From Hyphomicrobium album (GTDB lineage: Bacteria; Pseudomonadota; Alphaproteobacteria; Rhizobiales; Hyphomicrobiaceae), in NCBI RefSeq assembly GCF_009708035.1, contig NZ_WMBQ01000001.1, positions 558,001 to 622,000 of the forward strand: a stretch of DNA of 64,000 nt, given 5' to 3'. The translations under genes were made by a program, and so were the position numbers. The notes beneath the pieces were generated by a model that was not told the origin of the DNA, did not search any database, and was given only the letters and a program-made list of their open reading frames with translations. Each line of letters starts with the position of its first letter. Position 1 is the stretch's first letter. Positions 1 to 64,000 of this stretch are shown one piece after another.

Positions 1-50
1 CGCCGGTCCTCGACGTTCTGGCTCTCGCGATCATCGTCACCGTAGCGCAT
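1..50 (-). CDS. Neutral zinc metallopeptidase (YpfJ-like), N-terminal fragment cut by window edge
   Basis: Only the first 16 complete codons are inside the window, reading MRYGDDDRESQNVEDR on the minus strand from an ATG at 50. This closely resembles the conserved start of the YpfJ/KPN_02809 family of putative neutral zinc metallopeptidases, which typically begin MRW...RRESDNVEDRR. A GGAG ribosome site lies 7 bases upstream of the ATG. The catalytic HExxH region would lie outside the window, so the call rests on the N-terminal motif alone. The 161 bases between this start and the next gene hold no other gene that I can see. Confidence 0.5.
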   Translation of the reverse strand, partial: MRYGDDDRESQNVEDR

Positions 51-211
51 GGCTGATCTCCGACGGTTGAACGGAGCCTCGGTTGGGCGCTGCGACGTCC
101 GTCGGCGTCACCGCGAAGCACATTGTGCCCGGGGAGGCCGACGAGTGACAAGTGCTGGACAGCAGCTCCGCCAAAGAGACCGCCGGCAAGACCCTGGAAC
201 CGGGGCACTGG

Positions 212-1666
212 TCAGGTTTTCGCTGATTCCGGCAGCGGCGGTGGGAGGGCCGGTGTTTCCTGGTCGGCGGCAGTCGCCCGCGCCTTTCCCTTGAGCTTCA
301 GAAGTCCGCGGACCGTTCGCGACGCGACGACGATGCCCTCGTTCGCGTACGCCTCGTGGTTGCGCTCGATCTCCTTGGGTTCATAGCGGTAGTTGACCAT
401 CAGCCCGTGGGCTTCCCGCATGCTCTTTTGCGAGGTGTCGGCGAGGAAGTTGATGCGCTCGAGCCGCGCTCCGTTACCAAGATGGAAGCGGGATACGGGA
501 TCGACGGGGCGGCCGTCGAAGCCCTTGGCGAGAAGGAAATAGTGTGCCGCGAGCGCCATCATCGCCGTCTCGATCGCCGCGAACTCGGAATCGTCCTCGC
601 CGTTCGGCCAGCCGGCGCGGCGGATGAGCTTGATAAGTGCCCGTGCCTCCTCGGCAACCGGGTGATTGTCCTTCTGAGCTACCTTATCGAGCCACGCGGC
701 AAACTGGGGTACCGGCGACAAGGTCACGAAATTCTTGAGGCTCGGCACCTCGCGCGCCAGCTCCTCGACGACCTGCTTCAAGAGGAAATTGCCGAAGCTG
801 ATTCCCTTGAGGCCCTCCTGGCAGTTGGAGATCGAATAGAACACGGCCGTGGTCGGCGGCTTGTCGATCGCTTCGGCATGCGGCTCTTCCAGGACCTGGC
901 CGATGGCGTCGGGCATCTCCCGCAACAAGGCCACCTCGACGAACACCAACGGCTCGTCCACCAGGGAGGGATGGAAGAACGCGAAGCAGCGTCGATCGGC
1001 GGGATCGAGGCGGCGGCGCAGGTCGTCCCAGCCCTGGATCTCGTGCACCGCCTCGTAGCGGATTATTTTATCGAGGATCGCTGCCGGCGTGTTCCAGTCG
1101 ATGCGGCGCAGTACCAGGAAGCCGCGGTTGAACCACACGTAGAGGAGCCGGCGCAGGTCGGCGTCGACGGCCGCGAGATCGGTCTCTGCCGGCAGCAGGC
1201 CCAAGAGGTCACGCCGCATTCCCACGATCTCGGGCGTGGCACCGGGTGCGAGATTCAAGCGTCGGAAGAACTCGGTACGCGGGCTCTCCAGCGCCTTCTG
1301 CAGCTTGGCGAGCGAGTCTGGCGTCGGATCGTCGAGGTGCGTCCGCGCCGCCTCGGCGACGCGCACAGGGTCGGGTTGCATCTGCGTCGCCAGGAAGCGG
1401 AAGAACGTCAGCCGCGCGGCGCCATCAAGTCTTGCGTACTGGTCGAGGAGCTCGCGTGCGATCGCGACCCCCGACGCCTCGCCCCGTCCGGAGACGAGGG
1501 CGCGTGACAGTTCCTCGACATTCTCACCCGCGTCGATCCCGAATAGTGACTTGGGGAGTAGCGAGCGGCCTTGCTCGGCGACCGAGCTCAGCAGCTCCTG
1601 GAGAAACGAGACGTTCAAAGCCTGGTCCTTCGCCTGAGGGCCTGATGCGGACATTAGCGCACCCAT
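212..1666 (-). CDS. Malonyl-CoA decarboxylase
   Basis: Converts malonyl-CoA to acetyl-CoA and CO2, which disposes of malonyl-CoA or allows malonate use. The 484-residue length fits the family. An N-terminal helical region (about 1-180) is followed by the GNAT-like catalytic part. Recognisable blocks are FHPSLVDEPLVFVEVAL (231-247), FYSISNCQEGLKG (276-288, holding the candidate catalytic serine), TLSPVP (315-320) and RFHLGNGA with the candidate catalytic His395. The first ATG at 1666 has no clear ribosome site; a second ATG at 1654 is an alternative. No malonyl-CoA synthetase or malonate transporter is adjacent, so the substrate source is unknown. Family assignment is firm; the physiological role is inference. 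Confidence 0.93.
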   Translation of the reverse strand: MGALMSASGPQAKDQALNVSFLQELLSSVAEQGRSLLPKSLFGIDAGENVEELSRALVSGRGEASGVAIARELLDQYARLDGAARLTFFRFLATQMQPDPVRVAEAARTHLDDPTPDSLAKLQKALESPRTEFFRRLNLAPGATPEIVGMRRDLLGLLPAETDLAAVDADLRRLLYVWFNRGFLVLRRIDWNTPAAILDKIIRYEAVHEIQGWDDLRRRLDPADRRCFAFFHPSLVDEPLVFVEVALLREMPDAIGQVLEEPHAEAIDKPPTTAVFYSISNCQEGLKGISFGNFLLKQVVEELAREVPSLKNFVTLSPVPQFAAWLDKVAQKDNHPVAEEARALIKLIRRAGWPNGEDDSEFAAIETAMMALAAHYFLLAKGFDGRPVDPVSRFHLGNGARLERINFLADTSQKSMREAHGLMVNYRYEPKEIERNHEAYANEGIVVASRTVRGLLKLKGKARATAADQETPALPPPLPESAKT

Positions 1667-1726
1667 GAGCTAAGAGGACTGCAGCACAGCGGCACACGTG
1701 GGACGTGGTGGTGGCTTTACTACGGC

Positions 1727-2029
1727 TCAAGTGTCGTCCGTCAGATCGACTGCACGGTACGTGAGCACACGCCGCGATTTCGTCCACGGATCGGTGAGCA
1801 CGCGGAAGTCTGCGTAGTGCGGCATCTCCCGGTGCGCGAGGTGCGCCGCCTCGTCGTCATAGATCTGATAAAGAAGGAACGCCGCGCCCTCGAGCGGGTC
1901 GACACTGATGTCATATCTCTGACATCCGGCCTCGCGCTCCCGGCAGGTGCGGGCATGAACGCGCAACGCACCCGCCAATTCGTCCTGCCGCCCGCCCTCG
2001 GCCTCGAGAAATACGACAACCACGAACAT
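1727..2029 (-). CDS. Antibiotic biosynthesis monooxygenase (ABM) domain protein, YgiN-like
   Basis: A 100-residue single-domain protein with the ABM ferredoxin-like fold pattern: an initial strand MFVVVVFLEA, a helix rich in charged residues, the GCQRYDISVDP strand, and FLLYQIYDDEAAHLAH followed by the HYADFRV stretch typical of quinol-monooxygenase-like proteins. GAGGGG upstream of the ATG at 2029 is a good ribosome site. Such proteins act on quinones or other aromatic compounds or have no known substrate. It may be co-transcribed with the malonyl-CoA decarboxylase 60 bases downstream, but no functional link is evident. Confidence 0.8.
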   Translation of the reverse strand: MFVVVVFLEAEGGRQDELAGALRVHARTCREREAGCQRYDISVDPLEGAAFLLYQIYDDEAAHLAHREMPHYADFRVLTDPWTKSRRVLTYRAVDLTDDT

Positions 2030-2126
2030 GCAGCTTCCCCTCGTCGCCTTCGGACGCCCGTTAACTATTCGTAAACCTATTGCGATGACATTTCATTAAC
2101 CAAGGCCCCAGCGTCACGGATCGGAC

Positions 2127-2615
2127 ATGGAAGCTTTCCCCGGCATCGAGCGGATGACGTCGAGCCTCTCAGAGGCCAACAACGACACAGGCCGTACGGC
2201 CTTCTGCGGCCCCTACGTTCTGTCGGCGATCACCGGCTACCCGATCTCCAAGATCGAGGAAATCATCCGGACGGACCGCAATTGCACGCGCAAGACGGTC
2301 GTCAAAGGGACCGGCTCAGACGAGGTCGCCGCCGCCCTTGCCCAGTTCGGCTACGACATGACGCTGAAAGAGACCTACATGGCCAAGCCGCGCAAGGAGC
2401 GGCCGACGTTATGGGCGTGGATGCAGAAGCCGCGCAACGTCTGGGCGCACTACATCCTCGCCGTCCACAAGGGCAAGGAGGGCCACTGGATCCTCGTGAA
2501 GGGGGTCAAGATGTGCGACACCTACACGGAGGGGCGCTGGACATTCGTGTGCGACGGCCCGCACCGCGGCGCCCGCATCATGGAAATTTTCGAAGTGCGG
2601 AAGTCGCTCGGCTAG
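2127..2615 (+). CDS. Unknown protein with a papain/C39-like Cys-His-Asp arrangement
   Basis: A 162-residue protein I do not recognise. Cys27 sits in TAFCGPYVLSAITG, where a cysteine begins a helix as in papain-like and C39-like peptidases. His120 sits in EGHWILVKG and Asp131 in MCDTYTEG, in the order and approximate spacing of a Cys-His-Asp triad. The C-terminal half has alternating hydrophobic strands. There is no signal peptide, so a cytoplasmic or injected location is likely. The start could also be the ATG at 2154, which has a GAGCGG upstream. A bacteriophage or toxin-like origin is possible but not shown; the neighbours are chromosomal housekeeping genes. Confidence 0.6.
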   Translation: MEAFPGIERMTSSLSEANNDTGRTAFCGPYVLSAITGYPISKIEEIIRTDRNCTRKTVVKGTGSDEVAAALAQFGYDMTLKETYMAKPRKERPTLWAWMQKPRNVWAHYILAVHKGKEGHWILVKGVKMCDTYTEGRWTFVCDGPHRGARIMEIFEVRKSLG

Positions 2616-2733
2616 CCGGTGAGGCTCCCGAGTATCGGGCCGGCTCGTGCAAATTCGCCGCGCCAGATCAATGAATTGGGAACGTGTCCGGCACACATTC
2701 GGGGCCGCGCGCCACGCCTCGATGGAGGGCCCA

Positions 2734-3222
2734 ATGAACCGTCTCCGCACCGTCATAGTCAGCCTTGCAGTGCTCGTCAGCGCCACCGCCGCTGCCGAAG
2801 CCACACCCACCGACGACAGCAAGGAGATTTCCGTTTGCCTCGAAGGGGCGAAGGGAGACGCCGGGCGCGAACGCGCCTGCATCGATACCGTCGCCGGTCC
2901 ATGCATGAAGAAGCCGGAGGGTCAGTCGACTCCCGGCATGGTCGATTGCATCATGGGCGAGACCAAGGCGTGGGATGACATCCTCAATGCGGAGTACAAG
3001 CGCCTCCTGCCGCTGTTGAAGGACGAGGCCGCCGGCGACGTGAAGAAGGCGCAGCGGTTGTGGATCGAAGCGCGTGACGCCGATTGTCGTGTGCCCTATT
3101 ATTTCTACGACGGCGGAACCATCGTGAAGATCCTCGGCGCCGAGTGCGAGCGCAACCACACGGCCGATCGGGCGATCCTCATCAAGAGCTGGCGCGAGAT
3201 GGCGCAGGGCGACGACCAGTAG
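2734..3222 (+). CDS. LprI-like (DUF1311) secreted protein, copy 1
   Basis: A 162-residue protein with an N-terminal signal peptide (MNRLRTVIVSLAVLVSATAAAEA) and a DUF1311/lysozyme-inhibitor LprI-type domain. The family signature is the stretch LNAEYKRLLPLL followed by AQRLWIEARDADC. Cysteines in the mature part (ACIDT, GPCMKK, DCIMG, DADC, AECERN) are spaced for disulfides in the periplasm. The start chosen has GGAGGG at 2724-2729; a longer reading frame from 2647 lacks a signal peptide at its start. It is followed 9 bases later by a clear paralogue. LprI proteins can inhibit lysozyme, but that activity is not assured here. Confidence 0.85.
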   Translation: MNRLRTVIVSLAVLVSATAAAEATPTDDSKEISVCLEGAKGDAGRERACIDTVAGPCMKKPEGQSTPGMVDCIMGETKAWDDILNAEYKRLLPLLKDEAAGDVKKAQRLWIEARDADCRVPYYFYDGGTIVKILGAECERNHTADRAILIKSWREMAQGDDQ

Positions 3223-3231
3223 GGATTACGA

Positions 3232-3732
3232 ATGTCATCGACTTCGCGGCTGCCGCTTTGGAGACTGGCAGTCTGTTGCCTCGCGCTTCTCGTCGCGTGC
3301 ACGCTTCCCGCCGCCGCGGATGATGCCGCCGTCATCGAGGCGTGCCTGAAAAGCGCCGACGCCGACAACGGTAAGCCGCACGACTGCATCGGCCGCATCG
3401 CCGACGCCTGCCTCGACAAGCCGGAAAACCAGTCCACCCACGCGATGAGCGCCTGCTCCAACAGGGAGGCGGAGATCTGGGACAGCCTGCTCAACACCGA
3501 GTATCAGCGGCTGCTCGGCGCCGTCGAGGGGAAGGCGAAGGACGACATCGTCAAGGCGCAGCGCCAGTGGATCGGCCTGCGCGACGCCGACTGTGCCATC
3601 TCCTATGAGCTGTTCGACGGCGGCACCATGGCGCAGCCGATCGGCGCCAACTGCCTGATGGCCAATACGGCTGAGCGCATGCTGCAGGTGCGCGCCTGGC
3701 GCATGATGGTGCAGCCGGAAGACAACAATTGA
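3232..3732 (+). CDS. LprI-like (DUF1311) secreted protein, copy 2
   Basis: A 166-residue paralogue of the preceding gene: the same signal peptide plus DUF1311 layout and shared landmarks CLDKPENQST, LNTEYQRLLGAV, AQRQWIGLRDADC and FDGGTM. The copies differ at many positions, so the tandem duplication is old. The signal peptide spans roughly residues 1-29 and ends in AAAD; ACTLP inside it is lipobox-like, so lipoprotein status is possible. The gap to copy 1 is only 9 bases, so the two are very probably one transcript. Role: periplasmic or cell-surface protein of unknown target, with lysozyme inhibition as the family precedent. Confidence 0.85.
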   Translation: MSSTSRLPLWRLAVCCLALLVACTLPAAADDAAVIEACLKSADADNGKPHDCIGRIADACLDKPENQSTHAMSACSNREAEIWDSLLNTEYQRLLGAVEGKAKDDIVKAQRQWIGLRDADCAISYELFDGGTMAQPIGANCLMANTAERMLQVRAWRMMVQPEDNN

Positions 3733-3747
3733 CGCTGAGGCGCGTCA
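3730..3747. terminator. Short convergent hairpin between LprI pair and efp
   Basis: TGACGC and GCGTCA form 6-bp inverted arms around a 6-base loop. The left arm begins with the TGA stop of the LprI-like gene and the right arm ends with the stop of efp on the other strand. It could act as a minimal bidirectional end of transcription, though no T-run follows on either side. Confidence 0.35.
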
Positions 3748-4314
3748 GTCCTTGGCGCGCTCCACGTAGGAGCCATCGACCGTCATGATGACGACGCGCG
3801 TACCGGTGCCGATGTGCGGGGGAACCATGATGCGCGCCCCGTTTGCCAGCTTCGCGGGCTTGTAGGAAGACGATGCCGTCTGGCCCTTCACCACCGGATC
3901 GGCCTCGACGATCTCCAGCGTCACGCGCGCCGGCAGCTCGATGGCGATCGGCACGCTCTCGTGCAGGGACACCGAGCAGGTCATGCCTTCCTGCAGCCAC
4001 TGCGCCTGATCGCCGACCACATCCTTCGAGACGATGATCTGGTCGTAGGTCTCCGGATGCATGAACGTGTAGCCGTGGTCATCCTCGAACAGGTAGTTGT
4101 AATCCTTCTCGTCGAGGTAGGCGCGCTCCACCTGGTCGGTCGTGCGGTAGCGCTCGGTGACCTTCACGCCGTCGGCGATGCGCCGCATCTCGAGATGCGT
4201 GACGGGCGTGCCCTTGCCGGGATGAATGTTCTCGGCGTGGATGACGACGGCGAGCTTGCCGTCGAGATCGAGCACATTGCCCTTGCGCACCGATGAGGCG
4301 ATGACCTTAGCCAC
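3745..4314 (-). CDS. efp: Elongation factor P
   Basis: EF-P relieves ribosome stalling at polyproline. All three beta-barrel domains are present, with C-terminal [20 protein letters not shown] chose the GTG at 4314 over the ATG at 4326. The GTG has GGAG six bases upstream, gives the usual N-terminus MAKVIASS, gives 189 residues (E. coli 188), and places the modified lysine of HPGKGTP at position 34 exactly as in E. coli. With epmA just upstream in divergent orientation and an epmB-type gene 3.5 kb away, the lysine is probably beta-lysylated. The ATG alternative would add four residues. Identity is secure. Confidence 0.95.
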
Positions 4315-4444
4315 GAAATGCTCCATTGCAGAGGGCCGGCGCCGGCGCTTAGGCGCGTTCGCGATCGGCCGATAGGGGAAACTTGCGGGCTCTCATACCC
4401 TTTCCGGTGGCAAAGGCCAAGGCGGTGCCCTCCGGGGTGCAATA

Positions 4445-4541
4445 CCGTCATCCCGGCACTTGTTGCCGGGTTCCATCTCGCGTCTGGGACGGAGCCTGCG
4501 GCACGATGGATCCAGGGGACAAACCCCGGGATGACGACGGT
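4445..4541. repeat. Palindromic intergenic repeat element (REP/RPE-like)
   Basis: About 97 bases bounded by a perfect 11-bp inverted repeat, CGTCATCCCGG at 4446-4456 and CCGGGATGACG at 4526-4536. Further internal pairing includes CCCGGCACTTGTTGCCGGG. The text resembles the short GTCATCCCGG...CCGGGATGAC elements scattered in many alphaproteobacterial genomes. It fills the space between the divergent efp and epmA genes. No second copy was found in this window by eye. Confidence 0.65.
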
Positions 4542-4576
4542 GGGCGAGATGGGGTGAGTTGGTTTAGACAGACGCC

Positions 4577-5611
4577 ATGAGCGCTGATCGCCCCTGGTGG
4601 ACCCCGGACGTCTATGCCGATCGCAGACCCCTGCTCGCCGCGCGGGCTAGGATTAAGGCGGCGATCCGCCGCTGGTTCGAGGCACAGGGCTTTATCGAGG
4701 TGGAGACCGCTTGCCTGCAGGTCTCGCCCGGCAACGAAGCGCACCTGCACGCGTTCGCCACCGAGCAGATCGCGCCCGATCTTTCCCGGCGTCGCCTCTA
4801 CCTGCACACCTCGCCCGAGATCGCCTGCAAGAAGCTGCTTGCTGCCGGCGAACGGCAGATCTTCACCTTCGCTCCGGTCTTCCGCAATCGCGAGCGCGGC
4901 GCGCTGCACGCGCCCGAGTTCACCATGCTCGAATGGTATCGCGCCGATGCACCCTACGAGGCGGTGATGGAGGATTGCGCCGCCCTCTTGAAGCTCGCGA
5001 CGGAGACGGCCGACAACCGCTTCGTCTCCTGGCATGGCGTAACGTGCAATCCACGCACCACGCCTGAGCGGCTCACCGTGGCAGACGCATTCAACCGCTA
5101 TGCCGGCATCGATCTTCTCGCCACCATCGATGATCGCAACGCGCTGGCAGCCGCGGCGGATGCGGCCGGCATCACCGTGCGCGGCGACGACACCTGGGCC
5201 GACATTTTCTCAAAGTTGCTCACGGCGCTGATCGAACCGAAACTCGGCAACGGCCGCGCGACGTTGCTCACCGAATATCCGGCGAGCGAGGCGCCGCTCG
5301 CGCGACCGAGCGCGCACGATGCGCGCGTCGCCGAGCGTTTCGAGCTCTATTGCTGCGGGGTCGAGCTGGCCAACGGTTTCGGCGAGCTCACCGATCCCGA
5401 GTTGCAGCGCCGCCGCCTCGAAGCCGAGATGGACAAGAAAGAGGAGCGCTACGGCGAGCGCTACCCGATTGACGACGACTTCATCGCCGCGTTGTCACAC
5501 ATGCCGCCGACGTCGGGGTGCGCACTCGGCTTCGACCGGCTTGTCATGCTCGCTGTCGGCGCCACGCGCATCGACCAGGTCCTATGGACGCCGCCGCCGC
5601 GCGACACTTGA
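4577..5611 (+). CDS. epmA: EF-P lysine lysyltransferase (EpmA/GenX/PoxA)
   Basis: A class II lysyl-tRNA-synthetase-like enzyme that lacks the anticodon-binding domain and attaches (R)-beta-lysine to EF-P. The 344 residues match the short EpmA form (E. coli 325) rather than a full LysS (about 500). Class II motif 2 is visible as FRNRERGALHAPEFTMLEWYRA-type sequence around residues 98-119, and motif 3 as GCALGFDRLVMLAVG near the C-terminus, followed by the family-typical ending DQVLWTPPPRDT. The TSPEIACKKLLAAG block is also characteristic. It lies divergent to efp and upstream of an ArsR-type gene. Confidence 0.93.
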   Translation: MSADRPWWTPDVYADRRPLLAARARIKAAIRRWFEAQGFIEVETACLQVSPGNEAHLHAFATEQIAPDLSRRRLYLHTSPEIACKKLLAAGERQIFTFAPVFRNRERGALHAPEFTMLEWYRADAPYEAVMEDCAALLKLATETADNRFVSWHGVTCNPRTTPERLTVADAFNRYAGIDLLATIDDRNALAAAADAAGITVRGDDTWADIFSKLLTALIEPKLGNGRATLLTEYPASEAPLARPSAHDARVAERFELYCCGVELANGFGELTDPELQRRRLEAEMDKKEERYGERYPIDDDFIAALSHMPPTSGCALGFDRLVMLAVGATRIDQVLWTPPPRDT

Positions 5612-5662
5612 CGCAACCTTCCCAAACTGGACTTTGGCTGACGAAGCGCCATATTTCCGCCT

Positions 5663-5956
5663 ATGCCGAACTCGCGCGACCAGCACCTCTCCGACAAGCA
5701 ATTCGCCCTCATCGCCCGCGCGCTTGCCGAGCCGCGCCGCTATCAGATCCTCGAGCAGATCGGGGCGGCCGAGAATGCACTCCCCTGCGCCGCCCTCCTC
5801 GATACGCACGAGGTGAGCGCCGCGACGCTGTCGCATCACTTGAAGGAGCTCGAGACGGCAGGCTTGATCGAGGTCACCCGCTCCGGCAAGTGCATGAGCA
5901 TGAACGTCAACCGCCTCATTTTGCGGGCGTATCTCTCGCGCCTGGCGAAGATCTAA
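5663..5956 (+). CDS. ArsR-family transcriptional regulator
   Basis: A 97-residue winged-helix protein. The helix-turn-helix region reads [20 protein letters not shown] (about residues 53-72), followed by the wing [14 protein letters not shown], as in ArsR/SmtB repressors. One cysteine (Cys36) lies in the dimerisation helix and another in GKCM; neither forms the classic CVC metal site, so a metal-sensing role is not supported. It follows epmA by 51 bases and precedes an SDR gene in the same direction. A plausible but unproven target is the SDR gene or itself. Confidence 0.85.
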
Positions 5957-6060
5957 CCCCCAACAATCCGCCGCACCCCTCCCGGGTCTTGATCCCGTCC
6001 GAGCTGATCCTTAGATGCCCATCGAATAGATGATGGTCTAATTATCGGGAGACGGGTGTG

Positions 6061-6810
6061 ATGGGAAAGCTTAGCGGTAAGGTCGCCGTCGTTACCGGCG
6101 CGTCCAAGGGTATTGGTGCCGGCATTGCCAAGGCGCTGGCGGCGGAAGGCGCCGCGGTGGTCGTCAACTATGCATCGAGCCGTGAAGGCGCCGACAAGGT
6201 CGTCGCCGATATCACGTCAAAGGGCGGCAAGGCCGTCGCCGTCGGCGGCGACGTCGCCAAGGCCGCTGACGTCAAGTCGCTGTTCGACGCGACGCAGAAG
6301 GCATTCGGCAAGGTTGACGTGCTCGTCAACAACGCCGGCGTGTACAAATTCGCCCCCATTGAGGACGTCACCGAGGCGGACTACCGCTGGCATTTCGACA
6401 TCAACGTTCTCGGACCACTGCTGACGATCAAGGAGGCGCTCAAGCACTTTCCGGCTGAGGGCGGCTCGATCATCAATGTGAGTTCGGTCGCGGCTTTCAG
6501 CCCCACACCGACCGCTGCCGTCTACTCTGGCACCAAGGGCGCGCTCGATACGATCAGCCTCGTGCTTGCGCACGAGCTCGGCGCGAGAAATGTGCGCGTC
6601 AACTCACTAAACCCGGGCGGCGTCGAGACGGAAGGCACGCACAGTATCGGCGTCATCGGCAGCGAGTTCGAGAAAGACATCGTCCGGCGGACGCCACTCG
6701 GGCGGATGGGCCAGCCGGACGACATCGCCAAGGTGGCCGTGTTTCTCGCTTCGGACGATTCCGCCTGGGTGACCGGCGAGCGCCTCACCGCCTCGGGCGG
6801 CCTCCGCTAG
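6061..6810 (+). CDS. SDR-family NAD(P)-dependent oxidoreductase
   Basis: A classical short-chain dehydrogenase of 249 residues. It shows TGASKGIG for cofactor binding near the N-terminus, NNAGVY around residue 90, the catalytic serine region INVSSVAAF, and Tyr-x3-Lys as YSGTKGA. The sequence NYASSREGADKVV after the second strand suggests preference for NADPH. The C-terminus GERLTASGGLR matches the FabG/3-oxoacyl-reductase-like and glucose dehydrogenase-like groups. GGGAG at 6047-6051 serves either the GTG at 6058 or the ATG at 6061; I chose the ATG. Substrate is unknown. It may be controlled by the ArsR protein encoded just upstream. Confidence 0.9.
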   Translation: MGKLSGKVAVVTGASKGIGAGIAKALAAEGAAVVVNYASSREGADKVVADITSKGGKAVAVGGDVAKAADVKSLFDATQKAFGKVDVLVNNAGVYKFAPIEDVTEADYRWHFDINVLGPLLTIKEALKHFPAEGGSIINVSSVAAFSPTPTAAVYSGTKGALDTISLVLAHELGARNVRVNSLNPGGVETEGTHSIGVIGSEFEKDIVRRTPLGRMGQPDDIAKVAVFLASDDSAWVTGERLTASGGLR

Positions 6811-6818
6811 AACGCCAA

Positions 6819-6853
6819 GCTCCATGGCGGCCGAGACCAAGCCGCCATGGAGC
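6819..6853. terminator. Strong 13-bp hairpin between convergent SDR and barrel genes
   Basis: GCTCCATGGCGGC (6819-6831) is repeated perfectly inverted at 6841-6853 around a 9-base loop. It lies between two converging genes, where a bidirectional terminator is expected. There is no T-run on either side, so the hairpin may instead stabilise 3' ends. Confidence 0.65.
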
Positions 6854-6886
6854 AGGCACCCCCCAGCCCCCACGTTCGACGAAGGG

Positions 6887-7648
6887 CTATTGCCCCCACT
6901 TGAGGCTGTTGAACCGGTAGTTGATACCCGCGCGCACGAGCGATCCGTCCGTCTCGACGTTCCAGGTATTGGCGCCGATGCCGGTGCCGGCCGGTGTGGT
7001 GAGGTTCACTGACCCGAGGTCGTAATAGAGATATTCGATCTTTGCCGTCCACGGGCCTTCGATCGTGGCCTCGAGACCGCCGCCGATCGTCCACCCGTTG
7101 CGGAAGCCGGAATTCGATGCGCTGACCACGGGCGTCGAACAGAAGACGTCGCAGGCTTCGAGCACCGATACCTCAGTCTCCGAGCCGAGATAGCCGCCGG
7201 TCGCATACAGCATCCAACCGTTCATCAGAACGCCGAGGCGTCCCCGCAGCGTCAGATAGAGGCCAGCATCCGTGCTCGTCGAAGCGTCGTAGCCGAACGG
7301 CACGTAGTATCCGCCGCTGCCTGCGAGCCCCAGATTGCCGAGATCGGCCTCGATACCGTAGATCATCGGACCGAGCTGCCAATTGTAGCCGAGGGTGGCG
7401 CCTACCACGAGGCCACTCGGCGAGGAACTCCATGAATCGTCGAGCGTAACGCCCGTCTCCCCGTTCGCGGACGAGCTGCCCCAGGTTCCGCCGAGATGGG
7501 CTCCCAGGTAGAAGCCTCTCCAGCCATCGTTGACTGGGGTGTACGTCGGTGCGGCGTATTCGTAAGGGGCCCCGTCGCTCAAAGCCTGCTCGGCTACCCC
7601 GGCGATCGACGCGCACGCAACAAAAACTGCAAGCAAATGACGACGCAT
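6887..7648 (-). CDS. Outer-membrane beta-barrel protein (Omp25/Omp31-like)
   Basis: A 253-residue protein with a signal peptide (about 1-24, ending in QALS) and alternating amphipathic strands typical of 8-stranded barrels: WRGFYLGAHLGGTWG, SGLVVGATLGYNWQLG, MIYGIEADLG, WTIGGGLEATIEGPWTAKIEYLYYD and a C-terminal strand SLVRAGINYRF. This is the Omp25/Omp31-like porin family abundant in Hyphomicrobiales. GAGGAGG precedes the ATG. The final strand is followed by seven extra residues (NSLKWGQ), so the usual terminal aromatic is not last. It probably serves as an abundant surface protein; transport is not shown. Confidence 0.88.
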   Translation of the reverse strand: MRRHLLAVFVACASIAGVAEQALSDGAPYEYAAPTYTPVNDGWRGFYLGAHLGGTWGSSSANGETGVTLDDSWSSSPSGLVVGATLGYNWQLGPMIYGIEADLGNLGLAGSGGYYVPFGYDASTSTDAGLYLTLRGRLGVLMNGWMLYATGGYLGSETEVSVLEACDVFCSTPVVSASNSGFRNGWTIGGGLEATIEGPWTAKIEYLYYDLGSVNLTTPAGTGIGANTWNVETDGSLVRAGINYRFNSLKWGQ

Positions 7649-7846
7649 AAACGCCTCCTCACAATCCTCGGACTAAAGGGACGCATGCACTCGATGGCGC
7701 CATCCCTACGCGAAAAGAGGCGGTCTGTGGTCGAGTTGTCCCAGTGTGTCCCCACTATCAACATGCCCGGATGGGAACTTCGCTCGGTGTGGCGCGCGCG
7801 GCACTCTATGCTCGCCTGCACATGCGATGCTTGATCGGAGAGCGCC

Positions 7847-8908
7847 ATGACAGCATTCCGTCGAACGCTGACGACGGCCATCGATATCGCCGACGCAGGC
7901 CTGATCTCCGAACAGCGCGCCGCCGAGATCGCTGAGGTTAGCGCCCGCTATGCGGTGGCCATCACGCCGGCCATGGCCGCGCTGATCGATCCCTCCGATC
8001 CCCACGATCCGATCGCGCGCCAGTTTGTGCCTGATACACGTGAGCTAGACCGCTTGCCTGTCGAGGATGGCGATCCCATCGGCGACAACATAAAGAGCCC
8101 CCGCGCCGGCATCGTGCACCGCTATCCTGATCGCGTGCTCTTGAAGCTCGTCAGCGTCTGTCCCGTGTATTGCCGCTTCTGCTTCCGCCGCGAGACGGTC
8201 GGACCCGGCAAAAGCGCCGCCCTATCGGAGGCCGATCTCGCAGCCGCCATCGCCTACATCCGCACCCATCCCGAAATTTGGGAGGTGATCCTGACCGGCG
8301 GCGATCCGTTGGTCCTTTCTGCGCGGCGCATCGCCGAGGTGACGCAGGCGCTCGACAGCATCGCCCACGTCAAGATCGTCCGCTGGCATTCGCGCGTGCC
8401 GTCCGTCGCGCCCGAGCGCGTGACACCGGCGCTCGTCGACGCCCTGCACTCCACTTCAAAGACCGTCTACGTGGCGCTGCATGCCAACCATCCGCGCGAA
8501 TTGACCGACGCAGTGCGCGATGCCTGCAAGCGTCTGATCGATGCCGGTATCGCCATGGTGAGCCAGAGTGTCTTGCTCAGAGGCGTGAACGACGATGTCG
8601 CGACGCTCGAAGCCCTTATGCGGCGCTTCGTCGAGATGCGCGTGAAGCCTTACTATCTGCACCACGGAGACCTCGCACCGGGTACCGCCCATTTCCGCAC
8701 GTCCATCGACGAAGGTCAGGCGCTGATGCGGGCGCTGCGGGCGCGCCTATCGGGACTCGCGATGCCCACCTACGTGCTCGACATTCCCGGCGCCCACGGA
8801 AAGGTGCCCGTCGGCCCGCAGTACATTGAGACACATGGGCTCGAAACGATCGTCAGGGATAGCGCCGGTGCCGCCCATCGCTACCCGGACTGCGCGCCGC
8901 CGTTCTAG
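7847..8908 (+). CDS. epmB: EF-P beta-lysylation protein EpmB (lysine 2,3-aminomutase-like radical SAM enzyme)
   Basis: A radical SAM, PLP-dependent aminomutase that converts lysine to (R)-beta-lysine for EpmA. The iron-sulfur motif C-x3-C-x2-C is at Cys105, Cys109 and Cys112 (SVCPVYCRFCFRR). The PLP lysine candidate is Lys319 in PGAHGKVPVGP. ILTGGDPL and YYLHHGDLAPGTAHFRT are typical of this group. At 353 residues it matches EpmB (E. coli 342) rather than clostridial lysine 2,3-aminomutase (about 416). The presence of efp and epmA within 3.5 kb supports the EpmB reading. A catabolic aminomutase is the alternative but no lysine-degradation genes are nearby. Confidence 0.87.
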   Translation: MTAFRRTLTTAIDIADAGLISEQRAAEIAEVSARYAVAITPAMAALIDPSDPHDPIARQFVPDTRELDRLPVEDGDPIGDNIKSPRAGIVHRYPDRVLLKLVSVCPVYCRFCFRRETVGPGKSAALSEADLAAAIAYIRTHPEIWEVILTGGDPLVLSARRIAEVTQALDSIAHVKIVRWHSRVPSVAPERVTPALVDALHSTSKTVYVALHANHPRELTDAVRDACKRLIDAGIAMVSQSVLLRGVNDDVATLEALMRRFVEMRVKPYYLHHGDLAPGTAHFRTSIDEGQALMRALRARLSGLAMPTYVLDIPGAHGKVPVGPQYIETHGLETIVRDSAGAAHRYPDCAPPF

Positions 8909-9282
8909 CCCTGGGTCCGCCAGGCGCGGGTCAGATACTTCGCCGGCAAGCTCGCATCACTGGCCAGGCCCAGCGCTTCGGTCTCGTCGAACCAGCGATC
9001 GCGCTGGCCCTCCGGCAGGATCGCTCCGCACCACGGACAATGCGTGATGAGCACGTACGACGGCCCGCCGTCGTGCACCGGTATTCCGTATTCGTCCAAG
9101 ATCTCGTTGTAGACGACGAGCGCGTCGGCGCAGGCGAACGGATCAGCGTGCTGTTCGCAGTCGAACGCCAGCGCCGCCTGCATGCCCTCACAGCATAGCC
9201 GCACGTCGCTGCTCGGTGGCTGCCACTCGGCCGCAAATGGCATCCACAGAACGCGACGGCCGCGAAAAAGCGCCGAGCTCAT
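8905..9282 (-). CDS. DUF6980 family protein with zinc-ribbon-like motif
   Basis: A 125-residue cytoplasmic protein. The core is recognisable as the DUF6980 pattern: CCEGM, FDCEQHADPFACADALVVYN, YGIPVHDGGPSY, then CPWCGAILPE and RDRWFDE. The paired cysteines (CC at 30-31, DC-x2-H, and CPWC) suggest metal binding. Function is unknown for the family. Its stop codon overlaps that of epmB: the four bases CTAG encode both TAG stops on opposite strands. Confidence 0.75.
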   Translation of the reverse strand: MSSALFRGRRVLWMPFAAEWQPPSSDVRLCCEGMQAALAFDCEQHADPFACADALVVYNEILDEYGIPVHDGGPSYVLITHCPWCGAILPEGQRDRWFDETEALGLASDASLPAKYLTRAWRTQG

Positions 9283-9442
9283 ATCCTCGTTCCTCTCATG
9301 GCCTTGCTAAGTGGCAACCCGGCTTGCGCCCCGCCGTCTTTCGATGCCAAAGTGTCGCATAACATGGTCAATCGCTTCATCGCGCGGCTCTATCGGCCGG
9401 TGCTGGGGAAACAAGGCCGGAAATGCCCTTGGGAGGACACCG

Positions 9443-11593
9443 ATGAACGAGCAGCTCAACCCCACCAAAACCTTTTTCGGCGCCTGTCCGCACGACTGCC
9501 CCGATACGTGCGCGATGGTCTACGAAGTCGCGGACGGCAAGCTCGTCAACGTCAAGGGCAACAAAGAGCATCCGATCACCCGCGGCACGCTGTGCGTGAA
9601 GCTCAAGGATTTCCACGATCACCACCACAATCCCGACCGGCTGATGTACCCGATGCGCCGCGTCGGGCCCAAGGGCACCGGCCCCAACGGCGGCAACAAT
9701 TTCGAGCGCATCACCTGGGAAGAGGCGATCAGCGAGATCGGCCGGCGCTGGCGCGACATCATCTCCGAGTACGGCGCCCAGGCGATCATGCCGCAAAGCT
9801 ATCTCGGCAACATGGGCCTGGTGCAGGGCATCAATTCGGGTGACCCCTTCTTCAACCGCCTCGGCTCGACGGTGAACGAGAAGACCTACTGCACGTCGGG
9901 CTCCTCGTCCGCCTGGCTGCTGACGTACGGTCCGACCGGCGGCGTCGACCCCGAGAGCTTCGTGCACTGCAAGTACATCGTCATCTGGGCGTGCAATTCG
10001 ATCTCGACCAACCTGCACCACTGGCCGTTCGTGCTCGAGGCCCAAAAGCGCGGCGCCAAGGTCGTGGTCGTCGACGCCTACAAGTCGCGCACGGCGAAGG
10101 CCGGCGACTGGCACATCTGCCCTAAGCCCGGCACCGACGGCGCGCTTGCCATGGGCGTCATCAATTCGATGATCCAGCAGGGTCTCGTCGATCAGGACTA
10201 TGTCGACAAGTACGTCGGCGGCTACCCGGAGCTGAAGGAGCGAGCGAAGGAGTTCACGCCCGAGTACGTCGAGAAGGTCACCGGCGTGAAGGCGGCCGAC
10301 GTCATAAAGTTCGCGCGCGAGTTCGCCACCTCGCAGCCCTCGGCCATTCGCATCGGCGTCGCCATCGAGCGGTCCACCGGCGGCGCCCAGGCGGCCCGCG
10401 CCGTCTACGCCATCCCCGCGCTCGCCGGCTCGTGGCGGCACGTGGGCGGCGGCATGCTGCAGCTCCCGCTGTGGGACTTCCCCGTCGATTGGGTGAAGGC
10501 GGCGCGTCCCGACTTCATCAAGCCCGGCACGCGGGTGGTCAATAACCTGCGGCTCGGCCAGGCGCTCAACGGCGAGATGCAGCTCGATCCGCCGATCAAG
10601 AGCCTGTTCGTCTTCTGCACCAATCCGGTCAGCCAGTCGCCGGAGACCAACAAGATCGTCGAGGGGCTGAAACGCGAGGACCTGTTCACCGTCGTCGCCG
10701 AGCATTTCCTCAATGACACGGCGAAATATGCCGACATCGTCCTGCCTGCGGCCATGGCCGGCGAGGCCGAGGACATGATGTGGTCGTGGGGTCACTTCTA
10801 CTTCACGTACAATCAGAAGGCCGTCGATCCGCCCGGCGAATGCAAGCCGACGAGCGACATGTGGCGCCTGCTCGCCGCCGAGATGGGCTTCGACGATCCG
10901 GTCTTCAAAATGACCGACGCTGAGCTGTGCGAAGCCTACATCAACTGGGGCGATCCCAAGATGGGCGGCATCGACATGAACTACTTCAAGGAGCACGGCT
11001 ACTACCGCATCGACGTCGGTCCGGTCGACACGCGCACGCCGCATGCCGAGGGCAAGTTCCCGACGCCGTCCGGCAAGGTCGAAATTCTCTTGAAGGACGC
11101 AAGGAACTTCGTGGCGCCGCCGTTCCGCGCGATGTACGAGGGCGAGCAGGACGGCACCCTGCTCGATCCGCTGCCCGGCTACCAGCCGGTGCGTGAATCC
11201 CCGGAGACCAATCCTGACCTCGCGAAGCGCTACCCGCTCAACATCATCTCGCCCAAGAGCCACGCGTTCCTCAACTCGTGCTACGCCAACGAGCCGCACA
11301 AGATCAAAGTCCAGGGCGAGCAGTTCGTGCTGATCTCGCCGGTCGATGCGGCCAAGCGCAACATCCGCGAGGGTGATCCGGTGCGCGTGCAGAACGACCG
11401 GGGCGACTTCCAGGGCGTCGCGCGTGTATCTGACGACGTCAATCCCGGCATCGTCGTCGCGACGCTCGGCTACTGGCGCCAGCTCAACCGCTCGGATGGA
11501 TCGGTGAACTCGATCTCGTCGGATGCCTGGTCGAACATCGGCCGCGCGCCGACCTTCTCCGACAATCTCGTCGAGGTCACGCGCGTCAACTGA
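9443..11593 (+). CDS. Molybdopterin-dependent oxidoreductase with N-terminal 4Fe-4S site
   Basis: A 716-residue DMSO-reductase superfamily enzyme. The N-terminal cluster motif is Cys15-x3-Cys19-x3-Cys23-x27-Cys51 (CPHDCPDTC...LC). Cofactor-binding landmarks are ERITWEEAISEIG, WACNSISTN, CPKPGTDGALAMG, FCTNPVSQSPETNK and the C-terminal barrel with SPKSHAFLNSCYANE and VQNDRGDFQGVARV. GGGAGG at 9431-9436 and the family-like start decide for the ATG at 9443 over one at 9311. There is no Tat signal, so it acts in the cytoplasm. No partner iron-sulfur or membrane subunit is adjacent. The electron partner and substrate are unknown. Confidence 0.92.
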   Translation: MNEQLNPTKTFFGACPHDCPDTCAMVYEVADGKLVNVKGNKEHPITRGTLCVKLKDFHDHHHNPDRLMYPMRRVGPKGTGPNGGNNFERITWEEAISEIGRRWRDIISEYGAQAIMPQSYLGNMGLVQGINSGDPFFNRLGSTVNEKTYCTSGSSSAWLLTYGPTGGVDPESFVHCKYIVIWACNSISTNLHHWPFVLEAQKRGAKVVVVDAYKSRTAKAGDWHICPKPGTDGALAMGVINSMIQQGLVDQDYVDKYVGGYPELKERAKEFTPEYVEKVTGVKAADVIKFAREFATSQPSAIRIGVAIERSTGGAQAARAVYAIPALAGSWRHVGGGMLQLPLWDFPVDWVKAARPDFIKPGTRVVNNLRLGQALNGEMQLDPPIKSLFVFCTNPVSQSPETNKIVEGLKREDLFTVVAEHFLNDTAKYADIVLPAAMAGEAEDMMWSWGHFYFTYNQKAVDPPGECKPTSDMWRLLAAEMGFDDPVFKMTDAELCEAYINWGDPKMGGIDMNYFKEHGYYRIDVGPVDTRTPHAEGKFPTPSGKVEILLKDARNFVAPPFRAMYEGEQDGTLLDPLPGYQPVRESPETNPDLAKRYPLNIISPKSHAFLNSCYANEPHKIKVQGEQFVLISPVDAAKRNIREGDPVRVQNDRGDFQGVARVSDDVNPGIVVATLGYWRQLNRSDGSVNSISSDAWSNIGRAPTFSDNLVEVTRVN

Positions 11594-11619
11594 TCCTTGC
11601 GACCGGTGTTCTAGGCTTC

Positions 11620-11653
11620 GCACCGCGGCAGCAATGCCGCGGTGCTTTCCTTT
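11620..11653 (+). terminator. Rho-independent terminator of the molybdopterin oxidoreductase gene
   Basis: A perfect 10-bp hairpin, GCACCGCGGC and GCCGCGGTGC around the loop AGCAAT, is followed at once by TTTCCTTT. It starts 27 bases after the stop codon, exactly where a factor-independent terminator is expected. Confidence 0.88.
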
Positions 11654-11780
11654 GTGCGCGCGAATCGCGGCGCTGCCGCCACCCCTGCACTTCTGCTCCA
11701 ACCTCTGACGCCGTCGCCAACGCCAATCTTGGCCGTAGTCGGTTGTCTTATCGGGCTGCCACCCTTATTCCCTTCTGGGC

Positions 11781-12743
11781 ATGGCAATCATCGAACGCAG
11801 TCTCGCCCTTGTCGGCGATATCGGCGCCACCAACGCGCGTTTTGCGCTCGTTGGGCCGAACGGCGACATCGCCCACGCAGCGACCTACCTCTGTGAGGAC
11901 CACCCCTCGCTCGCCGACGCGCTCGCCGCCTACTTGCGCAACCATGACGGTGCCAAGCCATTGCGCGCCGTTCTCGCGGTGGCGACGAGCCCGCAAGCCG
12001 ACCAGGTGAGCTTCACCAACAATCCCTGGACCTTCTCCGTCGCCGCGTTGAAGACGCAGCTCGGATTGCAGCGCCTCGCGGTCATCAACGACTTCCACGC
12101 CAACGCCCTTGCTGTTCCGCACCTTACGGGCAGCGACGTGCGCAAGGTCGGTGGCGGGGAACCGGACACCGACGCGCCCATGGGCGTCATCGGCCCGGGT
12201 TCCGGGCTCGGCGTCAGCGCCGTTGCCGCCTCGAATTCCGGCTATGTCGCCCTTCCCGGCGAAGGTGGCCACGTCACTATGCCCGCAGGGAATGACGAGG
12301 AAGCCGGCGTGATCGCGCTGTTGCGCCACCGCTTCGACCACGTCTCGGCTGAGCGCGTGCTCTCCGGCCCCGGCCTCGTCAATCTCTACAATGCCTTGTG
12401 CGAGCTCGGCGGGCAGCCATCGGCGGGCTTCACCGCGGCGCAGATCACCGATCCCAAGACCATGGCCGAGGATACCCGCGCCTCGCGCGCGGTGTCCATG
12501 TTCTGCGCGATGCTCGGCACCGTCGCCGGCAATCTGGCGCTCACCCTCGGCGCGCGCGGCGGCATCTATATCGCGGGCGGCATCGTACCGAAGCTCGGCG
12601 ATGCCTTCACGCAGTCGCCGTTCCGCGACCGCTTCGAGGACAAGGGCCGCTTCGGCCCCTACCTCGCGGCCATCCCCACGTATGTCGTCGTTCGGCCTCA
12701 CGCGGCCCTGCTTGGGGCGGCGAAGCTGCTCGATGCGAATTAG
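11781..12743 (+). CDS. glk: Glucokinase
   Basis: Phosphorylates glucose to glucose-6-phosphate with ATP. The 320-residue protein shows the bacterial glucokinase pattern: GDIGATNARFAL (phosphate 1), INDFHANALAVPHL, GPGSGLGVSAV (phosphate 2), LPGEGGHVTMP with the sugar-contacting Glu-His region, and IYIAGGIVPKLGD (adenosine). It is flanked by terminators and a CBS-domain gene and appears to be transcribed alone. A small ACGCCA/TGGCGT hairpin at 12751-12767 follows the stop but has no T-run. Confidence 0.93.
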   Translation: MAIIERSLALVGDIGATNARFALVGPNGDIAHAATYLCEDHPSLADALAAYLRNHDGAKPLRAVLAVATSPQADQVSFTNNPWTFSVAALKTQLGLQRLAVINDFHANALAVPHLTGSDVRKVGGGEPDTDAPMGVIGPGSGLGVSAVAASNSGYVALPGEGGHVTMPAGNDEEAGVIALLRHRFDHVSAERVLSGPGLVNLYNALCELGGQPSAGFTAAQITDPKTMAEDTRASRAVSMFCAMLGTVAGNLALTLGARGGIYIAGGIVPKLGDAFTQSPFRDRFEDKGRFGPYLAAIPTYVVVRPHAALLGAAKLLDAN

Positions 12744-12850
12744 AAAATGCACGCCATTCAGTGGCGTTGACGGCGGTCCCTGCTGCCGCCATCTAAACAA
12801 GCAGCGGCTGAACGGGGATGGAGAGCCACCGCAACCCGGGAGGTAAGCAA

Positions 12851-13276
12851 ATGAAATCCACTGTCAAAACGGCCATGCACAACGGCGCCGAGTGGGTCGG
12901 ACCGCAAACATCGGTCACCGAAGTCGCCAAGAAAATGCGCGAGCTCGACGTGGGCTCAATTCCCGTTGGCGAGGACGATCGGCTCATCGGCATGATCACC
13001 GACCGCGACATCATCTGTCGCGGTTTGGCCAACGGCGGCGACATCCGCAAGTTGACGGCCCGTGATGTGATGACCAAGGGCATCGTCTACTGTCGAGATC
13101 GCGACAGCCTCGATGAAGCGTTGGGCATCATGGAGAGCAAGCAGATCCGCCGCCTCCCCGTCATCGACGATAACAAGCGCATGGTCGGGATACTCAGCTT
13201 CGGCGACATATCGCATGCCGCGCCGGCGAGGCAGGCGGGAGAGCTCGTGGCCGCCTGCTCGGCGCACCACGAATAG
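12851..13276 (+). CDS. Tandem CBS-domain protein
   Basis: A 141-residue protein made of two CBS motifs forming one Bateman module: the first around DVGSIPVGEDDRLIGMITDRDI and the second around KQIRRLPVIDDNKRMVGILSFGDI. Such stand-alone modules bind adenosine nucleotides or regulate other proteins. The start is the ATG at 12851, with GGGAGGT at 12838-12844; the frame is open further upstream from 12818 but without a ribosome site. No partner gene is evident. Confidence 0.88.
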   Translation: MKSTVKTAMHNGAEWVGPQTSVTEVAKKMRELDVGSIPVGEDDRLIGMITDRDIICRGLANGGDIRKLTARDVMTKGIVYCRDRDSLDEALGIMESKQIRRLPVIDDNKRMVGILSFGDISHAAPARQAGELVAACSAHHE

Positions 13277-13342
13277 GCGCGGCCCCGACGCCGCTCACGG
13301 CGCGACGACCTCTGCCGTCGGCTTGCCGCTGGCTGAGCCTTG

Positions 13343-14368
13343 CTAGGCCACGCTACCGATGTCGTCGTCGCTGATGAGCAGCGGTGGCTCATGCAGGTAG
13401 CGCGTCGCCTTGCGCTTGGCGGCGATATCGCGCCAGACGAGCGACACCTGCTCCACTGTCAGGTTGGCGGCGCGCGCCACCTCCTCTGCCGGAATGTCGT
13501 TCTCCAGACCGTAGAGGCACAGGTCCATTTGTGCATAGGGGAGCGCGAAGTAGAACTCTTCCTGCGTCTGCGCCATCGACCACGTGTCGGTCGTGGGCGG
13601 TCGCGCGCAGATCTCAGCCGGCACGCCTAGCGCCTCGGCGAGTTGATAGACCTGCGACTTGTATAGGTGCGCGATGGGTTTGAAGTCGGCGGCGCCGTCG
13701 CCGTTCTTGACGAAGAAGCCCTGGTCGTACTCGAGCTTGTTGGGCGTGCCCGCAACCGCGTAGTTCAGCCGGTCGGCGTGGTAATACTCGAGCTGCTTGC
13801 GCGTGCGCTGCTTCATGTTGGTTGCCGCCACCACCGCCTGATAGACGGCGATCGGCATGCGCGCTTCCTTGCGCTCGCCGGTGGGCGTCTGAACGACGAG
13901 GCGGGTCAGGCTATAGCTGTTGCCGTGCAGGGCGTTCGACAGCACGACCTTGCAGCTCCAGTCGGGACCGTAATCGGGGAACAGCTCGCGGATGGCGCCG
14001 TCACGACGCAGGTAGCAGCCCGAGGCATCCAGTGCCGGCGCGATATCCTCCACCACGTGGCGAATACCGTAGGTCTCGGCAACGAGGCGCCCCAAGCGCA
14101 TGCTGTCCGGATCGGAATCCTTCTCAGGCATGAGCACGGCGATGACGTTGGTCGAGCCGAGCGCCGCCGCGCAAAGGGCCGCGGTGACGCTTGAATCGAT
14201 ACCGCCCGACAGCCCGATGACCGCGCCGCGCCGGCGCAGCCGGCGAAACACGTGATCGGAAATCCCCTTGGTGATGGCGCGCACGGATGCCGTCGGGTCG
14301 AGGCGGAGCGCCGCTGCCGAGAACGCTTCAAGACGTCCGATCGACCGATTGTCGGAGAGCTGCGTCAT
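13343..14368 (-). CDS. nadE: NAD(+) synthase-like ATP-dependent amidotransferase
   Basis: A 341-residue N-type ATP-pyrophosphatase with the PP-loop SGGIDSS at 54-60 and further NadE features: YRFCSKV-like ELFPDYGPDWSCKVVLSNALHGN, ATNMKQRTRK and VAGTPNKLEYDQGFFVKNGDGAADFKPI, which match the deamido-NAD-binding region. It lacks the nitrilase (glutaminase) domain found in the larger forms. It is the last gene of a five-gene operon and overlaps the AMP ligase gene by four bases (ATGA). Two readings are possible: true NAD synthase that lies in this operon by chance, or an amide-forming step in the ACP pathway encoded upstream. The sequence signature favours NAD synthase chemistry; context favours the second. 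Confidence 0.85.
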   Translation of the reverse strand: MTQLSDNRSIGRLEAFSAAALRLDPTASVRAITKGISDHVFRRLRRRGAVIGLSGGIDSSVTAALCAAALGSTNVIAVLMPEKDSDPDSMRLGRLVAETYGIRHVVEDIAPALDASGCYLRRDGAIRELFPDYGPDWSCKVVLSNALHGNSYSLTRLVVQTPTGERKEARMPIAVYQAVVAATNMKQRTRKQLEYYHADRLNYAVAGTPNKLEYDQGFFVKNGDGAADFKPIAHLYKSQVYQLAEALGVPAEICARPPTTDTWSMAQTQEEFYFALPYAQMDLCLYGLENDIPAEEVARAANLTVEQVSLVWRDIAAKRKATRYLHEPPLLISDDDIGSVA

Positions 14369-15921
14369 GGCGAGGCCTCAACCTGGCTTTCCGCAACGAG
14401 GCGGCGACTGATCTTTCCCGACTCCGTCTTGGGCAACGACGGGCGGAACTCGACGAATTTCGGTACCATGTAGTCTTCTAGAAAACGGGCGCAGTGGCGC
14501 ACGATATCGACCTCACCGACGTCGGCACCGGACTCGCGCGCGACCACGGCCTTGATGGCATTGCCGAGGATCGGATCCGGCACGCCGATTACGGCTACCT
14601 CCGCCACGCCGGGCAGCGCGTAGATGACGTTCTCGACCTCTTTCGGCGCGACCTTCTCGCCGCGCGACTTGATGATGTCGTCCTTGCGGCCGACGAAGTA
14701 GAGGAAGCCCTCATCGTCGGTGCGGAAGAGGTCGCCCGTGTACAGCACGCGCTCCCACGCATGTGGTCCGGGACGGAGTGCGCGCGCCGTCGCCTCGGCG
14801 TTCTCCCAGTAGCCCTTCATGACATGGGCGCCGCGGATCACCAGCTCGCCGACGCTGCCCGGACCAACCTTCTCGCCCTGCTCGTCGACGACGTACGCCT
14901 CGGTGCCGGGGATTGCGACCCCGACCGAGGCGATGCGGTTCTTCAACTCATGCGGGGGAAGCCAGGTGCAGCGCTTGCACTCGGTGAGGCCGTACATGGA
15001 ATAGAGCGCCACATGCGGGAACAGCGCCTGCAGCCGCGTGATGTGCGCGGGCGGCAGCGCGGCGGCGGTGTTGGTGATGTAGCGCAGGTGCGGGAAGGCG
15101 CCGGGCTCGAGGTTGCGCTGTGCGATGAGGATCGCTGCCATGGTGGGCACCAGCGGCAGGCCGGTGACCTTCTCCTCGGCGACGCGGTTGAGGATGACTT
15201 GCGGGAAGGCGAACGACTTCTCGAGAACCAGCGTGGCGCCGACCTTCACCGCCATCAGCACTTGGTAGAGGCCATAGTCGAACGCGACAGGGAGGACGTT
15301 CAGGATGATGTCGTCGGCCGTGTTCTCGAGGTAGGTTGTGATCGAGGTGGCGGCCGCCACGACGTTCTGATGCGTCATCATCACGCCCTTGGGGAACCCC
15401 GTGGAGCCCGACGTGTAGATCAGCATGGCAAGGTCGAGGTCGATACCAGCCGATCCCTTGAGCGTCGGGAGCGTCGGGGCAGTGACGACGTCGTTCCAGT
15501 GAGCGAAGCCTTCGCGGTCCGGTGCCACCTCGCCGTCCGCCACGACGGTCAAGGTGACTGACGGGGCGGCCTCCACCGCATCGGCGGCAACTGCGGCGAT
15601 CTTCTGCTGGGTGATGAGCGCCCGCGCCCGGCAGTTGTTGAGAATGTAGGCGAGCTTGTCTGCCTTGGTCGACGGATTGACCGGGCTGAACACCGCGCCG
15701 GCTTTGAGAACGGCGAATATTGAGACAACCGCCTCGGCGCTGTTGTCCAGGAATAGGACGACCCTGTCACCGCGGCCGACGCCCCGGTTGATAAGCCCCT
15801 GGGCCAGCTCGTCGGACATGTCGTCGATCTGGCTGTACGTGAGGCGCCGGCCCGAAGCGATCAGTGCTGGCTTGTCGGGAAAGCGCTCAGCACTCTGACG
15901 CAGGTAGGTTTCAAAGCGCAT
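14365..15921 (-). CDS. AMP-forming acyl-CoA/acyl-ACP ligase
   Basis: A 518-residue ANL-superfamily adenylating enzyme. Core motifs are YTSGSTGFPKG (169-179), YSMYGLTECKRCTWLPP, YTGDLFRTDDEGFLYFVGRKDDIIKSRGEK-type hinge region, and the catalytic lysine Lys503 in PKTESGK. The start at 15921 has AAGGAG nearby; an open frame continues upstream through the ACP gene but is a shadow. Immediately upstream lies a stand-alone acyl carrier protein, so it most likely activates an acid and loads it onto that carrier. It resembles the AMP ligases that accompany exosortase A (XrtA) loci, judged from memory of the family; no exosortase gene is in the window. Confidence 0.9.
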   Translation of the reverse strand: MRFETYLRQSAERFPDKPALIASGRRLTYSQIDDMSDELAQGLINRGVGRGDRVVLFLDNSAEAVVSIFAVLKAGAVFSPVNPSTKADKLAYILNNCRARALITQQKIAAVAADAVEAAPSVTLTVVADGEVAPDREGFAHWNDVVTAPTLPTLKGSAGIDLDLAMLIYTSGSTGFPKGVMMTHQNVVAAATSITTYLENTADDIILNVLPVAFDYGLYQVLMAVKVGATLVLEKSFAFPQVILNRVAEEKVTGLPLVPTMAAILIAQRNLEPGAFPHLRYITNTAAALPPAHITRLQALFPHVALYSMYGLTECKRCTWLPPHELKNRIASVGVAIPGTEAYVVDEQGEKVGPGSVGELVIRGAHVMKGYWENAEATARALRPGPHAWERVLYTGDLFRTDDEGFLYFVGRKDDIIKSRGEKVAPKEVENVIYALPGVAEVAVIGVPDPILGNAIKAVVARESGADVGEVDIVRHCARFLEDYMVPKFVEFRPSLPKTESGKISRRLVAESQVEASP

Positions 15922-15958
15922 GGGCGGGCTCCTTGGGGGTCGCCGTGGGTTCGAAAGA

Positions 15959-16231
15959 TCAGACGGCGATCGCGTGGGGAAGCGGCTGCTTGCGGAAGAC
16001 GTAAGCGGTGATTTGATCGACGGAATCGAGGTTTTCCGGGACGATCTCCTCATCCAGAACGACGATGCCGAACTCGCTCTCGAGATAGGTGACGAGTTCG
16101 AGGATGCCGGTCGAGTCGATGAGACCGGCGCCGAGCAGTGATTCACCGTCGGTCAGCCCTCCGCGACCCTCGCGGAAGAGAAAGCTCGTTTCGATAAAGG
16201 TGCGGATCGATTGCTTCAGGTCGTTAGCCAT
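15959..16231 (-). CDS. Stand-alone acyl carrier protein
   Basis: A 90-residue four-helix carrier. The phosphopantetheine attachment site is Ser40 in GLIDSTGILELV, and the acidic helix LESEFGIVVLDEEIVPENLDSVD follows as in ACPs. The ATG at 16231 is preceded by GAGAG; an in-frame TTG at 16249 is less likely. It lies 19 bases after the asparagine-synthase-like gene and 37 bases before the AMP ligase. It is not the fatty-acid AcpP, because it sits outside a fab cluster and has a divergent sequence. Confidence 0.9.
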   Translation of the reverse strand: MANDLKQSIRTFIETSFLFREGRGGLTDGESLLGAGLIDSTGILELVTYLESEFGIVVLDEEIVPENLDSVDQITAYVFRKQPLPHAIAV

Positions 16232-16249
16232 GACGTTCTCTCGGTTCAA

Positions 16250-18271
16250 CTATGGACCGCTGGGCGCAGCGGATACGGGGGTGCTGTGATTGCTCCGAAC
16301 ATTATCGTTGGAGCTAGCAATGGCTGTGCCACGACCCTTAATGGCCGGGGTAACGAACGCCTCGTGCCAGACCTGGGTCGAAAGGATGCCGACGAAGGCC
16401 AGGTTGTCGCGGAAACCGGTCGACGCGAGCTTGTCGCACTTGTCGACCAGCCGTCCGACGAGACCGGCATCGAAGTAGCCGGCATTGGCGACATTGGCGC
16501 GCGACATGTGGTCGAGCACCGTTGCCCCCACGCGCGAGCGTAGGAAAGCCCGGCTCTCCGGCGCCCGGTAGGGCTGCTTCGGCCGCTTGGCGATGATATC
16601 GGGCAGCAGGTCTTTGACGCTCTGCCGCAGGATGTGCTTCTCGGTGAGGCCCTTGAGCTTCAAGCGCGGCGGGATGCGCGCGGCAAGCTCGATCAGACGG
16701 TGGTCGAGGAATGGGAAGCGGCCCTCCACCGCGTTCGCCATGCTGACGCGGTCCCCCTGTGACGAGAGGATATATCCCGGCAGCAGATAGGCGCTTTCCA
16801 GGTATTGCGATTGCGACAGCGGATGCCAGCGCGCGAAGTCGGCCGGGAGCCGATCGCGCATCTCGGCAAGCGCATCGTAGTCGCCGATAGCCTCGCGCAT
16901 GTCCGTGGAGAAGAAGGCCTTCGCCCCCGCGCTGCTGCGGAAGCGCGGCATATGCGAATAGAGCGGGTCGTCGAGCTTGCCCGGCTCGCCGCCGAAGAAC
17001 GCCTCGAGGTAGCGCTGTGACTGGTTCCTCAGGCGCGGCAGATACGGGTAGAGCTTGCGCAAAAGTAGCGGGCGGCGTTTCGACGTAGGCTGCGCGGCGC
17101 AGAAGCGGCGAACCTTTGCCTCCTTGAACACATCGTAGCCGGCGAACACTTCGTCAGCGCCCTCGCCCGTCATCACCACCTTGAAGCCGCTGTCGCGCAC
17201 CAGCCGCGACAGCAACAGCATCGGCGCCGGTGCCGTGCGCATGATCGGCCGCTCGGTATGGTGGATGAGCTCCGGCAGCACGCTGGCGATGTCGTTCTCG
17301 CGGCAGAGCGTCACCGAATGAGCGAGCCCCAGTGCGGCGACCATCTCCTCCTGGAACATGCTCTCGTCGAACTCGGCGGACTCGAAGGCGACCGAGAAGG
17401 AGCGCAGGTTGTCGGGAATGAACTTGCGGATAGCGGCCGTGGTGATCGAGGAATCGAGGCCGCCGCTCAGGTAGGCGCCGATCGGCACGTCGGCGCGCAG
17501 CCGGATGCGCACGGCGTCGAGCAGCAGCTCGCGGACCTCTTCGGTCAGGCGCGCTTCTTCCGCCGGCGTTACGGGGCGATCCTCGGCCGCATCGGGATAC
17601 TCGAAGCGCCAGTACTGCTTGGTCATGATGCCATCGCGGTTCGCGACGAGCACGTGGGCCGGCGGCAGCTCGGCGATATCCTTGAAGGGCGTCCGCGGCG
17701 CCAGCGGAAACCAGAACGTGAACATCTGATCGAGCGCGATGGGATCGAGCGCCGCGTCGATGCCCGGCACCTGCAGCAGCGCTTTTACCTCGGAGGCGAA
17801 GGCTATCCCTCCGTCGCGCACCGCATAGTAGATCGGGCGCACGCCCACGCGGTCACGCGCCAGCACAAGCCTCTGCTGCCGCTGGTCCCAGATGGCGAAG
17901 GCAAAGTCGCCGTTGAGCGCGGAAACGCAATCGGGCCCGCGCTCCTCATAGAGATGGACGATGACCTCCGTGTCCGAGGTGGTCTTGAAGACGTGGCCGC
18001 GGGCGATGAGCTCGGCGCGCAGCTCGACGTAGTTGAAGATCTCGCCGTTGAAGGTGATCCAGACGGTGCCGTCCTCGTTGCACATCGGCTGGCGGCCGCC
18101 GCCGACGTCGATGATGCTGAGACGGGCATGCGCCAGACCCACGTCGCCATCGACGTAGACCCCCTGCCCGTCGGGACCCCGATGTGCCACCTGGCCGATC
18201 ATGCGGCCGAGCAGCCCGCGCTGTTCGTCGGGCGCCAATCTCAGCCCGTAGTATCCGGCAATTCCGCACAT
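16250..18271 (-). CDS. asnB: Asparagine synthase (glutamine-hydrolysing)-like amidotransferase
   Basis: A 673-residue two-domain enzyme. The N-terminal class II glutaminase starts MCGIAGYYG, with Cys2 as the nucleophile, and carries FNGEIFNYVELR and TSDTEV. The C-terminal synthetase has the PP-loop YLSGGLDSS and MTGEGADEVFAGYD. It is longer than E. coli AsnB (554) and close in size to the amidotransferases found with exosortase loci. Being next to an ACP and an AMP ligase, it more probably amidates an ACP-bound or small carboxylate than makes bulk asparagine. The last 30 or so residues are polar and unlike the family core. Ordinary asparagine synthesis remains possible. Confidence 0.9.
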   Translation of the reverse strand: MCGIAGYYGLRLAPDEQRGLLGRMIGQVAHRGPDGQGVYVDGDVGLAHARLSIIDVGGGRQPMCNEDGTVWITFNGEIFNYVELRAELIARGHVFKTTSDTEVIVHLYEERGPDCVSALNGDFAFAIWDQRQQRLVLARDRVGVRPIYYAVRDGGIAFASEVKALLQVPGIDAALDPIALDQMFTFWFPLAPRTPFKDIAELPPAHVLVANRDGIMTKQYWRFEYPDAAEDRPVTPAEEARLTEEVRELLLDAVRIRLRADVPIGAYLSGGLDSSITTAAIRKFIPDNLRSFSVAFESAEFDESMFQEEMVAALGLAHSVTLCRENDIASVLPELIHHTERPIMRTAPAPMLLLSRLVRDSGFKVVMTGEGADEVFAGYDVFKEAKVRRFCAAQPTSKRRPLLLRKLYPYLPRLRNQSQRYLEAFFGGEPGKLDDPLYSHMPRFRSSAGAKAFFSTDMREAIGDYDALAEMRDRLPADFARWHPLSQSQYLESAYLLPGYILSSQGDRVSMANAVEGRFPFLDHRLIELAARIPPRLKLKGLTEKHILRQSVKDLLPDIIAKRPKQPYRAPESRAFLRSRVGATVLDHMSRANVANAGYFDAGLVGRLVDKCDKLASTGFRDNLAFVGILSTQVWHEAFVTPAIKGRGTAIASSNDNVRSNHSTPVSAAPSGP

Positions 18272-18299
18272 AACCTAGCTCCCGGCGCGAGGCGCCCCG

Positions 18300-19403
18300 T
18301 TACGCAAATTTTCCGCCGATGAGGCGTGTCCAGGATTCTCCCGCGAGGCCGGTGAGCAGCGAGCGCGCCTGGCGCACTTCCTCGAGCAGCGCCTTGTTGC
18401 GCGCATGGATCACCATCGCCCCGCCATGGAAGAGCACGCAGCGGCGTGCGATCAGGGCGTCGAGCAATGTCGCATCGGTGCGCCCGCGCACCGCCACGCA
18501 TCCGGCCGACGCCGCATGGCGGAATAGGCTGTCGAGGGTCGCGCCGACGGCGTCGGGCAGTGCCACGACCTGCAGCACGCGCGCGATCCGGCCGCGGCGC
18601 CCATAGTAGAGATAGCAGCCGACCGGGCCTCGACCCGGCGCGTGCACGACGCGCCGATAGAGGTCTCCATAGCGTTCCTTACTCTCGGCATGCGCGAGCA
18701 GCAGCGACAGCTCGGGCGAGTGCCAGTCGGGATGCAGGCCATAGCTGTCGCTCAGGGTTGGGATGAGCTCGGCCAGCTCCGCGTTCGTGACTTCCGCGTC
18801 ACGGTAGCCGAACGCGTCTGGAGGCGCAGCCAGCGGATTGCGGCCGCGTGCCTCGACGAGGCGATCGAAGCCGGAAGCGGCGGGGCTGAAGATCGAGGCG
18901 GGACGGAAGGCCATACCGGCAAGCGCCACGGCAAATCCGGCTGGGCGGAGAACACGCAGCCAGTCGAGGCTGGCAGCCGGCAAGCGCTGGCCGCCGACCT
19001 TCTCCCACATGCGTTGCGAGATATCGTTCGCGGTCTCGCTGAACGACAACTCCTGCGGACCTGAGAGATAGGCACGCAACAGTCGCGCACCAGCGGTCGG
19101 GTGCGCGTCCGGCTGATCGACCATCATCGAGCCGGCGATGGCCGCCTCGATCGTCCGCCCGTGCAGAACCATGCGGCGCGGCCAGATGCCGATGAAGCCG
19201 CGCACATCTCCCTGCGCATCGAGGAACACGCGCGAGGGCGACTCATTGGACGCATCGGGGGACGCATCGGGAAACAGGATTTTCTCGAAGTAGCGCGGGA
19301 GCTCGCGACCGGGGACGCCCTTTCCCCGCTGGAAGACGCGCGCGAACATGCCGGCCACGATCGGGACGTCCTCTCGCCGGCACGCACGAACCGTCTCAAC
19401 CAT
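18300..19403 (-). CDS. GNAT-type acyltransferase, first gene of ACP operon
   Basis: A 367-residue protein whose N-terminal part (about 1-110) has a GNAT pattern: VRACRREDVPIVAGMFARVFQ, then DVRGFIGIWPRRM and AIAGSMMVDQPDAHPTAGARLL, the last matching the acetyl-CoA loop region. A second GNAT-like part may follow from about residue 195 (EVTNAELAELIPTL). ATG at 19403 has AAGGGG upstream; a TTG at 19418 is less likely. It lies 28 bases before the amidotransferase gene and heads the operon. An acyl transfer from the carrier protein or from CoA is the simplest role, by inference. Confidence 0.75.
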   Translation of the reverse strand: MVETVRACRREDVPIVAGMFARVFQRGKGVPGRELPRYFEKILFPDASPDASNESPSRVFLDAQGDVRGFIGIWPRRMVLHGRTIEAAIAGSMMVDQPDAHPTAGARLLRAYLSGPQELSFSETANDISQRMWEKVGGQRLPAASLDWLRVLRPAGFAVALAGMAFRPASIFSPAASGFDRLVEARGRNPLAAPPDAFGYRDAEVTNAELAELIPTLSDSYGLHPDWHSPELSLLLAHAESKERYGDLYRRVVHAPGRGPVGCYLYYGRRGRIARVLQVVALPDAVGATLDSLFRHAASAGCVAVRGRTDATLLDALIARRCVLFHGGAMVIHARNKALLEEVRQARSLLTGLAGESWTRLIGGKFA

Positions 19404-19521
19404 AGCGACCCCTTGCAATCTCTCGTCTCAACGTGTGCCGCACCGAGCGGACAGCGTCCCAACTTGGCGCTCGCTCGCCCGCTTTGGCGCGCCTGCGTGC
19501 GCCAGAACACGGCGGGACAGT

Positions 19522-19543
19522 CTCAACATGCACTCAACATGCA
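19522..19543. repeat. Perfect tandem 11-bp repeat upstream of the ACP operon
   Basis: CTCAACATGCA occurs twice in direct contact (19522-19532 and 19533-19543). One unit is about one helical turn, so a protein binding both would sit on one face of the DNA. It lies about 120 bases upstream of the operon start at 19403, within the only upstream non-coding region. Confidence 0.6.
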
Positions 19544-19690
19544 TGAGCCGGACCAAAGGTTCGGCCGCCCGGCACCCCCGAGAGGAGCGTCAGAGTGTTG
19601 ATAATTTGAGTACGCAGATTAACTGTCTCGCCCGCGCCAAGGGCTGCGCCGCCCAGTACAAATCCGTGTTCTGATTAGGAAAATCGGCAT

Positions 19691-19720
19691 TTGTCACAGC
19701 TGCCGCAAAGGTTGTGACAA
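19691..19720. promoter_or_regulatory. Inverted repeat TTGTCACA / TGTGACAA
   Basis: TTGTCACA at 19691-19698 and TGTGACAA at 19713-19720 are perfect 8-bp inverted arms around 14 bases. This could be a dyad operator of the ACP operon or a hairpin at the 3' end of the SH3b gene upstream. The arms are AT-richer than the surroundings. Confidence 0.45.
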
Positions 19721-19773
19721 GCGCGGCGAGCGCTGCGCGAAAGCGGCAAATGTAAAGACATGCTTAGCGGAGC

Positions 19774-19830
19774 ATGAACCGTTTCATGTACCGAATGAAC
19801 CGTCGCATGAACCGGCATTGCACCGTTCAT
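19774..19830. promoter_or_regulatory. Cluster of ATGAACCG repeats with inverted partners
   Basis: ATGAACCG occurs at 19774, 19795 and 19807. TTTCAT at 19783-19787 pairs with the first copy as ATGAA-N4-TTCAT, and ACCGTTCAT at 19822-19830 is a near-inverted copy. Five half-sites in 57 bases is far beyond chance. The cluster lies between the SH3b gene and the ACP operon, both on the minus strand, so it may be an operator region or a repeated RNA element. The rest of 19404-19855 holds no gene that I can support. Confidence 0.55.
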
Positions 19831-19855
19831 GTCGCCCGCCGATGGATCGACTTGC

Positions 19856-20878
19856 TTAGCGCCGCGCCGACGTCTGCTGCACACCCTCTTCCGCCAGGTA
19901 GAAGCGGTTCACCCAGCCGGTCGTGCGGCCGTGGCGGACTGGGCACCAAAGATCGCGACACGCGCCGATGATCTGCACGCCGCGCCCTTCGGAGGGAATG
20001 GTGCCGACGGCGTCGTGATACTCCGACGGCCCCTTGCGAATGTTGAGGGTGTCGCCATAGCCGACACCAGAGACACGGAAGGTCGGAGCGGCGACTTTGG
20101 CGACCTGCGGGTCCTTGCGTGCAACCTTGCGCGCCGGCGGCGTCGCAGCCGGTGCCTTTGCCTGGCGCGACTTCTTCGCCGCGGCCGGCGGCTCGGCGCG
20201 CTGCACGGGAACCTCGTCGCGCGACGCGGCGGTCGGCGCAGTATCAGGCGTGGTCTCGATCTCGTTCATGCCGAGCCGCGCGGGCTCGGGCTCTTTCTCC
20301 GACTGAAGCACTTTGTCTAGTGCCGCAGCGTCTAGCGCCGCAGTCGCGAACGGTTTGCGCTCAGGTCTCTCGACCGCCGGCTCGTCGACGACGGGAGCGG
20401 GCGCTGCAGCAACGTCATCGATGCGCTGCACCGGCGGAGCCGCTACGACCTTGTGTTCTTTCTTCGGCTTGGCGGGCGCAGAGGCGACGACAGTCTTGGG
20501 TGCCTCGGTGATGGTGGCGGTTCCGCTCTCGCCGCTGCCCTCGGCCCACTGCACCCGGTTGCCCTCGCGGTGCAGAACCATGCAGCGCTCCCTAGCATCG
20601 AACCAGCGGAACCATTTCATGCAGAGCTTGTCGTCCGCGGTCCACCACCGGCCGCGATCCTTGGTGGCGCCGAGCGTCAGACCCAATGCACCGGCCTCCG
20701 CCGACATCAGGCCATCCGTCCCGACTTTCACCGGGATGGCTATGCGCAGCGGGGTATCGATCTCGAGCAGAGCGCCCGGCATGGCACGCCGGATGTCGTC
20801 GCCGGTCATGCGGACGGGCTCGGCAATTGCAGCGCTGACGCCACCGAGCACACCGACCACCGTAACCAGACGAAACAT
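19856..20878 (-). CDS. Exported SH3b-domain protein with DUF995-like N-terminus
   Basis: A 340-residue protein. It has a signal peptide (MFRLVTVVGVLGGVSAAIAE), an N-terminal domain of about 90 residues with MTGDDIRRAMPG and GRWWTADDKLCMKWFRW, which resembles DUF995-type modules. A long low-complexity Ala/Pro/Lys linker (about 120-260) follows. The C-terminal SH3b domain contains YGDTLNIRKGPSEYHDAVGTIP and CPVRHGRTTGWVNRFYL. GGAG precedes the ATG at 20878; an open frame continues upstream without a signal. The protein probably sits in the periplasm and contacts cell wall or other envelope parts. It is transcribed alone. Confidence 0.82.
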   Translation of the reverse strand: MFRLVTVVGVLGGVSAAIAEPVRMTGDDIRRAMPGALLEIDTPLRIAIPVKVGTDGLMSAEAGALGLTLGATKDRGRWWTADDKLCMKWFRWFDARERCMVLHREGNRVQWAEGSGESGTATITEAPKTVVASAPAKPKKEHKVVAAPPVQRIDDVAAAPAPVVDEPAVERPERKPFATAALDAAALDKVLQSEKEPEPARLGMNEIETTPDTAPTAASRDEVPVQRAEPPAAAKKSRQAKAPAATPPARKVARKDPQVAKVAAPTFRVSGVGYGDTLNIRKGPSEYHDAVGTIPSEGRGVQIIGACRDLWCPVRHGRTTGWVNRFYLAEEGVQQTSARR

Positions 20879-21205
20879 CTTTACTCCTACGCGCTCCGTG
20901 GGGAGCCTTGATGGTACGAGAAAGTGGCAAGAAGCCGGTTGGTTACCGGAAAATACCCGCCACGAACAATCCCTTGCCTCGCCTCCTGCCGGCCGCATTG
21001 TGGGTCCCGCAGGAACGCGCCTCAACGAGTTGAGTCTGCACGCCAAATGGCGGCGGCAAGATCGTTCAAATCGTAGGATCGCCGGTAAGCATTAAAGAGT
21101 GGTGGTTGCCCCGGCCGTTGTGCACCGCGAAGCCGCCTGTTCAACCGCGTTGTATGGTCGGCTTTTCGGCGCCGGTCGCGACGACCAGTTGCGCATCGCT
21201 GCGGG
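20879..21205. other. Non-coding gap upstream of the SH3b gene
   Basis: This 327-base stretch carries the ribosome site of the SH3b gene and presumably its promoter. I see no open frame with a ribosome site, no RNA gene and no strong hairpin. Confidence 0.5.
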
Positions 21206-23389
21206 CTAGACTGCCTCGATGCTGGCGTCCGCCGAGTTGTCGATGACCGTCACCGCCGCCGCACCATTGGTATCGCGCGAGACCCGTAGCGACACGCGCC
21301 CGTCGCCGACGGCGAGATCGTCGAACTCGACATGCCCTAGCCAAGCGGGAATATGCGGCCTGTCGAGCCGCACCGTGTTGCTGCGGCCGTCGATGTCGAT
21401 GCCAAGCATCGCCTGCAGCAGATAGAACAGGGCGCCGCTCGCCCACGCCTGCGGCGAGCAGGCAACGGGATAGAGCACGGGCGCCCGCCCGCGGCGGCGG
21501 GGGAAGCCGCAGAACAGCTCGGGCAAGCGCTGCTGGTCCATGCGCATGGCCGCGTCGAGCAGCCCCTTGAAGATACGCTCGGCGCCCACACGGTCGACGC
21601 GGGCGATACCGGCCGCGATAAGCGCGTTGTCGTGCGGCCAGATCGAACCGTTGTGATAGGACATCGGATTGTAGCGCACCGCCGCGTCCGACAGCGTGCG
21701 CACCCCCCACCCCGAAAACAGGTGCGGCGAGAGCATGTGCTGGGCGATCTTGCGCACGTGCGCGTCTTCGGCGATGCCCGAGCGCAGCACCTGGCCCGCA
21801 TTGCTCGTCACGATGTTGCAGGGGTGTTTGTCCCCGTCGAGGGCGATGGCGAAGCATTCGAACTCGTCCGACCAGAACGAGGCGGCGAAGTTTCGTTTCA
21901 GCTCCGCCGCCTGCCGTTCCAGCTCGTCGGCGCGCCGCGCGTGCCCGAGATGCCGCGCCATCCGGGCGGCGAGCGTCTTTGCCTCGTAGGCGTAGGCCTG
22001 CACCTCGACGAGCGCGACGGGCCCGCGGCAGAGCGCGCCGTCGGCGTAGGAGATGGAATCGCCTGAATCCTTCCAGCCCTGGTTCACGAGGCCGGAGGAC
22101 GCGGCGCGGTAGTACTCGATAAACCCATCGCCGTCGCGGTCGCCCGACACATCCATCCAGCGCAGCGCCGCCTCGATGTTGGGCCACAGCTCGCGCACCA
22201 GCATGTCGTCGCCGGTGCGCTGCCAGTAGTGGCCGGCGAGAACGATGAACAGCGGCGTGGAGTCGACGCTGCCGTAGTAGGCGCCGAACGGCACCTCCTT
22301 GCGCGCCGCCATCTCGCCGCCGCGCATCTCGTGCAGGATCTTGCCGGGGTCGGCGTCGGAGTGGGCGTCGCTGGCCGTAGCCTGCTGGGCGGCGAGGAAC
22401 TTCAGCACGCCGCGCGCCATGTCGGGGTAGATCCACAGCAGCTCGAGTGCGGTGATGAGACCGTCGCGGCCGAAGACGGTGGAGAACCAAGGCACGCCCG
22501 CGTAGGGGTAAAGGCCGCTTGGCGTCGAGGTCATCAGCAGCGACACATCGGCGGCCGAGCGCTCCAGCGCGGCATTGAGATCGTTACTGCCGGTGCTGAC
22601 GCTGCACCAGGCGACCTTGCGGGCGAAGCCCTTGCGGGCGCGCAACAGCCCGGCGAGGAAGCTCTTAGGCTGCGGCTGTTGCACGTTGGCGATGCTGACG
22701 TTGATGTCGATGACCGCGCGCTCGCGGCTCGACAGCTTGAACTGGTAGCTCGCCTCGCTTCGACCCAGCGACGCCGGTGGTTGAGAGAAAGACACCTTCG
22801 TTGCGCGCGCGACGCCGTCGAGCCCCATATAGCCGATCTCGACCTCCGTATCGTCGAGCGTCCTTGCCGCGCGCGTGCCGCGCCGCGCCCGCCCCGTGCC
22901 GCGCACCTCGAAGATGTCGGCGAAGTCGTTGTTGAAGCTGACCGTCACCGGCAGGTCGATCGTCGCCTGGCTGTAGTTGGAGAGCATCAGGCGCTGGCGC
23001 AGACCGCCGGCGTGCACATAGACCGTGCGCTCGATGTGCACCTGGTCCTTGCCAAAGACGATGCGCCCGTCGCGCGCGATGTCGGGATTGGTGAGGTCGG
23101 CATGCACATAGGTGCCGTCCTGCGCCAGACTCGAACCGAGCAGCAGGGGATCGGCGCCCATGACGGTGACGCGCAGGTGGGAAAGGTAGCGTGTATCGGC
23201 GTGGAAGACTCCGTCGGAGCCGGCGCCGTCGGCGTTGATGTCGCCGTGTGCGTCGATGACCGCGAACGTGTCCTCTGCCTTCAAGGCGTAGCGCTCGCGC
23301 GAACCGCGCTCGGATGCGGAAACCCCGAACGGCGCGTCCGGCCCGCTCGCGGTGTCGACAATCTCGATCTTGGGTCGCGCTTCCGACAC
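21206..23389 (-). CDS. Glycogen debranching (amylo-alpha-1,6-glucosidase)-type protein
   Basis: A 727-residue two-domain protein. The N-terminal GDE_N_bis-type beta domain (about 30-230) includes DTRYLSHLRVTV and MLSNYSQATIDLPV. The C-terminal alpha/alpha barrel begins near WFSTVFGRDGLITALELLW and contains GSIWPHDNALIAAGI and a final beta segment. These proteins cleave or process alpha-1,6-linked glucans, or other oligosaccharides in stress metabolism. No signal peptide is present. The gene is 60 bases downstream of an ABC exporter on the same strand, so they are probably co-transcribed; a glycosyltransferase gene diverges upstream. Confidence 0.88.
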   Translation of the reverse strand: MSEARPKIEIVDTASGPDAPFGVSASERGSRERYALKAEDTFAVIDAHGDINADGAGSDGVFHADTRYLSHLRVTVMGADPLLLGSSLAQDGTYVHADLTNPDIARDGRIVFGKDQVHIERTVYVHAGGLRQRLMLSNYSQATIDLPVTVSFNNDFADIFEVRGTGRARRGTRAARTLDDTEVEIGYMGLDGVARATKVSFSQPPASLGRSEASYQFKLSSRERAVIDINVSIANVQQPQPKSFLAGLLRARKGFARKVAWCSVSTGSNDLNAALERSAADVSLLMTSTPSGLYPYAGVPWFSTVFGRDGLITALELLWIYPDMARGVLKFLAAQQATASDAHSDADPGKILHEMRGGEMAARKEVPFGAYYGSVDSTPLFIVLAGHYWQRTGDDMLVRELWPNIEAALRWMDVSGDRDGDGFIEYYRAASSGLVNQGWKDSGDSISYADGALCRGPVALVEVQAYAYEAKTLAARMARHLGHARRADELERQAAELKRNFAASFWSDEFECFAIALDGDKHPCNIVTSNAGQVLRSGIAEDAHVRKIAQHMLSPHLFSGWGVRTLSDAAVRYNPMSYHNGSIWPHDNALIAAGIARVDRVGAERIFKGLLDAAMRMDQQRLPELFCGFPRRRGRAPVLYPVACSPQAWASGALFYLLQAMLGIDIDGRSNTVRLDRPHIPAWLGHVEFDDLAVGDGRVSLRVSRDTNGAAAVTVIDNSADASIEAV

Positions 23390-23449
23390 CTTGCCTGCCC
23401 TCTCGACCGACCGCCTAGCTTAGATCGCGCCCGCCTCGCATACTACCGC

Positions 23450-25222
23450 TTAGGCCGCCTGCGCTGCCGGCATGAGGCGGGCGATCTCGCCGTGCACCAT
23501 CCCTTGGTACACGCCGCGCCGGCGCAGCAAGTCTTCCGGTGCTCCGTCCTCCACGACACCGCCCGACTGCAGCACGACGATCCTGTCGAAGTTGCGCACG
23601 GTCGACAGGCGGTGTGCCACCGAAATGACCGTGCGCCCATCCATCAGCTCCCGCAGCGCCCGGCGGATCTCCTCCTCCGACTGCACGTCGAGGGCCGACG
23701 TCGCCTCATCGAGAACGAGAAGCGGCGCATCCTTCAGGAAGGCGCGGGCGATGGCGATGCGCTGCCGCTGGCCGCCCGACAGTTTGACGCCGCGGGTGCC
23801 GAGAACCGTGTCGAGCCCCTGCGGCAACTCGCGGATGAAGCCGTCGCAGCGCGCCGCCACCGCCGCGTCCCACACGTCCCGGTCGGTTGCCTGCGGTGCC
23901 GCGTAGCGGATGTTCTCGCGCACCGTGCGATGGAAGAGCGAGATGTCCTGCGGCACCACGGCGATGACGTTGCGCAGACTGTGCTGGGTGACCCGCGACA
24001 CATCTTGGTCATCAATCGTGATGCGGCCGTTCTCGACTTCGTAGAACCGCTGCAACAAGGCGATGAGCGTCGATTTCCCGCCGCCGGAGCGGCCGATGAG
24101 CGCCACGCGCTGCCCGGACGGAATGCGAAGATTGAGGTCGTCGAATACCTTGCGGCCGTCCGGGTAGCTGAAGTCAACGCTGTCGAATTCGACCGTCGCG
24201 CCGGCTGGGCGCAGGGACTCGGCCTGGGGATGATCGCGCATCTGGTGCGGCACGAGCAGGTTCGTCAGCGCCTCCGACAGCCGCGCAATATGCTGCGTGA
24301 CATCTACGAGAGCGATGGCGAGGTCGCGCGTGGCGCTCAGCACGCTGATGCCGAGCGTACAAACGAGCACGACCTCGCCGGTCGTCGCCGCGCCGCTCTG
24401 CCACAGCTTCAGCGCCCAACCGAGAATGCCGAACGTCAACAGCAGCGTCGTGAGTGCATGCAGCAACCGCAGCCGCTCGAGGTGCATCAGGCTGCGCTTG
24501 CGCGCCGTCATCTCCCGCGCCACGGCGACGTCGAACCGACGGTGCTCGCGGCGCAACCCGCCAAAGGAATTCACCAGCGACATGTTGCTGATGACGTCGA
24601 CCATCTCGCCATCCACGCGCGCGGCCTTGTCGGCGAACTCGTGGTGCAGCGGCTGGCCGGCTTTCATGATGCGATACATCGCGATCATCACCACGGCGCC
24701 GGCACCGAGCAGCACCAGCGCGATCTGCCAGCTCACCGTGGCGACGAGTACCACGGCGCCGATCGTCGCGGCGCAGGGCGGGATGACGTTCCAGACGAGC
24801 ATATTCTCGATAGTGAAGAGCGCGTTCGACGTCGCCGTCACGCGGCTCGTCAGCGATGCGGGCGCGCGGTCAATGAAGAAGCCCGGCGAATGCCCCGTAA
24901 GATGACGGAATAGATCTTTGCGAAGCGCGCCGGTGACGCGAACGAAGGTGCCCGACGCCACATAGCTCGCCGCCCGCCAGAGAAGATTGTCGGCGGCAAT
25001 TAGTAAAAACAGTACCGCAAAAGCGATCCAAACGGCGGTCCCTGCGTTGGCACCCTGCGACAACGTGTCGACGAGGTTCTTGACGCCGTACTGCGTGCCG
25101 ACTGAACAAGCGACCGCGCCGATGACGCATGCGAGAATGAAGCCGTGCGCCAGCGGATTCCGGCGCACATAGCGCACCATGAAGCCGAACGGACGGTTCG
25201 CGTAGCTGCAGATATCGTCCAT
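23450..25222 (-). CDS. ABC transporter, fused permease and ATPase (exporter type)
   Basis: A 590-residue half transporter. Residues 1 to about 330 form the six-helix membrane domain; the nucleotide-binding domain follows, with Walker A GRSGGGKST, signature LSGGQRQR, Walker B LLVLDEAT and the H-loop SVAHRLST. This layout is the MsbA/AtmA-like exporter type, working as a dimer. The substrate cannot be read from sequence. Context is a glucan-processing enzyme downstream and a divergent glycosyltransferase, so export of a glycan or lipid-linked sugar is one possible inference. Confidence 0.92.
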   Translation of the reverse strand: MDDICSYANRPFGFMVRYVRRNPLAHGFILACVIGAVACSVGTQYGVKNLVDTLSQGANAGTAVWIAFAVLFLLIAADNLLWRAASYVASGTFVRVTGALRKDLFRHLTGHSPGFFIDRAPASLTSRVTATSNALFTIENMLVWNVIPPCAATIGAVVLVATVSWQIALVLLGAGAVVMIAMYRIMKAGQPLHHEFADKAARVDGEMVDVISNMSLVNSFGGLRREHRRFDVAVAREMTARKRSLMHLERLRLLHALTTLLLTFGILGWALKLWQSGAATTGEVVLVCTLGISVLSATRDLAIALVDVTQHIARLSEALTNLLVPHQMRDHPQAESLRPAGATVEFDSVDFSYPDGRKVFDDLNLRIPSGQRVALIGRSGGGKSTLIALLQRFYEVENGRITIDDQDVSRVTQHSLRNVIAVVPQDISLFHRTVRENIRYAAPQATDRDVWDAAVAARCDGFIRELPQGLDTVLGTRGVKLSGGQRQRIAIARAFLKDAPLLVLDEATSALDVQSEEEIRRALRELMDGRTVISVAHRLSTVRNFDRIVVLQSGGVVEDGAPEDLLRRRGVYQGMVHGEIARLMPAAQAA

Positions 25223-25395
25223 GCGGCCTCGCCGATGTCCTTGGATGCTGGACGAACGCGCCGCCCGGGCATCGGTTCGATTTGCGAAAATGAGTGATTG
25301 TCGCGGGGAACGCCCAGCACCCGCAACCCGTTAATCAACCACCCGCGCACAGCCGCGGGTTCTTTCATGCGTAGATTAGCGGAGGGGTTGCACGT

Positions 25396-26520
25396 ATGCG
25401 GATTGCCCAGGTCGCTCCATTAACCGAGGCCGTACCCCCAAAACTATACGGTGGCACCGAGCGGGTAATCTCGTGGCTCACGGAAGCTCTGGTGGAGCTC
25501 GGCCATGATGTGACGCTGTTCGCGAGCGGCGACTCCGTCACCAGCGCCAAGCTCGTAGCTGGCTGGCCGCGGGCGCTGCGCCTCGACGGATCGGTGCGCG
25601 ACGCCAATGCCCTGCACATGGCGATGCTGGAAAGCGTCGCGCAGCAGGCCGGCGACTTCGACCTGCTCCACTTCCATCTCGACTACTACCCGCTGTCGCT
25701 GTTCTCGCGTTTGCCGACACCGTTCGTGACGACGTTGCATGGCCGGCTCGATCTTCCCGAGCATCGGCCGGTGTTCGAATCCTTCCCCAAGGCGCCGCTC
25801 GTTTCGATCTCGCAGTCGCAGCGGCAGCTGCTTCCGACCGCGCCGTGGGCCGGTACCGTTCACCACGGCTTGCCAGCGCAATCCCTGCGGCCGTTGAGCG
25901 TGACACCATCATACCTCGCCTTCCTGGGCCGCATTTCGCCCGAGAAGGGCCTTCCCGACGCCATCTGCGTATCGCGCCTCACTGGCATCCCGCTGAAGAT
26001 CGCCGCCAAGGTCGATCGCGCCGACGTCGACTACTTCGAGGATGAAATCCGCCCGCTGCTCGATCAGCCCGGCATCGAGTTCATCGGCGAGATCAGCGAC
26101 GCCCAAAAGTCGGAGTTCTTGAGTGGTGCCGTCGCGCTGCTGACGCTCATCGATTGGCCGGAGCCGTTCGGCCTGGTGATGATCGAGGCGATGGCGTGCG
26201 GCACGCCCGTCATCGCCTACCCGCGCGGCGCCGTGCCCGAGATCATCGAGAACGGCCTTACCGGCTTCATCGTCGACAATGCGGATGAAGCCGCTGCCGC
26301 CACGGCGAACGTCGGCAAGCTGTCGCGCGCAGACGTGCGTCAACGCTTTGAGGAGCGCTTCACCTCGCGTCGCATGGCTGAGGACTATCTCAAGCTCTAT
26401 GCCAAGCTCGCCAAGCCGCAGGCGTCCACGGCGCGCAACCGGGCGCTGGCCAACCTCTGGCCGCCGCGGACCAATGGCGGCGGCCATGTCGAGATCGCCA
26501 CCGCGAGCGGTAAGATCTAG
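25396..26520 (+). CDS. Glycosyltransferase family 4 protein
   Basis: A 374-residue GT-B enzyme. The N-terminal acceptor side shows MRIAQVAPLTE and KLYGGTERVISWL, with GHDVTLFASGDS. The C-terminal nucleotide-sugar side contains FLGRISPEKGLPDAI and the E-x7-E region EPFGLVMIEAMACGTPVIAY. GGAGGGG lies 8 bases before the ATG. It diverges from the ABC exporter gene with 173 bases between, which must hold both promoters. Donor and acceptor are unknown; the family makes exopolysaccharides, glycolipids or glucans. Confidence 0.92.
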   Translation: MRIAQVAPLTEAVPPKLYGGTERVISWLTEALVELGHDVTLFASGDSVTSAKLVAGWPRALRLDGSVRDANALHMAMLESVAQQAGDFDLLHFHLDYYPLSLFSRLPTPFVTTLHGRLDLPEHRPVFESFPKAPLVSISQSQRQLLPTAPWAGTVHHGLPAQSLRPLSVTPSYLAFLGRISPEKGLPDAICVSRLTGIPLKIAAKVDRADVDYFEDEIRPLLDQPGIEFIGEISDAQKSEFLSGAVALLTLIDWPEPFGLVMIEAMACGTPVIAYPRGAVPEIIENGLTGFIVDNADEAAAATANVGKLSRADVRQRFEERFTSRRMAEDYLKLYAKLAKPQASTARNRALANLWPPRTNGGGHVEIATASGKI

Positions 26521-26631
26521 CGCGTCACTAAAATTTCCTGCCGATGGGCAGTGGGCTGACGCCGTAAGGCGGAACAGCGCCACGTCGCTTGCGTTCTTCC
26601 TTCAACGAAAACAAAGCGGAGGAACGCAACA

Positions 26632-27009
26632 ATGGCTTCAGCAACGGCACACCCAGATCATCGGCTCATATCGAGCGAGGACGTCGAAGGCACCGAGGTT
26701 TATGGCATCGGAGACGATAAGGTCGGCGAGATCGACCACCTGATCATCGACAAGCTGTCGGGGCGCGTGATCTACGCGGTGATGAGCTTCGGCGGCTTCC
26801 TGGGTCTCGGACACAGCCACTATCCCGTCCCCTGGGCGGCGCTCAAGTATGACACGTCGCTCAGCGGTTTCAGAACGGGCATCACCGAGCAGCAGCTCCG
26901 CGACGCACCCGAGTTCAGCGACGATTCCTGGACCGACCGGAATTGGGAGACCGTCACTCACCGACACTATGGTGTGACGCCCTACTGGGATGCGTCGATG
27001 CATCGATAG
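26632..27009 (+). CDS. PRC-barrel domain protein
   Basis: A 125-residue cytoplasmic protein with a PRC-barrel pattern: LISSEDVEGTEVYGIGDDKVGEIDHLIIDKLSG is the first part, then VIYAVMSFGGFLGLGHSHYPVPWAALKYD. The C-terminal part ends in a conserved-looking PYWDASMHR. GGAGG is well placed before the ATG. Such proteins in Hyphomicrobiales are commonly linked to general stress. It is transcribed alone, after the glycosyltransferase gene by 111 bases. Confidence 0.88.
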   Translation: MASATAHPDHRLISSEDVEGTEVYGIGDDKVGEIDHLIIDKLSGRVIYAVMSFGGFLGLGHSHYPVPWAALKYDTSLSGFRTGITEQQLRDAPEFSDDSWTDRNWETVTHRHYGVTPYWDASMHR

Positions 27010-27090
27010 CGGGCCGTAACGCCCGTTCAGCGTCCAACCCCGGCGGAACCTCATCCAACCGCGCCCATTATCCGTGCGAGGAGGACTGCC

Positions 27091-27345
27091 GTGTTGCGCG
27101 TAATTGCAGGGATCGTGGTGGGCTTGGCACTAAGCGGGTGCGCTACCGACACCGGGCGCCAGGCGTTGGGCTATGGCGACTACGCCGGATATACGTGCGA
27201 GCAGCTCGGCCAGGAAGCCGTCCGCCTGATGCGCGCGACCACGAACAGAAGCGAGCACCTTCTGGTCGACGACCGGGCCGAGCGCGACACCGCCATGCGG
27301 CAGCTCGCCGTGGTGAAGCGGGCGAGCGCCGACAAGAGCTGCTGA
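27091..27345 (+). CDS. Small lipoprotein of unknown function
   Basis: An 84-residue protein starting at GTG with GAGGAGGA upstream. The lipobox LSGC at about residues 14-17 indicates lipidation at Cys17. The mature part is mostly helical, with YTCEQLGQEAVRLM and RDTAMRQLAVVKRASADKSC; small lipoproteins with the CEQL...EA pattern are common in Hyphomicrobiales. Two cysteines (in YTCEQ and the final residue) could form a disulfide. Function is unknown. Confidence 0.75.
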   Translation: MLRVIAGIVVGLALSGCATDTGRQALGYGDYAGYTCEQLGQEAVRLMRATTNRSEHLLVDDRAERDTAMRQLAVVKRASADKSC

Positions 27346-27373
27346 ATAGCCGCTTCGCTATGAAGGGAAGCGA

Positions 27374-27449
<76 letters not shown>

Positions 27450-27794
27450 GCGCCGTTCGCAAACGGCCCGCCCCGGTGCCGCGGTACTGGTCCGCGCGGC
27501 CAAGACGGCAAAAGGGCCCGCCACGCGAGCCCTCGATGCAGAGGCGTGTAGCACCGTGGGGAGCGGCTGTCCAGCGCGCCGAGACGGGTCGTCCGACGCA
27601 CTGCCAGAGCGGCCCGCCGGCCTGCGTAAAACAGCGATTACCGCGGCTTAAAAATGCCCGATCGGGTGCGGCCCCCGCGCTATGGCGCGCGCACGGCCTC
27701 TGCTACATACGTGGGAGGCTACGAGTCGGGCGTGATTCCAGAGCGGGTGCGCGGGAAGTACGCGCGCCGTTGTCCCTCACCTTGCCGGTGACCT
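27450..27794. other. Non-coding gap around the tRNA-Lys promoter
   Basis: This 345-base stretch should hold the tRNA-Lys promoter (minus strand) and the PilZ gene promoter (plus strand). I see no gene with a ribosome site and no convincing secondary structure. Confidence 0.5.
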
Positions 27795-28100
27795 ATGGAC
27801 GACAGACGAAAGGTCCCGCGCAAACGCGTCCTCAAGGAGGGGAAGATCGTCTACGCCGACGGCCTGCGCGTCCTCGACTGCACCATCCGTGACATCTCGC
27901 CGGACGGCGCCCGGCTGCTGATCGCCAATACGGTGGGGCTGCCCGACAGCTTCCAGCTCTACGAGAAGTCTTCCGGCACGCTCTACCCGTGCTCGATCGC
28001 CTGGCGGCAGGCGAATTCCATCGGCGTCCACTTCGAGGGACCCGCGACGAGCATCCACGACGCCGCCAACAAGCGCTACGCACGCCTGAAGTTCAGCTGA
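27795..28100 (+). CDS. PilZ domain protein
   Basis: A 101-residue single PilZ domain. The c-di-GMP motif appears as DDRRKVPRKRV near the N-terminus (RxxxR type) and DISPDGARL (the D/N-x-S-x-x-G type) near residue 36. The C-terminal strands include CSIAWRQANSIGVHFEG. It probably binds cyclic di-GMP and passes the signal to an unknown partner. The ATG has no clear ribosome site. It converges on mreB, with 4 bases between the two stop codons. Confidence 0.88.
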   Translation: MDDRRKVPRKRVLKEGKIVYADGLRVLDCTIRDISPDGARLLIANTVGLPDSFQLYEKSSGTLYPCSIAWRQANSIGVHFEGPATSIHDAANKRYARLKFS

Positions 28101-28104
28101 TCCG

Positions 28105-29142
28105 TCACGGGTGCATGAGCAGGTGCTCGTAGTCGCCGAGATCGGCGAGCACCGCGGCCGAGCCCTTGACCACGCAGTGCATCGGGTTCTGCTGCACGCG
28201 GAACTTGACCCCCACGCGGCGCGTCAGCGCAAGGTCGAGCTTGTCGAGCAGCGCGCCGCCGCCCGTCAGGTGCACGCCGCGACGGGCGATGTCGCTCAGG
28301 ACGTCCGGAGGGAGATCCTCGAGAGCCCGCTGGGCGAAGTCGGCGATGGCCTGCACCGGCTCGGCCAGCGCCTCGGCGATGTCCTTGGCGCGCAGGACGA
28401 TGCCCTTGGCGTTCCCCTGGCGCAGATCGCGGCCGCGGATGTGGACTTCCGAGTTGCGGCCGTTGGGGGTTGCCAGCGCCGTGCCCACCTCGATCTTGAT
28501 GCGCTCGGCGTTGACTTCACCGATCAGCAATTGGTGCGTGCGGCGAACGTAGCGGACGATCGCGTCGTCGAAGGCGTTGCCGGCGACCCGCAGCGTGCGC
28601 GCCGAGACGATGACACCGCCGGACAATACCGCGATGTCCGCCGTGCCACCGCCGATGTCGAGCACCATGGCGCCGCCCGGCTCGCCGATCGGCAGCCCGG
28701 CGCCGAGGGACGCCGCGACGGGCTCGGCGATGAGATACACCTTGCGGGCGCCGAGCGAGACGGCGGTGTCGTAGACGGCGCGCCGCTCCACGGGAGTCGC
28801 CTGCGCCGGCACGCAGATCAGGATGCGCGGCCGGCGAAAGCCGAGCATCGTCTTGGTGCGCTTGATGAACTGACGCAGCATCTCCTCGGTGGCGACGAAG
28901 TCGGCGATGACGCCGTCGCGCAGCGGCCGCACCAGCTCCATGCTCTCGGGTGTATTGCCGATCAGGGCCTTGGCCTTGCGCCCGACGGCGAGGATCTCGC
29001 GCGTGCCGCGGTGCGAGCGGACGGCAACGGCGGACGGCTCGTCGATGATGATGCCGCGGCCGACGACATGCACGAGCGTGTTCGCCGTGCCGAGGTCGAT
29101 CGCGATATCGTCCGAAAAGGCGCTTGCCACACCCTGCAGCAT
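28105..29142 (-). CDS. mreB: MreB actin-like rod-shape protein
   Basis: A 345-residue bacterial actin. Phosphate motifs are DLGTANTLVHV near residue 16 and DIGGGTADIAVLSGG around 163, with the adenosine motif LTGGGALLDKL near 297. ICVPAQATPVERRAV is typical of MreB. It polymerises at the membrane and guides cell-wall synthesis. Unlike the usual arrangement there is no mreC or mreD beside it; instead PilZ converges and leuA lies upstream on the same strand. It could be a second copy, or the mre cluster may be split in this organism. Confidence 0.93.
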   Translation of the reverse strand: MLQGVASAFSDDIAIDLGTANTLVHVVGRGIIIDEPSAVAVRSHRGTREILAVGRKAKALIGNTPESMELVRPLRDGVIADFVATEEMLRQFIKRTKTMLGFRRPRILICVPAQATPVERRAVYDTAVSLGARKVYLIAEPVAASLGAGLPIGEPGGAMVLDIGGGTADIAVLSGGVIVSARTLRVAGNAFDDAIVRYVRRTHQLLIGEVNAERIKIEVGTALATPNGRNSEVHIRGRDLRQGNAKGIVLRAKDIAEALAEPVQAIADFAQRALEDLPPDVLSDIARRGVHLTGGGALLDKLDLALTRRVGVKFRVQQNPMHCVVKGSAAVLADLGDYEHLLMHP

Positions 29143-29289
29143 AACTCGCTCACAACCTCAGGGGCGCCGGGCCGGCCGCCGGCACTCGGAAGATAGCAAA
29201 TTTACCGCGTTTCCTCTGCCCACGCCACGTGCGAGGCGGGTGCGTCGCGGCAAACGAAGGTTGCAGCGACGCCCGAGCTTATCGGCGCG

Positions 29290-30867
29290 CTAGAGAGCCT
29301 GCTGCACGCGGGCCGTCTTCTGGCGCTTCACCAGCAGCTTGTTGAGCGCCGAAACGTAGGCACGGGCCGAGGCGACCATGGTGTCGGTATCGGCGCCGCG
29401 CCCGGTGACCACGCGCCCACCCTCCTCGAGCCGCACCGAGACCTCCGCCTGCGCGTCGGTGCCCTCGGTGACCGCGTGCACCTGGTAGAGGTCGAGCTTG
29501 GCCTCGTGCGGGACCAGCAGCTTGATGGCGTTGAAGATGGAGTCGACCGGACCGTTGCCGGCCGACTGCACCGTGTGCTGCACGCCGTCGATGTCGAGCG
29601 TCAGCGTCGCCGACTGCGGACCCATGTTGCCGGCGATGACGGTCAGCGACACGACCTTCATGCGGTCGTGCATGTGGGCGATGCCCTCGTCGACCAGCGC
29701 CTCGATGTCCTCGTCGTAGACGTGCTTCTTGCGGTCGGCGAGGCTCTTGAAGCGCACGAAGGCGTCCTCGAAAGCGTTCTCGCCCAGCTCGTAGCCGAGC
29801 TCCTTCAGCTTGGAGCGGAAGGCGTTGCGGCCCGAGTGCTTGCCCATGACCAGCGACGACTTGCCGACGCCGACCGATTCCGGCGTCATGATCTCGTAGG
29901 TCTGCTGGTACTTGAGTATGCCGTCCTGGTGGATGCCGCTCTCGTGCGCGAACGCGTTCCGCCCGACGATGGCCTTGTTGTACTGGACGGGGAAGTTGGT
30001 CACCGCCGAGACGAGGCGCGAGGCGCGCGACAGCATCGTCGCGTCGATGCCGGTGGCGTAGGGCAGGCGGTCGGCCCGCGTCTTGATTGCCATGACGATC
30101 TCTTCCAGCGCAGCGTTGCCCGCACGCTCGCCGATGCCGTTGATGGTGCACTCGATCTGCCGGGCGCCGCCGTCCAAAGCCGCCAGCGAGTTGGCGACCG
30201 CGAGGCCGAGGTCGTTGTGGCAGTGGGTCGAGAACCGCACCTTGTCGGAGCTCGGCACCCGCTCGCGCACCATGCGGAACATGGCGGCGTATTCCTCCGG
30301 CGTCGCGTAGCCGACGGTATCGGGGAGGTTGATGGTGGTGGCGCCGGCCTTGATCGCCGCGTCGACGCACTGGCACAGGTAGTCGATGCCGGTGCGGGTG
30401 GCATCCATGGCGCTCCACTCGACGTCCTCGACGAGGTTGCGGGCGCGCGTCACCGTAGCGGTGATGATCTCCAGCACCTCGGCCTCGGTCTTGCGCATCT
30501 GATGCGCGAGGTGGATAGGCGAGGTGGAGACGAACGTGTGGATGCGCCCGCGCTTGGCGTGCTTCACGGCATCGCCGGCGCGATCGATGTCGGCGAACAC
30601 GGCCCGCGCCAGCCCGGCGACGGTGGCATTCTTCACGCGCCCGGCGATGGCCGAGACGGCCTCGAAGTCGCCGTCGGAGGCAATGGGGAACCCGGCCTCG
30701 ATAATGTCGACGCCCATCTGGTCGAGGCACTCGGCGACCTCGAGCTTCTCCTCGTACGTCATCGTGGCGCCCGGGCATTGCTCGCCGTCGCGCAAGGTGG
30801 TGTCGAAGATGACGACGCGGTCGGCGTCGCTCACTCGAACCTCGGTGCTATTCGGATCGGTGGTCAT
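29290..30867 (-). CDS. leuA: 2-isopropylmalate synthase
   Basis: First committed enzyme of leucine synthesis: condenses acetyl-CoA with 2-oxoisovalerate. The 525-residue protein has the TIM barrel with FDTTLRDGEQCPGATMT at residues 25-40, the metal-binding STHCHNDLGLAVANSL segment and GIHQDG. The C-terminal LeuA dimer domain gives allosteric leucine feedback, with GPVDSIFNAI and VHAVTEGTDAQAEVSVRLE. The ATG at 30867 is preceded only by a weak AAGAAG. A leucine-rich leader peptide and RNA stems upstream point to leucine-responsive attenuation. Confidence 0.96.
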   Translation of the reverse strand: MTTDPNSTEVRVSDADRVVIFDTTLRDGEQCPGATMTYEEKLEVAECLDQMGVDIIEAGFPIASDGDFEAVSAIAGRVKNATVAGLARAVFADIDRAGDAVKHAKRGRIHTFVSTSPIHLAHQMRKTEAEVLEIITATVTRARNLVEDVEWSAMDATRTGIDYLCQCVDAAIKAGATTINLPDTVGYATPEEYAAMFRMVRERVPSSDKVRFSTHCHNDLGLAVANSLAALDGGARQIECTINGIGERAGNAALEEIVMAIKTRADRLPYATGIDATMLSRASRLVSAVTNFPVQYNKAIVGRNAFAHESGIHQDGILKYQQTYEIMTPESVGVGKSSLVMGKHSGRNAFRSKLKELGYELGENAFEDAFVRFKSLADRKKHVYDEDIEALVDEGIAHMHDRMKVVSLTVIAGNMGPQSATLTLDIDGVQHTVQSAGNGPVDSIFNAIKLLVPHEAKLDLYQVHAVTEGTDAQAEVSVRLEEGGRVVTGRGADTDTMVASARAYVSALNKLLVKRQKTARVQQAL

Positions 30868-30892
30868 CGGCTTCTTCTTTCGCTCGGAAGCG

Positions 30893-30987
30893 GCTCCCTC
30901 GGGAGCGGCGTTGAACCTTCAGCTCGCTCGACTTGTCATCCCCTGAGCGCCCGTTCCGGATCGGCCGGAACCAGTTCGACTCAGGGG
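30893..30987 (-). promoter_or_regulatory. leuA leader RNA with nested hairpins (attenuator)
   Basis: Within the leuA 5' region on the minus strand there are three stems. An outer perfect 8-bp stem pairs 30980-30987 with 30940-30947 (CCCCTGAG and CTCAGGGG). An inner perfect 7-bp stem pairs 30965-30971 with 30953-30959 (GTTCCGG and CCGGAAC). A third 6-bp stem, GCTCCC/GGGAGC at 30893-30906, lies 26 bases from the leuA ATG. The outer stem's left arm contains the leader peptide stop codon, so ribosome position would decide folding. No U-run follows, so a translational or Rho-linked switch is as likely as classic termination. Confidence 0.65.
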
Positions 30988-31094
30988 CTGGTAAGGAGCA
31001 GGCTCAGGCGCAGGCGAAGACGCGCCGACGATCCGCGCCGGGTCAGCCCCGCGCAGGTAAAGAAAAAGCCGTCGATGCCAAAGGACTGGCGCAT
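30981..31094 (-). CDS. leuL: leuA leader peptide (leucine-rich)
   Basis: A 37-codon frame from ATG at 31094 to TGA at 30981, ending 113 bases before leuA. Its last 13 residues read LRLRLSLLLTSP-type sequence with six leucines, plus one earlier, exactly the composition expected of an attenuation peptide for a leucine gene. A GAGAGG ribosome site lies just upstream. The leucine run is placed immediately before the nested RNA stems. The name leuL is used by analogy with enteric leu leaders; this sequence is not homologous to them. Confidence 0.72.
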   Translation of the reverse strand: MRQSFGIDGFFFTCAGLTRRGSSARLRLRLSLLLTSP

Positions 31095-31592
31095 GCGCCC
31101 TCTCTTAGTACATCGCGGCAGTTAAGGCTAGCCTGCCCATATCTCTGCCGGGGAGGCCACTGGGCCGTGTACTCGTGAGCGGTGACCGGTGAGCTTCTGC
31201 TCCAAGCCCAAAAGCGCTCATCAAAAGGCCGGCGAGCGGGTTGCCGGAGGGCCGGGAGCTGATGTGAGTGGTCAATCCTGTTCGGAACACCGTGAGGTCC
31301 GCATCGCATAGAGGGAAGCGGACGTCGAGGCGGTCAGAGCGGGGCCGATCACATCTACCGGGTTCATAACCGCATGGCACCGACGCGCGGACGTTCGCCA
31401 ACTGTCGCGAGAGGGACGCCAGTGTTTTGGCTCCGGGCGGCTTTGCATGACTTCACTCATTGAGGTTCACTTGACTTCAGGTCCAGGTCGCTCGGTGTGA
31501 ACTGGGTTTAAATGACGGACAGCGCCGCTGCGTGCTAGGGTGCTGATACGTAACTAGTGTGCGGCGGGGGGACAGCCTCAAGGGAGGGTCCC
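31095..31592. other. Non-coding gap between the leuA leader and DUF2092 gene
   Basis: This 498-base stretch should hold two divergent promoters. I see GTGAGC-GGTGACC-GGTGAGC, a short run of GGTGA-type repeats at 31175-31194, but no gene with a ribosome site until GGGAGG just before 31593. Three overlapping minus-strand open frames here lack ribosome sites and recognisable domains. Confidence 0.45.
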
Positions 31593-32411
31593 ATGTCGAC
31601 AAATCTAGTTTCCCACATCACTCAAATCCTGCCGGCGATATCAGCACTGACTTTGGCCTTGATGGTCGGGGTGGCGGCGCCCTCGGCCGCGACAGCCGGC
31701 GAAGCAGAGGCCAAGCGATTGATGAAGGCCATGTCCGATTACATGGCGGCGCAGCAAGTCATATCGTTCGACTATGACGCCAACTTCGAGGTCGTCACCA
31801 AGGACAAGCAGAAACTCGCACTGGCGAGTTCGGGCACCGTCGCCCTCGCCCGCCCCGACAAAATCCGCGCCACGCGATCTGGCGGCTTTGTCAATGTAGA
31901 GACTGTGTTCGACGGCAAGACGCTGACGCTCTTCGGCAAGAACAAGAACGTCTATGCCCAGGTCGAGATACCCGGCAGCCTCGATCATCTGGTCGACGAG
32001 TTGAAGGATAAGTACGACCGGCCCCTGCCTGCTGCGGACTTGCTTCTCTCGAACCCCTACGATCAATTGATGCCGGGGGTGATCGACGCAAAAGACCTCG
32101 GCAGCGGTGTGATCGGCGGCACGGAATGCAATCATCTCGCCTTTCGAAACGACGATGTCGATTGGCAAATCTGGATCGCCCAGGGGGACCGGCCCTATCC
32201 CTGCCGGTTCGTCATCACTTCCAAGCGGATTGCTTTCGGTCCGCAGTACAGCATCCAGGTCCGCAACTGGAAAACCGGGAGTGAGGTTGCCCCAAGCGAC
32301 TTCAGCTTCAAAGCTCCGGCGGATGCCAAGAAGCTGGACGTAAGCGACCCCAAGAACATTCAGGGCATGGATGAAATGCCGAGCAACTTTGTGATTGGAG
32401 AAACCCAATGA
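31593..32411 (+). CDS. Exported DUF2092 protein
   Basis: A 272-residue protein with a signal peptide (about 1-35, ending in SAATAGEA) and a DUF2092-type, lipoprotein-carrier-like beta sheet: MAAQQVISFDYDANFEVVT, VALARPDKIRATRSGGFVNVETVFDGKTLTLFGKN and LPAADLLLSNPYDQLMPGV. The fold resembles LolA/LolB, which binds lipids. The start at 31593 has GGGAGG six bases upstream. It overlaps the next small gene by four bases. It probably works in the periplasm; its cargo is unknown. Confidence 0.85.
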   Translation: MSTNLVSHITQILPAISALTLALMVGVAAPSAATAGEAEAKRLMKAMSDYMAAQQVISFDYDANFEVVTKDKQKLALASSGTVALARPDKIRATRSGGFVNVETVFDGKTLTLFGKNKNVYAQVEIPGSLDHLVDELKDKYDRPLPAADLLLSNPYDQLMPGVIDAKDLGSGVIGGTECNHLAFRNDDVDWQIWIAQGDRPYPCRFVITSKRIAFGPQYSIQVRNWKTGSEVAPSDFSFKAPADAKKLDVSDPKNIQGMDEMPSNFVIGETQ

Positions 32412-32596
32412 CAATGGCGATGCGAATTGGCTTCTTGCTGCTGTTGGTCACGGTTGGGCCGGGTGGGCTCGAGTCTGGCAGGGAACTGCCAATCGCTGCC
32501 GTGAGCAGCTTCGTCTCGACTGCCAAGGCCGAAGTCGGGCGTCCACTCACGCCGGTCAGCGTCGCCGGGGCAGCGCGACGTTCGGCACGGCGCTGA
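32408..32596 (+). CDS. Small exported protein paired with DUF2092
   Basis: A 62-residue protein whose ATG overlaps the DUF2092 stop (ATGA), so translation is coupled. It has a hydrophobic N-terminus (MRIGFLLLLVTVGPGG) and ends VGRPLTPVSVAGAARRSARR. That ending matches my memory of a short motif, RPLTPVSVAGVARR, in many small Hyphomicrobiales proteins encoded beside DUF2092. Usual relatives run somewhat longer, so this copy may be shortened. Function unknown. Confidence 0.65.
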   Translation: MTMAMRIGFLLLLVTVGPGGLESGRELPIAAVSSFVSTAKAEVGRPLTPVSVAGAARRSARR

Positions 32597-32705
32597 GCGA
32601 CCGGGTCCTCAGGCTTGTTGCGGCAGGGGCAACGGATGAGCGCGCTCCCAATTACGGGGAACGGTAGCGCGAGCTATGAGTATGACCTAGCCCGCTGAGG
32701 CGAAA

Positions 32706-33578
32706 TCAGGTCGGGGCGGCGTTGCGGCCCTTGACCCCGATCACCACGCTGCCCCGATAGCCGCTCGCGACATCGCCCGTCAGCGCCGGGGTCTGGGCGG
32801 CGAGCTGCAAGGGCGTGTTGTCGGCGAAGATGCCGTCGCGCGACAGCGGCGAGTCCGCGAAGTTGGCGACGCTCTCGGTGTAGGCGCCTGAGCCTCCATA
32901 GACCGCATGGCAGGTCGCTTCCGGCATGGCCAATTGCGACGTCAGGATCCGGTTCTCATAGGTCGTCGCCTTGGCGAGGCTCGGATAGACCTCGAAGTGC
33001 ATATGGGGGAAGCGGCCGCGATAGCAGCCGGGGAAGACGGTCGTGAACGTGACCGTGCCCGCGTCGTTCGTCACGCCGACCGCGCGCAGGTAGCTCGCCT
33101 CGGGCAGGTCGTAGATCGAATAGCGGCCCCCGGCATCGCAGTGCCAGAGGTAGATCGCGTGACCGCCGAGCGGCGCACAGCCGCGGCCGACGTCGACGAG
33201 CTTCAGCGTCAGCTCGAGCGGCGTGCCGGCGGCGACCGGCTGTCCCGCCACGAGGCTAGGACGCATGTCGGCGCGCACGATGCCGCTCTTGTCGAGAACG
33301 TTGGCCAGGGTTCCGTGCGCCCGGTTCGAGCCGTCGGCCGGATAGGGTCCGGCCGTCTCGCGCGGATGGACGACGCACTGGCTTCCATCCGCCGCCGTGC
33401 CGACGACCTCGGCCTCGGCCCGCCCGAAGATCGGATCGCCACAGGCGCCGACCAGCGCGGCGACGCCGGTGGCGCCGAGCCAGGCGAGCGCACGCCGCCG
33501 CTCGATCAGCACGCCAAGATCGTGCGGCAAGCCGAGATCGTGATCGTCAACGTGATGGCGTTGCCTTGTCAGTCCCAA
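32706..33578 (-). CDS. Exported intradiol ring-cleavage dioxygenase-like protein
   Basis: A 290-residue member of the protocatechuate/catechol 1,2-dioxygenase fold. Candidate Fe(III) ligands lie in HAIYLWHCDAGGRYSIYD and in GCYRGRFPHMHFEV, the latter the usual Y-x-G-R-x2-H-x-H arrangement. The N-terminus carries RRRALAWLGATGVAALVGAC, a twin-arginine-like signal ending in a lipobox, preceded by an unusual His/Asp-rich 25-residue extension. The start is TTG at 33578, chosen because GGAGGGG lies four bases upstream. The protein is probably an envelope lipoprotein acting on extracellular aromatics; substrate is unknown. Confidence 0.85.
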   Translation of the reverse strand: MGLTRQRHHVDDHDLGLPHDLGVLIERRRALAWLGATGVAALVGACGDPIFGRAEAEVVGTAADGSQCVVHPRETAGPYPADGSNRAHGTLANVLDKSGIVRADMRPSLVAGQPVAAGTPLELTLKLVDVGRGCAPLGGHAIYLWHCDAGGRYSIYDLPEASYLRAVGVTNDAGTVTFTTVFPGCYRGRFPHMHFEVYPSLAKATTYENRILTSQLAMPEATCHAVYGGSGAYTESVANFADSPLSRDGIFADNTPLQLAAQTPALTGDVASGYRGSVVIGVKGRNAAPT

Positions 33579-33690
33579 TATCCCCTCCGTGATCGGCGAT
33601 CATTGCGACTATAACGGCGCGAGGCGGCACAATCCGGCGCGCACGCCAGAGCATTGGCCTAAAGCAGGACGCGCGGAGGAGCCGACCGGA

Positions 33691-34626
33691 CTATTTCCAG
33701 CAGGTTGGCCGCGGCTCGGTCGCCAGCGTTCCGTCGATGACCCGCACGGCGCTGCCGCCGATGCGGACGGTCTCCAGCTTGCCGCCGGCGACGATCAGGG
33801 TCAGCGCGATGGAGCTCGGGCGTCCCATCTCATGTCCCTGCTCGATGACGCGGCGATGCGCCCCGTCCTTGAGTCCGTCGAAATCGTGCACCAGCCCGGC
33901 GAAGCAGACCGCCGCCGAGCCGGTCGCCGGGTCCTCCGGTACGCCGAGCTGCGGCGCGAACATCCGGGCGTGGAACGACGCGCCGTTGTGCACGCACTCG
34001 CGCGTATAGAGGTAGACGCCGCCGAAGGTCGGGCCGGGAAACACGCTGGCCCACTGCCCGGGCTCGATGCGCGCCCGCGCGATTGCTTCGAGCGTCGGCA
34101 CCGGGACGAATACGAACGTGTTGCCAGCCGTGAGGCATTGCGGCGTGTGGTTCTCGAAGCCGATCTCGCGCGGCAGCAGACCCAGCGCATCGGCGATGCG
34201 ATCGCGCGACGGAGGCGCGGCACCGTTTTCGGGCAGCTTCGGCGCGTCGAACTCGGCAAACGGCGCCTGTCCTGCCCGCAGCCGCACGCCGACGCGCACG
34301 GTGCCGATCGACTGCTCGAGCACGATGATGGCGTCCTGCTCGCCGTTGACCGGCGTGGTGCGCAGCTGTGCCAGCAGGATCGCCGTGCCGATGGTGGGGT
34401 GGCCGGCGAAGGGAAGCTCGCGCTCGGGCGTGAAGATGCGCACCCGCGCCGAGTGCGCCGGGTTCTGCGGCTTCAGCACGAAGACTGTTTCCGACAGGTT
34501 CAGCTCGCGGCCGATGGCTTGCATCTGCTCGGTGCTGAGATCGTCCGCGTCGAGCACGACGGCGAGCGGGTTGCCGGTGAAGCGGCGATCCGTGAAGACG
34601 TCGAGCGTGTACAGCGGTAACGCCAT
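33691..34626 (-). CDS. PhzF-family isomerase/epimerase-like protein
   Basis: A 311-residue protein with the double-barrel PhzF/DapF fold: LYTLDVFTDRRFTGNPLAVV, then the catalytic-type glutamate region LNLSETVFVL (Glu about 46), and RELPFAGHPTIGTA. In the second barrel, FAPQLGVPEDPATGSAA is the family signature. PhzF in phenazine synthesis isomerises a diene acid, but most relatives have unknown substrates. No phenazine genes are nearby. The start is the ATG at 34626; a longer frame is a shadow. Confidence 0.92.
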   Translation of the reverse strand: MALPLYTLDVFTDRRFTGNPLAVVLDADDLSTEQMQAIGRELNLSETVFVLKPQNPAHSARVRIFTPERELPFAGHPTIGTAILLAQLRTTPVNGEQDAIIVLEQSIGTVRVGVRLRAGQAPFAEFDAPKLPENGAAPPSRDRIADALGLLPREIGFENHTPQCLTAGNTFVFVPVPTLEAIARARIEPGQWASVFPGPTFGGVYLYTRECVHNGASFHARMFAPQLGVPEDPATGSAAVCFAGLVHDFDGLKDGAHRRVIEQGHEMGRPSSIALTLIVAGGKLETVRIGGSAVRVIDGTLATEPRPTCWK

Positions 34627-34679
34627 GCGATGCAATTTCCCGTTGAGGCCGGCGCACTCTGCCCAATTATCCCCTGGGG

Positions 34680-35405
34680 TCAAGCAGACAAAACAGTACG
34701 GGCGAAGGCCAGCGCGTGGGGCGGCATGCGCACCTCGTCGATATCGGCGTGGCTGGCGACCGTGACGATGTCGGCAAGCTCGGGCTCCGCTTGGCTGCGC
34801 ACGAACCCCAGGATGCGCTCTCTCAGCTCCACGGCAGGCAAGGCGCTGCGCCACCCGATGGCGATCGCAATCTTCAAGCCGGTGAACACCAGCAGGTACC
34901 CCGGCACGCGCTCAAGCTCCGCGGCGCTCAGGCCTGTCTCCTCGCCGAGCTCGCGCGCGATGCTGGCGTCGATGTCGATGACGCCGTCGCGCACGTCGTC
35001 GCCATCGATCAGGCCGCCCGGCGGATAGATGCGCCCCGAGTTGAGTTGCCCAGGCCCCTGCTGACCCATGAGGAGGTAGCCTTCGGCCGAGCGGATGAGG
35101 GAGCAGCCGAACGTCTCGCGCACCGGCTCGCGCTCCGCGTCGGGACGGGCGCGCCAATAGAGCAGCGTCCTGAAATCCGACTTGAACAAGGTGGCGGCGA
35201 AGGCGCCCCCATCAAGGGTGTGGCTGCACGTCAGGTAGGTCACGCCATTGAACATGGCCGGGATCTGGGCGTGGCGGCGCCGCCAGTCGGCCTCGATCTC
35301 GGCGGCGTGTGCCTGCGCCAACGGCCATTCCCAATCGGTCGCGCGCAGCACGCAACTTTTAGTGCGCACACACAGCGTCTCGCCTGAAGACGGTTGCAAC
35401 GCCAT
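34680..35405 (-). CDS. NUDIX hydrolase
   Basis: A 241-residue protein with a NUDIX box, GGLIDGDDVRDGVIDIDASIARELGEETGL, that is slightly lengthened: the usual G-x5-E part is replaced by an inserted loop before the conserved RELGEETG. An N-terminal domain (about 1-90) with FNGVTYLTCSHTLDGGAF precedes it, as in ADP-ribose or UDP-sugar hydrolases fused to an extra sheet. It is followed by the PhzF gene 54 bases downstream on the same strand. The substrate is unknown. Confidence 0.85.
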   Translation of the reverse strand: MALQPSSGETLCVRTKSCVLRATDWEWPLAQAHAAEIEADWRRRHAQIPAMFNGVTYLTCSHTLDGGAFAATLFKSDFRTLLYWRARPDAEREPVRETFGCSLIRSAEGYLLMGQQGPGQLNSGRIYPPGGLIDGDDVRDGVIDIDASIARELGEETGLSAAELERVPGYLLVFTGLKIAIAIGWRSALPAVELRERILGFVRSQAEPELADIVTVASHADIDEVRMPPHALAFARTVLSA

Positions 35406-35864
35406 CGCTATCCTGCCGCCTTCGCGTCTGAAATACGCTGCTCACGCTGCGTTGCGGATATGAAATCTTAGTTTCGCCGTGAACGCACCACGCTCGTTCC
35501 ACGATGAGGGAGTGAATTCGAGGTGCGAAGGCAAGGGGGTGCCGAGGGGGACTTTGCATGCACCTTGCACAATCGAAATTCAAACGGCCAGGCTGCGTTC
35601 GCTCACCCGTGTGAGCCACGCCGTCCAGTGTCGAAGCGCACCCGCAAACCGCACGTGCGGGTGCCCGAGTTTGAAATCCGGCGGCGTCATTACCGTGATG
35701 CCGCTGGAGCGGACGGTGGAGGTCCCCGCTTCTCCGCCGTCCGTTTCTTTGCGTGCTCTGATGGGCCGGCTTGCCGCCACCGGAGCTACCGCCTGGAAGG
35801 CTCGCGCGGCTGTAGCCCAAGCTACCTCCCCAAAGTGGCTGTGCGGGCCTTCTGGCTTTCTGCC
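35406..35864. other. Non-coding gap upstream of the NUDIX gene
   Basis: A 459-base stretch between the NUDIX start and the small cysteine protein stop. It should hold the NUDIX promoter. A plus-strand frame at 35479-35868 has no ribosome site or recognisable domain, so I do not call it. No RNA gene is visible. Confidence 0.45.
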
Positions 35865-36089
35865 TTAGAGGCAGCCGAACGTCTTCGAACCGCACGTATA
35901 GTAGTTGATCATCTCGGCGGAGCAGCAGGGCTGATCCTTGCCGCAGCGCCAAGTCTTGATCTTGCCGCTCGCCGTCTTGTGCTTGCAGATCTTGGTGGCC
36001 GAGGCGGCATCGGCGCTGCCGGCTGTCAGCGTCAGCGGGGCGGCCGCCAGCACGGCGGCGATCGCGATGGACGTCAGAATGCGCAACAT
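35865..36089 (-). CDS. Small cysteine-rich exported protein
   Basis: A 74-residue protein with a signal peptide (about 1-28, MLRILTSIAIAAVLAAAPLT... ending in ADA). The mature part of about 46 residues has six cysteines: KICKHK, WRCGKD, PCCSAEM, YTCGSK and GCL. They are likely to form disulfides in the periplasm. GGAG precedes the ATG, directly next to a strong hairpin. Function unknown. Confidence 0.72.
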   Translation of the reverse strand: MLRILTSIAIAAVLAAAPLTLTAGSADAASATKICKHKTASGKIKTWRCGKDQPCCSAEMINYYTCGSKTFGCL

Positions 36090-36101
36090 GGCTGATACTC
36101 C

Positions 36102-36132
36102 CTGATGGCCCCCACACGCGGGGGACCATCAG
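36102..36132. terminator. Strong 12-bp hairpin between ilvC and the cysteine-rich gene
   Basis: CTGATGGCCCCC (36102-36113) pairs with GGGGG-A-CCATCAG (36120-36132) around ACACGC, with a single bulged A. It follows ilvC by about 40 bases on the minus strand and ends next to the GGAG ribosome site of the small gene. It may end ilvC transcription or fold in the small gene's leader. No T-run is present. Confidence 0.6.
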
Positions 36133-36171
36133 TATGCTTCAGCCGGGAAGCGCTTTGGTTGCAGCCGCGCC

Positions 36172-37308
<1,137 letters not shown>

Positions 37309-37863
37309 TTAGCCGCTCGAGGCCCCGCGGCCAATGGCGGCGATACCGGTGCGCGACACTTCGACAAGGCCGAGCTCGGTCATGATCTGGATGAACTCCT
37401 CCAGCTTGGAGGGTTTGCCGGTGACCTCGAACACGAAGTGCTCGGTGGAGGTGTCGACCACCTTGGCCCGGAAAATCTCGGCGATCCGCAGGGCCTCGAT
37501 GCGCTTCTCGCCCTTGCCGGCGACCTTGATCAGGGCAAGCTCCCGCTCCAGGGCAACGCCCTCGACGGTCAGATCGCGCACCCGGTGTACGGGGATCAAG
37601 CGCTCGAGCTGATGCTTGATCTGCTCGATGACGTCGGGCGTCCCGCGGGTGACGATGGTGATGCGCGAGATGTGCTTCTCGTGCTCGGTCTCGGTCACCG
37701 TCAGCGAGTCGATGTTGTAGCCGCGACCAGAGAAGAGGCCGATGACCCGGGCGAGCACGCCCGGCTCGTTGTCGACGATGACCGACAGGGTGCGCGAGAC
37801 GACCGCCTGGGCGGCGCCGGGGCCGACGTAGTGGCTCTTGGAAAGCGGTTTGACGGTGCTCAT
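37309..37863 (-). CDS. ilvN: Acetolactate synthase small (regulatory) subunit
   Basis: A 184-residue regulatory subunit for the acetohydroxyacid synthase that starts isoleucine and valine synthesis. The N-terminal ACT domain reads RTLSVIVDNEPGVLARVIGLFSGRGYNIDSL-type sequence, which binds valine for feedback. The C-terminal domain has LTVEGVALERELALIKV and FVFEVTGKPSKLEEFIQIM. Its ATG overlaps the stop of the preceding exported-protein gene by four bases, so translation is coupled. Confidence 0.95.
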   Translation of the reverse strand: MSTVKPLSKSHYVGPGAAQAVVSRTLSVIVDNEPGVLARVIGLFSGRGYNIDSLTVTETEHEKHISRITIVTRGTPDVIEQIKHQLERLIPVHRVRDLTVEGVALERELALIKVAGKGEKRIEALRIAEIFRAKVVDTSTEHFVFEVTGKPSKLEEFIQIMTELGLVEVSRTGIAAIGRGASSG

Positions 37864-38510
37864 GGCGTTTCCGGGCTCTTCTGTTCCGGGCTCTTGTTGT
37901 CGGCAGGTGGGTCGTCGGGCTTCGCCGCGGGCGGCGGTTCTACCGGGAGCTTGTCGCCCGTGCCCGGCCCGAGGTTCGGCACGGGCATCTTGGCGTCGGG
38001 AAACAGCGTCTTGAAGAACAGCGGGAAGCCGTGCTCGTCGATGTTCTTCTTGAACTCGGCGACGCGCTCCTTGGAGACGTTGTACTGAGCGAAGCTCGAG
38101 CCGACGCGCTGCAGCATGGTGGACGTCAGAACCTGCGGGGTGGGCGCCCCCATGCGCTTCAAAGTATCTGGCGACAGCCGGCCGTAGATCAGCGTCAGGA
38201 TCTGCGTCTCGAGGTAGTCCTGTGCGATGCAAGCCTCGAACGCCTTGGTGTACGTCGAGGACAGCCGATGCGTGCGGTAGCAGGCGTCGATGAATTGGAA
38301 CGCCTTGGTCGCGCCCTGCGTGCGCTGGATCTGCGCGAGCCGCATTGCAGCGTCCTTGATGTTCGCCGCCTGATCCCAGTCGGGCTCGGCGGCGGCGCAG
38401 ACGTGGCCCATGCCGACGATGCCGACAACGGCGAGCGCACACGCGCGCACGCCGCGTCGAAACGTCGGGCGCGCCGTCCGCTGCCAAGCCTCGCCGCCAG
38501 CGCCTGCCAT
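37860..38510 (-). CDS. Exported protein of unknown function inside the ilv operon
   Basis: A 216-residue protein with an N-terminal signal peptide preceded by an extended basic stretch (hydrophobic core ALAVVGIVGMGHVCAAAE, about 26-43). A mainly helical middle carries two cysteine pairs (DACYRTH, EACIAQD) and PDTLKRMGAP. The C-terminal tail (about 185-216) is rich in Pro, Lys and Glu. It overlaps ilvB by one base at its start and ilvN by four at its end, so it is locked into the operon. I do not recognise the family. An envelope role seems unlike that of its cytoplasmic neighbours. Confidence 0.75.
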   Translation of the reverse strand: MAGAGGEAWQRTARPTFRRGVRACALAVVGIVGMGHVCAAAEPDWDQAANIKDAAMRLAQIQRTQGATKAFQFIDACYRTHRLSSTYTKAFEACIAQDYLETQILTLIYGRLSPDTLKRMGAPTPQVLTSTMLQRVGSSFAQYNVSKERVAEFKKNIDEHGFPLFFKTLFPDAKMPVPNLGPGTGDKLPVEPPPAAKPDDPPADNKSPEQKSPETP

Positions 38511-40276
38511 CAGACCAGCACCTTACCCTCTTCGCCGATCGCCTTCTCGACCTCCTCGTCGGAGATGTCCTCGCCGAGCAGCATCTCGTTGTGCGCCTTG
38601 CCCGACGGGATCATCGGGAAGCAGTTGGCGAGCGTGGCCACACGGCAGTCGAAGATGACCGGTCCCTTGGTGTTGATCATCTCCGTGATCGCGTCGTCGA
38701 GCTCAGCCGGGTCCTCGCAGCGCATGCCGGTCCAGCCGTAGGCCTCGGCGAGCTTCACGAAGTCGGGCAGGCTTTCAGTATAGCTGTGCGACAGGCGGTT
38801 GCCGTGCAAGAGCTGCTGCCACTGGCGCACCATGCCCATGTACTGGTTGTTGAGGATGAACACCTTCACCGGCAGCTCGTACTGCACCGCCGTCGATGCC
38901 TCCTGGATGTTCATCAGGATCGACGCGTCGCCGGCGATGTCGATGACGAGCGACTTCGGGTGGGCGAGCTGGGCGCCAATGGCCGCCGGCAAGCCGTAGC
39001 CCATGGTGCCGAGGCCGCCGGAGGTCATCCAGCGGTTCGGCTCCTCGAAGTGGTAGAACTGCGCGGCCCACATCTGATGCTGGCCGACCTCGGTGGTGAT
39101 GTAGGTGTCGCGGTTCTTGGTCAGCTCGTAGAGCCGCTCGACGGCGTACTGCGGCATGATCACGTCGCGCGATTTCTTGTAGCTGAGCGACTTCTTGCTC
39201 CGCCACTGCTCGATCTGCTTCCACCACGATTTGTGCGCGGCCTTGTCGAGCTGCGGCGCTTTCGACTTCCAGATGCGCAGCATGTCTTCCAGCGCGTAGG
39301 CGACGTCGCCGACGATGGGGATGTCGACCTTGACGTTCTTGTTGATCGACGAGGGATCGATGTCGATCTGGATCTTTTGCGAGCCGGGCGAGAAGGCGTC
39401 GATACGGCCGGTGATGCGGTCGTCGAAGCGCGCGCCCACGGCGATCATCACGTCGCAATCGTGCATGGCGAAGTTTGCTTCATACGTCCCGTGCATGCCG
39501 AGCATGCCGAGCCACTGCTTGTCGGACGCCGGATAGGCGCCGAGGCCCATCAGCGTCGAGGTGATCGGGAACCCGGAGAGACGGACCAGCTCGCGCAGGA
39601 TCTGGCTCGCCTTCGGCCCGGAATTGATCACTCCGCCGCCCGTGTAGAAGAGCGGACGTTTGGCGCGGGTCATCAGCTCGACGGCTTCGCGCACGGCATT
39701 CTGGTCCGGCTTCACCCGCGGCTTGTATGTCTTGTGAGCGATGTTCGAGGGACCGACGTAGTTGCCGGTGGCGAACTGTATGTCCTTCGGGATGTCCACG
39801 ACCACCGGACCGGGACGGCCCGCCTTGGCGATGTAGAACGCCTCGTGGAGGATGCGCGCCAGGTCGTTGACGTTCTTCACCAGCCAGTTGTGCTTGGTGC
39901 AGGGACGCGTGATGCCGACCGTGTCGCACTCCTGGAACGCGTCATTGCCGATCAAGTGCGTCGGCACCTGCCCGGTGATGCAGACCAGCGGAATGGAGTC
40001 CATCAGCGCGTCGGTAAGGCCCGTCACCGAATTGGTGGCGCCGGGGCCCGAGGTGACGAGCGCCACGCCAACCTTGCCGGTCGAGCGTGCATAGCCTTCA
40101 GCCGCGTGCAACGCGCCGCCCTCTTGGCGCACCAGGACGTGCTTGATCTTGTCCTGCTGATGCAGTTCGTCATAGATCGGCAACACGGCGCCGCCCGGAT
40201 AGCCGAAGATATGCTCGACGCCTTGGTCGTTGAGTGCCGCGAGCACCATTTCGGCGCCCGTCATCGTTCGTGCCAT
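38510..40276 (-). CDS. ilvB: Acetolactate synthase large (catalytic) subunit
   Basis: A 588-residue thiamine-diphosphate enzyme that makes acetolactate and acetohydroxybutyrate. Domain order is the pyrimidine-binding part with YPGGAVLPIYDELH and the catalytic glutamate in RQEGGALHAAEG, a central FAD-binding domain, and the pyrophosphate part with GDASILMNIQEASTAVQ and NNQYMGMVRQW. The ATG at 40276 has GGAG seven bases upstream; a GTG at 40288 would add four residues. It forms an operon with the exported unknown and ilvN. Confidence 0.96.
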   Translation of the reverse strand: MARTMTGAEMVLAALNDQGVEHIFGYPGGAVLPIYDELHQQDKIKHVLVRQEGGALHAAEGYARSTGKVGVALVTSGPGATNSVTGLTDALMDSIPLVCITGQVPTHLIGNDAFQECDTVGITRPCTKHNWLVKNVNDLARILHEAFYIAKAGRPGPVVVDIPKDIQFATGNYVGPSNIAHKTYKPRVKPDQNAVREAVELMTRAKRPLFYTGGGVINSGPKASQILRELVRLSGFPITSTLMGLGAYPASDKQWLGMLGMHGTYEANFAMHDCDVMIAVGARFDDRITGRIDAFSPGSQKIQIDIDPSSINKNVKVDIPIVGDVAYALEDMLRIWKSKAPQLDKAAHKSWWKQIEQWRSKKSLSYKKSRDVIMPQYAVERLYELTKNRDTYITTEVGQHQMWAAQFYHFEEPNRWMTSGGLGTMGYGLPAAIGAQLAHPKSLVIDIAGDASILMNIQEASTAVQYELPVKVFILNNQYMGMVRQWQQLLHGNRLSHSYTESLPDFVKLAEAYGWTGMRCEDPAELDDAITEMINTKGPVIFDCRVATLANCFPMIPSGKAHNEMLLGEDISDEEVEKAIGEEGKVLV

Positions 40277-40317
40277 TGCCCACTCCACAGGATCAGCCCG
40301 GCAGCGAGGCCGCCGGG

Positions 40318-40332
40318 CCGCAATTGTTGCGG
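40318..40332. terminator. Small hairpin between miaA and ilvB
   Basis: CCGCAA and TTGCGG form a 6-bp stem around TTG, in the 84 bases between the miaA stop and the ilvB start. It could serve as a weak miaA terminator. There is no room here for a leader peptide of ilvB that I can find. Confidence 0.35.
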
Positions 40333-40360
40333 CGGAACCTATGGCGCCGAGGCTAGCGGG

Positions 40361-41293
40361 TCAACGTGCAGATTGAATAAAAGATGCGAAATTGGCGGCT
40401 GATGTTTCCATTTCTTGCGTAGATACTTCAAGCCACGCAATCATATTGCCCCGGAGCCATGTTCGCTGGCGTTTGGCGTACTGGCGGGTCTCCGCCGCCC
40501 CCATCTCGATCGCGTCCTCAAGCGTCAGTTCGCCGGCGAGATGGCGCATGAGCGGCCCCACCCCGAGCGCCAGCATCACCGGCAAGGTCGGATCGAGGTT
40601 CAGTGCCTTGAGTTGTAGCACCTCATCGAACGCGCCCTCCTTCACCATCTGGGCGAACCGCTTGTCGATGCGCTCGGCCAGCACATCGCGGTCGATCGAG
40701 ACCGAAAGCGGGATCGTGTCGTTGAGGTCGAGGATCGGCTGGCGCGGCTGGCGCTGCCACTCGGCAAGTGATGCCCCCGTCGCCTCGAGCACCTCCAGCG
40801 CCCGCACCACGCGCTGCGTATCGGTGGGCTGCAAGCGCTCGGCCATCTCCCGGTCGCGTGCGGCGAGCACCGCGTGCAACTTCATCGGTCCCTGCCGCGC
40901 CGCCTCGCTGCGCCAATGCGCACGGACGTCATCGGGGACCGCCGGGATCGGCGACAGCCCCTCCGTCAGCGTCTTGAAATAGAGACCGGTGCCGCCGACG
41001 ATGATCGGCCGCCGCTCCGCCCGGCGCGCCTCGTCGAGTGCCAGCGTTACGTCCGCTGCATAGCGGCCGGCCGAGTAGCTTTCGCATCCCGGCACGTGCC
41101 CATAGAGCGCGTGCGGCGCGCGCGCCTCCTCCGCCGCCGATGGACGCGCGGTCAGGATGCGGAGCTCCCGATAGACCTGCATGGAGTCGGCATTGATGAC
41201 GACGCCGCCAAAGTGCTCGGCGAGCCGCAGCGCCAAGCCGGACTTGCCGCTGGCGGTGGGGCCGGCAATGAGAATGGGACGCATGTCGCTCAT
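40361..41293 (-). CDS. miaA: tRNA dimethylallyltransferase
   Basis: Adds dimethylallyl to A37 of tRNAs reading U-starting codons, which improves decoding. The 310-residue protein has the P-loop GPTASGKS near residue 11, NADSMQVYRELRILTARPS, and GTGLYFKTLTEGLS. The C-terminal part carries LDLNDTIPLSVSIDRDVL and RQYAKRQRTWLR, typical of MiaA. It lies upstream of ilvB on the same strand. It fits with the other translation-support genes in the window (efp system, tRNA-Lys). Confidence 0.96.
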   Translation of the reverse strand: MSDMRPILIAGPTASGKSGLALRLAEHFGGVVINADSMQVYRELRILTARPSAAEEARAPHALYGHVPGCESYSAGRYAADVTLALDEARRAERRPIIVGGTGLYFKTLTEGLSPIPAVPDDVRAHWRSEAARQGPMKLHAVLAARDREMAERLQPTDTQRVVRALEVLEATGASLAEWQRQPRQPILDLNDTIPLSVSIDRDVLAERIDKRFAQMVKEGAFDEVLQLKALNLDPTLPVMLALGVGPLMRHLAGELTLEDAIEMGAAETRQYAKRQRTWLRGNMIAWLEVSTQEMETSAANFASFIQSAR

Positions 41294-41340
41294 GGCAGAG
41301 CACTAGCGCACCGGGCGCGTCGCTGCCATCGCCCGCCCGG

Positions 41341-42765
41341 CTAATAGTTGATCGTCGTGCGCAGCCCGAAGACCGCTGCATTTGGGATGCGAATGGTCGG
41401 ATCCTCGGGATCGCCCGAATTGCCACCGGGGTTCCAGAAATACTGGAAGTCGGGCTGCAGGTAGAACCCCTTCATGATCTCCGCGGTGTAGCTCGCCTCG
41501 AAGAGGCCCTCGAAGCTCGGAATCACCGGAAAGCCCGCATCCTTGTAGTAGTCGATGACCTGCGAGGAGACGCCGGTGTAGGCAAAGCCGACGCTGAAGA
41601 TGTCGGCGGGCCGCGCATCGAGCAGGCCGTTGATTGCAGCGCCCGCCTCGAAGTAGTGCTGAATGAGGTTGCCCTCGGGAGGCGCCCAAATGTAGGTGCC
41701 GAAGAGAGTTATGCCGCGCGGATCGCCCTTCCCCGGCACGCGATAGATCATCTGATCCCAGATCGCGTAGTAGCCGTAGTTCTTGTCGGCGGGCAGGTCG
41801 GGCACTCCGACGAGGCCGATCGGCAGGCCGTTGTTGCCGACGTTGGCCGGAACGTGATTGCCGAAGTCGCGCCAGGCGCCGAGCTTCAGCGTGCCGACCA
41901 GTTCTCCCTCGCCCTGATTGTATTTGACGTACGCTTCATAAAGCAGCAGCGGCTTGGTGAACGGGAACAGGAGGCCGTCGGGGTTGCATTCCTGCGGGAG
42001 CTCACCGTCCGGACAATTGCCGGCGGGATCATCGCTGAAGACGCCGACGAGAAAGCCGAGGTTGTCGTTCGGATTGAAAGCAACCCGCGCGCCCGGCGCG
42101 GCGAGTGGATAGGAGGGACCGCCATCGGGCAAGTTGATGCCGAGGATCGACGGCCAACCCCACGTGCCGTTGAGCAGCGCCGCAGTCGCCTCGCTGATCG
42201 CGAACTCGGAATCTGCCGAGATCTGCCCAAAGCGGAAAGTGAGATGATCGTCGAGGAGACTTTGCTGCAGATAGAGTTCGAACAAGCGGGTCGAGGGCAT
42301 GGCTTCGATGAAGCTCGCGGGCATCAGCACCCCGAGGTTCTCCGCCGTGATGCTCTCCCCGTGGATCTGATAGGCGTTGGTGAAGAACGTTAGCCCCTTC
42401 CAGCCGATCGCCTTCTCGAGGTCGACGGACAGCTCGAGGTCTAGCCGCCCGATATAGCGCGTGCCCTGCTCGAAGCCGCCGACCGGATTGCCGAGCACGT
42501 CGCCGATGTAGTTGATGGCGTAGGTCACACCGCGGCCGGCGAGCGCGGCGCGCACGCCTCCAGGGTCACGGAACTCGGGCGGAAAATTGACGGCAATAGA
42601 GGTCTCCGGCAGCCCAGGGATCCGGTCGCCTTCCTGCTCGATGGTTTGCGCGACCGCCGGCGCCCCAGCGAGGACGAGCAGCGCGCACACAAGAGCGCAC
42701 CGGCCGGGCGGCAAGCCGGCGGATGCACTTAGCTTCGCAACGACGCCACGCCGCTCGCGAGCCAT
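41341..42765 (-). CDS. OprB-family carbohydrate-selective porin
   Basis: A 474-residue outer-membrane porin. The signal peptide hydrophobic core (ALVCALLVLAGAPAVA, about 24-39) ends at an A-x-A site before QTIEQEGD. The mature part has many amphipathic strands and OprB features: YIGRLDLELSVDLEKAIGW, LFELYLQQSLLDDHLTFRFGQIS, GIYAAPEGN-like YIWAPPEGNLIQHYFEAG and a final strand VFGLRTTINY ending in an aromatic residue. It may admit sugars or other small solutes. Two cysteines in the loop GNCPDGELPQECNPDG may be disulfide-bonded. Confidence 0.92.
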   Translation of the reverse strand: MARERRGVVAKLSASAGLPPGRCALVCALLVLAGAPAVAQTIEQEGDRIPGLPETSIAVNFPPEFRDPGGVRAALAGRGVTYAINYIGDVLGNPVGGFEQGTRYIGRLDLELSVDLEKAIGWKGLTFFTNAYQIHGESITAENLGVLMPASFIEAMPSTRLFELYLQQSLLDDHLTFRFGQISADSEFAISEATAALLNGTWGWPSILGINLPDGGPSYPLAAPGARVAFNPNDNLGFLVGVFSDDPAGNCPDGELPQECNPDGLLFPFTKPLLLYEAYVKYNQGEGELVGTLKLGAWRDFGNHVPANVGNNGLPIGLVGVPDLPADKNYGYYAIWDQMIYRVPGKGDPRGITLFGTYIWAPPEGNLIQHYFEAGAAINGLLDARPADIFSVGFAYTGVSSQVIDYYKDAGFPVIPSFEGLFEASYTAEIMKGFYLQPDFQYFWNPGGNSGDPEDPTIRIPNAAVFGLRTTINY

Positions 42766-43057
42766 CGTCCCCTATCCGATCCCCCATTTTCGCCATCCAC
42801 CTGCCAGCACTGCTGGCGGCCGGACCGGCCGAGAATTCGCACGATTCGACTTGCGGTTGCCTGCATGTGCAGCAGGCTGCCCGCTCTCTCGGCTACTCGC
42901 ATTTGCAGATGATGCAGCGGTGACACTTTCGCTCCCGAAGGCAGCAATCCCGATTCGGGGCCGGCTAGGCGGCCTGCATCAGGCAAACGGGCTTGTCGCG
43001 CCGGAGCGAAGCCGTTAGCCATCTAGCTCGGAAACGGGGTGGGAAGGAGAAGTGTGC

Positions 43058-43300
43058 ATGGCAGAAGAGGCGATCGTCGCCCAGGCGGGTCCCTACCAAG
43101 TCGAGCTCACCGAAGGTAAGCCGTATTTCTATTGCCGCTGTGGCCGCTCGCAGAAGCAGCCGTTCTGCGACGGTACCCACGCGGGCACCGGCATCGAGCC
43201 GCTACGCTTCGTCGTCGACCACACCGGCACCTTCAACATCTGTGGCTGCAAACAGACCGACGACGAGCCTTTCTGCGACGGATCGCATCTTTTGCTCTAA
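43058..43300 (+). CDS. CDGSH iron-sulfur domain protein
   Basis: An 80-residue protein with two CDGSH-type motifs, each able to hold a [2Fe-2S] cluster by three Cys and one His: CRCGRSQKQPFCDGTH and CGCKQTDDEPFCDGSH. AAGGAG precedes the ATG at 43058 by eight bases; a GTG at 43052 is less likely. It precedes the Liv transporter genes by 30 bases on the same strand. A redox or iron-sulfur transfer role is known for the family; a role in branched-chain amino acid transport is not. Confidence 0.93.
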   Translation: MAEEAIVAQAGPYQVELTEGKPYFYCRCGRSQKQPFCDGTHAGTGIEPLRFVVDHTGTFNICGCKQTDDEPFCDGSHLLL

Positions 43301-43330
43301 CGTGCAGACGGCACGGCGACCGGGGGACCC

Positions 43331-44245
43331 ATGGATTATTTTCTTCAGCAGCTGGTCAACGGCGTCACACTCGGCTCCATCTATGGCCTCATCGCCATCG
43401 GTTACACGATGGTGTTCGGCATCATCGGCATGGTGAACTTCGCCCACGGCGACGTGTTCATGGTGTCGGCCTTTATTGCTCTCATCCTCTTTCTCATCCT
43501 CACGCAGATCCTCGGCGTCACCGCGATCGGGCTGGCGCTGGTGATCGTGCTGGTGCTCGGCATGGCGCTCACCGCTCTGTGGAGCTGGGTGATCGAGCGC
43601 ATCGCCTACCGGCCGCTCGCCGGATCGTTCCGCCTGGCGCCGCTCATCTCGGCGATCGGCATGTCGATCTTCCTGTCGAACTTCGTGCAGGTGGCGCAGG
43701 GCCCGCGCAACAAGCCGGTGCCGCCGATGCTCAACGACGTCATCACCATTCCCGTCGGCGTCGGCACGGTCACGATCTCGGAAAAGCAGTTCCTCATCTT
43801 CGTCGTGACGGGCGTGCTGCTCATTGCCTTCTGGGCGCTGGTGCAGAAGACCAAGCTCGGCCGGGCGCAACGCGCCTGCGAGCAGGACCGCCGCATGGCG
43901 GCGCTGATCGGCATCGACGTCAACCGCACCGTGTCGCTCACCTTCGTCATCGGCGGCGCGCTCGCCGCGGTCGCCGGCGTGATGTTCATGAGCTACTACG
44001 GAGTGGTGAACTTCAGCGACGGTTTCACGCCGGGCGTCAAAGCCTTCACCGCCGCCGTGCTCGGCGGCATCGGCTCGCTACCGGGCGCCGTCATCGGCGG
44101 CCTGCTCATCGGCCTGATCGAGACCATGTGGTCGGCCTACTTCTCCATCGACTATAAAGACGTCGCCGCCTTCTCGATCCTCGCCGTCGTCCTCATCTTC
44201 ATGCCGTCCGGTCTCCTCGGCCGTCCGGATGTCGAGAAAGTCTAA
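43331..44245 (+). CDS. livH: Branched-chain amino acid ABC transporter permease LivH
   Basis: A 304-residue permease with eight or so membrane segments, starting MDYFLQQLVNGVTLGSIYGLIAIGYTMV-type sequence and containing the family loop LGRAQRACEQDRRMAALIGIDVNRT and GVMFMSYYGVVNFSDGFTPGVKAFTAAVLGGIG. It forms the inner-membrane channel together with LivM. GGGGGA precedes the ATG. It leads the livHMGF gene run; the substrate-binding gene follows further downstream. Confidence 0.96.
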   Translation: MDYFLQQLVNGVTLGSIYGLIAIGYTMVFGIIGMVNFAHGDVFMVSAFIALILFLILTQILGVTAIGLALVIVLVLGMALTALWSWVIERIAYRPLAGSFRLAPLISAIGMSIFLSNFVQVAQGPRNKPVPPMLNDVITIPVGVGTVTISEKQFLIFVVTGVLLIAFWALVQKTKLGRAQRACEQDRRMAALIGIDVNRTVSLTFVIGGALAAVAGVMFMSYYGVVNFSDGFTPGVKAFTAAVLGGIGSLPGAVIGGLLIGLIETMWSAYFSIDYKDVAAFSILAVVLIFMPSGLLGRPDVEKV

Positions 44246-44248
44246 CCG

Positions 44249-45652
44249 ATGAGCGCAGGCAGCCAGGGCGGGCTGCCGCCCGCATCGATCTCGGTGCAGG
44301 ACGCCGTCAAGGACGCGGCCATCTGGGCGCTCGTCACCCTCGGTCTATGCTTCCCGCTCATCTTCTTCCGCACCGATCAAGACATCTCGCACCAGACGGT
44401 GATCGATGCGCGGCCGCTGCTCGTCGCGATCACCGTCGCCCTCGTCTTCGCCGGGCGGTTGCTGTGGCGGCTCTACGCCCACCCGAAGCGTGCCAGGCGC
44501 GTCCTGTTCCCGCCGCTCGATCTGTCCGAGCACCACAAGGCCTGGCTGCCGCGCGCCGGCCTCGGCCTGCTGCTCATGTTCCCCTTTCTGGCGCTCCTGT
44601 TCACCGGCCAGGGCGGCGCGGTGAAGTGGATCGATAACTTCGGCGTGCAGATCCTCATCTACGTGATGCTCGCCTGGGGGCTGAACATCGTCGTCGGCCT
44701 CGCCGGCCTCCTCGACCTCGGCTACGTCGCCTTCTATGCGGTCGGCGCCTACGCCTACGCGATCATCGCGGCGTACGTGATACCAGCCACGGTTCCCGTC
44801 CTCGGGCCGTGGGCGTTTTGGATCTGCCTCCCCATCGCCGGCATCCTCGCGGCGTTCTGGGGGACGATGCTGGGCTTCCCGGTGCTGCGGCTGCGCGGCG
44901 ACTACCTCGCCATCGTCACCTTGGCGTTCGGCGAGATCATCCGCCTCGTCCTCATCAACTGGGTGCAGCTCACCAACGGCAACGTCGGCATCCAGACACC
45001 CCGCATCACCTTCTTCGGCTTGCCCTTCACCTCGCGCACCGGCGAGACGACCTTCGCCGACATCTTCCATCTGCCCGGCTCACCCACCGTGCACCGGTCG
45101 ATCTTCCTCTATTACGTGATCTTGGCGCTGGCGTTGCTCGTCGCCTTCGTCACCCAGCGGATGCGGCGGCTGCCGATCGGCCGGGCCTGGGAAGCGCTGC
45201 GCGAGGACGAGATCGCCTGCCGCTCGCTCGGCATCAACACGGTCAACACCAAGCTCACGGCGTTCGCCATGGGCGCCATGTTCGGCGGGCTTGCGGGGGC
45301 CTTCTTCGGCGCGCGCCAGGGCTTCGTCAACCCGCGCTCGTTCGAGTTCATGGAGTCGGCGACGATCCTCGCCATCGTCGTGCTCGGCGGCATGGGCTCG
45401 CTGTTTGGCGTGGCCGTCGCCGCGGTCGCCGTGATCGGCGGCATCGAGCTTCTGCGCGAGCTCGACTGGCTGAAGTCGATCTTCGGCCCCGACTTCGATC
45501 CCGGCCAATACCGCATGCTCATCTTCGGTCTCGCCATGGTCGTTATGATGATCTGGCGGCCGCGTGGCCTCATCGCCTCGCGCGAGCCGTCGATCGCGCT
45601 CAACGAGGCGAAGGCCGTCTCGGGCGCGCACGTCAAGGAAGGGCACGGCTGA
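44249..45652 (+). CDS. livM: Branched-chain amino acid ABC transporter permease LivM
   Basis: A 467-residue permease. Its N-terminal third holds two to three extra hydrophobic segments and a charged linker (AHPKRARRVLFPPLD). The core carries the LivM features WGLNIVVGLAGLLDLGYVAFYAVGAYAYAI, GFPVLRLRGDYLAIVTLAFGEIIRLV and WEALREDEIACRSLGINTVNTKLTAFAMGA. It lies three bases after livH and overlaps livG by one base. Many Hyphomicrobiales LivM proteins share the longer N-terminus. Confidence 0.96.
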   Translation: MSAGSQGGLPPASISVQDAVKDAAIWALVTLGLCFPLIFFRTDQDISHQTVIDARPLLVAITVALVFAGRLLWRLYAHPKRARRVLFPPLDLSEHHKAWLPRAGLGLLLMFPFLALLFTGQGGAVKWIDNFGVQILIYVMLAWGLNIVVGLAGLLDLGYVAFYAVGAYAYAIIAAYVIPATVPVLGPWAFWICLPIAGILAAFWGTMLGFPVLRLRGDYLAIVTLAFGEIIRLVLINWVQLTNGNVGIQTPRITFFGLPFTSRTGETTFADIFHLPGSPTVHRSIFLYYVILALALLVAFVTQRMRRLPIGRAWEALREDEIACRSLGINTVNTKLTAFAMGAMFGGLAGAFFGARQGFVNPRSFEFMESATILAIVVLGGMGSLFGVAVAAVAVIGGIELLRELDWLKSIFGPDFDPGQYRMLIFGLAMVVMMIWRPRGLIASREPSIALNEAKAVSGAHVKEGHG

Positions 45653-46572
45653 TGCGCTGGTTGCGCGACCCGCTGCTCGTCGTCGAGGGCCTGACGATGC
45701 GTTTCGGCGGGCTCGTCGCCGTGCGCGATCTCTCCTTCTCCGTCGGCCGCGGCGACATCACCGCGCTCATCGGCCCCAACGGCGCCGGCAAGACGACCGT
45801 CTTCAACTGCATCACCGGCTTTTACAAACCGACCAGCGGCCTGATGGCGCTGTCGACCGGCAGTCCCATCGATGCGCAAGCCGTCGCCGACCTCACCGCC
45901 TCGAGCCGCCGCTACGTGTGCCGCGACGACCGCATGGGCAGCGACGGGCTGTTCCTGCTCGAGCGCATGCCGGACTTCGAGATTGCGCGGCGCGCGCGTG
46001 TCGCCCGCACCTTCCAGAACATCCGTCTGTTCCCCGGCATGACCGTTCTGGAGAACCTCATCATCGCCCAGCACAATCCGCTGATGCGGGCGTCGGGATG
46101 GTCGCTGCTCGGTCTCATCGGCGCGCCCAGCTACGCGCAGGCGGAAAAGGCGGCGGTCGACGTTGCCCGCTACTGGCTCGACCGTATCGGCCTGACGAGC
46201 CGCGCCGACGACGCGGCCGGCGCGCTGCCCTATGGCGACCAGCGGCGCCTCGAGATCGCGCGCGCCATGTGCACCGCTCCGGTGCTCTTGTGCCTCGATG
46301 AGCCCGCCGCGGGCCTCAACCCGCGCGAAAGCGCGGCGCTGACCGGCCTGTTGCGCGGCATTCGCGACGAGCACGCGACGTCGATCGTGCTGATCGAGCA
46401 CGACATGTCTGTGGTGATGCAGGTCTCCGACCACGTCGTCGTGCTGGAGTACGGCATACGCATCTCCGACGGTACGCCCGAGAGCGTGAGGAACGACCCG
46501 CGCGTCATCGCCGCCTACCTCGGCGTCGAGGACAAGGACGTCGCCCGCGTCGAGGCGGAGGTCGGCCTATGA
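45652..46572 (+). CDS. livG: Branched-chain amino acid ABC transporter ATPase LivG, with insertion
   Basis: A 306-residue ATPase. Walker A is GPNGAGKTT at 41-49, the Q-loop region RTFQNIRLFPGMTV at 119, the signature YGDQRRLEIARAM, and Walker B CLDEPAAGLNP. It is about 50 residues longer than E. coli LivG (255); most of the excess is a stretch of about 30 residues between TSGLM and RTFQ (roughly 65-110, with SSRRYVCRDDRMGSDGLFLL). It overlaps livM by one base and livF by four. Confidence 0.95.
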   Translation: MRWLRDPLLVVEGLTMRFGGLVAVRDLSFSVGRGDITALIGPNGAGKTTVFNCITGFYKPTSGLMALSTGSPIDAQAVADLTASSRRYVCRDDRMGSDGLFLLERMPDFEIARRARVARTFQNIRLFPGMTVLENLIIAQHNPLMRASGWSLLGLIGAPSYAQAEKAAVDVARYWLDRIGLTSRADDAAGALPYGDQRRLEIARAMCTAPVLLCLDEPAAGLNPRESAALTGLLRGIRDEHATSIVLIEHDMSVVMQVSDHVVVLEYGIRISDGTPESVRNDPRVIAAYLGVEDKDVARVEAEVGL

Positions 46573-47294
46573 ACACTCCATTGCTCTCGCTGCAGGGGAT
46601 CACCGCCTGCTATGGCAACATCACCGCCCTGCACGGCGTGAGCCTCGACGTCCCTGCCGGCCAGATCGTGACGCTCATCGGCGCCAACGGCGCCGGCAAG
46701 TCGACGCTGATGATGACCATCTTCGGCAACCCGCGCGCGCGCGACGGCCGCATCCATTTCGACGGCCGCGACATCACCGATATGCCGACGCACGAGATCG
46801 CCCGCCTCGGTCTCGCCCAGTCGCCCGAGGGACGCCGCATCTTCGGGCGCATGACGGTGGAGGAGAACCTGCGCATGGGCGCCGAGTTCGCCGGCAACCG
46901 CGACTACGAGCGCGAGCTCGCGCACGTGACCGCGATCTTCCCGCGCCTGCGCGAACGCCTGCACCAGCGCGGCGGAACGCTCTCGGGTGGCGAGCAACAG
47001 ATGCTGGCTATCGGCCGGGCGATCATGAGCCGGCCGAAGCTGCTGCTTCTGGACGAGCCCTCGCTCGGGCTGGCGCCGCTGGTGGTGAAGCAGATTTTCG
47101 AGGTGATCGCCGACCTCAATGCGCGCGAGGGCCTCACCGTGTTCCTCGTCGAGCAAAATGCCTTCCACGCCCTGCGCCTTGCCCACCGCGCCTATGTCAT
47201 GGTCAATGGCGCGATCACGCTGAGTGGCACCGGGCAAGAGCTTCTGGCGAGCCCCGAGGTACGCGCCGCGTACCTCGAAGGCGGGCGGCACTAG
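46569..47294 (+). CDS. livF: Branched-chain amino acid ABC transporter ATPase LivF
   Basis: A 241-residue ATPase, the second energy subunit of the Liv system. Walker A is GANGAGKSTLMM near 40-50, the signature LSGGEQQMLAIGRA and Walker B LLLLDEPSLGLAP. The start overlaps the livG stop (ATGA), and the length fits E. coli LivF (237). It is followed by a DUF6867 gene and then the binding protein. Confidence 0.96.
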   Translation: MNTPLLSLQGITACYGNITALHGVSLDVPAGQIVTLIGANGAGKSTLMMTIFGNPRARDGRIHFDGRDITDMPTHEIARLGLAQSPEGRRIFGRMTVEENLRMGAEFAGNRDYERELAHVTAIFPRLRERLHQRGGTLSGGEQQMLAIGRAIMSRPKLLLLDEPSLGLAPLVVKQIFEVIADLNAREGLTVFLVEQNAFHALRLAHRAYVMVNGAITLSGTGQELLASPEVRAAYLEGGRH

Positions 47295-47311
47295 GAGCCA
47301 GGGACCGAAGC

Positions 47312-47683
47312 ATGGGCATCTACGAAACCGGCAGCAACGGCCTTTGGATCTTCTTCCTCGTCACGGTGCTGATGGGTGGATCGGCCGCGCGCGCCACCGG
47401 GGGCGCCATTGCCTCGACCTGGCGACCACCGTGGCAGATTTTCGGCGCCGCCCTGCTGATCACCTTCGCCGTCCGCTTCTTCCACTACGCTCTGTTTCAG
47501 GAGCCATTGCTTTCACTGGGAAATTTCATCATCGATTACATCGTCGTCGCCACCGCCTGCGCCTGGGGCTATCGCATCACCCGAGTGCGCCAGATGGTGG
47601 AGCAATACCCATGGGCCTACGAACGCGTCGGTGTGCTGTGGTGGCGCCGGCGCCAGGAGTTGCCTAGCTACCCGCGGGGATGA
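47312..47683 (+). CDS. DUF6867 membrane protein linked to the Liv transporter
   Basis: A 123-residue protein with three predicted membrane segments: LWIFFLVTVLMGGSAARA, IFGAALLITFAVRFFHYALF and LGNFIIDYIVVATACAWGYRI. The C-terminus carries a basic, aromatic tail YPWAYERVGVLWWRRRQEL. It lies 17 bases after livF and before the binding-protein gene. I recognise it as the DUF6867 family that sits in Liv loci of Hyphomicrobiales. Function is unknown; an accessory role in the transporter is inferred from position. Confidence 0.8.
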   Translation: MGIYETGSNGLWIFFLVTVLMGGSAARATGGAIASTWRPPWQIFGAALLITFAVRFFHYALFQEPLLSLGNFIIDYIVVATACAWGYRITRVRQMVEQYPWAYERVGVLWWRRRQELPSYPRG

Positions 47684-47761
47684 CATTTCAGCCAATTCGG
47701 ACGAACATGCGCGCCGTCTCCGCGGCGCGTCAGGCGCCCGTCGTGATCTCAAGAGGACCTC

Positions 47762-48886
47762 ATGAAATCAGCAGCCGTTTACGCCGCATTGGCGATCGCA
47801 TTCGCCGCCCTATTCACCGGCTGCGACAGCGGTCCTGAACGGTTGAAGATGGGCGTCGCGGGCCCCATGACCGGTACCGACGCCGCGTTCGGCGCGCAGT
47901 TGAAGAACGGTGTCGAGCAGGCCGTCGCCGACATCAACGCAGCGGGCGGCATCAACGGCCAGCAGATCGAGCTGACGGTCGGCGACGACGCCGCCGATCC
48001 GCGCCAGGGCGTATCCGTCGCCAACAACTTCCTCGGCGAGGGCGTGCGCTTCGTCGTCGGCCACTTCAACTCCGGCGTCTCCATGCCGGCGTCGGAAGTC
48101 TACGTCGACAACGGCATCCTGATGATCACGCCGTCGTCCACGAACCCGATGATCACCGAGCGCAAGCTGTGGAACGTGTTCCGCACCTGCGGTCGCGACG
48201 ACCAGCAGGGCGGCGTCGCCGGCAAGTACATCGCCGACAACTTGAAGGACAAGAAGGTCGCCATCGTCCACGACAAGACGACCTACGGAAAGGGCCTCGC
48301 CGACGAGACCAAGAAGGCGATGAACAACGGTGGCGTCACCGAGATCCTCTACGAGGGTGTCGGCGCCGGTGAGAAGGACTTCACCGCGCTGGTCTCGAAG
48401 CTCAAGAACGCCGGCGTCGAGGTGCTCTACTGGGGCGGCGTGCATACCGCTGGCGGCCTGGTGCTGCGGCAGATGCGCGACCAGGGCCTCAATGCCGTGT
48501 TCATGTCGGGCGACGGCATCGCCAGCGACGAGTTCGCCGCCATCGCCGGGCCTGGCGCCGAGGGCACGCTCATGACCTTCGGTCCCGATCCGCAGAAGCG
48601 CCCGGAGGCGAAGGAGATCATCGACCGGTTCGAGGCGCGCAAGTACAAGCCCGAGGCCTATACGCTCTACAGCTACGCCGCAGTGCAGATCCTGAAACAG
48701 GCGATCGAGGCGACGAAATCGACGGATCCGAAGACGGTCGCCGCCTACATGCGCACCGGCGTCGTGTTCAACACCGTCATCGGCGACATCGCGTTCGACG
48801 ACAAGGGCGACATCAAGCAGGTCGCCTACGTCATGTACACGTGGATCAAGCAGCCGGACGGCCGCATCACCTACGTGCAGAACTGA
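47762..48886 (+). CDS. livK: Branched-chain amino acid ABC transporter substrate-binding protein
   Basis: A 374-residue periplasmic binding protein (Peripla_BP_6 type). The N-terminal signal has a lipobox-like LFTGC at 17-21, so it may be membrane-anchored. Characteristic stretches are MGVAGPMTGTDAAFGAQLKNG-type sequence, INAAGGINGQQIELTVGDDAADP, VVGHFNSGVSMPAS and AYTLYSYAAVQILKQAIE. AGGACC lies near the ATG. It supplies leucine, isoleucine, valine or related amino acids to LivHM. Confidence 0.95.
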   Translation: MKSAAVYAALAIAFAALFTGCDSGPERLKMGVAGPMTGTDAAFGAQLKNGVEQAVADINAAGGINGQQIELTVGDDAADPRQGVSVANNFLGEGVRFVVGHFNSGVSMPASEVYVDNGILMITPSSTNPMITERKLWNVFRTCGRDDQQGGVAGKYIADNLKDKKVAIVHDKTTYGKGLADETKKAMNNGGVTEILYEGVGAGEKDFTALVSKLKNAGVEVLYWGGVHTAGGLVLRQMRDQGLNAVFMSGDGIASDEFAAIAGPGAEGTLMTFGPDPQKRPEAKEIIDRFEARKYKPEAYTLYSYAAVQILKQAIEATKSTDPKTVAAYMRTGVVFNTVIGDIAFDDKGDIKQVAYVMYTWIKQPDGRITYVQN

Positions 48887-49014
48887 CGGCCGGCCTCCGG
48901 AAACAATTGCGGCGGTGCGTGCCCTCAAGCGCGCGCCGCCGATTCATGTCGGGGTAGTCGTGAGCCGCCCGGCGCCCGCAATTGGGTCTACCCGGGGGAC
49001 GGCTGAAGTGAATG

Positions 49015-49215
49015 TCAGTCGCGGCCCTGCGAAGCGGCCATGCACTCGGCAACCAGTCGCTTCTCGATCAGCGCGAGATCGTCCGGCACCCGTGTTCCCG
49101 CCTGGCGATAGCTACGGATCTTGGCCTGAACCTTAGCGTAGCCCTCGCGGGGGTCGTCGGTCTGCTCCAACTCGATATTGAGCTGGGCAATCTCTCCTTG
49201 CATTTGGGAAGACAT
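49015..49215 (-). CDS. Small cytoplasmic helical protein
   Basis: A 66-residue protein with no signal peptide. It reads as two amphipathic helices (GEIAQLNIELEQTDDPREGYAKVQAK and RVPDDLALIEKRLVAECMAA). GAGGG lies 13 bases upstream of the ATG, which is far. The composition and codon pattern look coding. I do not recognise a family. It is transcribed alone, converging on livK. Confidence 0.55.
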   Translation of the reverse strand: MSSQMQGEIAQLNIELEQTDDPREGYAKVQAKIRSYRQAGTRVPDDLALIEKRLVAECMAASQGRD

Positions 49216-49642
49216 AATCGGCTTTTGCCCTCGTGTTTCCTGTTGTTTGAGGCGCCCGGTGACCCCAGGCGTCGACGTGGAGGTATAAGACTCAATTGGC
49301 TTTCTCTAAGTAACTTTTCGTTTCACTCCTGCTATTTCAAGAGTAGAGCATCGATATCATTGGATAACGTGACAATCTGTCCACAGTCACGACTGATGCA
49401 GCGCAGCGTAATCCTGTAATAATTGTGGCGACATCTTGATTGGAAGGTGGAGCCATCTATTTCGACGTCAAATGACTATTGTGCGTTGCAGCGAAAACAC
49501 GCCGGTGTGGACTTTTTCTGCGTTTTCACTACGCCCGAATGAACCAACCAAGTATTGGCGTTCGCAACATTGTTCCCGACAGCAATTGAAGCACATGGCC
49601 CGCGTCTGCTAGGCCACCCCTTCCCTTCCGCGAGGCCGCCCA
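49216..49642. other. AT-richer non-coding region upstream of purB
   Basis: 427 bases without a supported gene. From about 49290 to 49580 the base composition is visibly richer in A and T than the rest of the window, with runs such as AACTTTTCGTTTCAC and AATCCTGTAATAATTGTGG. It must hold the promoters of purB and of the small minus-strand gene. No palindrome or RNA gene stands out. Confidence 0.5.
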
Positions 49643-50950
<1,308 letters not shown>

Positions 50951-51041
50951 CCGCCGCCCTGTAACCAGCGGAACAGCACTTGCCGAGCCGTCGTCCTCCA
51001 AGTGATGCTAAGGTCATCACGCGAGGACGGGGGAACGCCGC

Positions 51042-52121
51042 ATGCATACACCTGATCGGGGCCTCTACGGGCGCCTCGGCGTCACGCTCCTCGTGCTGCT
51101 CGCCTACTGCGTCGGCTGTCAACTGCCGCTACCCGGCCTCGACACACAGAAGATCGGGCTCCTGTACGAGGGTGGCGGAACGGCGACGGCGCGCGTGTCG
51201 GTGCTCGCGCTCGGCATCATGCCGCTCATCAGCGCCCTCATCCTTCTCGAGCTCGTCAAGCTGGCCGCGCCGGAGCTGCGCACCTGGGAGCGCGCCGCGC
51301 CGCGCAATCAGCGCCGTTATGGCTACGTGGCCGTCGGCCTCGCGCTCGTCATGGCGCTCGTGCAAAGCGCAGGCATCGCCTCGGCGCTGGAGCAGGTGAC
51401 GGCGCTGGTCCCCGAGCCAGGCACCACGTTTCGCGCCGTCGCCATCGCCACGCTGATGGCCGGCACGGCGTTGGTCATCGCATTCGCCAACATCATCGAT
51501 CGTGCCGGGCTCGGCAGCGGTATCTGGATCATGTTCCTCGCCCCGGCGCTGGCGGAGCTGCCGCGAACCATCGCCGGTATGGCGGTGTTGTACCGGAGCG
51601 GCGAATACTCCTTTGAACTCATCCTCGCCGGACTCGCGATCGCCGTCTTGACGGTGGGCGGCGTTGTCCGGCTGTTGATGGCCGCGCGGGGCGCCGAAGC
51701 CGTGGCCTCGACGTGTATATGGACGCCGTTGCTCAGCTATTCGCTGCTGCCCTGGCTGCTCTTCCCCATTGGCCTGATCGCGACACTGAGCGCCGACGGC
51801 GCCGTCACGCTCATGACGTCCGGCCCGCTCCGCTTCATCGTGCTGGCCGTGCTCGTCGTCCTGGTGAGCGCGCTGTCGCTGCGCTCGTTCGCCCGCACCG
51901 GTCAGATGAGCCCCATACCCGCGGCAATCATAGGCCTGACGCTCACCGCCGTGGTCGTGGCGACCGAGATCATGCAGTCGTACTTCTTCGCGGTTCCGCC
52001 GCTCGGCAGCACCGACCTCGTCGTGGCGACGGTGGTCGCCATGACCATACTCGGGCAATGGGGTGGCGTCGGCTCAGGCGCGCTGGCGCAAGATGGTCCG
52101 CCCGTCAGTCCTCGGGCTTGA
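51042..52121 (+). CDS. Divergent SecY-family membrane protein (shortened translocase paralogue)
   Basis: A 359-residue protein with about eight or nine membrane helices. It aligns by eye with SecY: LGVTLLVLLAYCVGCQLPLPGLD (TM1), RVSVLALGIMPLISALILLEL at 51-71 (SecY has [20 protein letters not shown]), ANIIDRAGLGSGIWIMF at 149-165 (SecY ITERGIGNGISIIIF), and GSTDLVVATVVAMTILGQ near 322-339 (SecY FGGTSLLIVVVVIMDFMAQ). It is about 80 residues shorter than SecY (443). The missing parts correspond to the C4 and C5 cytoplasmic loops, where SecA and ribosomes dock. The usual secY lies in ribosomal protein clusters, so this is probably an extra copy with a special job. Confidence 0.72.
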   Translation: MHTPDRGLYGRLGVTLLVLLAYCVGCQLPLPGLDTQKIGLLYEGGGTATARVSVLALGIMPLISALILLELVKLAAPELRTWERAAPRNQRRYGYVAVGLALVMALVQSAGIASALEQVTALVPEPGTTFRAVAIATLMAGTALVIAFANIIDRAGLGSGIWIMFLAPALAELPRTIAGMAVLYRSGEYSFELILAGLAIAVLTVGGVVRLLMAARGAEAVASTCIWTPLLSYSLLPWLLFPIGLIATLSADGAVTLMTSGPLRFIVLAVLVVLVSALSLRSFARTGQMSPIPAAIIGLTLTAVVVATEIMQSYFFAVPPLGSTDLVVATVVAMTILGQWGGVGSGALAQDGPPVSPRA

Positions 52122-52911
52122 ACAGGTAGCTCGCGCGCGCCATCACCGCGTTGATGTTGGCGCCGCCAGACACCTGGCCGGGCGCGGTGATCGGAATGCC
52201 TGCAGCGCACAGCGGGCAATCCGGCGAGGTGCTGAGGCTCAAGTAGGTGTAGTCGTACTCGACGCCGAGGATGACGCTCGGCCAGGCCGCGTACTCGATG
52301 CCGCCGCCGATCGTCCAGCCGTCGACGAACTCCTCGTCCGTCGCGACCAGGCCGCCCGCCACACGCGTGGTCGCCATTGTCAACGTAGCATTGCCGCCGG
52401 CCCAGCCGCCCTTGCCGAACACCATCACGCGATCCCACGCGTAGCCAATGCGGCCCTCGACCGTCATCAGCCAGTCGATGTCGGTGGTGAACGTGTCGGT
52501 TGCGGGAAAGAACGGGCTCGCGACCGATTCCGACAGGCCGGTTCCCGAGAACGAGAACTCGGCGCCGAATATCCAATTGCCCATCTGCAGGTTGCCGCCG
52601 GTGATGACGCCGCCGGCGAAACTGCTCGGGCCAAAATTCGTCTGCGTGCCGGGAGGCACCGCGCCGCCCGTATTGAAGCCGCTGAGATCCTGTTCCCAGT
52701 GCACGTCGCTCCAGATGCCGCCGAGCTTGCCGCCGACGTAAATGCCGCTCCAGTCGCTGACGTTCTGCCCATCGGTCATGGGCGTGCCGGGTACCCACCG
52801 GCCGTACTCGCCCGGCTGCCATCCGTCCGCCTGCGCCGGCGCCGCGATAGCGAGCGCCACGACAGCGGCGATCAGCAGCGCCAGGCGGCGCGATGCGCGC
52901 GGGTTGTCCAT
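52105..52911 (-). CDS. Outer-membrane beta-barrel protein (Omp25/Omp31-like), second copy
   Basis: A 268-residue barrel protein with a signal peptide (about 1-29, ending in PAQA). Typical strands are WSGIYVGGKLGGIWSDVHW, GVITGGNLQMGNWIFGAEFSFSG, WLMTVEGRIGYAWDRVMVFGKGGWAGGNATLTM and GWTIGGGIEYAAWPSVILGVEYDY, with a final MARASYLFKPED. It belongs to the same family as the barrel at 6887-7648. Its 3' end overlaps the 3' end of the SecY-like gene on the other strand by 17 bases. Confidence 0.88.
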   Translation of the reverse strand: MDNPRASRRLALLIAAVVALAIAAPAQADGWQPGEYGRWVPGTPMTDGQNVSDWSGIYVGGKLGGIWSDVHWEQDLSGFNTGGAVPPGTQTNFGPSSFAGGVITGGNLQMGNWIFGAEFSFSGTGLSESVASPFFPATDTFTTDIDWLMTVEGRIGYAWDRVMVFGKGGWAGGNATLTMATTRVAGGLVATDEEFVDGWTIGGGIEYAAWPSVILGVEYDYTYLSLSTSPDCPLCAAGIPITAPGQVSGGANINAVMARASYLFKPED

Positions 52912-53013
52912 AGGTTCCCCACCGTTTGCTCAGTGCCCTATGCACTTCTACGGTGAGTCGCGAATCCCACATACTGCATGCCAAGCACAGTTGCCGATCC
53001 TACATGAGGCCCG

Positions 53014-53595
53014 ATGAAAGCTGCAGACGCCGACATTCTCATCGTCCCCGGCTGGCTCGACTCCGGTCCCGATCACTGGCAGTCCCGCTGGGAGCGCAAT
53101 CTGAAATCCGCGGCGCGGGTCGTGCAGGAGGATTGGCACGCGCCGCAAAAGGATGCGTGGGTCGCCAACATCGTCGCTGCGGTGGACGCCGCCACCCGAC
53201 CGGCGGTGCTCGTCGCGCACAGTCTGGGTGTGATCGCCGTCGCCTACGCCACGTCGAAGCTGGCCGCGGGCCGCGTTGCCGGAGCCTTCCTCGTCGCGCC
53301 GGCCGACGTGGACAATGCGCAGAGCTGGCCGGAGAATGAGGGGCACACCTGGCCGCAGGACAGCTTTGGCTTCGCGCCGGTGCCACTCGCCCCCTTGGGT
53401 TTCCCCGCGCTGGTGCTTACGGCGGCGGACGACCCCTATTGCTCCCAGGCGCGGGCGCAGGAGTTTGCCCGCGCCTGGGGAGCGAATTTTGTGGATGTAG
53501 GGCAGGCCGGCCACATAGCCGACCAATCCGGTCACGGGCCGTGGCCCGACGGGCTCCTGCGCTTCGGCAAGTTCCTCGGCGAACTCAAGGGCTAG
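53014..53595 (+). CDS. RBBP9/YdeN-type alpha/beta hydrolase
   Basis: A 193-residue serine hydrolase. The fold starts ILIVPGWLDSGPDHWQSRWE, which is typical of the RBBP9/YdeN family. The nucleophile Ser sits in VLVAHSLGVIAVAYA, an acid in LTAADDPYCSQARA, and the histidine in GQAGHIADQSGHGPWPDG. No signal peptide. It lies about 100 bases from the divergent barrel gene. Substrate is unknown. Confidence 0.92.
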   Translation: MKAADADILIVPGWLDSGPDHWQSRWERNLKSAARVVQEDWHAPQKDAWVANIVAAVDAATRPAVLVAHSLGVIAVAYATSKLAAGRVAGAFLVAPADVDNAQSWPENEGHTWPQDSFGFAPVPLAPLGFPALVLTAADDPYCSQARAQEFARAWGANFVDVGQAGHIADQSGHGPWPDGLLRFGKFLGELKG

Positions 53596-53598
53596 GCG

Positions 53599-53922
53599 TC
53601 AGCGCGACGCCTCGATATCGGCCACCGCCTTGGCCAGGAGATCGCCCATGGCGGCGCGGATCTCGGTGTCCGATACCGTCACGCCGGCCGCAGCGAAGTC
53701 GTTGTGCAGCTTGCGGAAAACGTCCTCGTCGCCCTTCTCCTCAAGGTCGGCCTTGACCACCGAGCGGACGTAGTCCGGCAGCGCATCGCCCGTGATTCCG
53801 AGCTTGGCTGCCGCCCACTCCGCCAGGAGCTTGTTCCGCCGGGACTCGGCGCGGAACTTAAGGTCTTGATCCAGAGCGAATTTCTTCTCAAAGCCCTTCT
53901 CGCGATCGTCAAAAGTGGTCAT
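53599..53922 (-). CDS. ATP synthase inhibitor zeta-type subunit (DUF1476)
   Basis: A 107-residue protein of the DUF1476 family, which in Paracoccus and relatives is the zeta subunit that blocks ATP hydrolysis by the F1Fo-ATPase. The N-terminus reads MTTFDDREKGFEKKFALDQ, the inhibitory part in Paracoccus; then FRAESRRNKLLAEWAAAKLG and YVRSVVKADLEEKGDEDVFRKL follow. GGAGAG precedes the ATG at 53922; a longer frame from 54027 is a shadow. The gene diverges from purC, a placement found in other alphaproteobacteria as well, as far as I recall. Confidence 0.92.
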   Translation of the reverse strand: MTTFDDREKGFEKKFALDQDLKFRAESRRNKLLAEWAAAKLGITGDALPDYVRSVVKADLEEKGDEDVFRKLHNDFAAAGVTVSDTEIRAAMGDLLAKAVADIEASR

Positions 53923-54270
53923 TCCGTCTCTCCAGCAGAACGTGTCGCCGCAGGCCGCGCGGCAGGCGCCGAAAGGTTGCATCGACGACCGCCTTAACCG
54001 CGGCCGCGGGAGCCATAACCCGGGCACTTCCGGGGTTCAATGACCCCCTCCGGCGGGTTAGCGACACCCAAGAACCTTTCTGATCCTTAAGATTGTTTCT
54101 AGGGATGGGTTCGGCTAGTGTCGGGGGTGGGTGACCGACCTTTGAATCGACCTTCCCAATGCGGCACCTGAAGACAAGAACAATTCGGAGTTTCAACGAC
54201 TTGGTCTTGTTGCCAGGTCGGCTTCACCCTCGCAGAATACGTAATTTTCAAGTCAAAGGACAAAGGCTCC
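53923..54270. other. Non-coding region between the zeta subunit gene and purC
   Basis: 348 bases holding two divergent promoters. The half next to purC is AT-richer (AACCTTTCTGATCCTTAAGATTG). I see no gene with a ribosome site apart from the flanking starts and no strong hairpin, although short CCGGG/CCCGG runs lie near 54020-54060. Confidence 0.45.
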
Positions 54271-55065
54271 ATGAACAGGCGGCGGCGCATCTACGAGGGC
54301 AAGGCCAAGGTGCTGTACGAAGGCCCGGAGCCGGGCACGCTCATCCAGCATTTCAAGGATGACGCGACCGCGTTCAACGCCAAGAAGCACGCGCTCATCG
54401 AGGGCAAGGGCGTGCTCAACAACCGCATCTCCGAATACATCTTCTTGCGGCTCGGCGAGATCGGCGTTCCGACGCACTTCATGCGCCGCCTCAACATGCG
54501 CGAGCAGCTGATCCGCGAGGTCGAGATCGTCCCGCTCGAGGTCGTCGTGCGCAACGTTGCCGCCGGCTCGCTGGCGACGCGCCTCGGCCTCGAAGAAGGC
54601 GCGCAACTGCCGCGTTCGATCATCGAGTTCTACTACAAGGACGACGCGCTAAACGATCCGATGGTCTCGGAAGAGCACATCACCGCGTTCGGCTGGGCTA
54701 CGCCCCAGGAGATCGACGAGATCATGCAGATGGCGCTACGCATCAACGACTTCCTCGTCGGCCTCTTCCTCGGCATCGGCATCCGCCTCGTCGACTTCAA
54801 GGTCGAGTTCGGCCGCCTGTGGGAGAACGACGTAATGCGCATCGTGCTCGCCGACGAGATCAGCCCCGATTGCTGCCGTCTGTGGGACATCGCGACATCA
54901 GACAAGCTCGACAAGGATCGCTTCCGTCGGGATCTCGGCGGTCTGCTCGAAGCCTATCAGGAGGTCGCGCGCCGGCTCGGCGTGTTCACCGGCAACCGCC
55001 CGGCCAAGGGCACCGGTCCCATCCTGGTTGCGTCGAACCCCACTGCCAACGGCAAGCCGAATTGA
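54271..55065 (+). CDS. purC: SAICAR synthetase
   Basis: Joins CAIR and aspartate with ATP. The 264-residue protein starts [36 protein letters not shown]-like with [13 protein letters not shown], and carries [14 protein letters not shown]-like [15 protein letters not shown], and DFKVEFGR plus [20 protein letters not shown] precedes the ATG. It begins a same-direction run with purS, an exported unknown, purQ and, after a gap, purL. Confidence 0.96.
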
Positions 55066-55143
55066 AGCGGCAATAGGCAGGAACCGCAGTTGGCTCTCGT
55101 TGTGCCACTGCCTCCTGCCGATTGACCGCTGCCTGGGACAGAC

Positions 55144-55389
55144 ATGAAAGCCCGCATCCGCATCACCCTGAAGAACGGCGTGCTCGACCCGCAGGGCAAG
55201 GCCATCCAGAACGCGCTCTCGGCGCTCGGCATCACCGGCGTCGCCGACGTGCGCCAGGGCAAGTACATCGAGGTCGAGCTCGCCGAGACGAGCGAGGACG
55301 CGGCCAAGGCGACGGTCGAGCGGATGTGCAAGGACCTGCTCGCCAACAGCGTGATCGAGAACTACGCCTACGAGTTGCAGCGCGCCTGA
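55144..55389 (+). CDS. purS: Phosphoribosylformylglycinamidine synthase subunit PurS
   Basis: An 81-residue subunit that bridges PurL and PurQ in the three-part FGAM synthase. It begins MKARIRITLKNGVLDPQGKA and carries VADVRQGKYIEVEL and MCKDLLANSVIENYAYEL, typical of PurS. It lies 78 bases after purC and only 2 bases before an exported-protein gene. Identity is firm. Confidence 0.96.
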   Translation: MKARIRITLKNGVLDPQGKAIQNALSALGITGVADVRQGKYIEVELAETSEDAAKATVERMCKDLLANSVIENYAYELQRA

Positions 55390-55391
55390 CG

Positions 55392-55838
55392 ATGCAGCAA
55401 TCCCGCACCGCAGTCTGGCTTGCCGGCGTCATCGCCCCGGCGGCCGCGGTCGCGCAAACGGTCAATCTCCCGACGCTCGACTGCACAGTGGATTTTGCCT
55501 CGCTGCAGGCGGTGGTCCAGGCGCTTCCCGGCGCCGAGCGCGGTGAGGACGGGGGCTTTGTAACGGTGAAGCTGGCTGAGCCCGACGTCTGGCGCGTCGA
55601 ATACGGCTTCACCACGCGCTGGCACCCGGCCTATCCGGCGGCAACCATACGCACCTTCCGCAAGCAGGTGACGGGCGTGTGGACCGCCCAGAGCAAAGTC
55701 TGCGGCTATGGAAGCGCGGATCAACTCTCCGCCCTGATGGCGGAGATGAAATCCGGTGATAAGAAGCTGACCGATGCCTCGCGGGACGAGGTCGAGCGCG
55801 GCAAGCAGAGCCGCTCGCCGCTGGCTCCCCCACACTAA
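55392..55838 (+). CDS. Exported protein of unknown function between purS and purQ
   Basis: A 148-residue protein starting at ATG 55392, two bases after the purS stop. The N-terminus MQQSRTAVWLAGVIAPAAAVAQT is a signal peptide. The mature part has DCTVDFASLQAVVQALPGAE and VWRVEYGFTTRWHPAYPAATI, and two cysteines (in DCTV and KVCGYG) that could form a disulfide. I do not recognise a family. It breaks the usual purS-purQ adjacency, and it is close enough to purS to be one transcript. A link to purine synthesis is not evident. Confidence 0.75.
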   Translation: MQQSRTAVWLAGVIAPAAAVAQTVNLPTLDCTVDFASLQAVVQALPGAERGEDGGFVTVKLAEPDVWRVEYGFTTRWHPAYPAATIRTFRKQVTGVWTAQSKVCGYGSADQLSALMAEMKSGDKKLTDASRDEVERGKQSRSPLAPPH

Positions 55839-55855
55839 TGCGAACAGGACCCTAA

Positions 55856-56560
55856 ATGCTGCGCGCCTCCGTCGTCGTCTTCCCCGGCTCCAACTGCGAC
55901 CGCGACGTGCAGGTCGCGCTGGAGAAGATCACGGGCTTCCCGGTGAAGATGGTCTGGCACGGCGACGCCAGCGTGCCGGCCTCCGATCTCATCGTCCTGC
56001 CGGGCGGCTTCTCCTACGGCGACTACCTGCGCTGCGGCGCCATGGCGGCGCACTCGCCGATCATGCGCGACGTGATTGCCAAGGCCAAAGCCGGCACGCC
56101 CGTACTCGGCATCTGCAACGGCTTCCAGGTGCTGTGCGAGTCGGGCCTCCTGCCGGGCGTCCTGATGCGTAACGCGTCGCTGAAATTCATCTGCCGCGAC
56201 GTCACCCTGCGCGTCGACAACGTCGAGACCATCGTCACCAAGTGCTACCGCAAGGGCGAGGTCGTGCGCCTGCCGATCGCCCACGCCGAGGGCAACTACT
56301 TCGCCGACAAGGAGACGCTCGATCGCCTGGAGGGTGAAGGCCGCGTCGTGTTTCGCTATGCCGATGCGGCCGGCGAGGCGACGCCGGAGGCCAATCCCAA
56401 CGGCGCCCAGCGCAACATCGCCGGCATCTGCGACGCGAGCGGCCGGATTGTCGGGCTGATGCCGCATCCCGAGCGCCTGTTCGAGCTGTCGCTGGGCGGC
56501 GCCGACGGCCGCCGCATGTTCGAGAGCGCGCTGCTCAGCGCGATCGAAACCACCGTCTGA
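55856..56560 (+). CDS. purQ: Phosphoribosylformylglycinamidine synthase subunit PurQ (glutaminase)
   Basis: A 234-residue class I glutamine amidotransferase that supplies ammonia to PurL. It begins MLRASVVVFPGSNCDRDVQVAL and has the nucleophile Cys in GICNGFQVLCESG. The catalytic His and Glu lie in GLMPHPERLFE near the C-terminus. It is followed by a rho-independent hairpin terminator, then purL after about 1 kb. Confidence 0.97.
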   Translation: MLRASVVVFPGSNCDRDVQVALEKITGFPVKMVWHGDASVPASDLIVLPGGFSYGDYLRCGAMAAHSPIMRDVIAKAKAGTPVLGICNGFQVLCESGLLPGVLMRNASLKFICRDVTLRVDNVETIVTKCYRKGEVVRLPIAHAEGNYFADKETLDRLEGEGRVVFRYADAAGEATPEANPNGAQRNIAGICDASGRIVGLMPHPERLFELSLGGADGRRMFESALLSAIETTV

Positions 56561-56568
56561 AATGAAAA

Positions 56569-56600
56569 ACGCGCCGGACCCGAAGGTCCGACGCGTCTTT
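56569..56600. terminator. Rho-independent terminator after purQ
   Basis: ACGCG-C-CGGACC pairs with GGTCCG-A-CGCGT around the loop CGAA, with CTTT after it and AAAAA before it. The stem is 11 bp with one mismatch. It begins eight bases after purQ and could work in both directions. Confidence 0.8.
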
Positions 56601-56684
56601 GACCACCTCGCCGAAAAGGGGGTCGTGTCGTGTTTGCGCTGCCGATTAACGCCCTCGCCGATAACCGCTCGGGCGATCGGAGCG

Positions 56685-57074
56685 TTAGTTGGCAGCCGGC
56701 GTATAGGCCGTCTGCTGCATGGTCTGAACCGTCATGGCAGTGGCAGACTGCGCGCAGTGGAACGCGAGCTCCTTGCCCTCGCCGGTGTCGAAGCGAGCGT
56801 GCTGGCCAGCCTTGACCGAAGCGCGGAAGCGGGTCGGCGTGACAACCAGGATCCCTTCATCGGCCGGCTCCTCGCCCACCACGAGCGTCAGCTCGCAGAC
56901 ACCGTTGGTCGGCACGAAGTAGCCGACGGCGTGCTTGGAACCGACGTGCAGGCTGATGCCGTGCAGTGGCTTGAACGTCTTGGCAGTGTCGTCTGCGGTG
57001 GCACTCTGAACTCCGAGTGCGGTGAACCCGGCAAGCATGGCGGCAACAACTGCGCCCTTCTTCATCGCGGACAT
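56685..57074 (-). CDS. Exported protein of unknown function
   Basis: A 129-residue protein on the strand opposite to purQ and purL. The signal peptide is MSAMKKGAVVAAMLAGFTALGVQSATA. The mature part has GISLHVGSKHAVGYFVPTNGVCELTLVVGE and ARFDTGEGKELAFHCAQSATAMTVQ, with two cysteines placed for a disulfide. AAGGA lies eight bases before the ATG at 57074. The family is not recognised, but the layout looks like a small conserved periplasmic protein of Hyphomicrobiales. Confidence 0.75.
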   Translation of the reverse strand: MSAMKKGAVVAAMLAGFTALGVQSATADDTAKTFKPLHGISLHVGSKHAVGYFVPTNGVCELTLVVGEEPADEGILVVTPTRFRASVKAGQHARFDTGEGKELAFHCAQSATAMTVQTMQQTAYTPAAN

Positions 57075-57535
57075 GCACCAGTTCCTTCTGTTGCAGAGAA
57101 AAGCCGGCGGACAAAACTGGGGGAAACATCGCCGGCCGCTGGGCACATAGTTAAGCCTCGGACTCGGCAGGGAAAATACAGAATGTTGCATTGCAGTAAT
57201 GCTCAGCATGCAGCGCGCAACTGTCGCGGGTGATGCCAATGTCCCACCCCACGGGGTAGCCCGAAACGCCGCGAGGCGTGCGAACCACGAACAAGATTCC
57301 CAATCGTCTCCGCCACTTCCACGAACGCCGATTCTGTCAACGATCCCCCGGCGTACACAGCCGCGTAGGCTTCGCCCTGCCCGCGCTTTGCGCAGTGTCA
57401 TCGGCGTGTCGTTCGCGCCGCGGGTGGCACGCCCTGTTTTCGAGGCCCCGTGCGTGGGGCGACAAGCCGGAAAGCGGTCGCTATAAGCGCTCCATCTGCA
57501 CCCTTGAGAATCGCACCGAGGCCAAGCGCGCGCGC
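57075..57535. other. Non-coding region upstream of purL
   Basis: 461 bases that must hold the purL promoter and that of the divergent exported-protein gene. The purL frame stays open upstream to 57278, but the extra 86 codons are arginine-rich and unlike PurL, so I do not include them. No RNA gene or strong stem is visible. Confidence 0.5.
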
Positions 57536-59755
57536 ATGGATGCCAAAGCCGAGAGCCGTTTCGAGATCACGCCGGAGATCGTCGCCGAGCACGGACTGAC
57601 GCCGGCCGAGTACCAGCGGTTGCTGAAAATCCTCGGCCGCGAGCCGAGCTTCACCGAACTCGGCATCTTCTCGGTCATGTGGTCGGAGCACTGCTCCTAT
57701 AAATCCTCGCGCGTGTGGCTGAGGACACTGCCCACGACCGGCAAGCAGGTGATCCAGGGCCCCGGCGAGAACGCCGGCGTCGTCGACCTCGGCGACGGCG
57801 ATGCCGTGATCTTCAAGATGGAGAGCCACAACCACCCGAGCTACATCGAGCCCTACCAGGGCGCGGCGACCGGCGTCGGGGGCATCATGCGCGACGTGTT
57901 CACCATGGGCGCCCGCCCCGTCGCCAATCTCAACGCCTTGCGCTTCGGCGCACCCGAGCATCCGAAGACGCGGCACCTCGTCGACGGCGTCGTCTCCGGC
58001 ATCGGCGGTTACGGCAATTGCGTCGGCGTGCCGACCGTCGGCGGCGAGACCAACTTCGACAAGGGCTACAACAACAACATCCTCGTCAATGCGATGTGCG
58101 CCGGCCTCGCGCGCACCGACAAGATCTTCTACTCGGCCGCCAAGGGCGTCGGCCTGCCGGTGATCTACGTCGGCTCGAAGACCGGCCGCGACGGCATCCA
58201 CGGCGCCACCATGGCGTCGGCCGAGTTCGACGACAAATCCGACGAGAAGCGCCCGACCGTGCAGGTCGGCGACCCGTTCACCGAGAAGCTGCTCATCGAG
58301 GCGTGCCTGGAGCTGATGGCCAAGGACGTCATCATCGCCATCCAGGACATGGGCGCCGCCGGCCTCACATCGTCCTCGTGCGAGATGGCCGACAAGGGTG
58401 GCGTCGGCATCCACCTCGACCTCGACCACGTGCCCCAGCGCGAAACCGGCATGACGGCCTACGAGATGATGCTCTCGGAAAGCCAGGAGCGCATGCTCAT
58501 CATCTTGAAGCCCGGCTCCGAGCCCGAGGCCGAGGCGATCTTCAAGAAGTGGGGCCTCGACTTCGCCGTCGTCGGCGAGACGACCGACACCGGCCGCATG
58601 ATCGTCACCCACCGCGGCCAGGTGGAAGCCGACATTCCCGTCACCACGCTCGCCAACTCGGCGCCCGTCTACGAGCGCCCGTGGTACCCGATCACGCCGC
58701 CGAAGATGATCCTCCCCGAATGGGTGCCGGCGCCCAACGCCATCCTCGAGACGCTCAAGGCGATGATGAGCGGCCCGGCGCTCGCCTCGCGCCGCTGGAT
58801 CTGGGAGCAGTACGACCACATGGTCATGGGCGATACGGTGCAGCGCCCGGGCGGCGACGCCGCCGTGGTCCGTGTCCACGGGACGCAAAAGGGCCTCGCC
58901 GTCGTTTGCGACGTGACGCCCCGCTACGTCGCCGCCGACCCGGTCATGGGCACCAAGCAGGCGGTCGTCGAGACGTGGCGCAACCTGACCGCCGTCGGCG
59001 CCGATCCGCTCGCCATCACCGACAACATGAACTTCGCCAACCCCGAGCGGCCCGAGGTGATGGGCCAGTTCGTCGGCTCGGTGAAGGGCATGGCGGAGGC
59101 CTGCCGCGTGCTCGACTATCCGGTCGTGTCGGGCAACGTCTCGCTCTACAACGAGACCAACGGCGTCGGCATTCCGCCCACGCCCGCCATCGGCGGCGTC
59201 GGCCTCGTGCCGGACGTCTCGCGCATGGCCGACATCAAGTTGAAGCGAGACAGCGACCTCCTGATCCTCGTCGGCCGCGAGGCCGGGCATCTGGGCCAGT
59301 CGCTCTACCAGGAGCACGCCACCGGCAAATTCGAAGGCGCGCCGCCGCCCGTCGACCTCGCCGACGAGATCAAGGCCGGCCGCCTGGTCCGCGCGCTGAT
59401 CCGCGAGGGCAAGGTCTCGGCCGTGCACGACGTGTCGGACGGCGGCCTACTGGTCGCCATCGCCGAGATGGCGCTGGCCGGCGGCATGGGCGTCGAGGTT
59501 TTCGCCTACGAGGGGCGGCTGCCGGCGCACGCCATCTGGTTCGGCGAGGACCAGGGCCGCTACGTGCTGTCGGTCGATCCGATGCTGGCCGAGGAAGTCC
59601 TGGAGCGCGCCCGGCTGCTGGCGCTGCCGTCACGCATCGTCGCCCGCACCGGCGGCGACAGCATCGGCCTCAAGGGCGAGCCGACGCTGAAGCTCGCCGA
59701 CCTGCGCGCCGCGCACGAAGCCTGGCTGCCGCAATACATGGCCGCCGGCCACTAG
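57536..59755 (+). CDS. purL: Phosphoribosylformylglycinamidine synthase subunit PurL
   Basis: A 739-residue small-type PurL that works with PurS and PurQ. It begins near [18 protein letters not shown] and has [22 protein letters not shown]-like metal and substrate sites, [25 protein letters not shown]-type FGAR/ATP region and [13 protein letters not shown]. The second half repeats the fold, with [19 protein letters not shown]. The start at 57536 gives the family length. Identity is firm. Confidence 0.97.
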
Positions 59756-59773
59756 TTCCGCGAACGAGGGCGC

Positions 59774-60157
59774 ATGGCCGATCTAGAGCGCAACAAGTCA
59801 AACGTGACGGCCTTCTACGACCTGATGTTCAATCAGTGCCAGCCCGCCGAAGCGTTGGCGCGGTACGCCGGTAGCGAATACATCCAGCACAATCCACACG
59901 TTCAAGACGGTAAGCAGGGCTTCGTCGACTACTTCGAGCGCATGGCGCGCGAATACCCGGGCAAGCGCGTCGAGTTCAAGCGCGTGTTCGCCGAGGGAAA
60001 CTACGTCATCCTCCACTGCTTCCAGCAGTGGCCCGGCGACAAGGACTACGCCGGCATCGACATTTTCCGCCTGACCGACGACGGCAAGATCGTCGAGCAT
60101 TGGGACGTCCTGCAAGTCATCCCGGCCACCGCCGCCAACTCCAACGGCATGTTTTGA
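59774..60157 (+). CDS. SnoaL-like (NTF2-fold) polyketide-cyclase-type protein
   Basis: A 127-residue NTF2-like protein with SnoaL features: [36 protein letters not shown], and [28 protein letters not shown] and EHWDV are shared by many proteins annotated as SnoaL-like or ester cyclase. GAGGG precedes the ATG, 18 bases after purL, so it may share the purL transcript. Substrate unknown. Confidence 0.88.
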
Positions 60158-60197
60158 TCGCGCTCAACCAGCGGATCGGCGCACATCCCACCGGACG

Positions 60198-60386
60198 TCA
60201 ACCGCCGTGGCCCTGCTCGTCGTCGTTGTCGGGATGGGTGCCGGCGAACCTGGCCAGGCGCTTATACTTGAGCGCCATCATCCGCAGCATGCGGCGCCGG
60301 TTCGGATCCTGCGTCGTCTCCGCCACCAGCTTCGCCTCTTCGGCCAATTTTGTGAGATTTTCCGGCGCGTTAGTCTGGTCGGTCAT
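60198..60386 (-). CDS. Small helical protein of unknown function
   Basis: A 62-residue protein without a signal, mostly helical: NLTKLAEEAKLVAETTQDPNRRRMLRMMALKYKRLA. Short proteins with the ending RR-x-L-x-x-x-A-x-x-Y-x-R-L-A are common in Bradyrhizobium and relatives. It starts at ATG 60386; no clear ribosome site. It converges on the SnoaL-like gene 40 bases away. Function unknown. Confidence 0.6.
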   Translation of the reverse strand: MTDQTNAPENLTKLAEEAKLVAETTQDPNRRRMLRMMALKYKRLARFAGTHPDNDDEQGHGG

Positions 60387-60526
60387 AAATCTCCGCGCTC
60401 CCTTGCTCCGGCGCAACGCGCATGCGCGCTTTTCGTTCCAGATATTCGGCCGGGAGCCCGTTGGGATTGCTGGCAAATCGGCTTATGCTCAGCCCCTGGA
60501 CCGAACTTCTCGAGGAGACGCGCAGC

Positions 60527-60757
60527 ATGGCCATGGACGCCGGCGAAATCGAACGGCTGATCAAGGCCAAATTCCCCGACGCACTGGTGGAGATCCGCGA
60601 CCTCGCCGGCGACGGCGACCACTACGCGGCGCACGTCGTGGCGCAGGAATTCAAGGGCAAATCGCGGGTGCAGCAGCACCAGATGGTCTACGAGGCGTTG
60701 GGCGGCCGTATGGGCGGGGTCCTGCACGCGCTGGCGCTGACCACCGCGGCCCCCTGA
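60527..60757 (+). CDS. bolA: BolA-family protein
   Basis: A 76-residue BolA/IbaG-type protein: IERLIKAKFPDALVEIRDLAGDGDHYAAHVVAQEFKGKSRVQQHQMVYEALGGRMGGVLHALAL-type sequence, including the His in HMVYEAL-like QHQMVYEAL that in relatives helps hold a [2Fe-2S] cluster with Grx4. GAGGAG at 60512-60517 precedes the ATG. The next gene in the same direction is grxD, the classic partner. The stop codon lies in the first unit of a tandem repeat. Confidence 0.92.
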   Translation: MAMDAGEIERLIKAKFPDALVEIRDLAGDGDHYAAHVVAQEFKGKSRVQQHQMVYEALGGRMGGVLHALALTTAAP

Positions 60758-60848
60758 TCCCTGCCGCGGCTCCGCCCTCGATCCCTGCCGCGGCTCCGCC
60801 CTCGATCCCTGCCGCGGCTCCGCCCTCGATCCCTGCCGCGGCTCCGCC
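60756..60848. repeat. 24-bp tandem repeat, 3.9 copies, between bolA and grxD
   Basis: The unit GATCCCTGCCGCGGCTCCGC-CCTC is repeated exactly at 60756, 60780 and 60804, and a fourth copy at 60828 runs for 21 bases. Copies are identical, so the array is young. It begins at the bolA stop codon and lies inside the putative bolA-grxD transcript. Each unit carries CCGCGG, which can pair with its neighbours. Confidence 0.93.
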
Positions 60849-60947
60849 GCGAGGGGCAGAAGTTGACTTCGCGGCGCCAATCCACACATTGCCGCCTAGA
60901 GGCGGGGGATGATGCCCGCCGATAGCCACGCATTCGAGAGGCCCGAA

Positions 60948-61304
<357 letters not shown>

Positions 61305-61329
61305 GCCGCGGCATCACGCATTGCGCGTC

Positions 61330-61530
61330 TCACGTGTCGTTCAACGTCGACGGCTGGCAGCTCCACCCCTTGATCTCCCACTGCGGATGCTCCCCGGACC
61401 ACTGCGCGACAACCGGCTGCGCCTTCATCGTGCAGTACTTGGTGGGCATCTGGAAGTCGGTCTGGATCTTGAACTCCCGGCACTGCCCGGGATCGGCGAT
61501 CAGACACGCCGTAAGGATGATGCTCAGCAT
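61330..61530 (-). CDS. Small exported protein with four cysteines
   Basis: A 66-residue protein: MLSIILTACLIADPGQCREFKI, then MPTKYCTMKAQPVVAQWSGEHPQWEIKGWSCQPSTLNDT-type sequence. The pattern ACLI, GQC, KYC and WSC with AQW-x2-EHP is a recurrent one in small Hyphomicrobiales proteins as I recall. It is short and has only a brief hydrophobic start, so export is uncertain. No clear ribosome site. It converges on grxD. Confidence 0.65.
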   Translation of the reverse strand: MLSIILTACLIADPGQCREFKIQTDFQMPTKYCTMKAQPVVAQWSGEHPQWEIKGWSCQPSTLNDT

Positions 61531-61663
61531 TGGGCGCGGTTCCTGCGTCGCTCTCGCTAGCGATTATGTATCGCCCCGGTACCGTTCGGCGCTAGCCCGA
61601 AGTTCCGGGCACATTGCCCGAGCTTCACGGCCCGCCTTCATGCCAGAGAGGCGTGCGGGCCGG

Positions 61664-61696
61664 ATGCTGCAGGCGGGCGAGCCGACGCTGGCTTAG
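61664..61696 (+). pseudogene. Internally deleted fragment of the grxD 3' end
   Basis: Thirty-three bases match the grxD terminus by eye: ATGCTG-x-A-x-GCGGGCGAGC-x-GACG (23 bases, three differences) joined directly to CTGGCTTAG, so the piece in between is deleted. The frame and stop are kept (MLQAGEPTLA). It could be chance for a piece this short; the second fragment at 62128 makes duplication more likely. Confidence 0.4.
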
Positions 61697-61743
61697 CGCC
61701 TCGCCCTGTCGGCCTCGAGCGCCCGCGCGCGTTAGGCAGTCTC

Positions 61744-62019
61744 TTAGCGCTTGGTTCGGCGCCCAACTGCGGTCTTGGAGACCTCGCCGGAGGCAACAAG
61801 TGCGTTGACACAGCCCTGCGAGAGTTTGCCGCCGACGGCGCGCATGCAGCGCTCGCCCTGCGCGCTGTTTTCGTCATAGGCGCTGCAGTGAGCCAGGTAG
61901 TCGTCGGTGCAGGCATTGATTACGGCTTCGCTGTAGGCGAACACCTGGGTGGCGAGAAGGACAAGGCTGACCAAGCCGCCTGCGGCGGCCAGCGTTATCT
62001 GTTTTGATGTCGTGATCAT
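61744..62019 (-). CDS. Small exported cysteine-containing protein
   Basis: A 91-residue protein with a signal peptide (ITLAAAGGLVSLVLLATQVFA, about 8-28). The mature part reads YSEAVINACTDDYLAHCSAYDENSAQGERCMRAVGGKLSQGCVNALVASGEVSKTAV-like with four cysteines in a Cys-rich helical pattern, found in many small Hyphomicrobiales periplasmic proteins. The ATG at 62040 would add seven residues and is an equal alternative. Function unknown. Confidence 0.78.
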   Translation of the reverse strand: MITTSKQITLAAAGGLVSLVLLATQVFAYSEAVINACTDDYLAHCSAYDENSAQGERCMRAVGGKLSQGCVNALVASGEVSKTAVGRRTKR

Positions 62020-62127
62020 TGGGGCTACTCGGATCCTCATTACGCCTAAGGGGAGCCCCAACTTAGCGAAAGAATGCGCGCGCGCTGTTCCGCAAGGAAC
62101 GGCTCCCATGAGGCGAACGTCGACAGG

Positions 62128-62240
62128 ACGAGTTCGTCGGCGGCGGCGACATCGGCCGCGAGATGCTGGAAGCGGGTGAGCTGACGGCGATGCTCGACGG
62201 GAAGTGCGTCGTCTACGACGAGACGCAGCTGCTGGCTTAG
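62128..62240 (+). pseudogene. Decayed copy of the grxD 3' end
   Basis: These 113 bases align without gaps to 61192-61304 of grxD. I count 12 differences by eye, so about 89 percent identity. The frame and the TAG stop survive (EFVGGGDIGREMLEAGELTAM and so on). Most changes alter the amino acid, including loss of the Cys in GGCDI, which fits a fragment without selection. There is no start codon or active-site half. The match ends abruptly at about 62128. Confidence 0.88.
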
Positions 62241-62418
62241 CGCTACCTGCCGCTCCTCCTACGCTTACGCTATCTGCCTGCGCCTCGCGCGCCGTGAATC
62301 CCAGCGGCATGAGGCAGGCGGCGTGAAGGACGGCGACCCGGTTGCGGTCGCGGTGCGCGAGGGCATTTCGACGATCAATAGCCGTCCGGCAAATGCTGCA
62401 ACGTAACCGAAAACGCGA

Positions 62419-62451
62419 ACGGAGACCGGGATAAGCCCGGCCTCCGCTTTT
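62419..62451 (+). terminator. Rho-independent terminator downstream of the grxD fragment
   Basis: CGGAG-A-CCGGG pairs with CCCGG-C-CTCCG around ATAAG, followed by CTTTTT. A 10-bp stem with one internal mismatch and a U-run on the plus strand. No intact plus-strand gene precedes it within 1 kb except the grxD remnant, so it may have ended an older gene. It lies just beyond the stop of the minus-strand gene at 62480. Confidence 0.75.
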
Positions 62452-62479
62452 TCGAGTTCTTTGCAGAACCCGTCGCCAA

Positions 62480-62824
62480 TTATGACTTGCACTTGTTGAA
62501 GTCGGGGCGGCTCTGTGAGCAGAAGTTCCCGCCGTAGGGGCCCTTCAGCACCTTACCATTGAGCCGCGCCTTGACGATCTTGGACTTGGTGATGTCCAGG
62601 CGCGAATTCGGGCAGTTTTCCTTTGCGGCTGCGATGCAAGCCGCTTCGGTGCTCGCGGAATAGTCCTTGTCGCACGACTTCGAGCCACCGCACTTGCTGT
62701 AGGACTCCGATTCCTTGCCCGCGCAGGCCGTGCGGTTGACGTTGACGACGCATTGGGCGAATGCGTTCGATGCCAGCAACAGGCCGAAGGAGGCTGCGAG
62801 TGCGAGCACAATAGTTTTGTTCAT
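62480..62824 (-). CDS. Cysteine-rich exported protein
   Basis: A 114-residue protein with a signal peptide (MNKTIVLALAASFGLLLASNAFA). The mature part has eight cysteines (AQCVV, TACAG, KCGGS, SCDKD, AACIAA, ENCPN, FCSQS, KCKS), all probably in disulfides. AGGGG lies eight bases before the ATG at 62824. I do not recognise the family. A 227-base frame just downstream (62265-62492) looks like a shadow. Confidence 0.72.
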   Translation of the reverse strand: MNKTIVLALAASFGLLLASNAFAQCVVNVNRTACAGKESESYSKCGGSKSCDKDYSASTEAACIAAAKENCPNSRLDITKSKIVKARLNGKVLKGPYGGNFCSQSRPDFNKCKS

Positions 62825-63411
62825 GATTTTTCCCCTATACATACCACTACGGGAGAGCCGCTGGTTCCGCCTGCCTCCCCGCAAACACGCGCAAGCTTCT
62901 GCGAAACTAACATTACAAACATATGACACGATGGGCGGACGGTTCGGACTAGACCCCGCGCGCCGAAGTCTGATGCATTGGCACCCGGCCGGATTGGCAA
63001 GCCCGCGGCTGGGCAGACTACTCGCTCGCCGTCATCACGGGCCGGGTGCATCAGCTCCTCGATGTGCGCGCAGCCGCTTCACTTACTTAGATACTGACGA
63101 TCCAGGGCGCTCGTTTCGAAACGGGCCGTGGGTCGGTGTTGGACCCAAGTTGGCATCGACGGCGGGCGGCTGCACCGATGACGAACATCGAGTGCTCCGG
63201 TTGCCGTCAAGGCCGTGAAGATCGCGTTCTCGGGCACGACCGTCGACGCGGCTCCAGAGCGATCTCGAGATCGCGTCAAGGATCGGCAACCCGATCAATA
63301 TGCTAAACCGTCGCAAAAGCTTTGTTTGGGTTGGCTAGAAACGCCGAGCGCCCAAAATGGCTGGAAATAAAGCGCTGCCCGGCCACAACCTGTTGGAGTC
63401 TTCGAGGCCAC
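62825..63411. other. Long non-coding region upstream of pstS with two perfect palindromes
   Basis: 587 bases without a supported gene. It contains CGTTTCGAAACG (63112-63123, 12-bp perfect palindrome) and GCGATCTCGAGATCGC (63259-63274, 16-bp perfect palindrome), the latter about 140 bases before pstS. No PHO-box pair (CTGTCAT repeats) was found by eye. It should hold the pstS promoter and that of the divergent cysteine-rich gene. Confidence 0.5.
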
Positions 63412-64000
63412 ATGACACCCAATTTCAAGAATGGTCTGACCTTGGCTGCGATCGCATTCGCGGCCACTTCGGCTCTCTCGACCACGGCGTTCGCGCGCGA
63501 CCAAATCCGCGCCGTTGGCTCGTCGACAGTCTACCCCTTTACGACCGCAGTCGCCGAGCATTTCGGCAAGGCGAGCGGCAAAACGCCGGTCGTGGAATCG
63601 ACCGGCACGGGCGGCGGCCTCAAGCTGTTCTGCGCCGGTATCGGGGAGGCAACTCCCGACATCGCAAACGCCTCGCGTCCGATGAAGAAGGCCGAATTCG
63701 AGGACTGCCAGAAGAACGGCGTCACGGACATCGTCGAGATCAAGTTCGGCCTTGATGGCATTGTGATCGCCCACTCCAAGAGCAGCCCCGACTTCAGCCT
63801 GCAGCAGGAGGAGCTCTTCTTGGCCCTCGCCAAGGAAATTCACGACGAGAATTTGAAGTTCATCCCGAACCCTCACAAGGTCTGGCAAGACATCGATCCG
63901 CTGCTCCCCGCGACCAAGATCGAGGTTCTCGGTCCCCCGCCGACCTCCGGCACGCGCGACGCGTTCCTTGAACTCATCATGGAAAAGGGCGCCAAGGGGT
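63412..64000 (+). CDS. pstS: Phosphate ABC transporter substrate-binding protein PstS (truncated by window end)
   Basis: The first 196 codons of a phosphate-binding protein, open to the window edge. A signal peptide (about 1-29, ending in TAFA) precedes DQIRAVGSSTVYPFTTAVAEHF, then ESTGTGGGLKLFCAGIG and ANASRPMKKAEFEDC, and GPPPTSGTRDAFLELIM, typical of PstS-type proteins in alphaproteobacteria. The usual mature size is about 320, so roughly 130 residues lie outside the window. The phosphate-binding SSTVYPF and TSGTRD residues are present. It probably begins a pstSCAB operon, beyond the edge. Confidence 0.93.
   Translation, partial: MTPNFKNGLTLAAIAFAATSALSTTAFARDQIRAVGSSTVYPFTTAVAEHFGKASGKTPVVESTGTGGGLKLFCAGIGEATPDIANASRPMKKAEFEDCQKNGVTDIVEIKFGLDGIVIAHSKSSPDFSLQQEELFLALAKEIHDENLKFIPNPHKVWQDIDPLLPATKIEVLGPPPTSGTRDAFLELIMEKGAKG

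Follow-up and report, generated by a model that had tools for sequence, protein, structure and literature searches.

How can a hairpin under ribosome control regulate a gene when terminator and competing helix are both missing? This question is posed by the region upstream of leuA (2-isopropylmalate synthase) in Hyphomicrobium album, where a window of 64,000 nt (the whole stretch of DNA analysed) carries the gene at 29290..30867, with its ATG at 30867. All coordinates refer to this window, and all of the features described lie on its minus strand.

Leader peptide and stop-codon hairpin upstream of leuA

An ORF of 37 codons at 31094..30981 encodes a leader peptide of 37 aa (MRQSFGIDGFFFTCAGLTRRGSSARLRLRLSLLLTSP, ending in LLLTSP before the stop), with six leucines among its last 13 residues and a distance of 113 nt between its stop and the leuA ATG. 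The ORF, its leucines, its distance from leuA and a GAGAGG ribosome site had all been listed in the initial annotation, and each of them was found in place. GAGAGG (31104..31099) is a putative Shine-Dalgarno (SD) sequence of the leader ORF; it could alternatively be the spacer behind TACTAA, a hexamer resembling a -10 element. The TACTAA/TATTAA near the leader ATG could be such a -10 element, which would make the ORF nearly leaderless. Toward its end the leader carries the putative control codons CTG CTC CTT (31001..30993), the last of which (CTT, 30995..30993) forms with the following base a CTTA tetramer (30995..30992) and is separated from the stem by exactly 5 nt, this A included.

The stop codon TGA is itself part of an 8-bp stem, whose 5' arm CCCCTGAG (30987..30980) holds the stop and has its complement in the 3' arm CTCAGGGG (30947..30940), and above this stem stands an inner 7-bp helix (GTTCCGG/CCGGAAC) with a loop of 5 nt (30953..30971). 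Both stems had been proposed beforehand and are borne out; the 59-nt hairpin has a folding energy of -32.6 kcal/mol, beyond chance (z -4.8), and the covariation of the stem among relatives exceeds that of all 500 shuffles. The whole conserved element extends over 30937..31001, where covariance model R1 scores 64.8 bits; this is its sole significant match in the host genome, the only other match of that search (E 0.6) not being located upstream of leuA.

Conservation, codon usage and taxonomic range

LeuA was used as an anchor in 60 related genomes, 57 of which gave a match, and 54 upstream regions were taken. The comparison of leuA upstream regions that the initial annotation had suggested turned out in its favour, as 52 of the 54 regions contain, about 110 nt 5' of leuA, an ORF ending L-L-x-x-P-stop (CTT A.. 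..C CCC TGA in the DNA) together with the Leu codons, CTTA, Pro-stop and the covarying stem CCCC-stop-G/CTCAGGGG. Complementarity between the two arms is complete (8/8) in 48/52 of these relatives and 7/8 in the other 4/52; an 8/8 complement arises in 1.1% of shuffled downstream DNA. In alignment A2, five of nine stem pairs have changed on both sides, with 14 such cells compared to 2.1 in shuffles. Compensatory pairs that keep both the stop and the pairing include CCCCTAGG/CCTGGGGG, CCCCTAAG/CTTAGGGG, CCCTTGAG/CTCAAGGG and CCCCTGAA/TTCAGGGG, so that TGA, TAG and TAA stops are each matched by a corresponding 3' arm. Relatives repeatedly show an outer stem of 8–12 bp topped by an inner helix with a small loop, a short bulge (commonly GGC, GUC or CGA) lying on the 5' side; such an inner helix, variable in sequence and set above an internal bulge, is the usual arrangement.

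The leader C-terminus is conserved as L-[LR]-L-x-x-P-stop, with Pro preceding the stop in all collected leaders, and the N-terminal half (including FFF) is variable; within the genus only the MRQ start is kept. In two close species (L007 and L008) the leader ORFs differ by four synonymous changes only. Codon -7 encodes Leu in most relatives (87%) and in most other matches (98%), with CTA, CTC, CTG and CTT all in use, codon -6 is Leu or Arg and codon -5 is CTT. This last Leu codon is CTT in all 159 collected leaders (100%), an invariance that is partly built in because the search for relatives used a 5'-side pattern and the collection was thereby partly selected on CTT; a few divergent relatives outside the collection are exceptions, those that escaped the pattern having the same layout with CTA (L230), CTTC (L224, L225) or a lost stop (L232, L236). 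Leu frequency in relatives reaches 33–52% from -39 to -24 and is 6–17% further up. With the fixed codon excluded, CTT still accounts for 36% of Leu codons in the leaders versus 3% in the matching leuA genes, the excess being limited to the last ~9 leader codons. The host genome has five single-copy tRNA-Leu genes, one per anticodon, GAG among them. Taken together, conservation, synonymous variation at Leu positions, CTT enrichment and compensatory stem changes strongly support a leucine leader peptide with a stop-codon stem, and conservation at the level of the codon points to tRNA charging.

Two side observations concern the stem itself. Five leaders (L029, L031, L070, L232 and L236) have TGG or CGG where the stem otherwise holds the stop, and the stem itself persists; in L029 and L031 the next in-frame stop follows four codons on, still within the hairpin. 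Counted from the base that follows the stop, positions -15 to -3 hold several nearly invariant bases in the 159 leaders: the A next to CTT, the G preceding the stem and three basal C-G pairs. CTTA and the CCC/GGG stem base vary less than the hairpin and the codons seem to demand.

Model R1 matched 169 of 199 genomes in the order and, in the class, 66 of 289, the latter figure being a lower bound since strict filters were applied and small genomes are part of the sample. Thirty loci from the class search were opened, that of the host genome among them; 29 could be read at once as leuA leaders and one (L058) on its other strand. A survey of the phylum with the covariance model gave matches in Alphaproteobacteria only, apart from two marginal partial ones. 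An exact-pattern scan over 85,000 species genomes, which made use of no protein information, returned at least 80 readable loci; among the matches listed, 78 of 80 are located 113–235 nt upstream of the LeuA motif DTTLRDGEQ, all of them in Alphaproteobacteria, the remaining two being a palindrome in an ANME archaeon (L102) and a Bradyrhizobium site that is not upstream of leuA (L159). Judged from these sequence comparisons, the leader hairpin is an element spread across Alphaproteobacteria upstream of leuA. Several genomes of the order that have no element (family f23 and others) harbor only a distant LeuA paralogue with ~32% identity. Family f23 is a large-genome family of the same order (G057, G388, G392, G406) with neither the element nor an orthologous LeuA. 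In small genomes of family f3 (L226–L229, L231) the leader is absent and leuA comes immediately after an ilvC-like gene, as assessed by eye, and family f242 and others keep degenerate forms of the element.

How the hairpin may act on leuA

Besides the hairpin, nothing is conserved up to the leuA SD, and no second conserved segment is seen downstream among the 159 leaders. The absence of a U-run, already remarked upon in the initial annotation, applies to the window and to the class as a whole: five T in a row within 20 nt after the stem were found in only 1/159 leaders, and an intrinsic terminator was rejected on this ground (no U-run in the window nor in 158/159 leaders). The annotation had also placed a third stem near leuA and had read the nested stems as the layout of attenuation. 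The third stem does exist in the window (GCTCC-CGAG-GGAGC, 30906..30893) but is not conserved, and of the proposed layout the two-storey stop-codon hairpin is conserved whereas the third stem and a 2:3 pairing are in no excess over shuffles. Over 157 leaders, the region downstream of the hairpin has no more structure than shuffles (MFE z -0.04), and the best downstream duplex of the 3' arm shows no excess complementarity (z -0.11 ± 0.10, SE). A frameshift at CUU-A past the stop was considered and rejected, as the leuA frame relative to the leader is spread 64/53/42; no shifted leader frame is preferentially open into leuA or fused with it.

The reading preferred here, with a probability of about 0.72, is that the element is a leucine-responsive, ribosome-mediated leader of leuA in which opening of the hairpin would raise expression. 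Under shortage of leucyl-tRNA (probably of the GAG isoacceptor reading CUU/CUC), a ribosome would pause with its A site on CUU, so that the leading edge covers the lower 5' arm and the hairpin opens at its base; a ribosome waiting two codons earlier would leave the hairpin intact. When the RNA is cut at the leading edge of the ribosome, the predicted pairing of the 3' arm falls with the position of the A site from 0.99 (-21, hairpin intact) through 0.74 (-18, partly open) to 0.42 (CTT codon, open at the base), a structure prediction in which the footprint edge comes from general knowledge. Since the hairpin is predicted to open with the ribosome at CTT, the fixed distance of 5 nt between CTT and the stem acquires a natural meaning. 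The open hairpin, as the sole conserved structure, would be the switch that raises leuA expression, and normal termination or lack of translation would let it close and keep expression low. Leu codons upstream of -18 are predicted to stall ribosomes without opening the hairpin, which makes the polarity of the switch uncertain; the opposite polarity, or sensing at Pro-stop, is possible.

How a closed hairpin would lower expression is a further step; neither an intrinsic terminator, nor a conserved antiterminator, nor a helix sequestering the SD was found. Given the missing U-run and the lack of a conserved competing helix, the closed hairpin may act through Rho, with termination on the stretch of RNA that separates the leader stop from leuA. 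This route is somewhat favoured over mRNA decay or an effect on translation, and is a guess by elimination. Confidence falls from the ribosome waiting under leucine shortage, through the open hairpin giving more leuA, to Rho as the effector, all three of which we infer.

A transcription attenuator of the classical trp/leu type, in which the stop-codon hairpin is 1:2 and its 3' arm enters a 2:3 helix that prevents a 3:4 terminator, would fit the order of the parts; GCTCCCGAGGGAGC in the window could partly pair with CTCAGGGG, and with the 5' arm masked the 3' arm pairs downstream with a mean probability of 0.63. Such competing pairings can be drawn in the window, yet they have no comparative support, and the missing excess of a third stem or of 2:3 pairing over the 157 leaders deprives this alternative-structure model of support; with the U-run lacking as well, it appears quite improbable. 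The enteric leuL leader (the leu attenuator of Salmonella and E. coli) also has a short Leu-clustered ORF before leuA with RNA hairpins in between, but here there is no U-run terminator, there are no conserved competing helices, and the stop codon lies inside the stem at a fixed distance from one CTT codon. Nascent-chain arrest as in TnaC, by which L-[LR]-L-x-x-P would hold the ribosome at Pro-stop and occlusion of the hairpin would be the signal, is unlikely. The tnaC leader ends in Pro-stop, has no intrinsic terminator and depends on Rho, and occlusion by the ribosome decides downstream transcription; the Pro-stop and the missing intrinsic terminator are shared with the present element, a C-terminal Pro slows translation termination, and Leu at -7 is kept as an amino acid. 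On the other hand, ligand-induced arrest is not evidenced here, the final Leu codon is kept as CTT, a constraint on the nucleotides that goes beyond coding for Leu, the CTT enrichment covers a zone of nine codons, and in L029, L031 and L070 (L232 being similar) TGG stands where the stop would be and the stem persists.

It is improbable that the leader works by translational attenuation of the kind proposed for the actinobacterial LEU element, in which pairing of the Leu codons to the leuA SD closes a pseudoknot (PMC1262725). The Leu run (CTCCTTA) resembles an anti-SD sequence that a stalled ribosome would free, CTCCTT being complementary to AAGGAG and leuA SDs being AAGGA-like, and the LEU element likewise combines a Leu-rich leader before leuA with no obvious terminator and an unsettled mechanism (PMC1262725). 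However, the conserved structure here is a plain hairpin that includes the stop codon, Leu-SD pairing is absent from the predictions (mean of 0.04 over 52 leaders), the window leuA has a weak SD (AAGAAG), no U precedes the SD to match the invariant A that follows CTT, and predicted SD openness is nearly equal in the two states (0.48 in the full RNA versus 0.55 with the 5' arm masked). Very improbable, finally, is a DNA operator, or an ORF incidental to a structural RNA: CCCCTGAG and CTCAGGGG do form an inverted repeat, but the spacer between the arms ranges from ~23 to 53 nt, G-U pairs occur, the compensations preserve the stop, frame and stop are kept, and the conserved Leu positions vary synonymously.

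Known leaders and sequences upstream of the ORF

The nearest systems in gene and logic are enteric leuL and the actinobacterial LEU element. No family of Rfam 15, the leucine-operon leader included, gave a covariance-model score above its gathering threshold, and the weak matches below E 10 are unrelated. The alphaproteobacterial ilvB/ilvIH leader belongs to the same class and, as far as it is treated in the accounts that cite it, also encodes a branched-chain amino-acid leader peptide (Vitreschak 2004, cited in PMC1273637; also PMC4117421); it controls ilv genes, not leuA, and is described as blocking a Rho-independent terminator (PMC4117421). A motif search of 2005 in alphaproteobacteria (Agrobacterium intergenic regions) reported the ilvB leader and not the present element, a S. 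meliloti Ribo-seq paper and a Bradyrhizobium sORF paper mention no leuA leader, and the open literature yielded no description of an alphaproteobacterial leuA leader (subscription literature, including the 2004 survey of Vitreschak, lay outside this scope). A sharply defined, class-wide element in front of a central biosynthetic gene is thus absent from Rfam and from the open literature searched, in a class to which bradyrhizobia, methylotrophs, Caulobacter and acetic acid bacteria belong. It is proposed tentatively, at somewhat less than even odds, that this is a leader type of its own throughout the class, with one stop-codon hairpin and one CUU at a fixed distance, that it would regulate leuA with no competing helix or intrinsic terminator (e.g., through Rho or mRNA decay), and that it may serve Alphaproteobacteria as a main leucine sensor. 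With CTT so enriched, the isoacceptor hypothesis can be put to a direct test; the small size of the element would allow every position to be scanned by mutation, and the element could serve as a leucine-responsive genetic part.

Sequences in front of the leader show some recurrence of their own. Just 5' of the leader ATG, at 31095–31135 of the window and in three loci of the same genus (L002–L004), the blocks CTAGCC and TGTAYTAAGAGATGG are kept within the genus. In other genera (L007, L012, L013, L016, L022, L023), blocks resembling CTTGCAA...TTTGACA recur ~40–90 nt before the leader start and are possibly a promoter or an operator.
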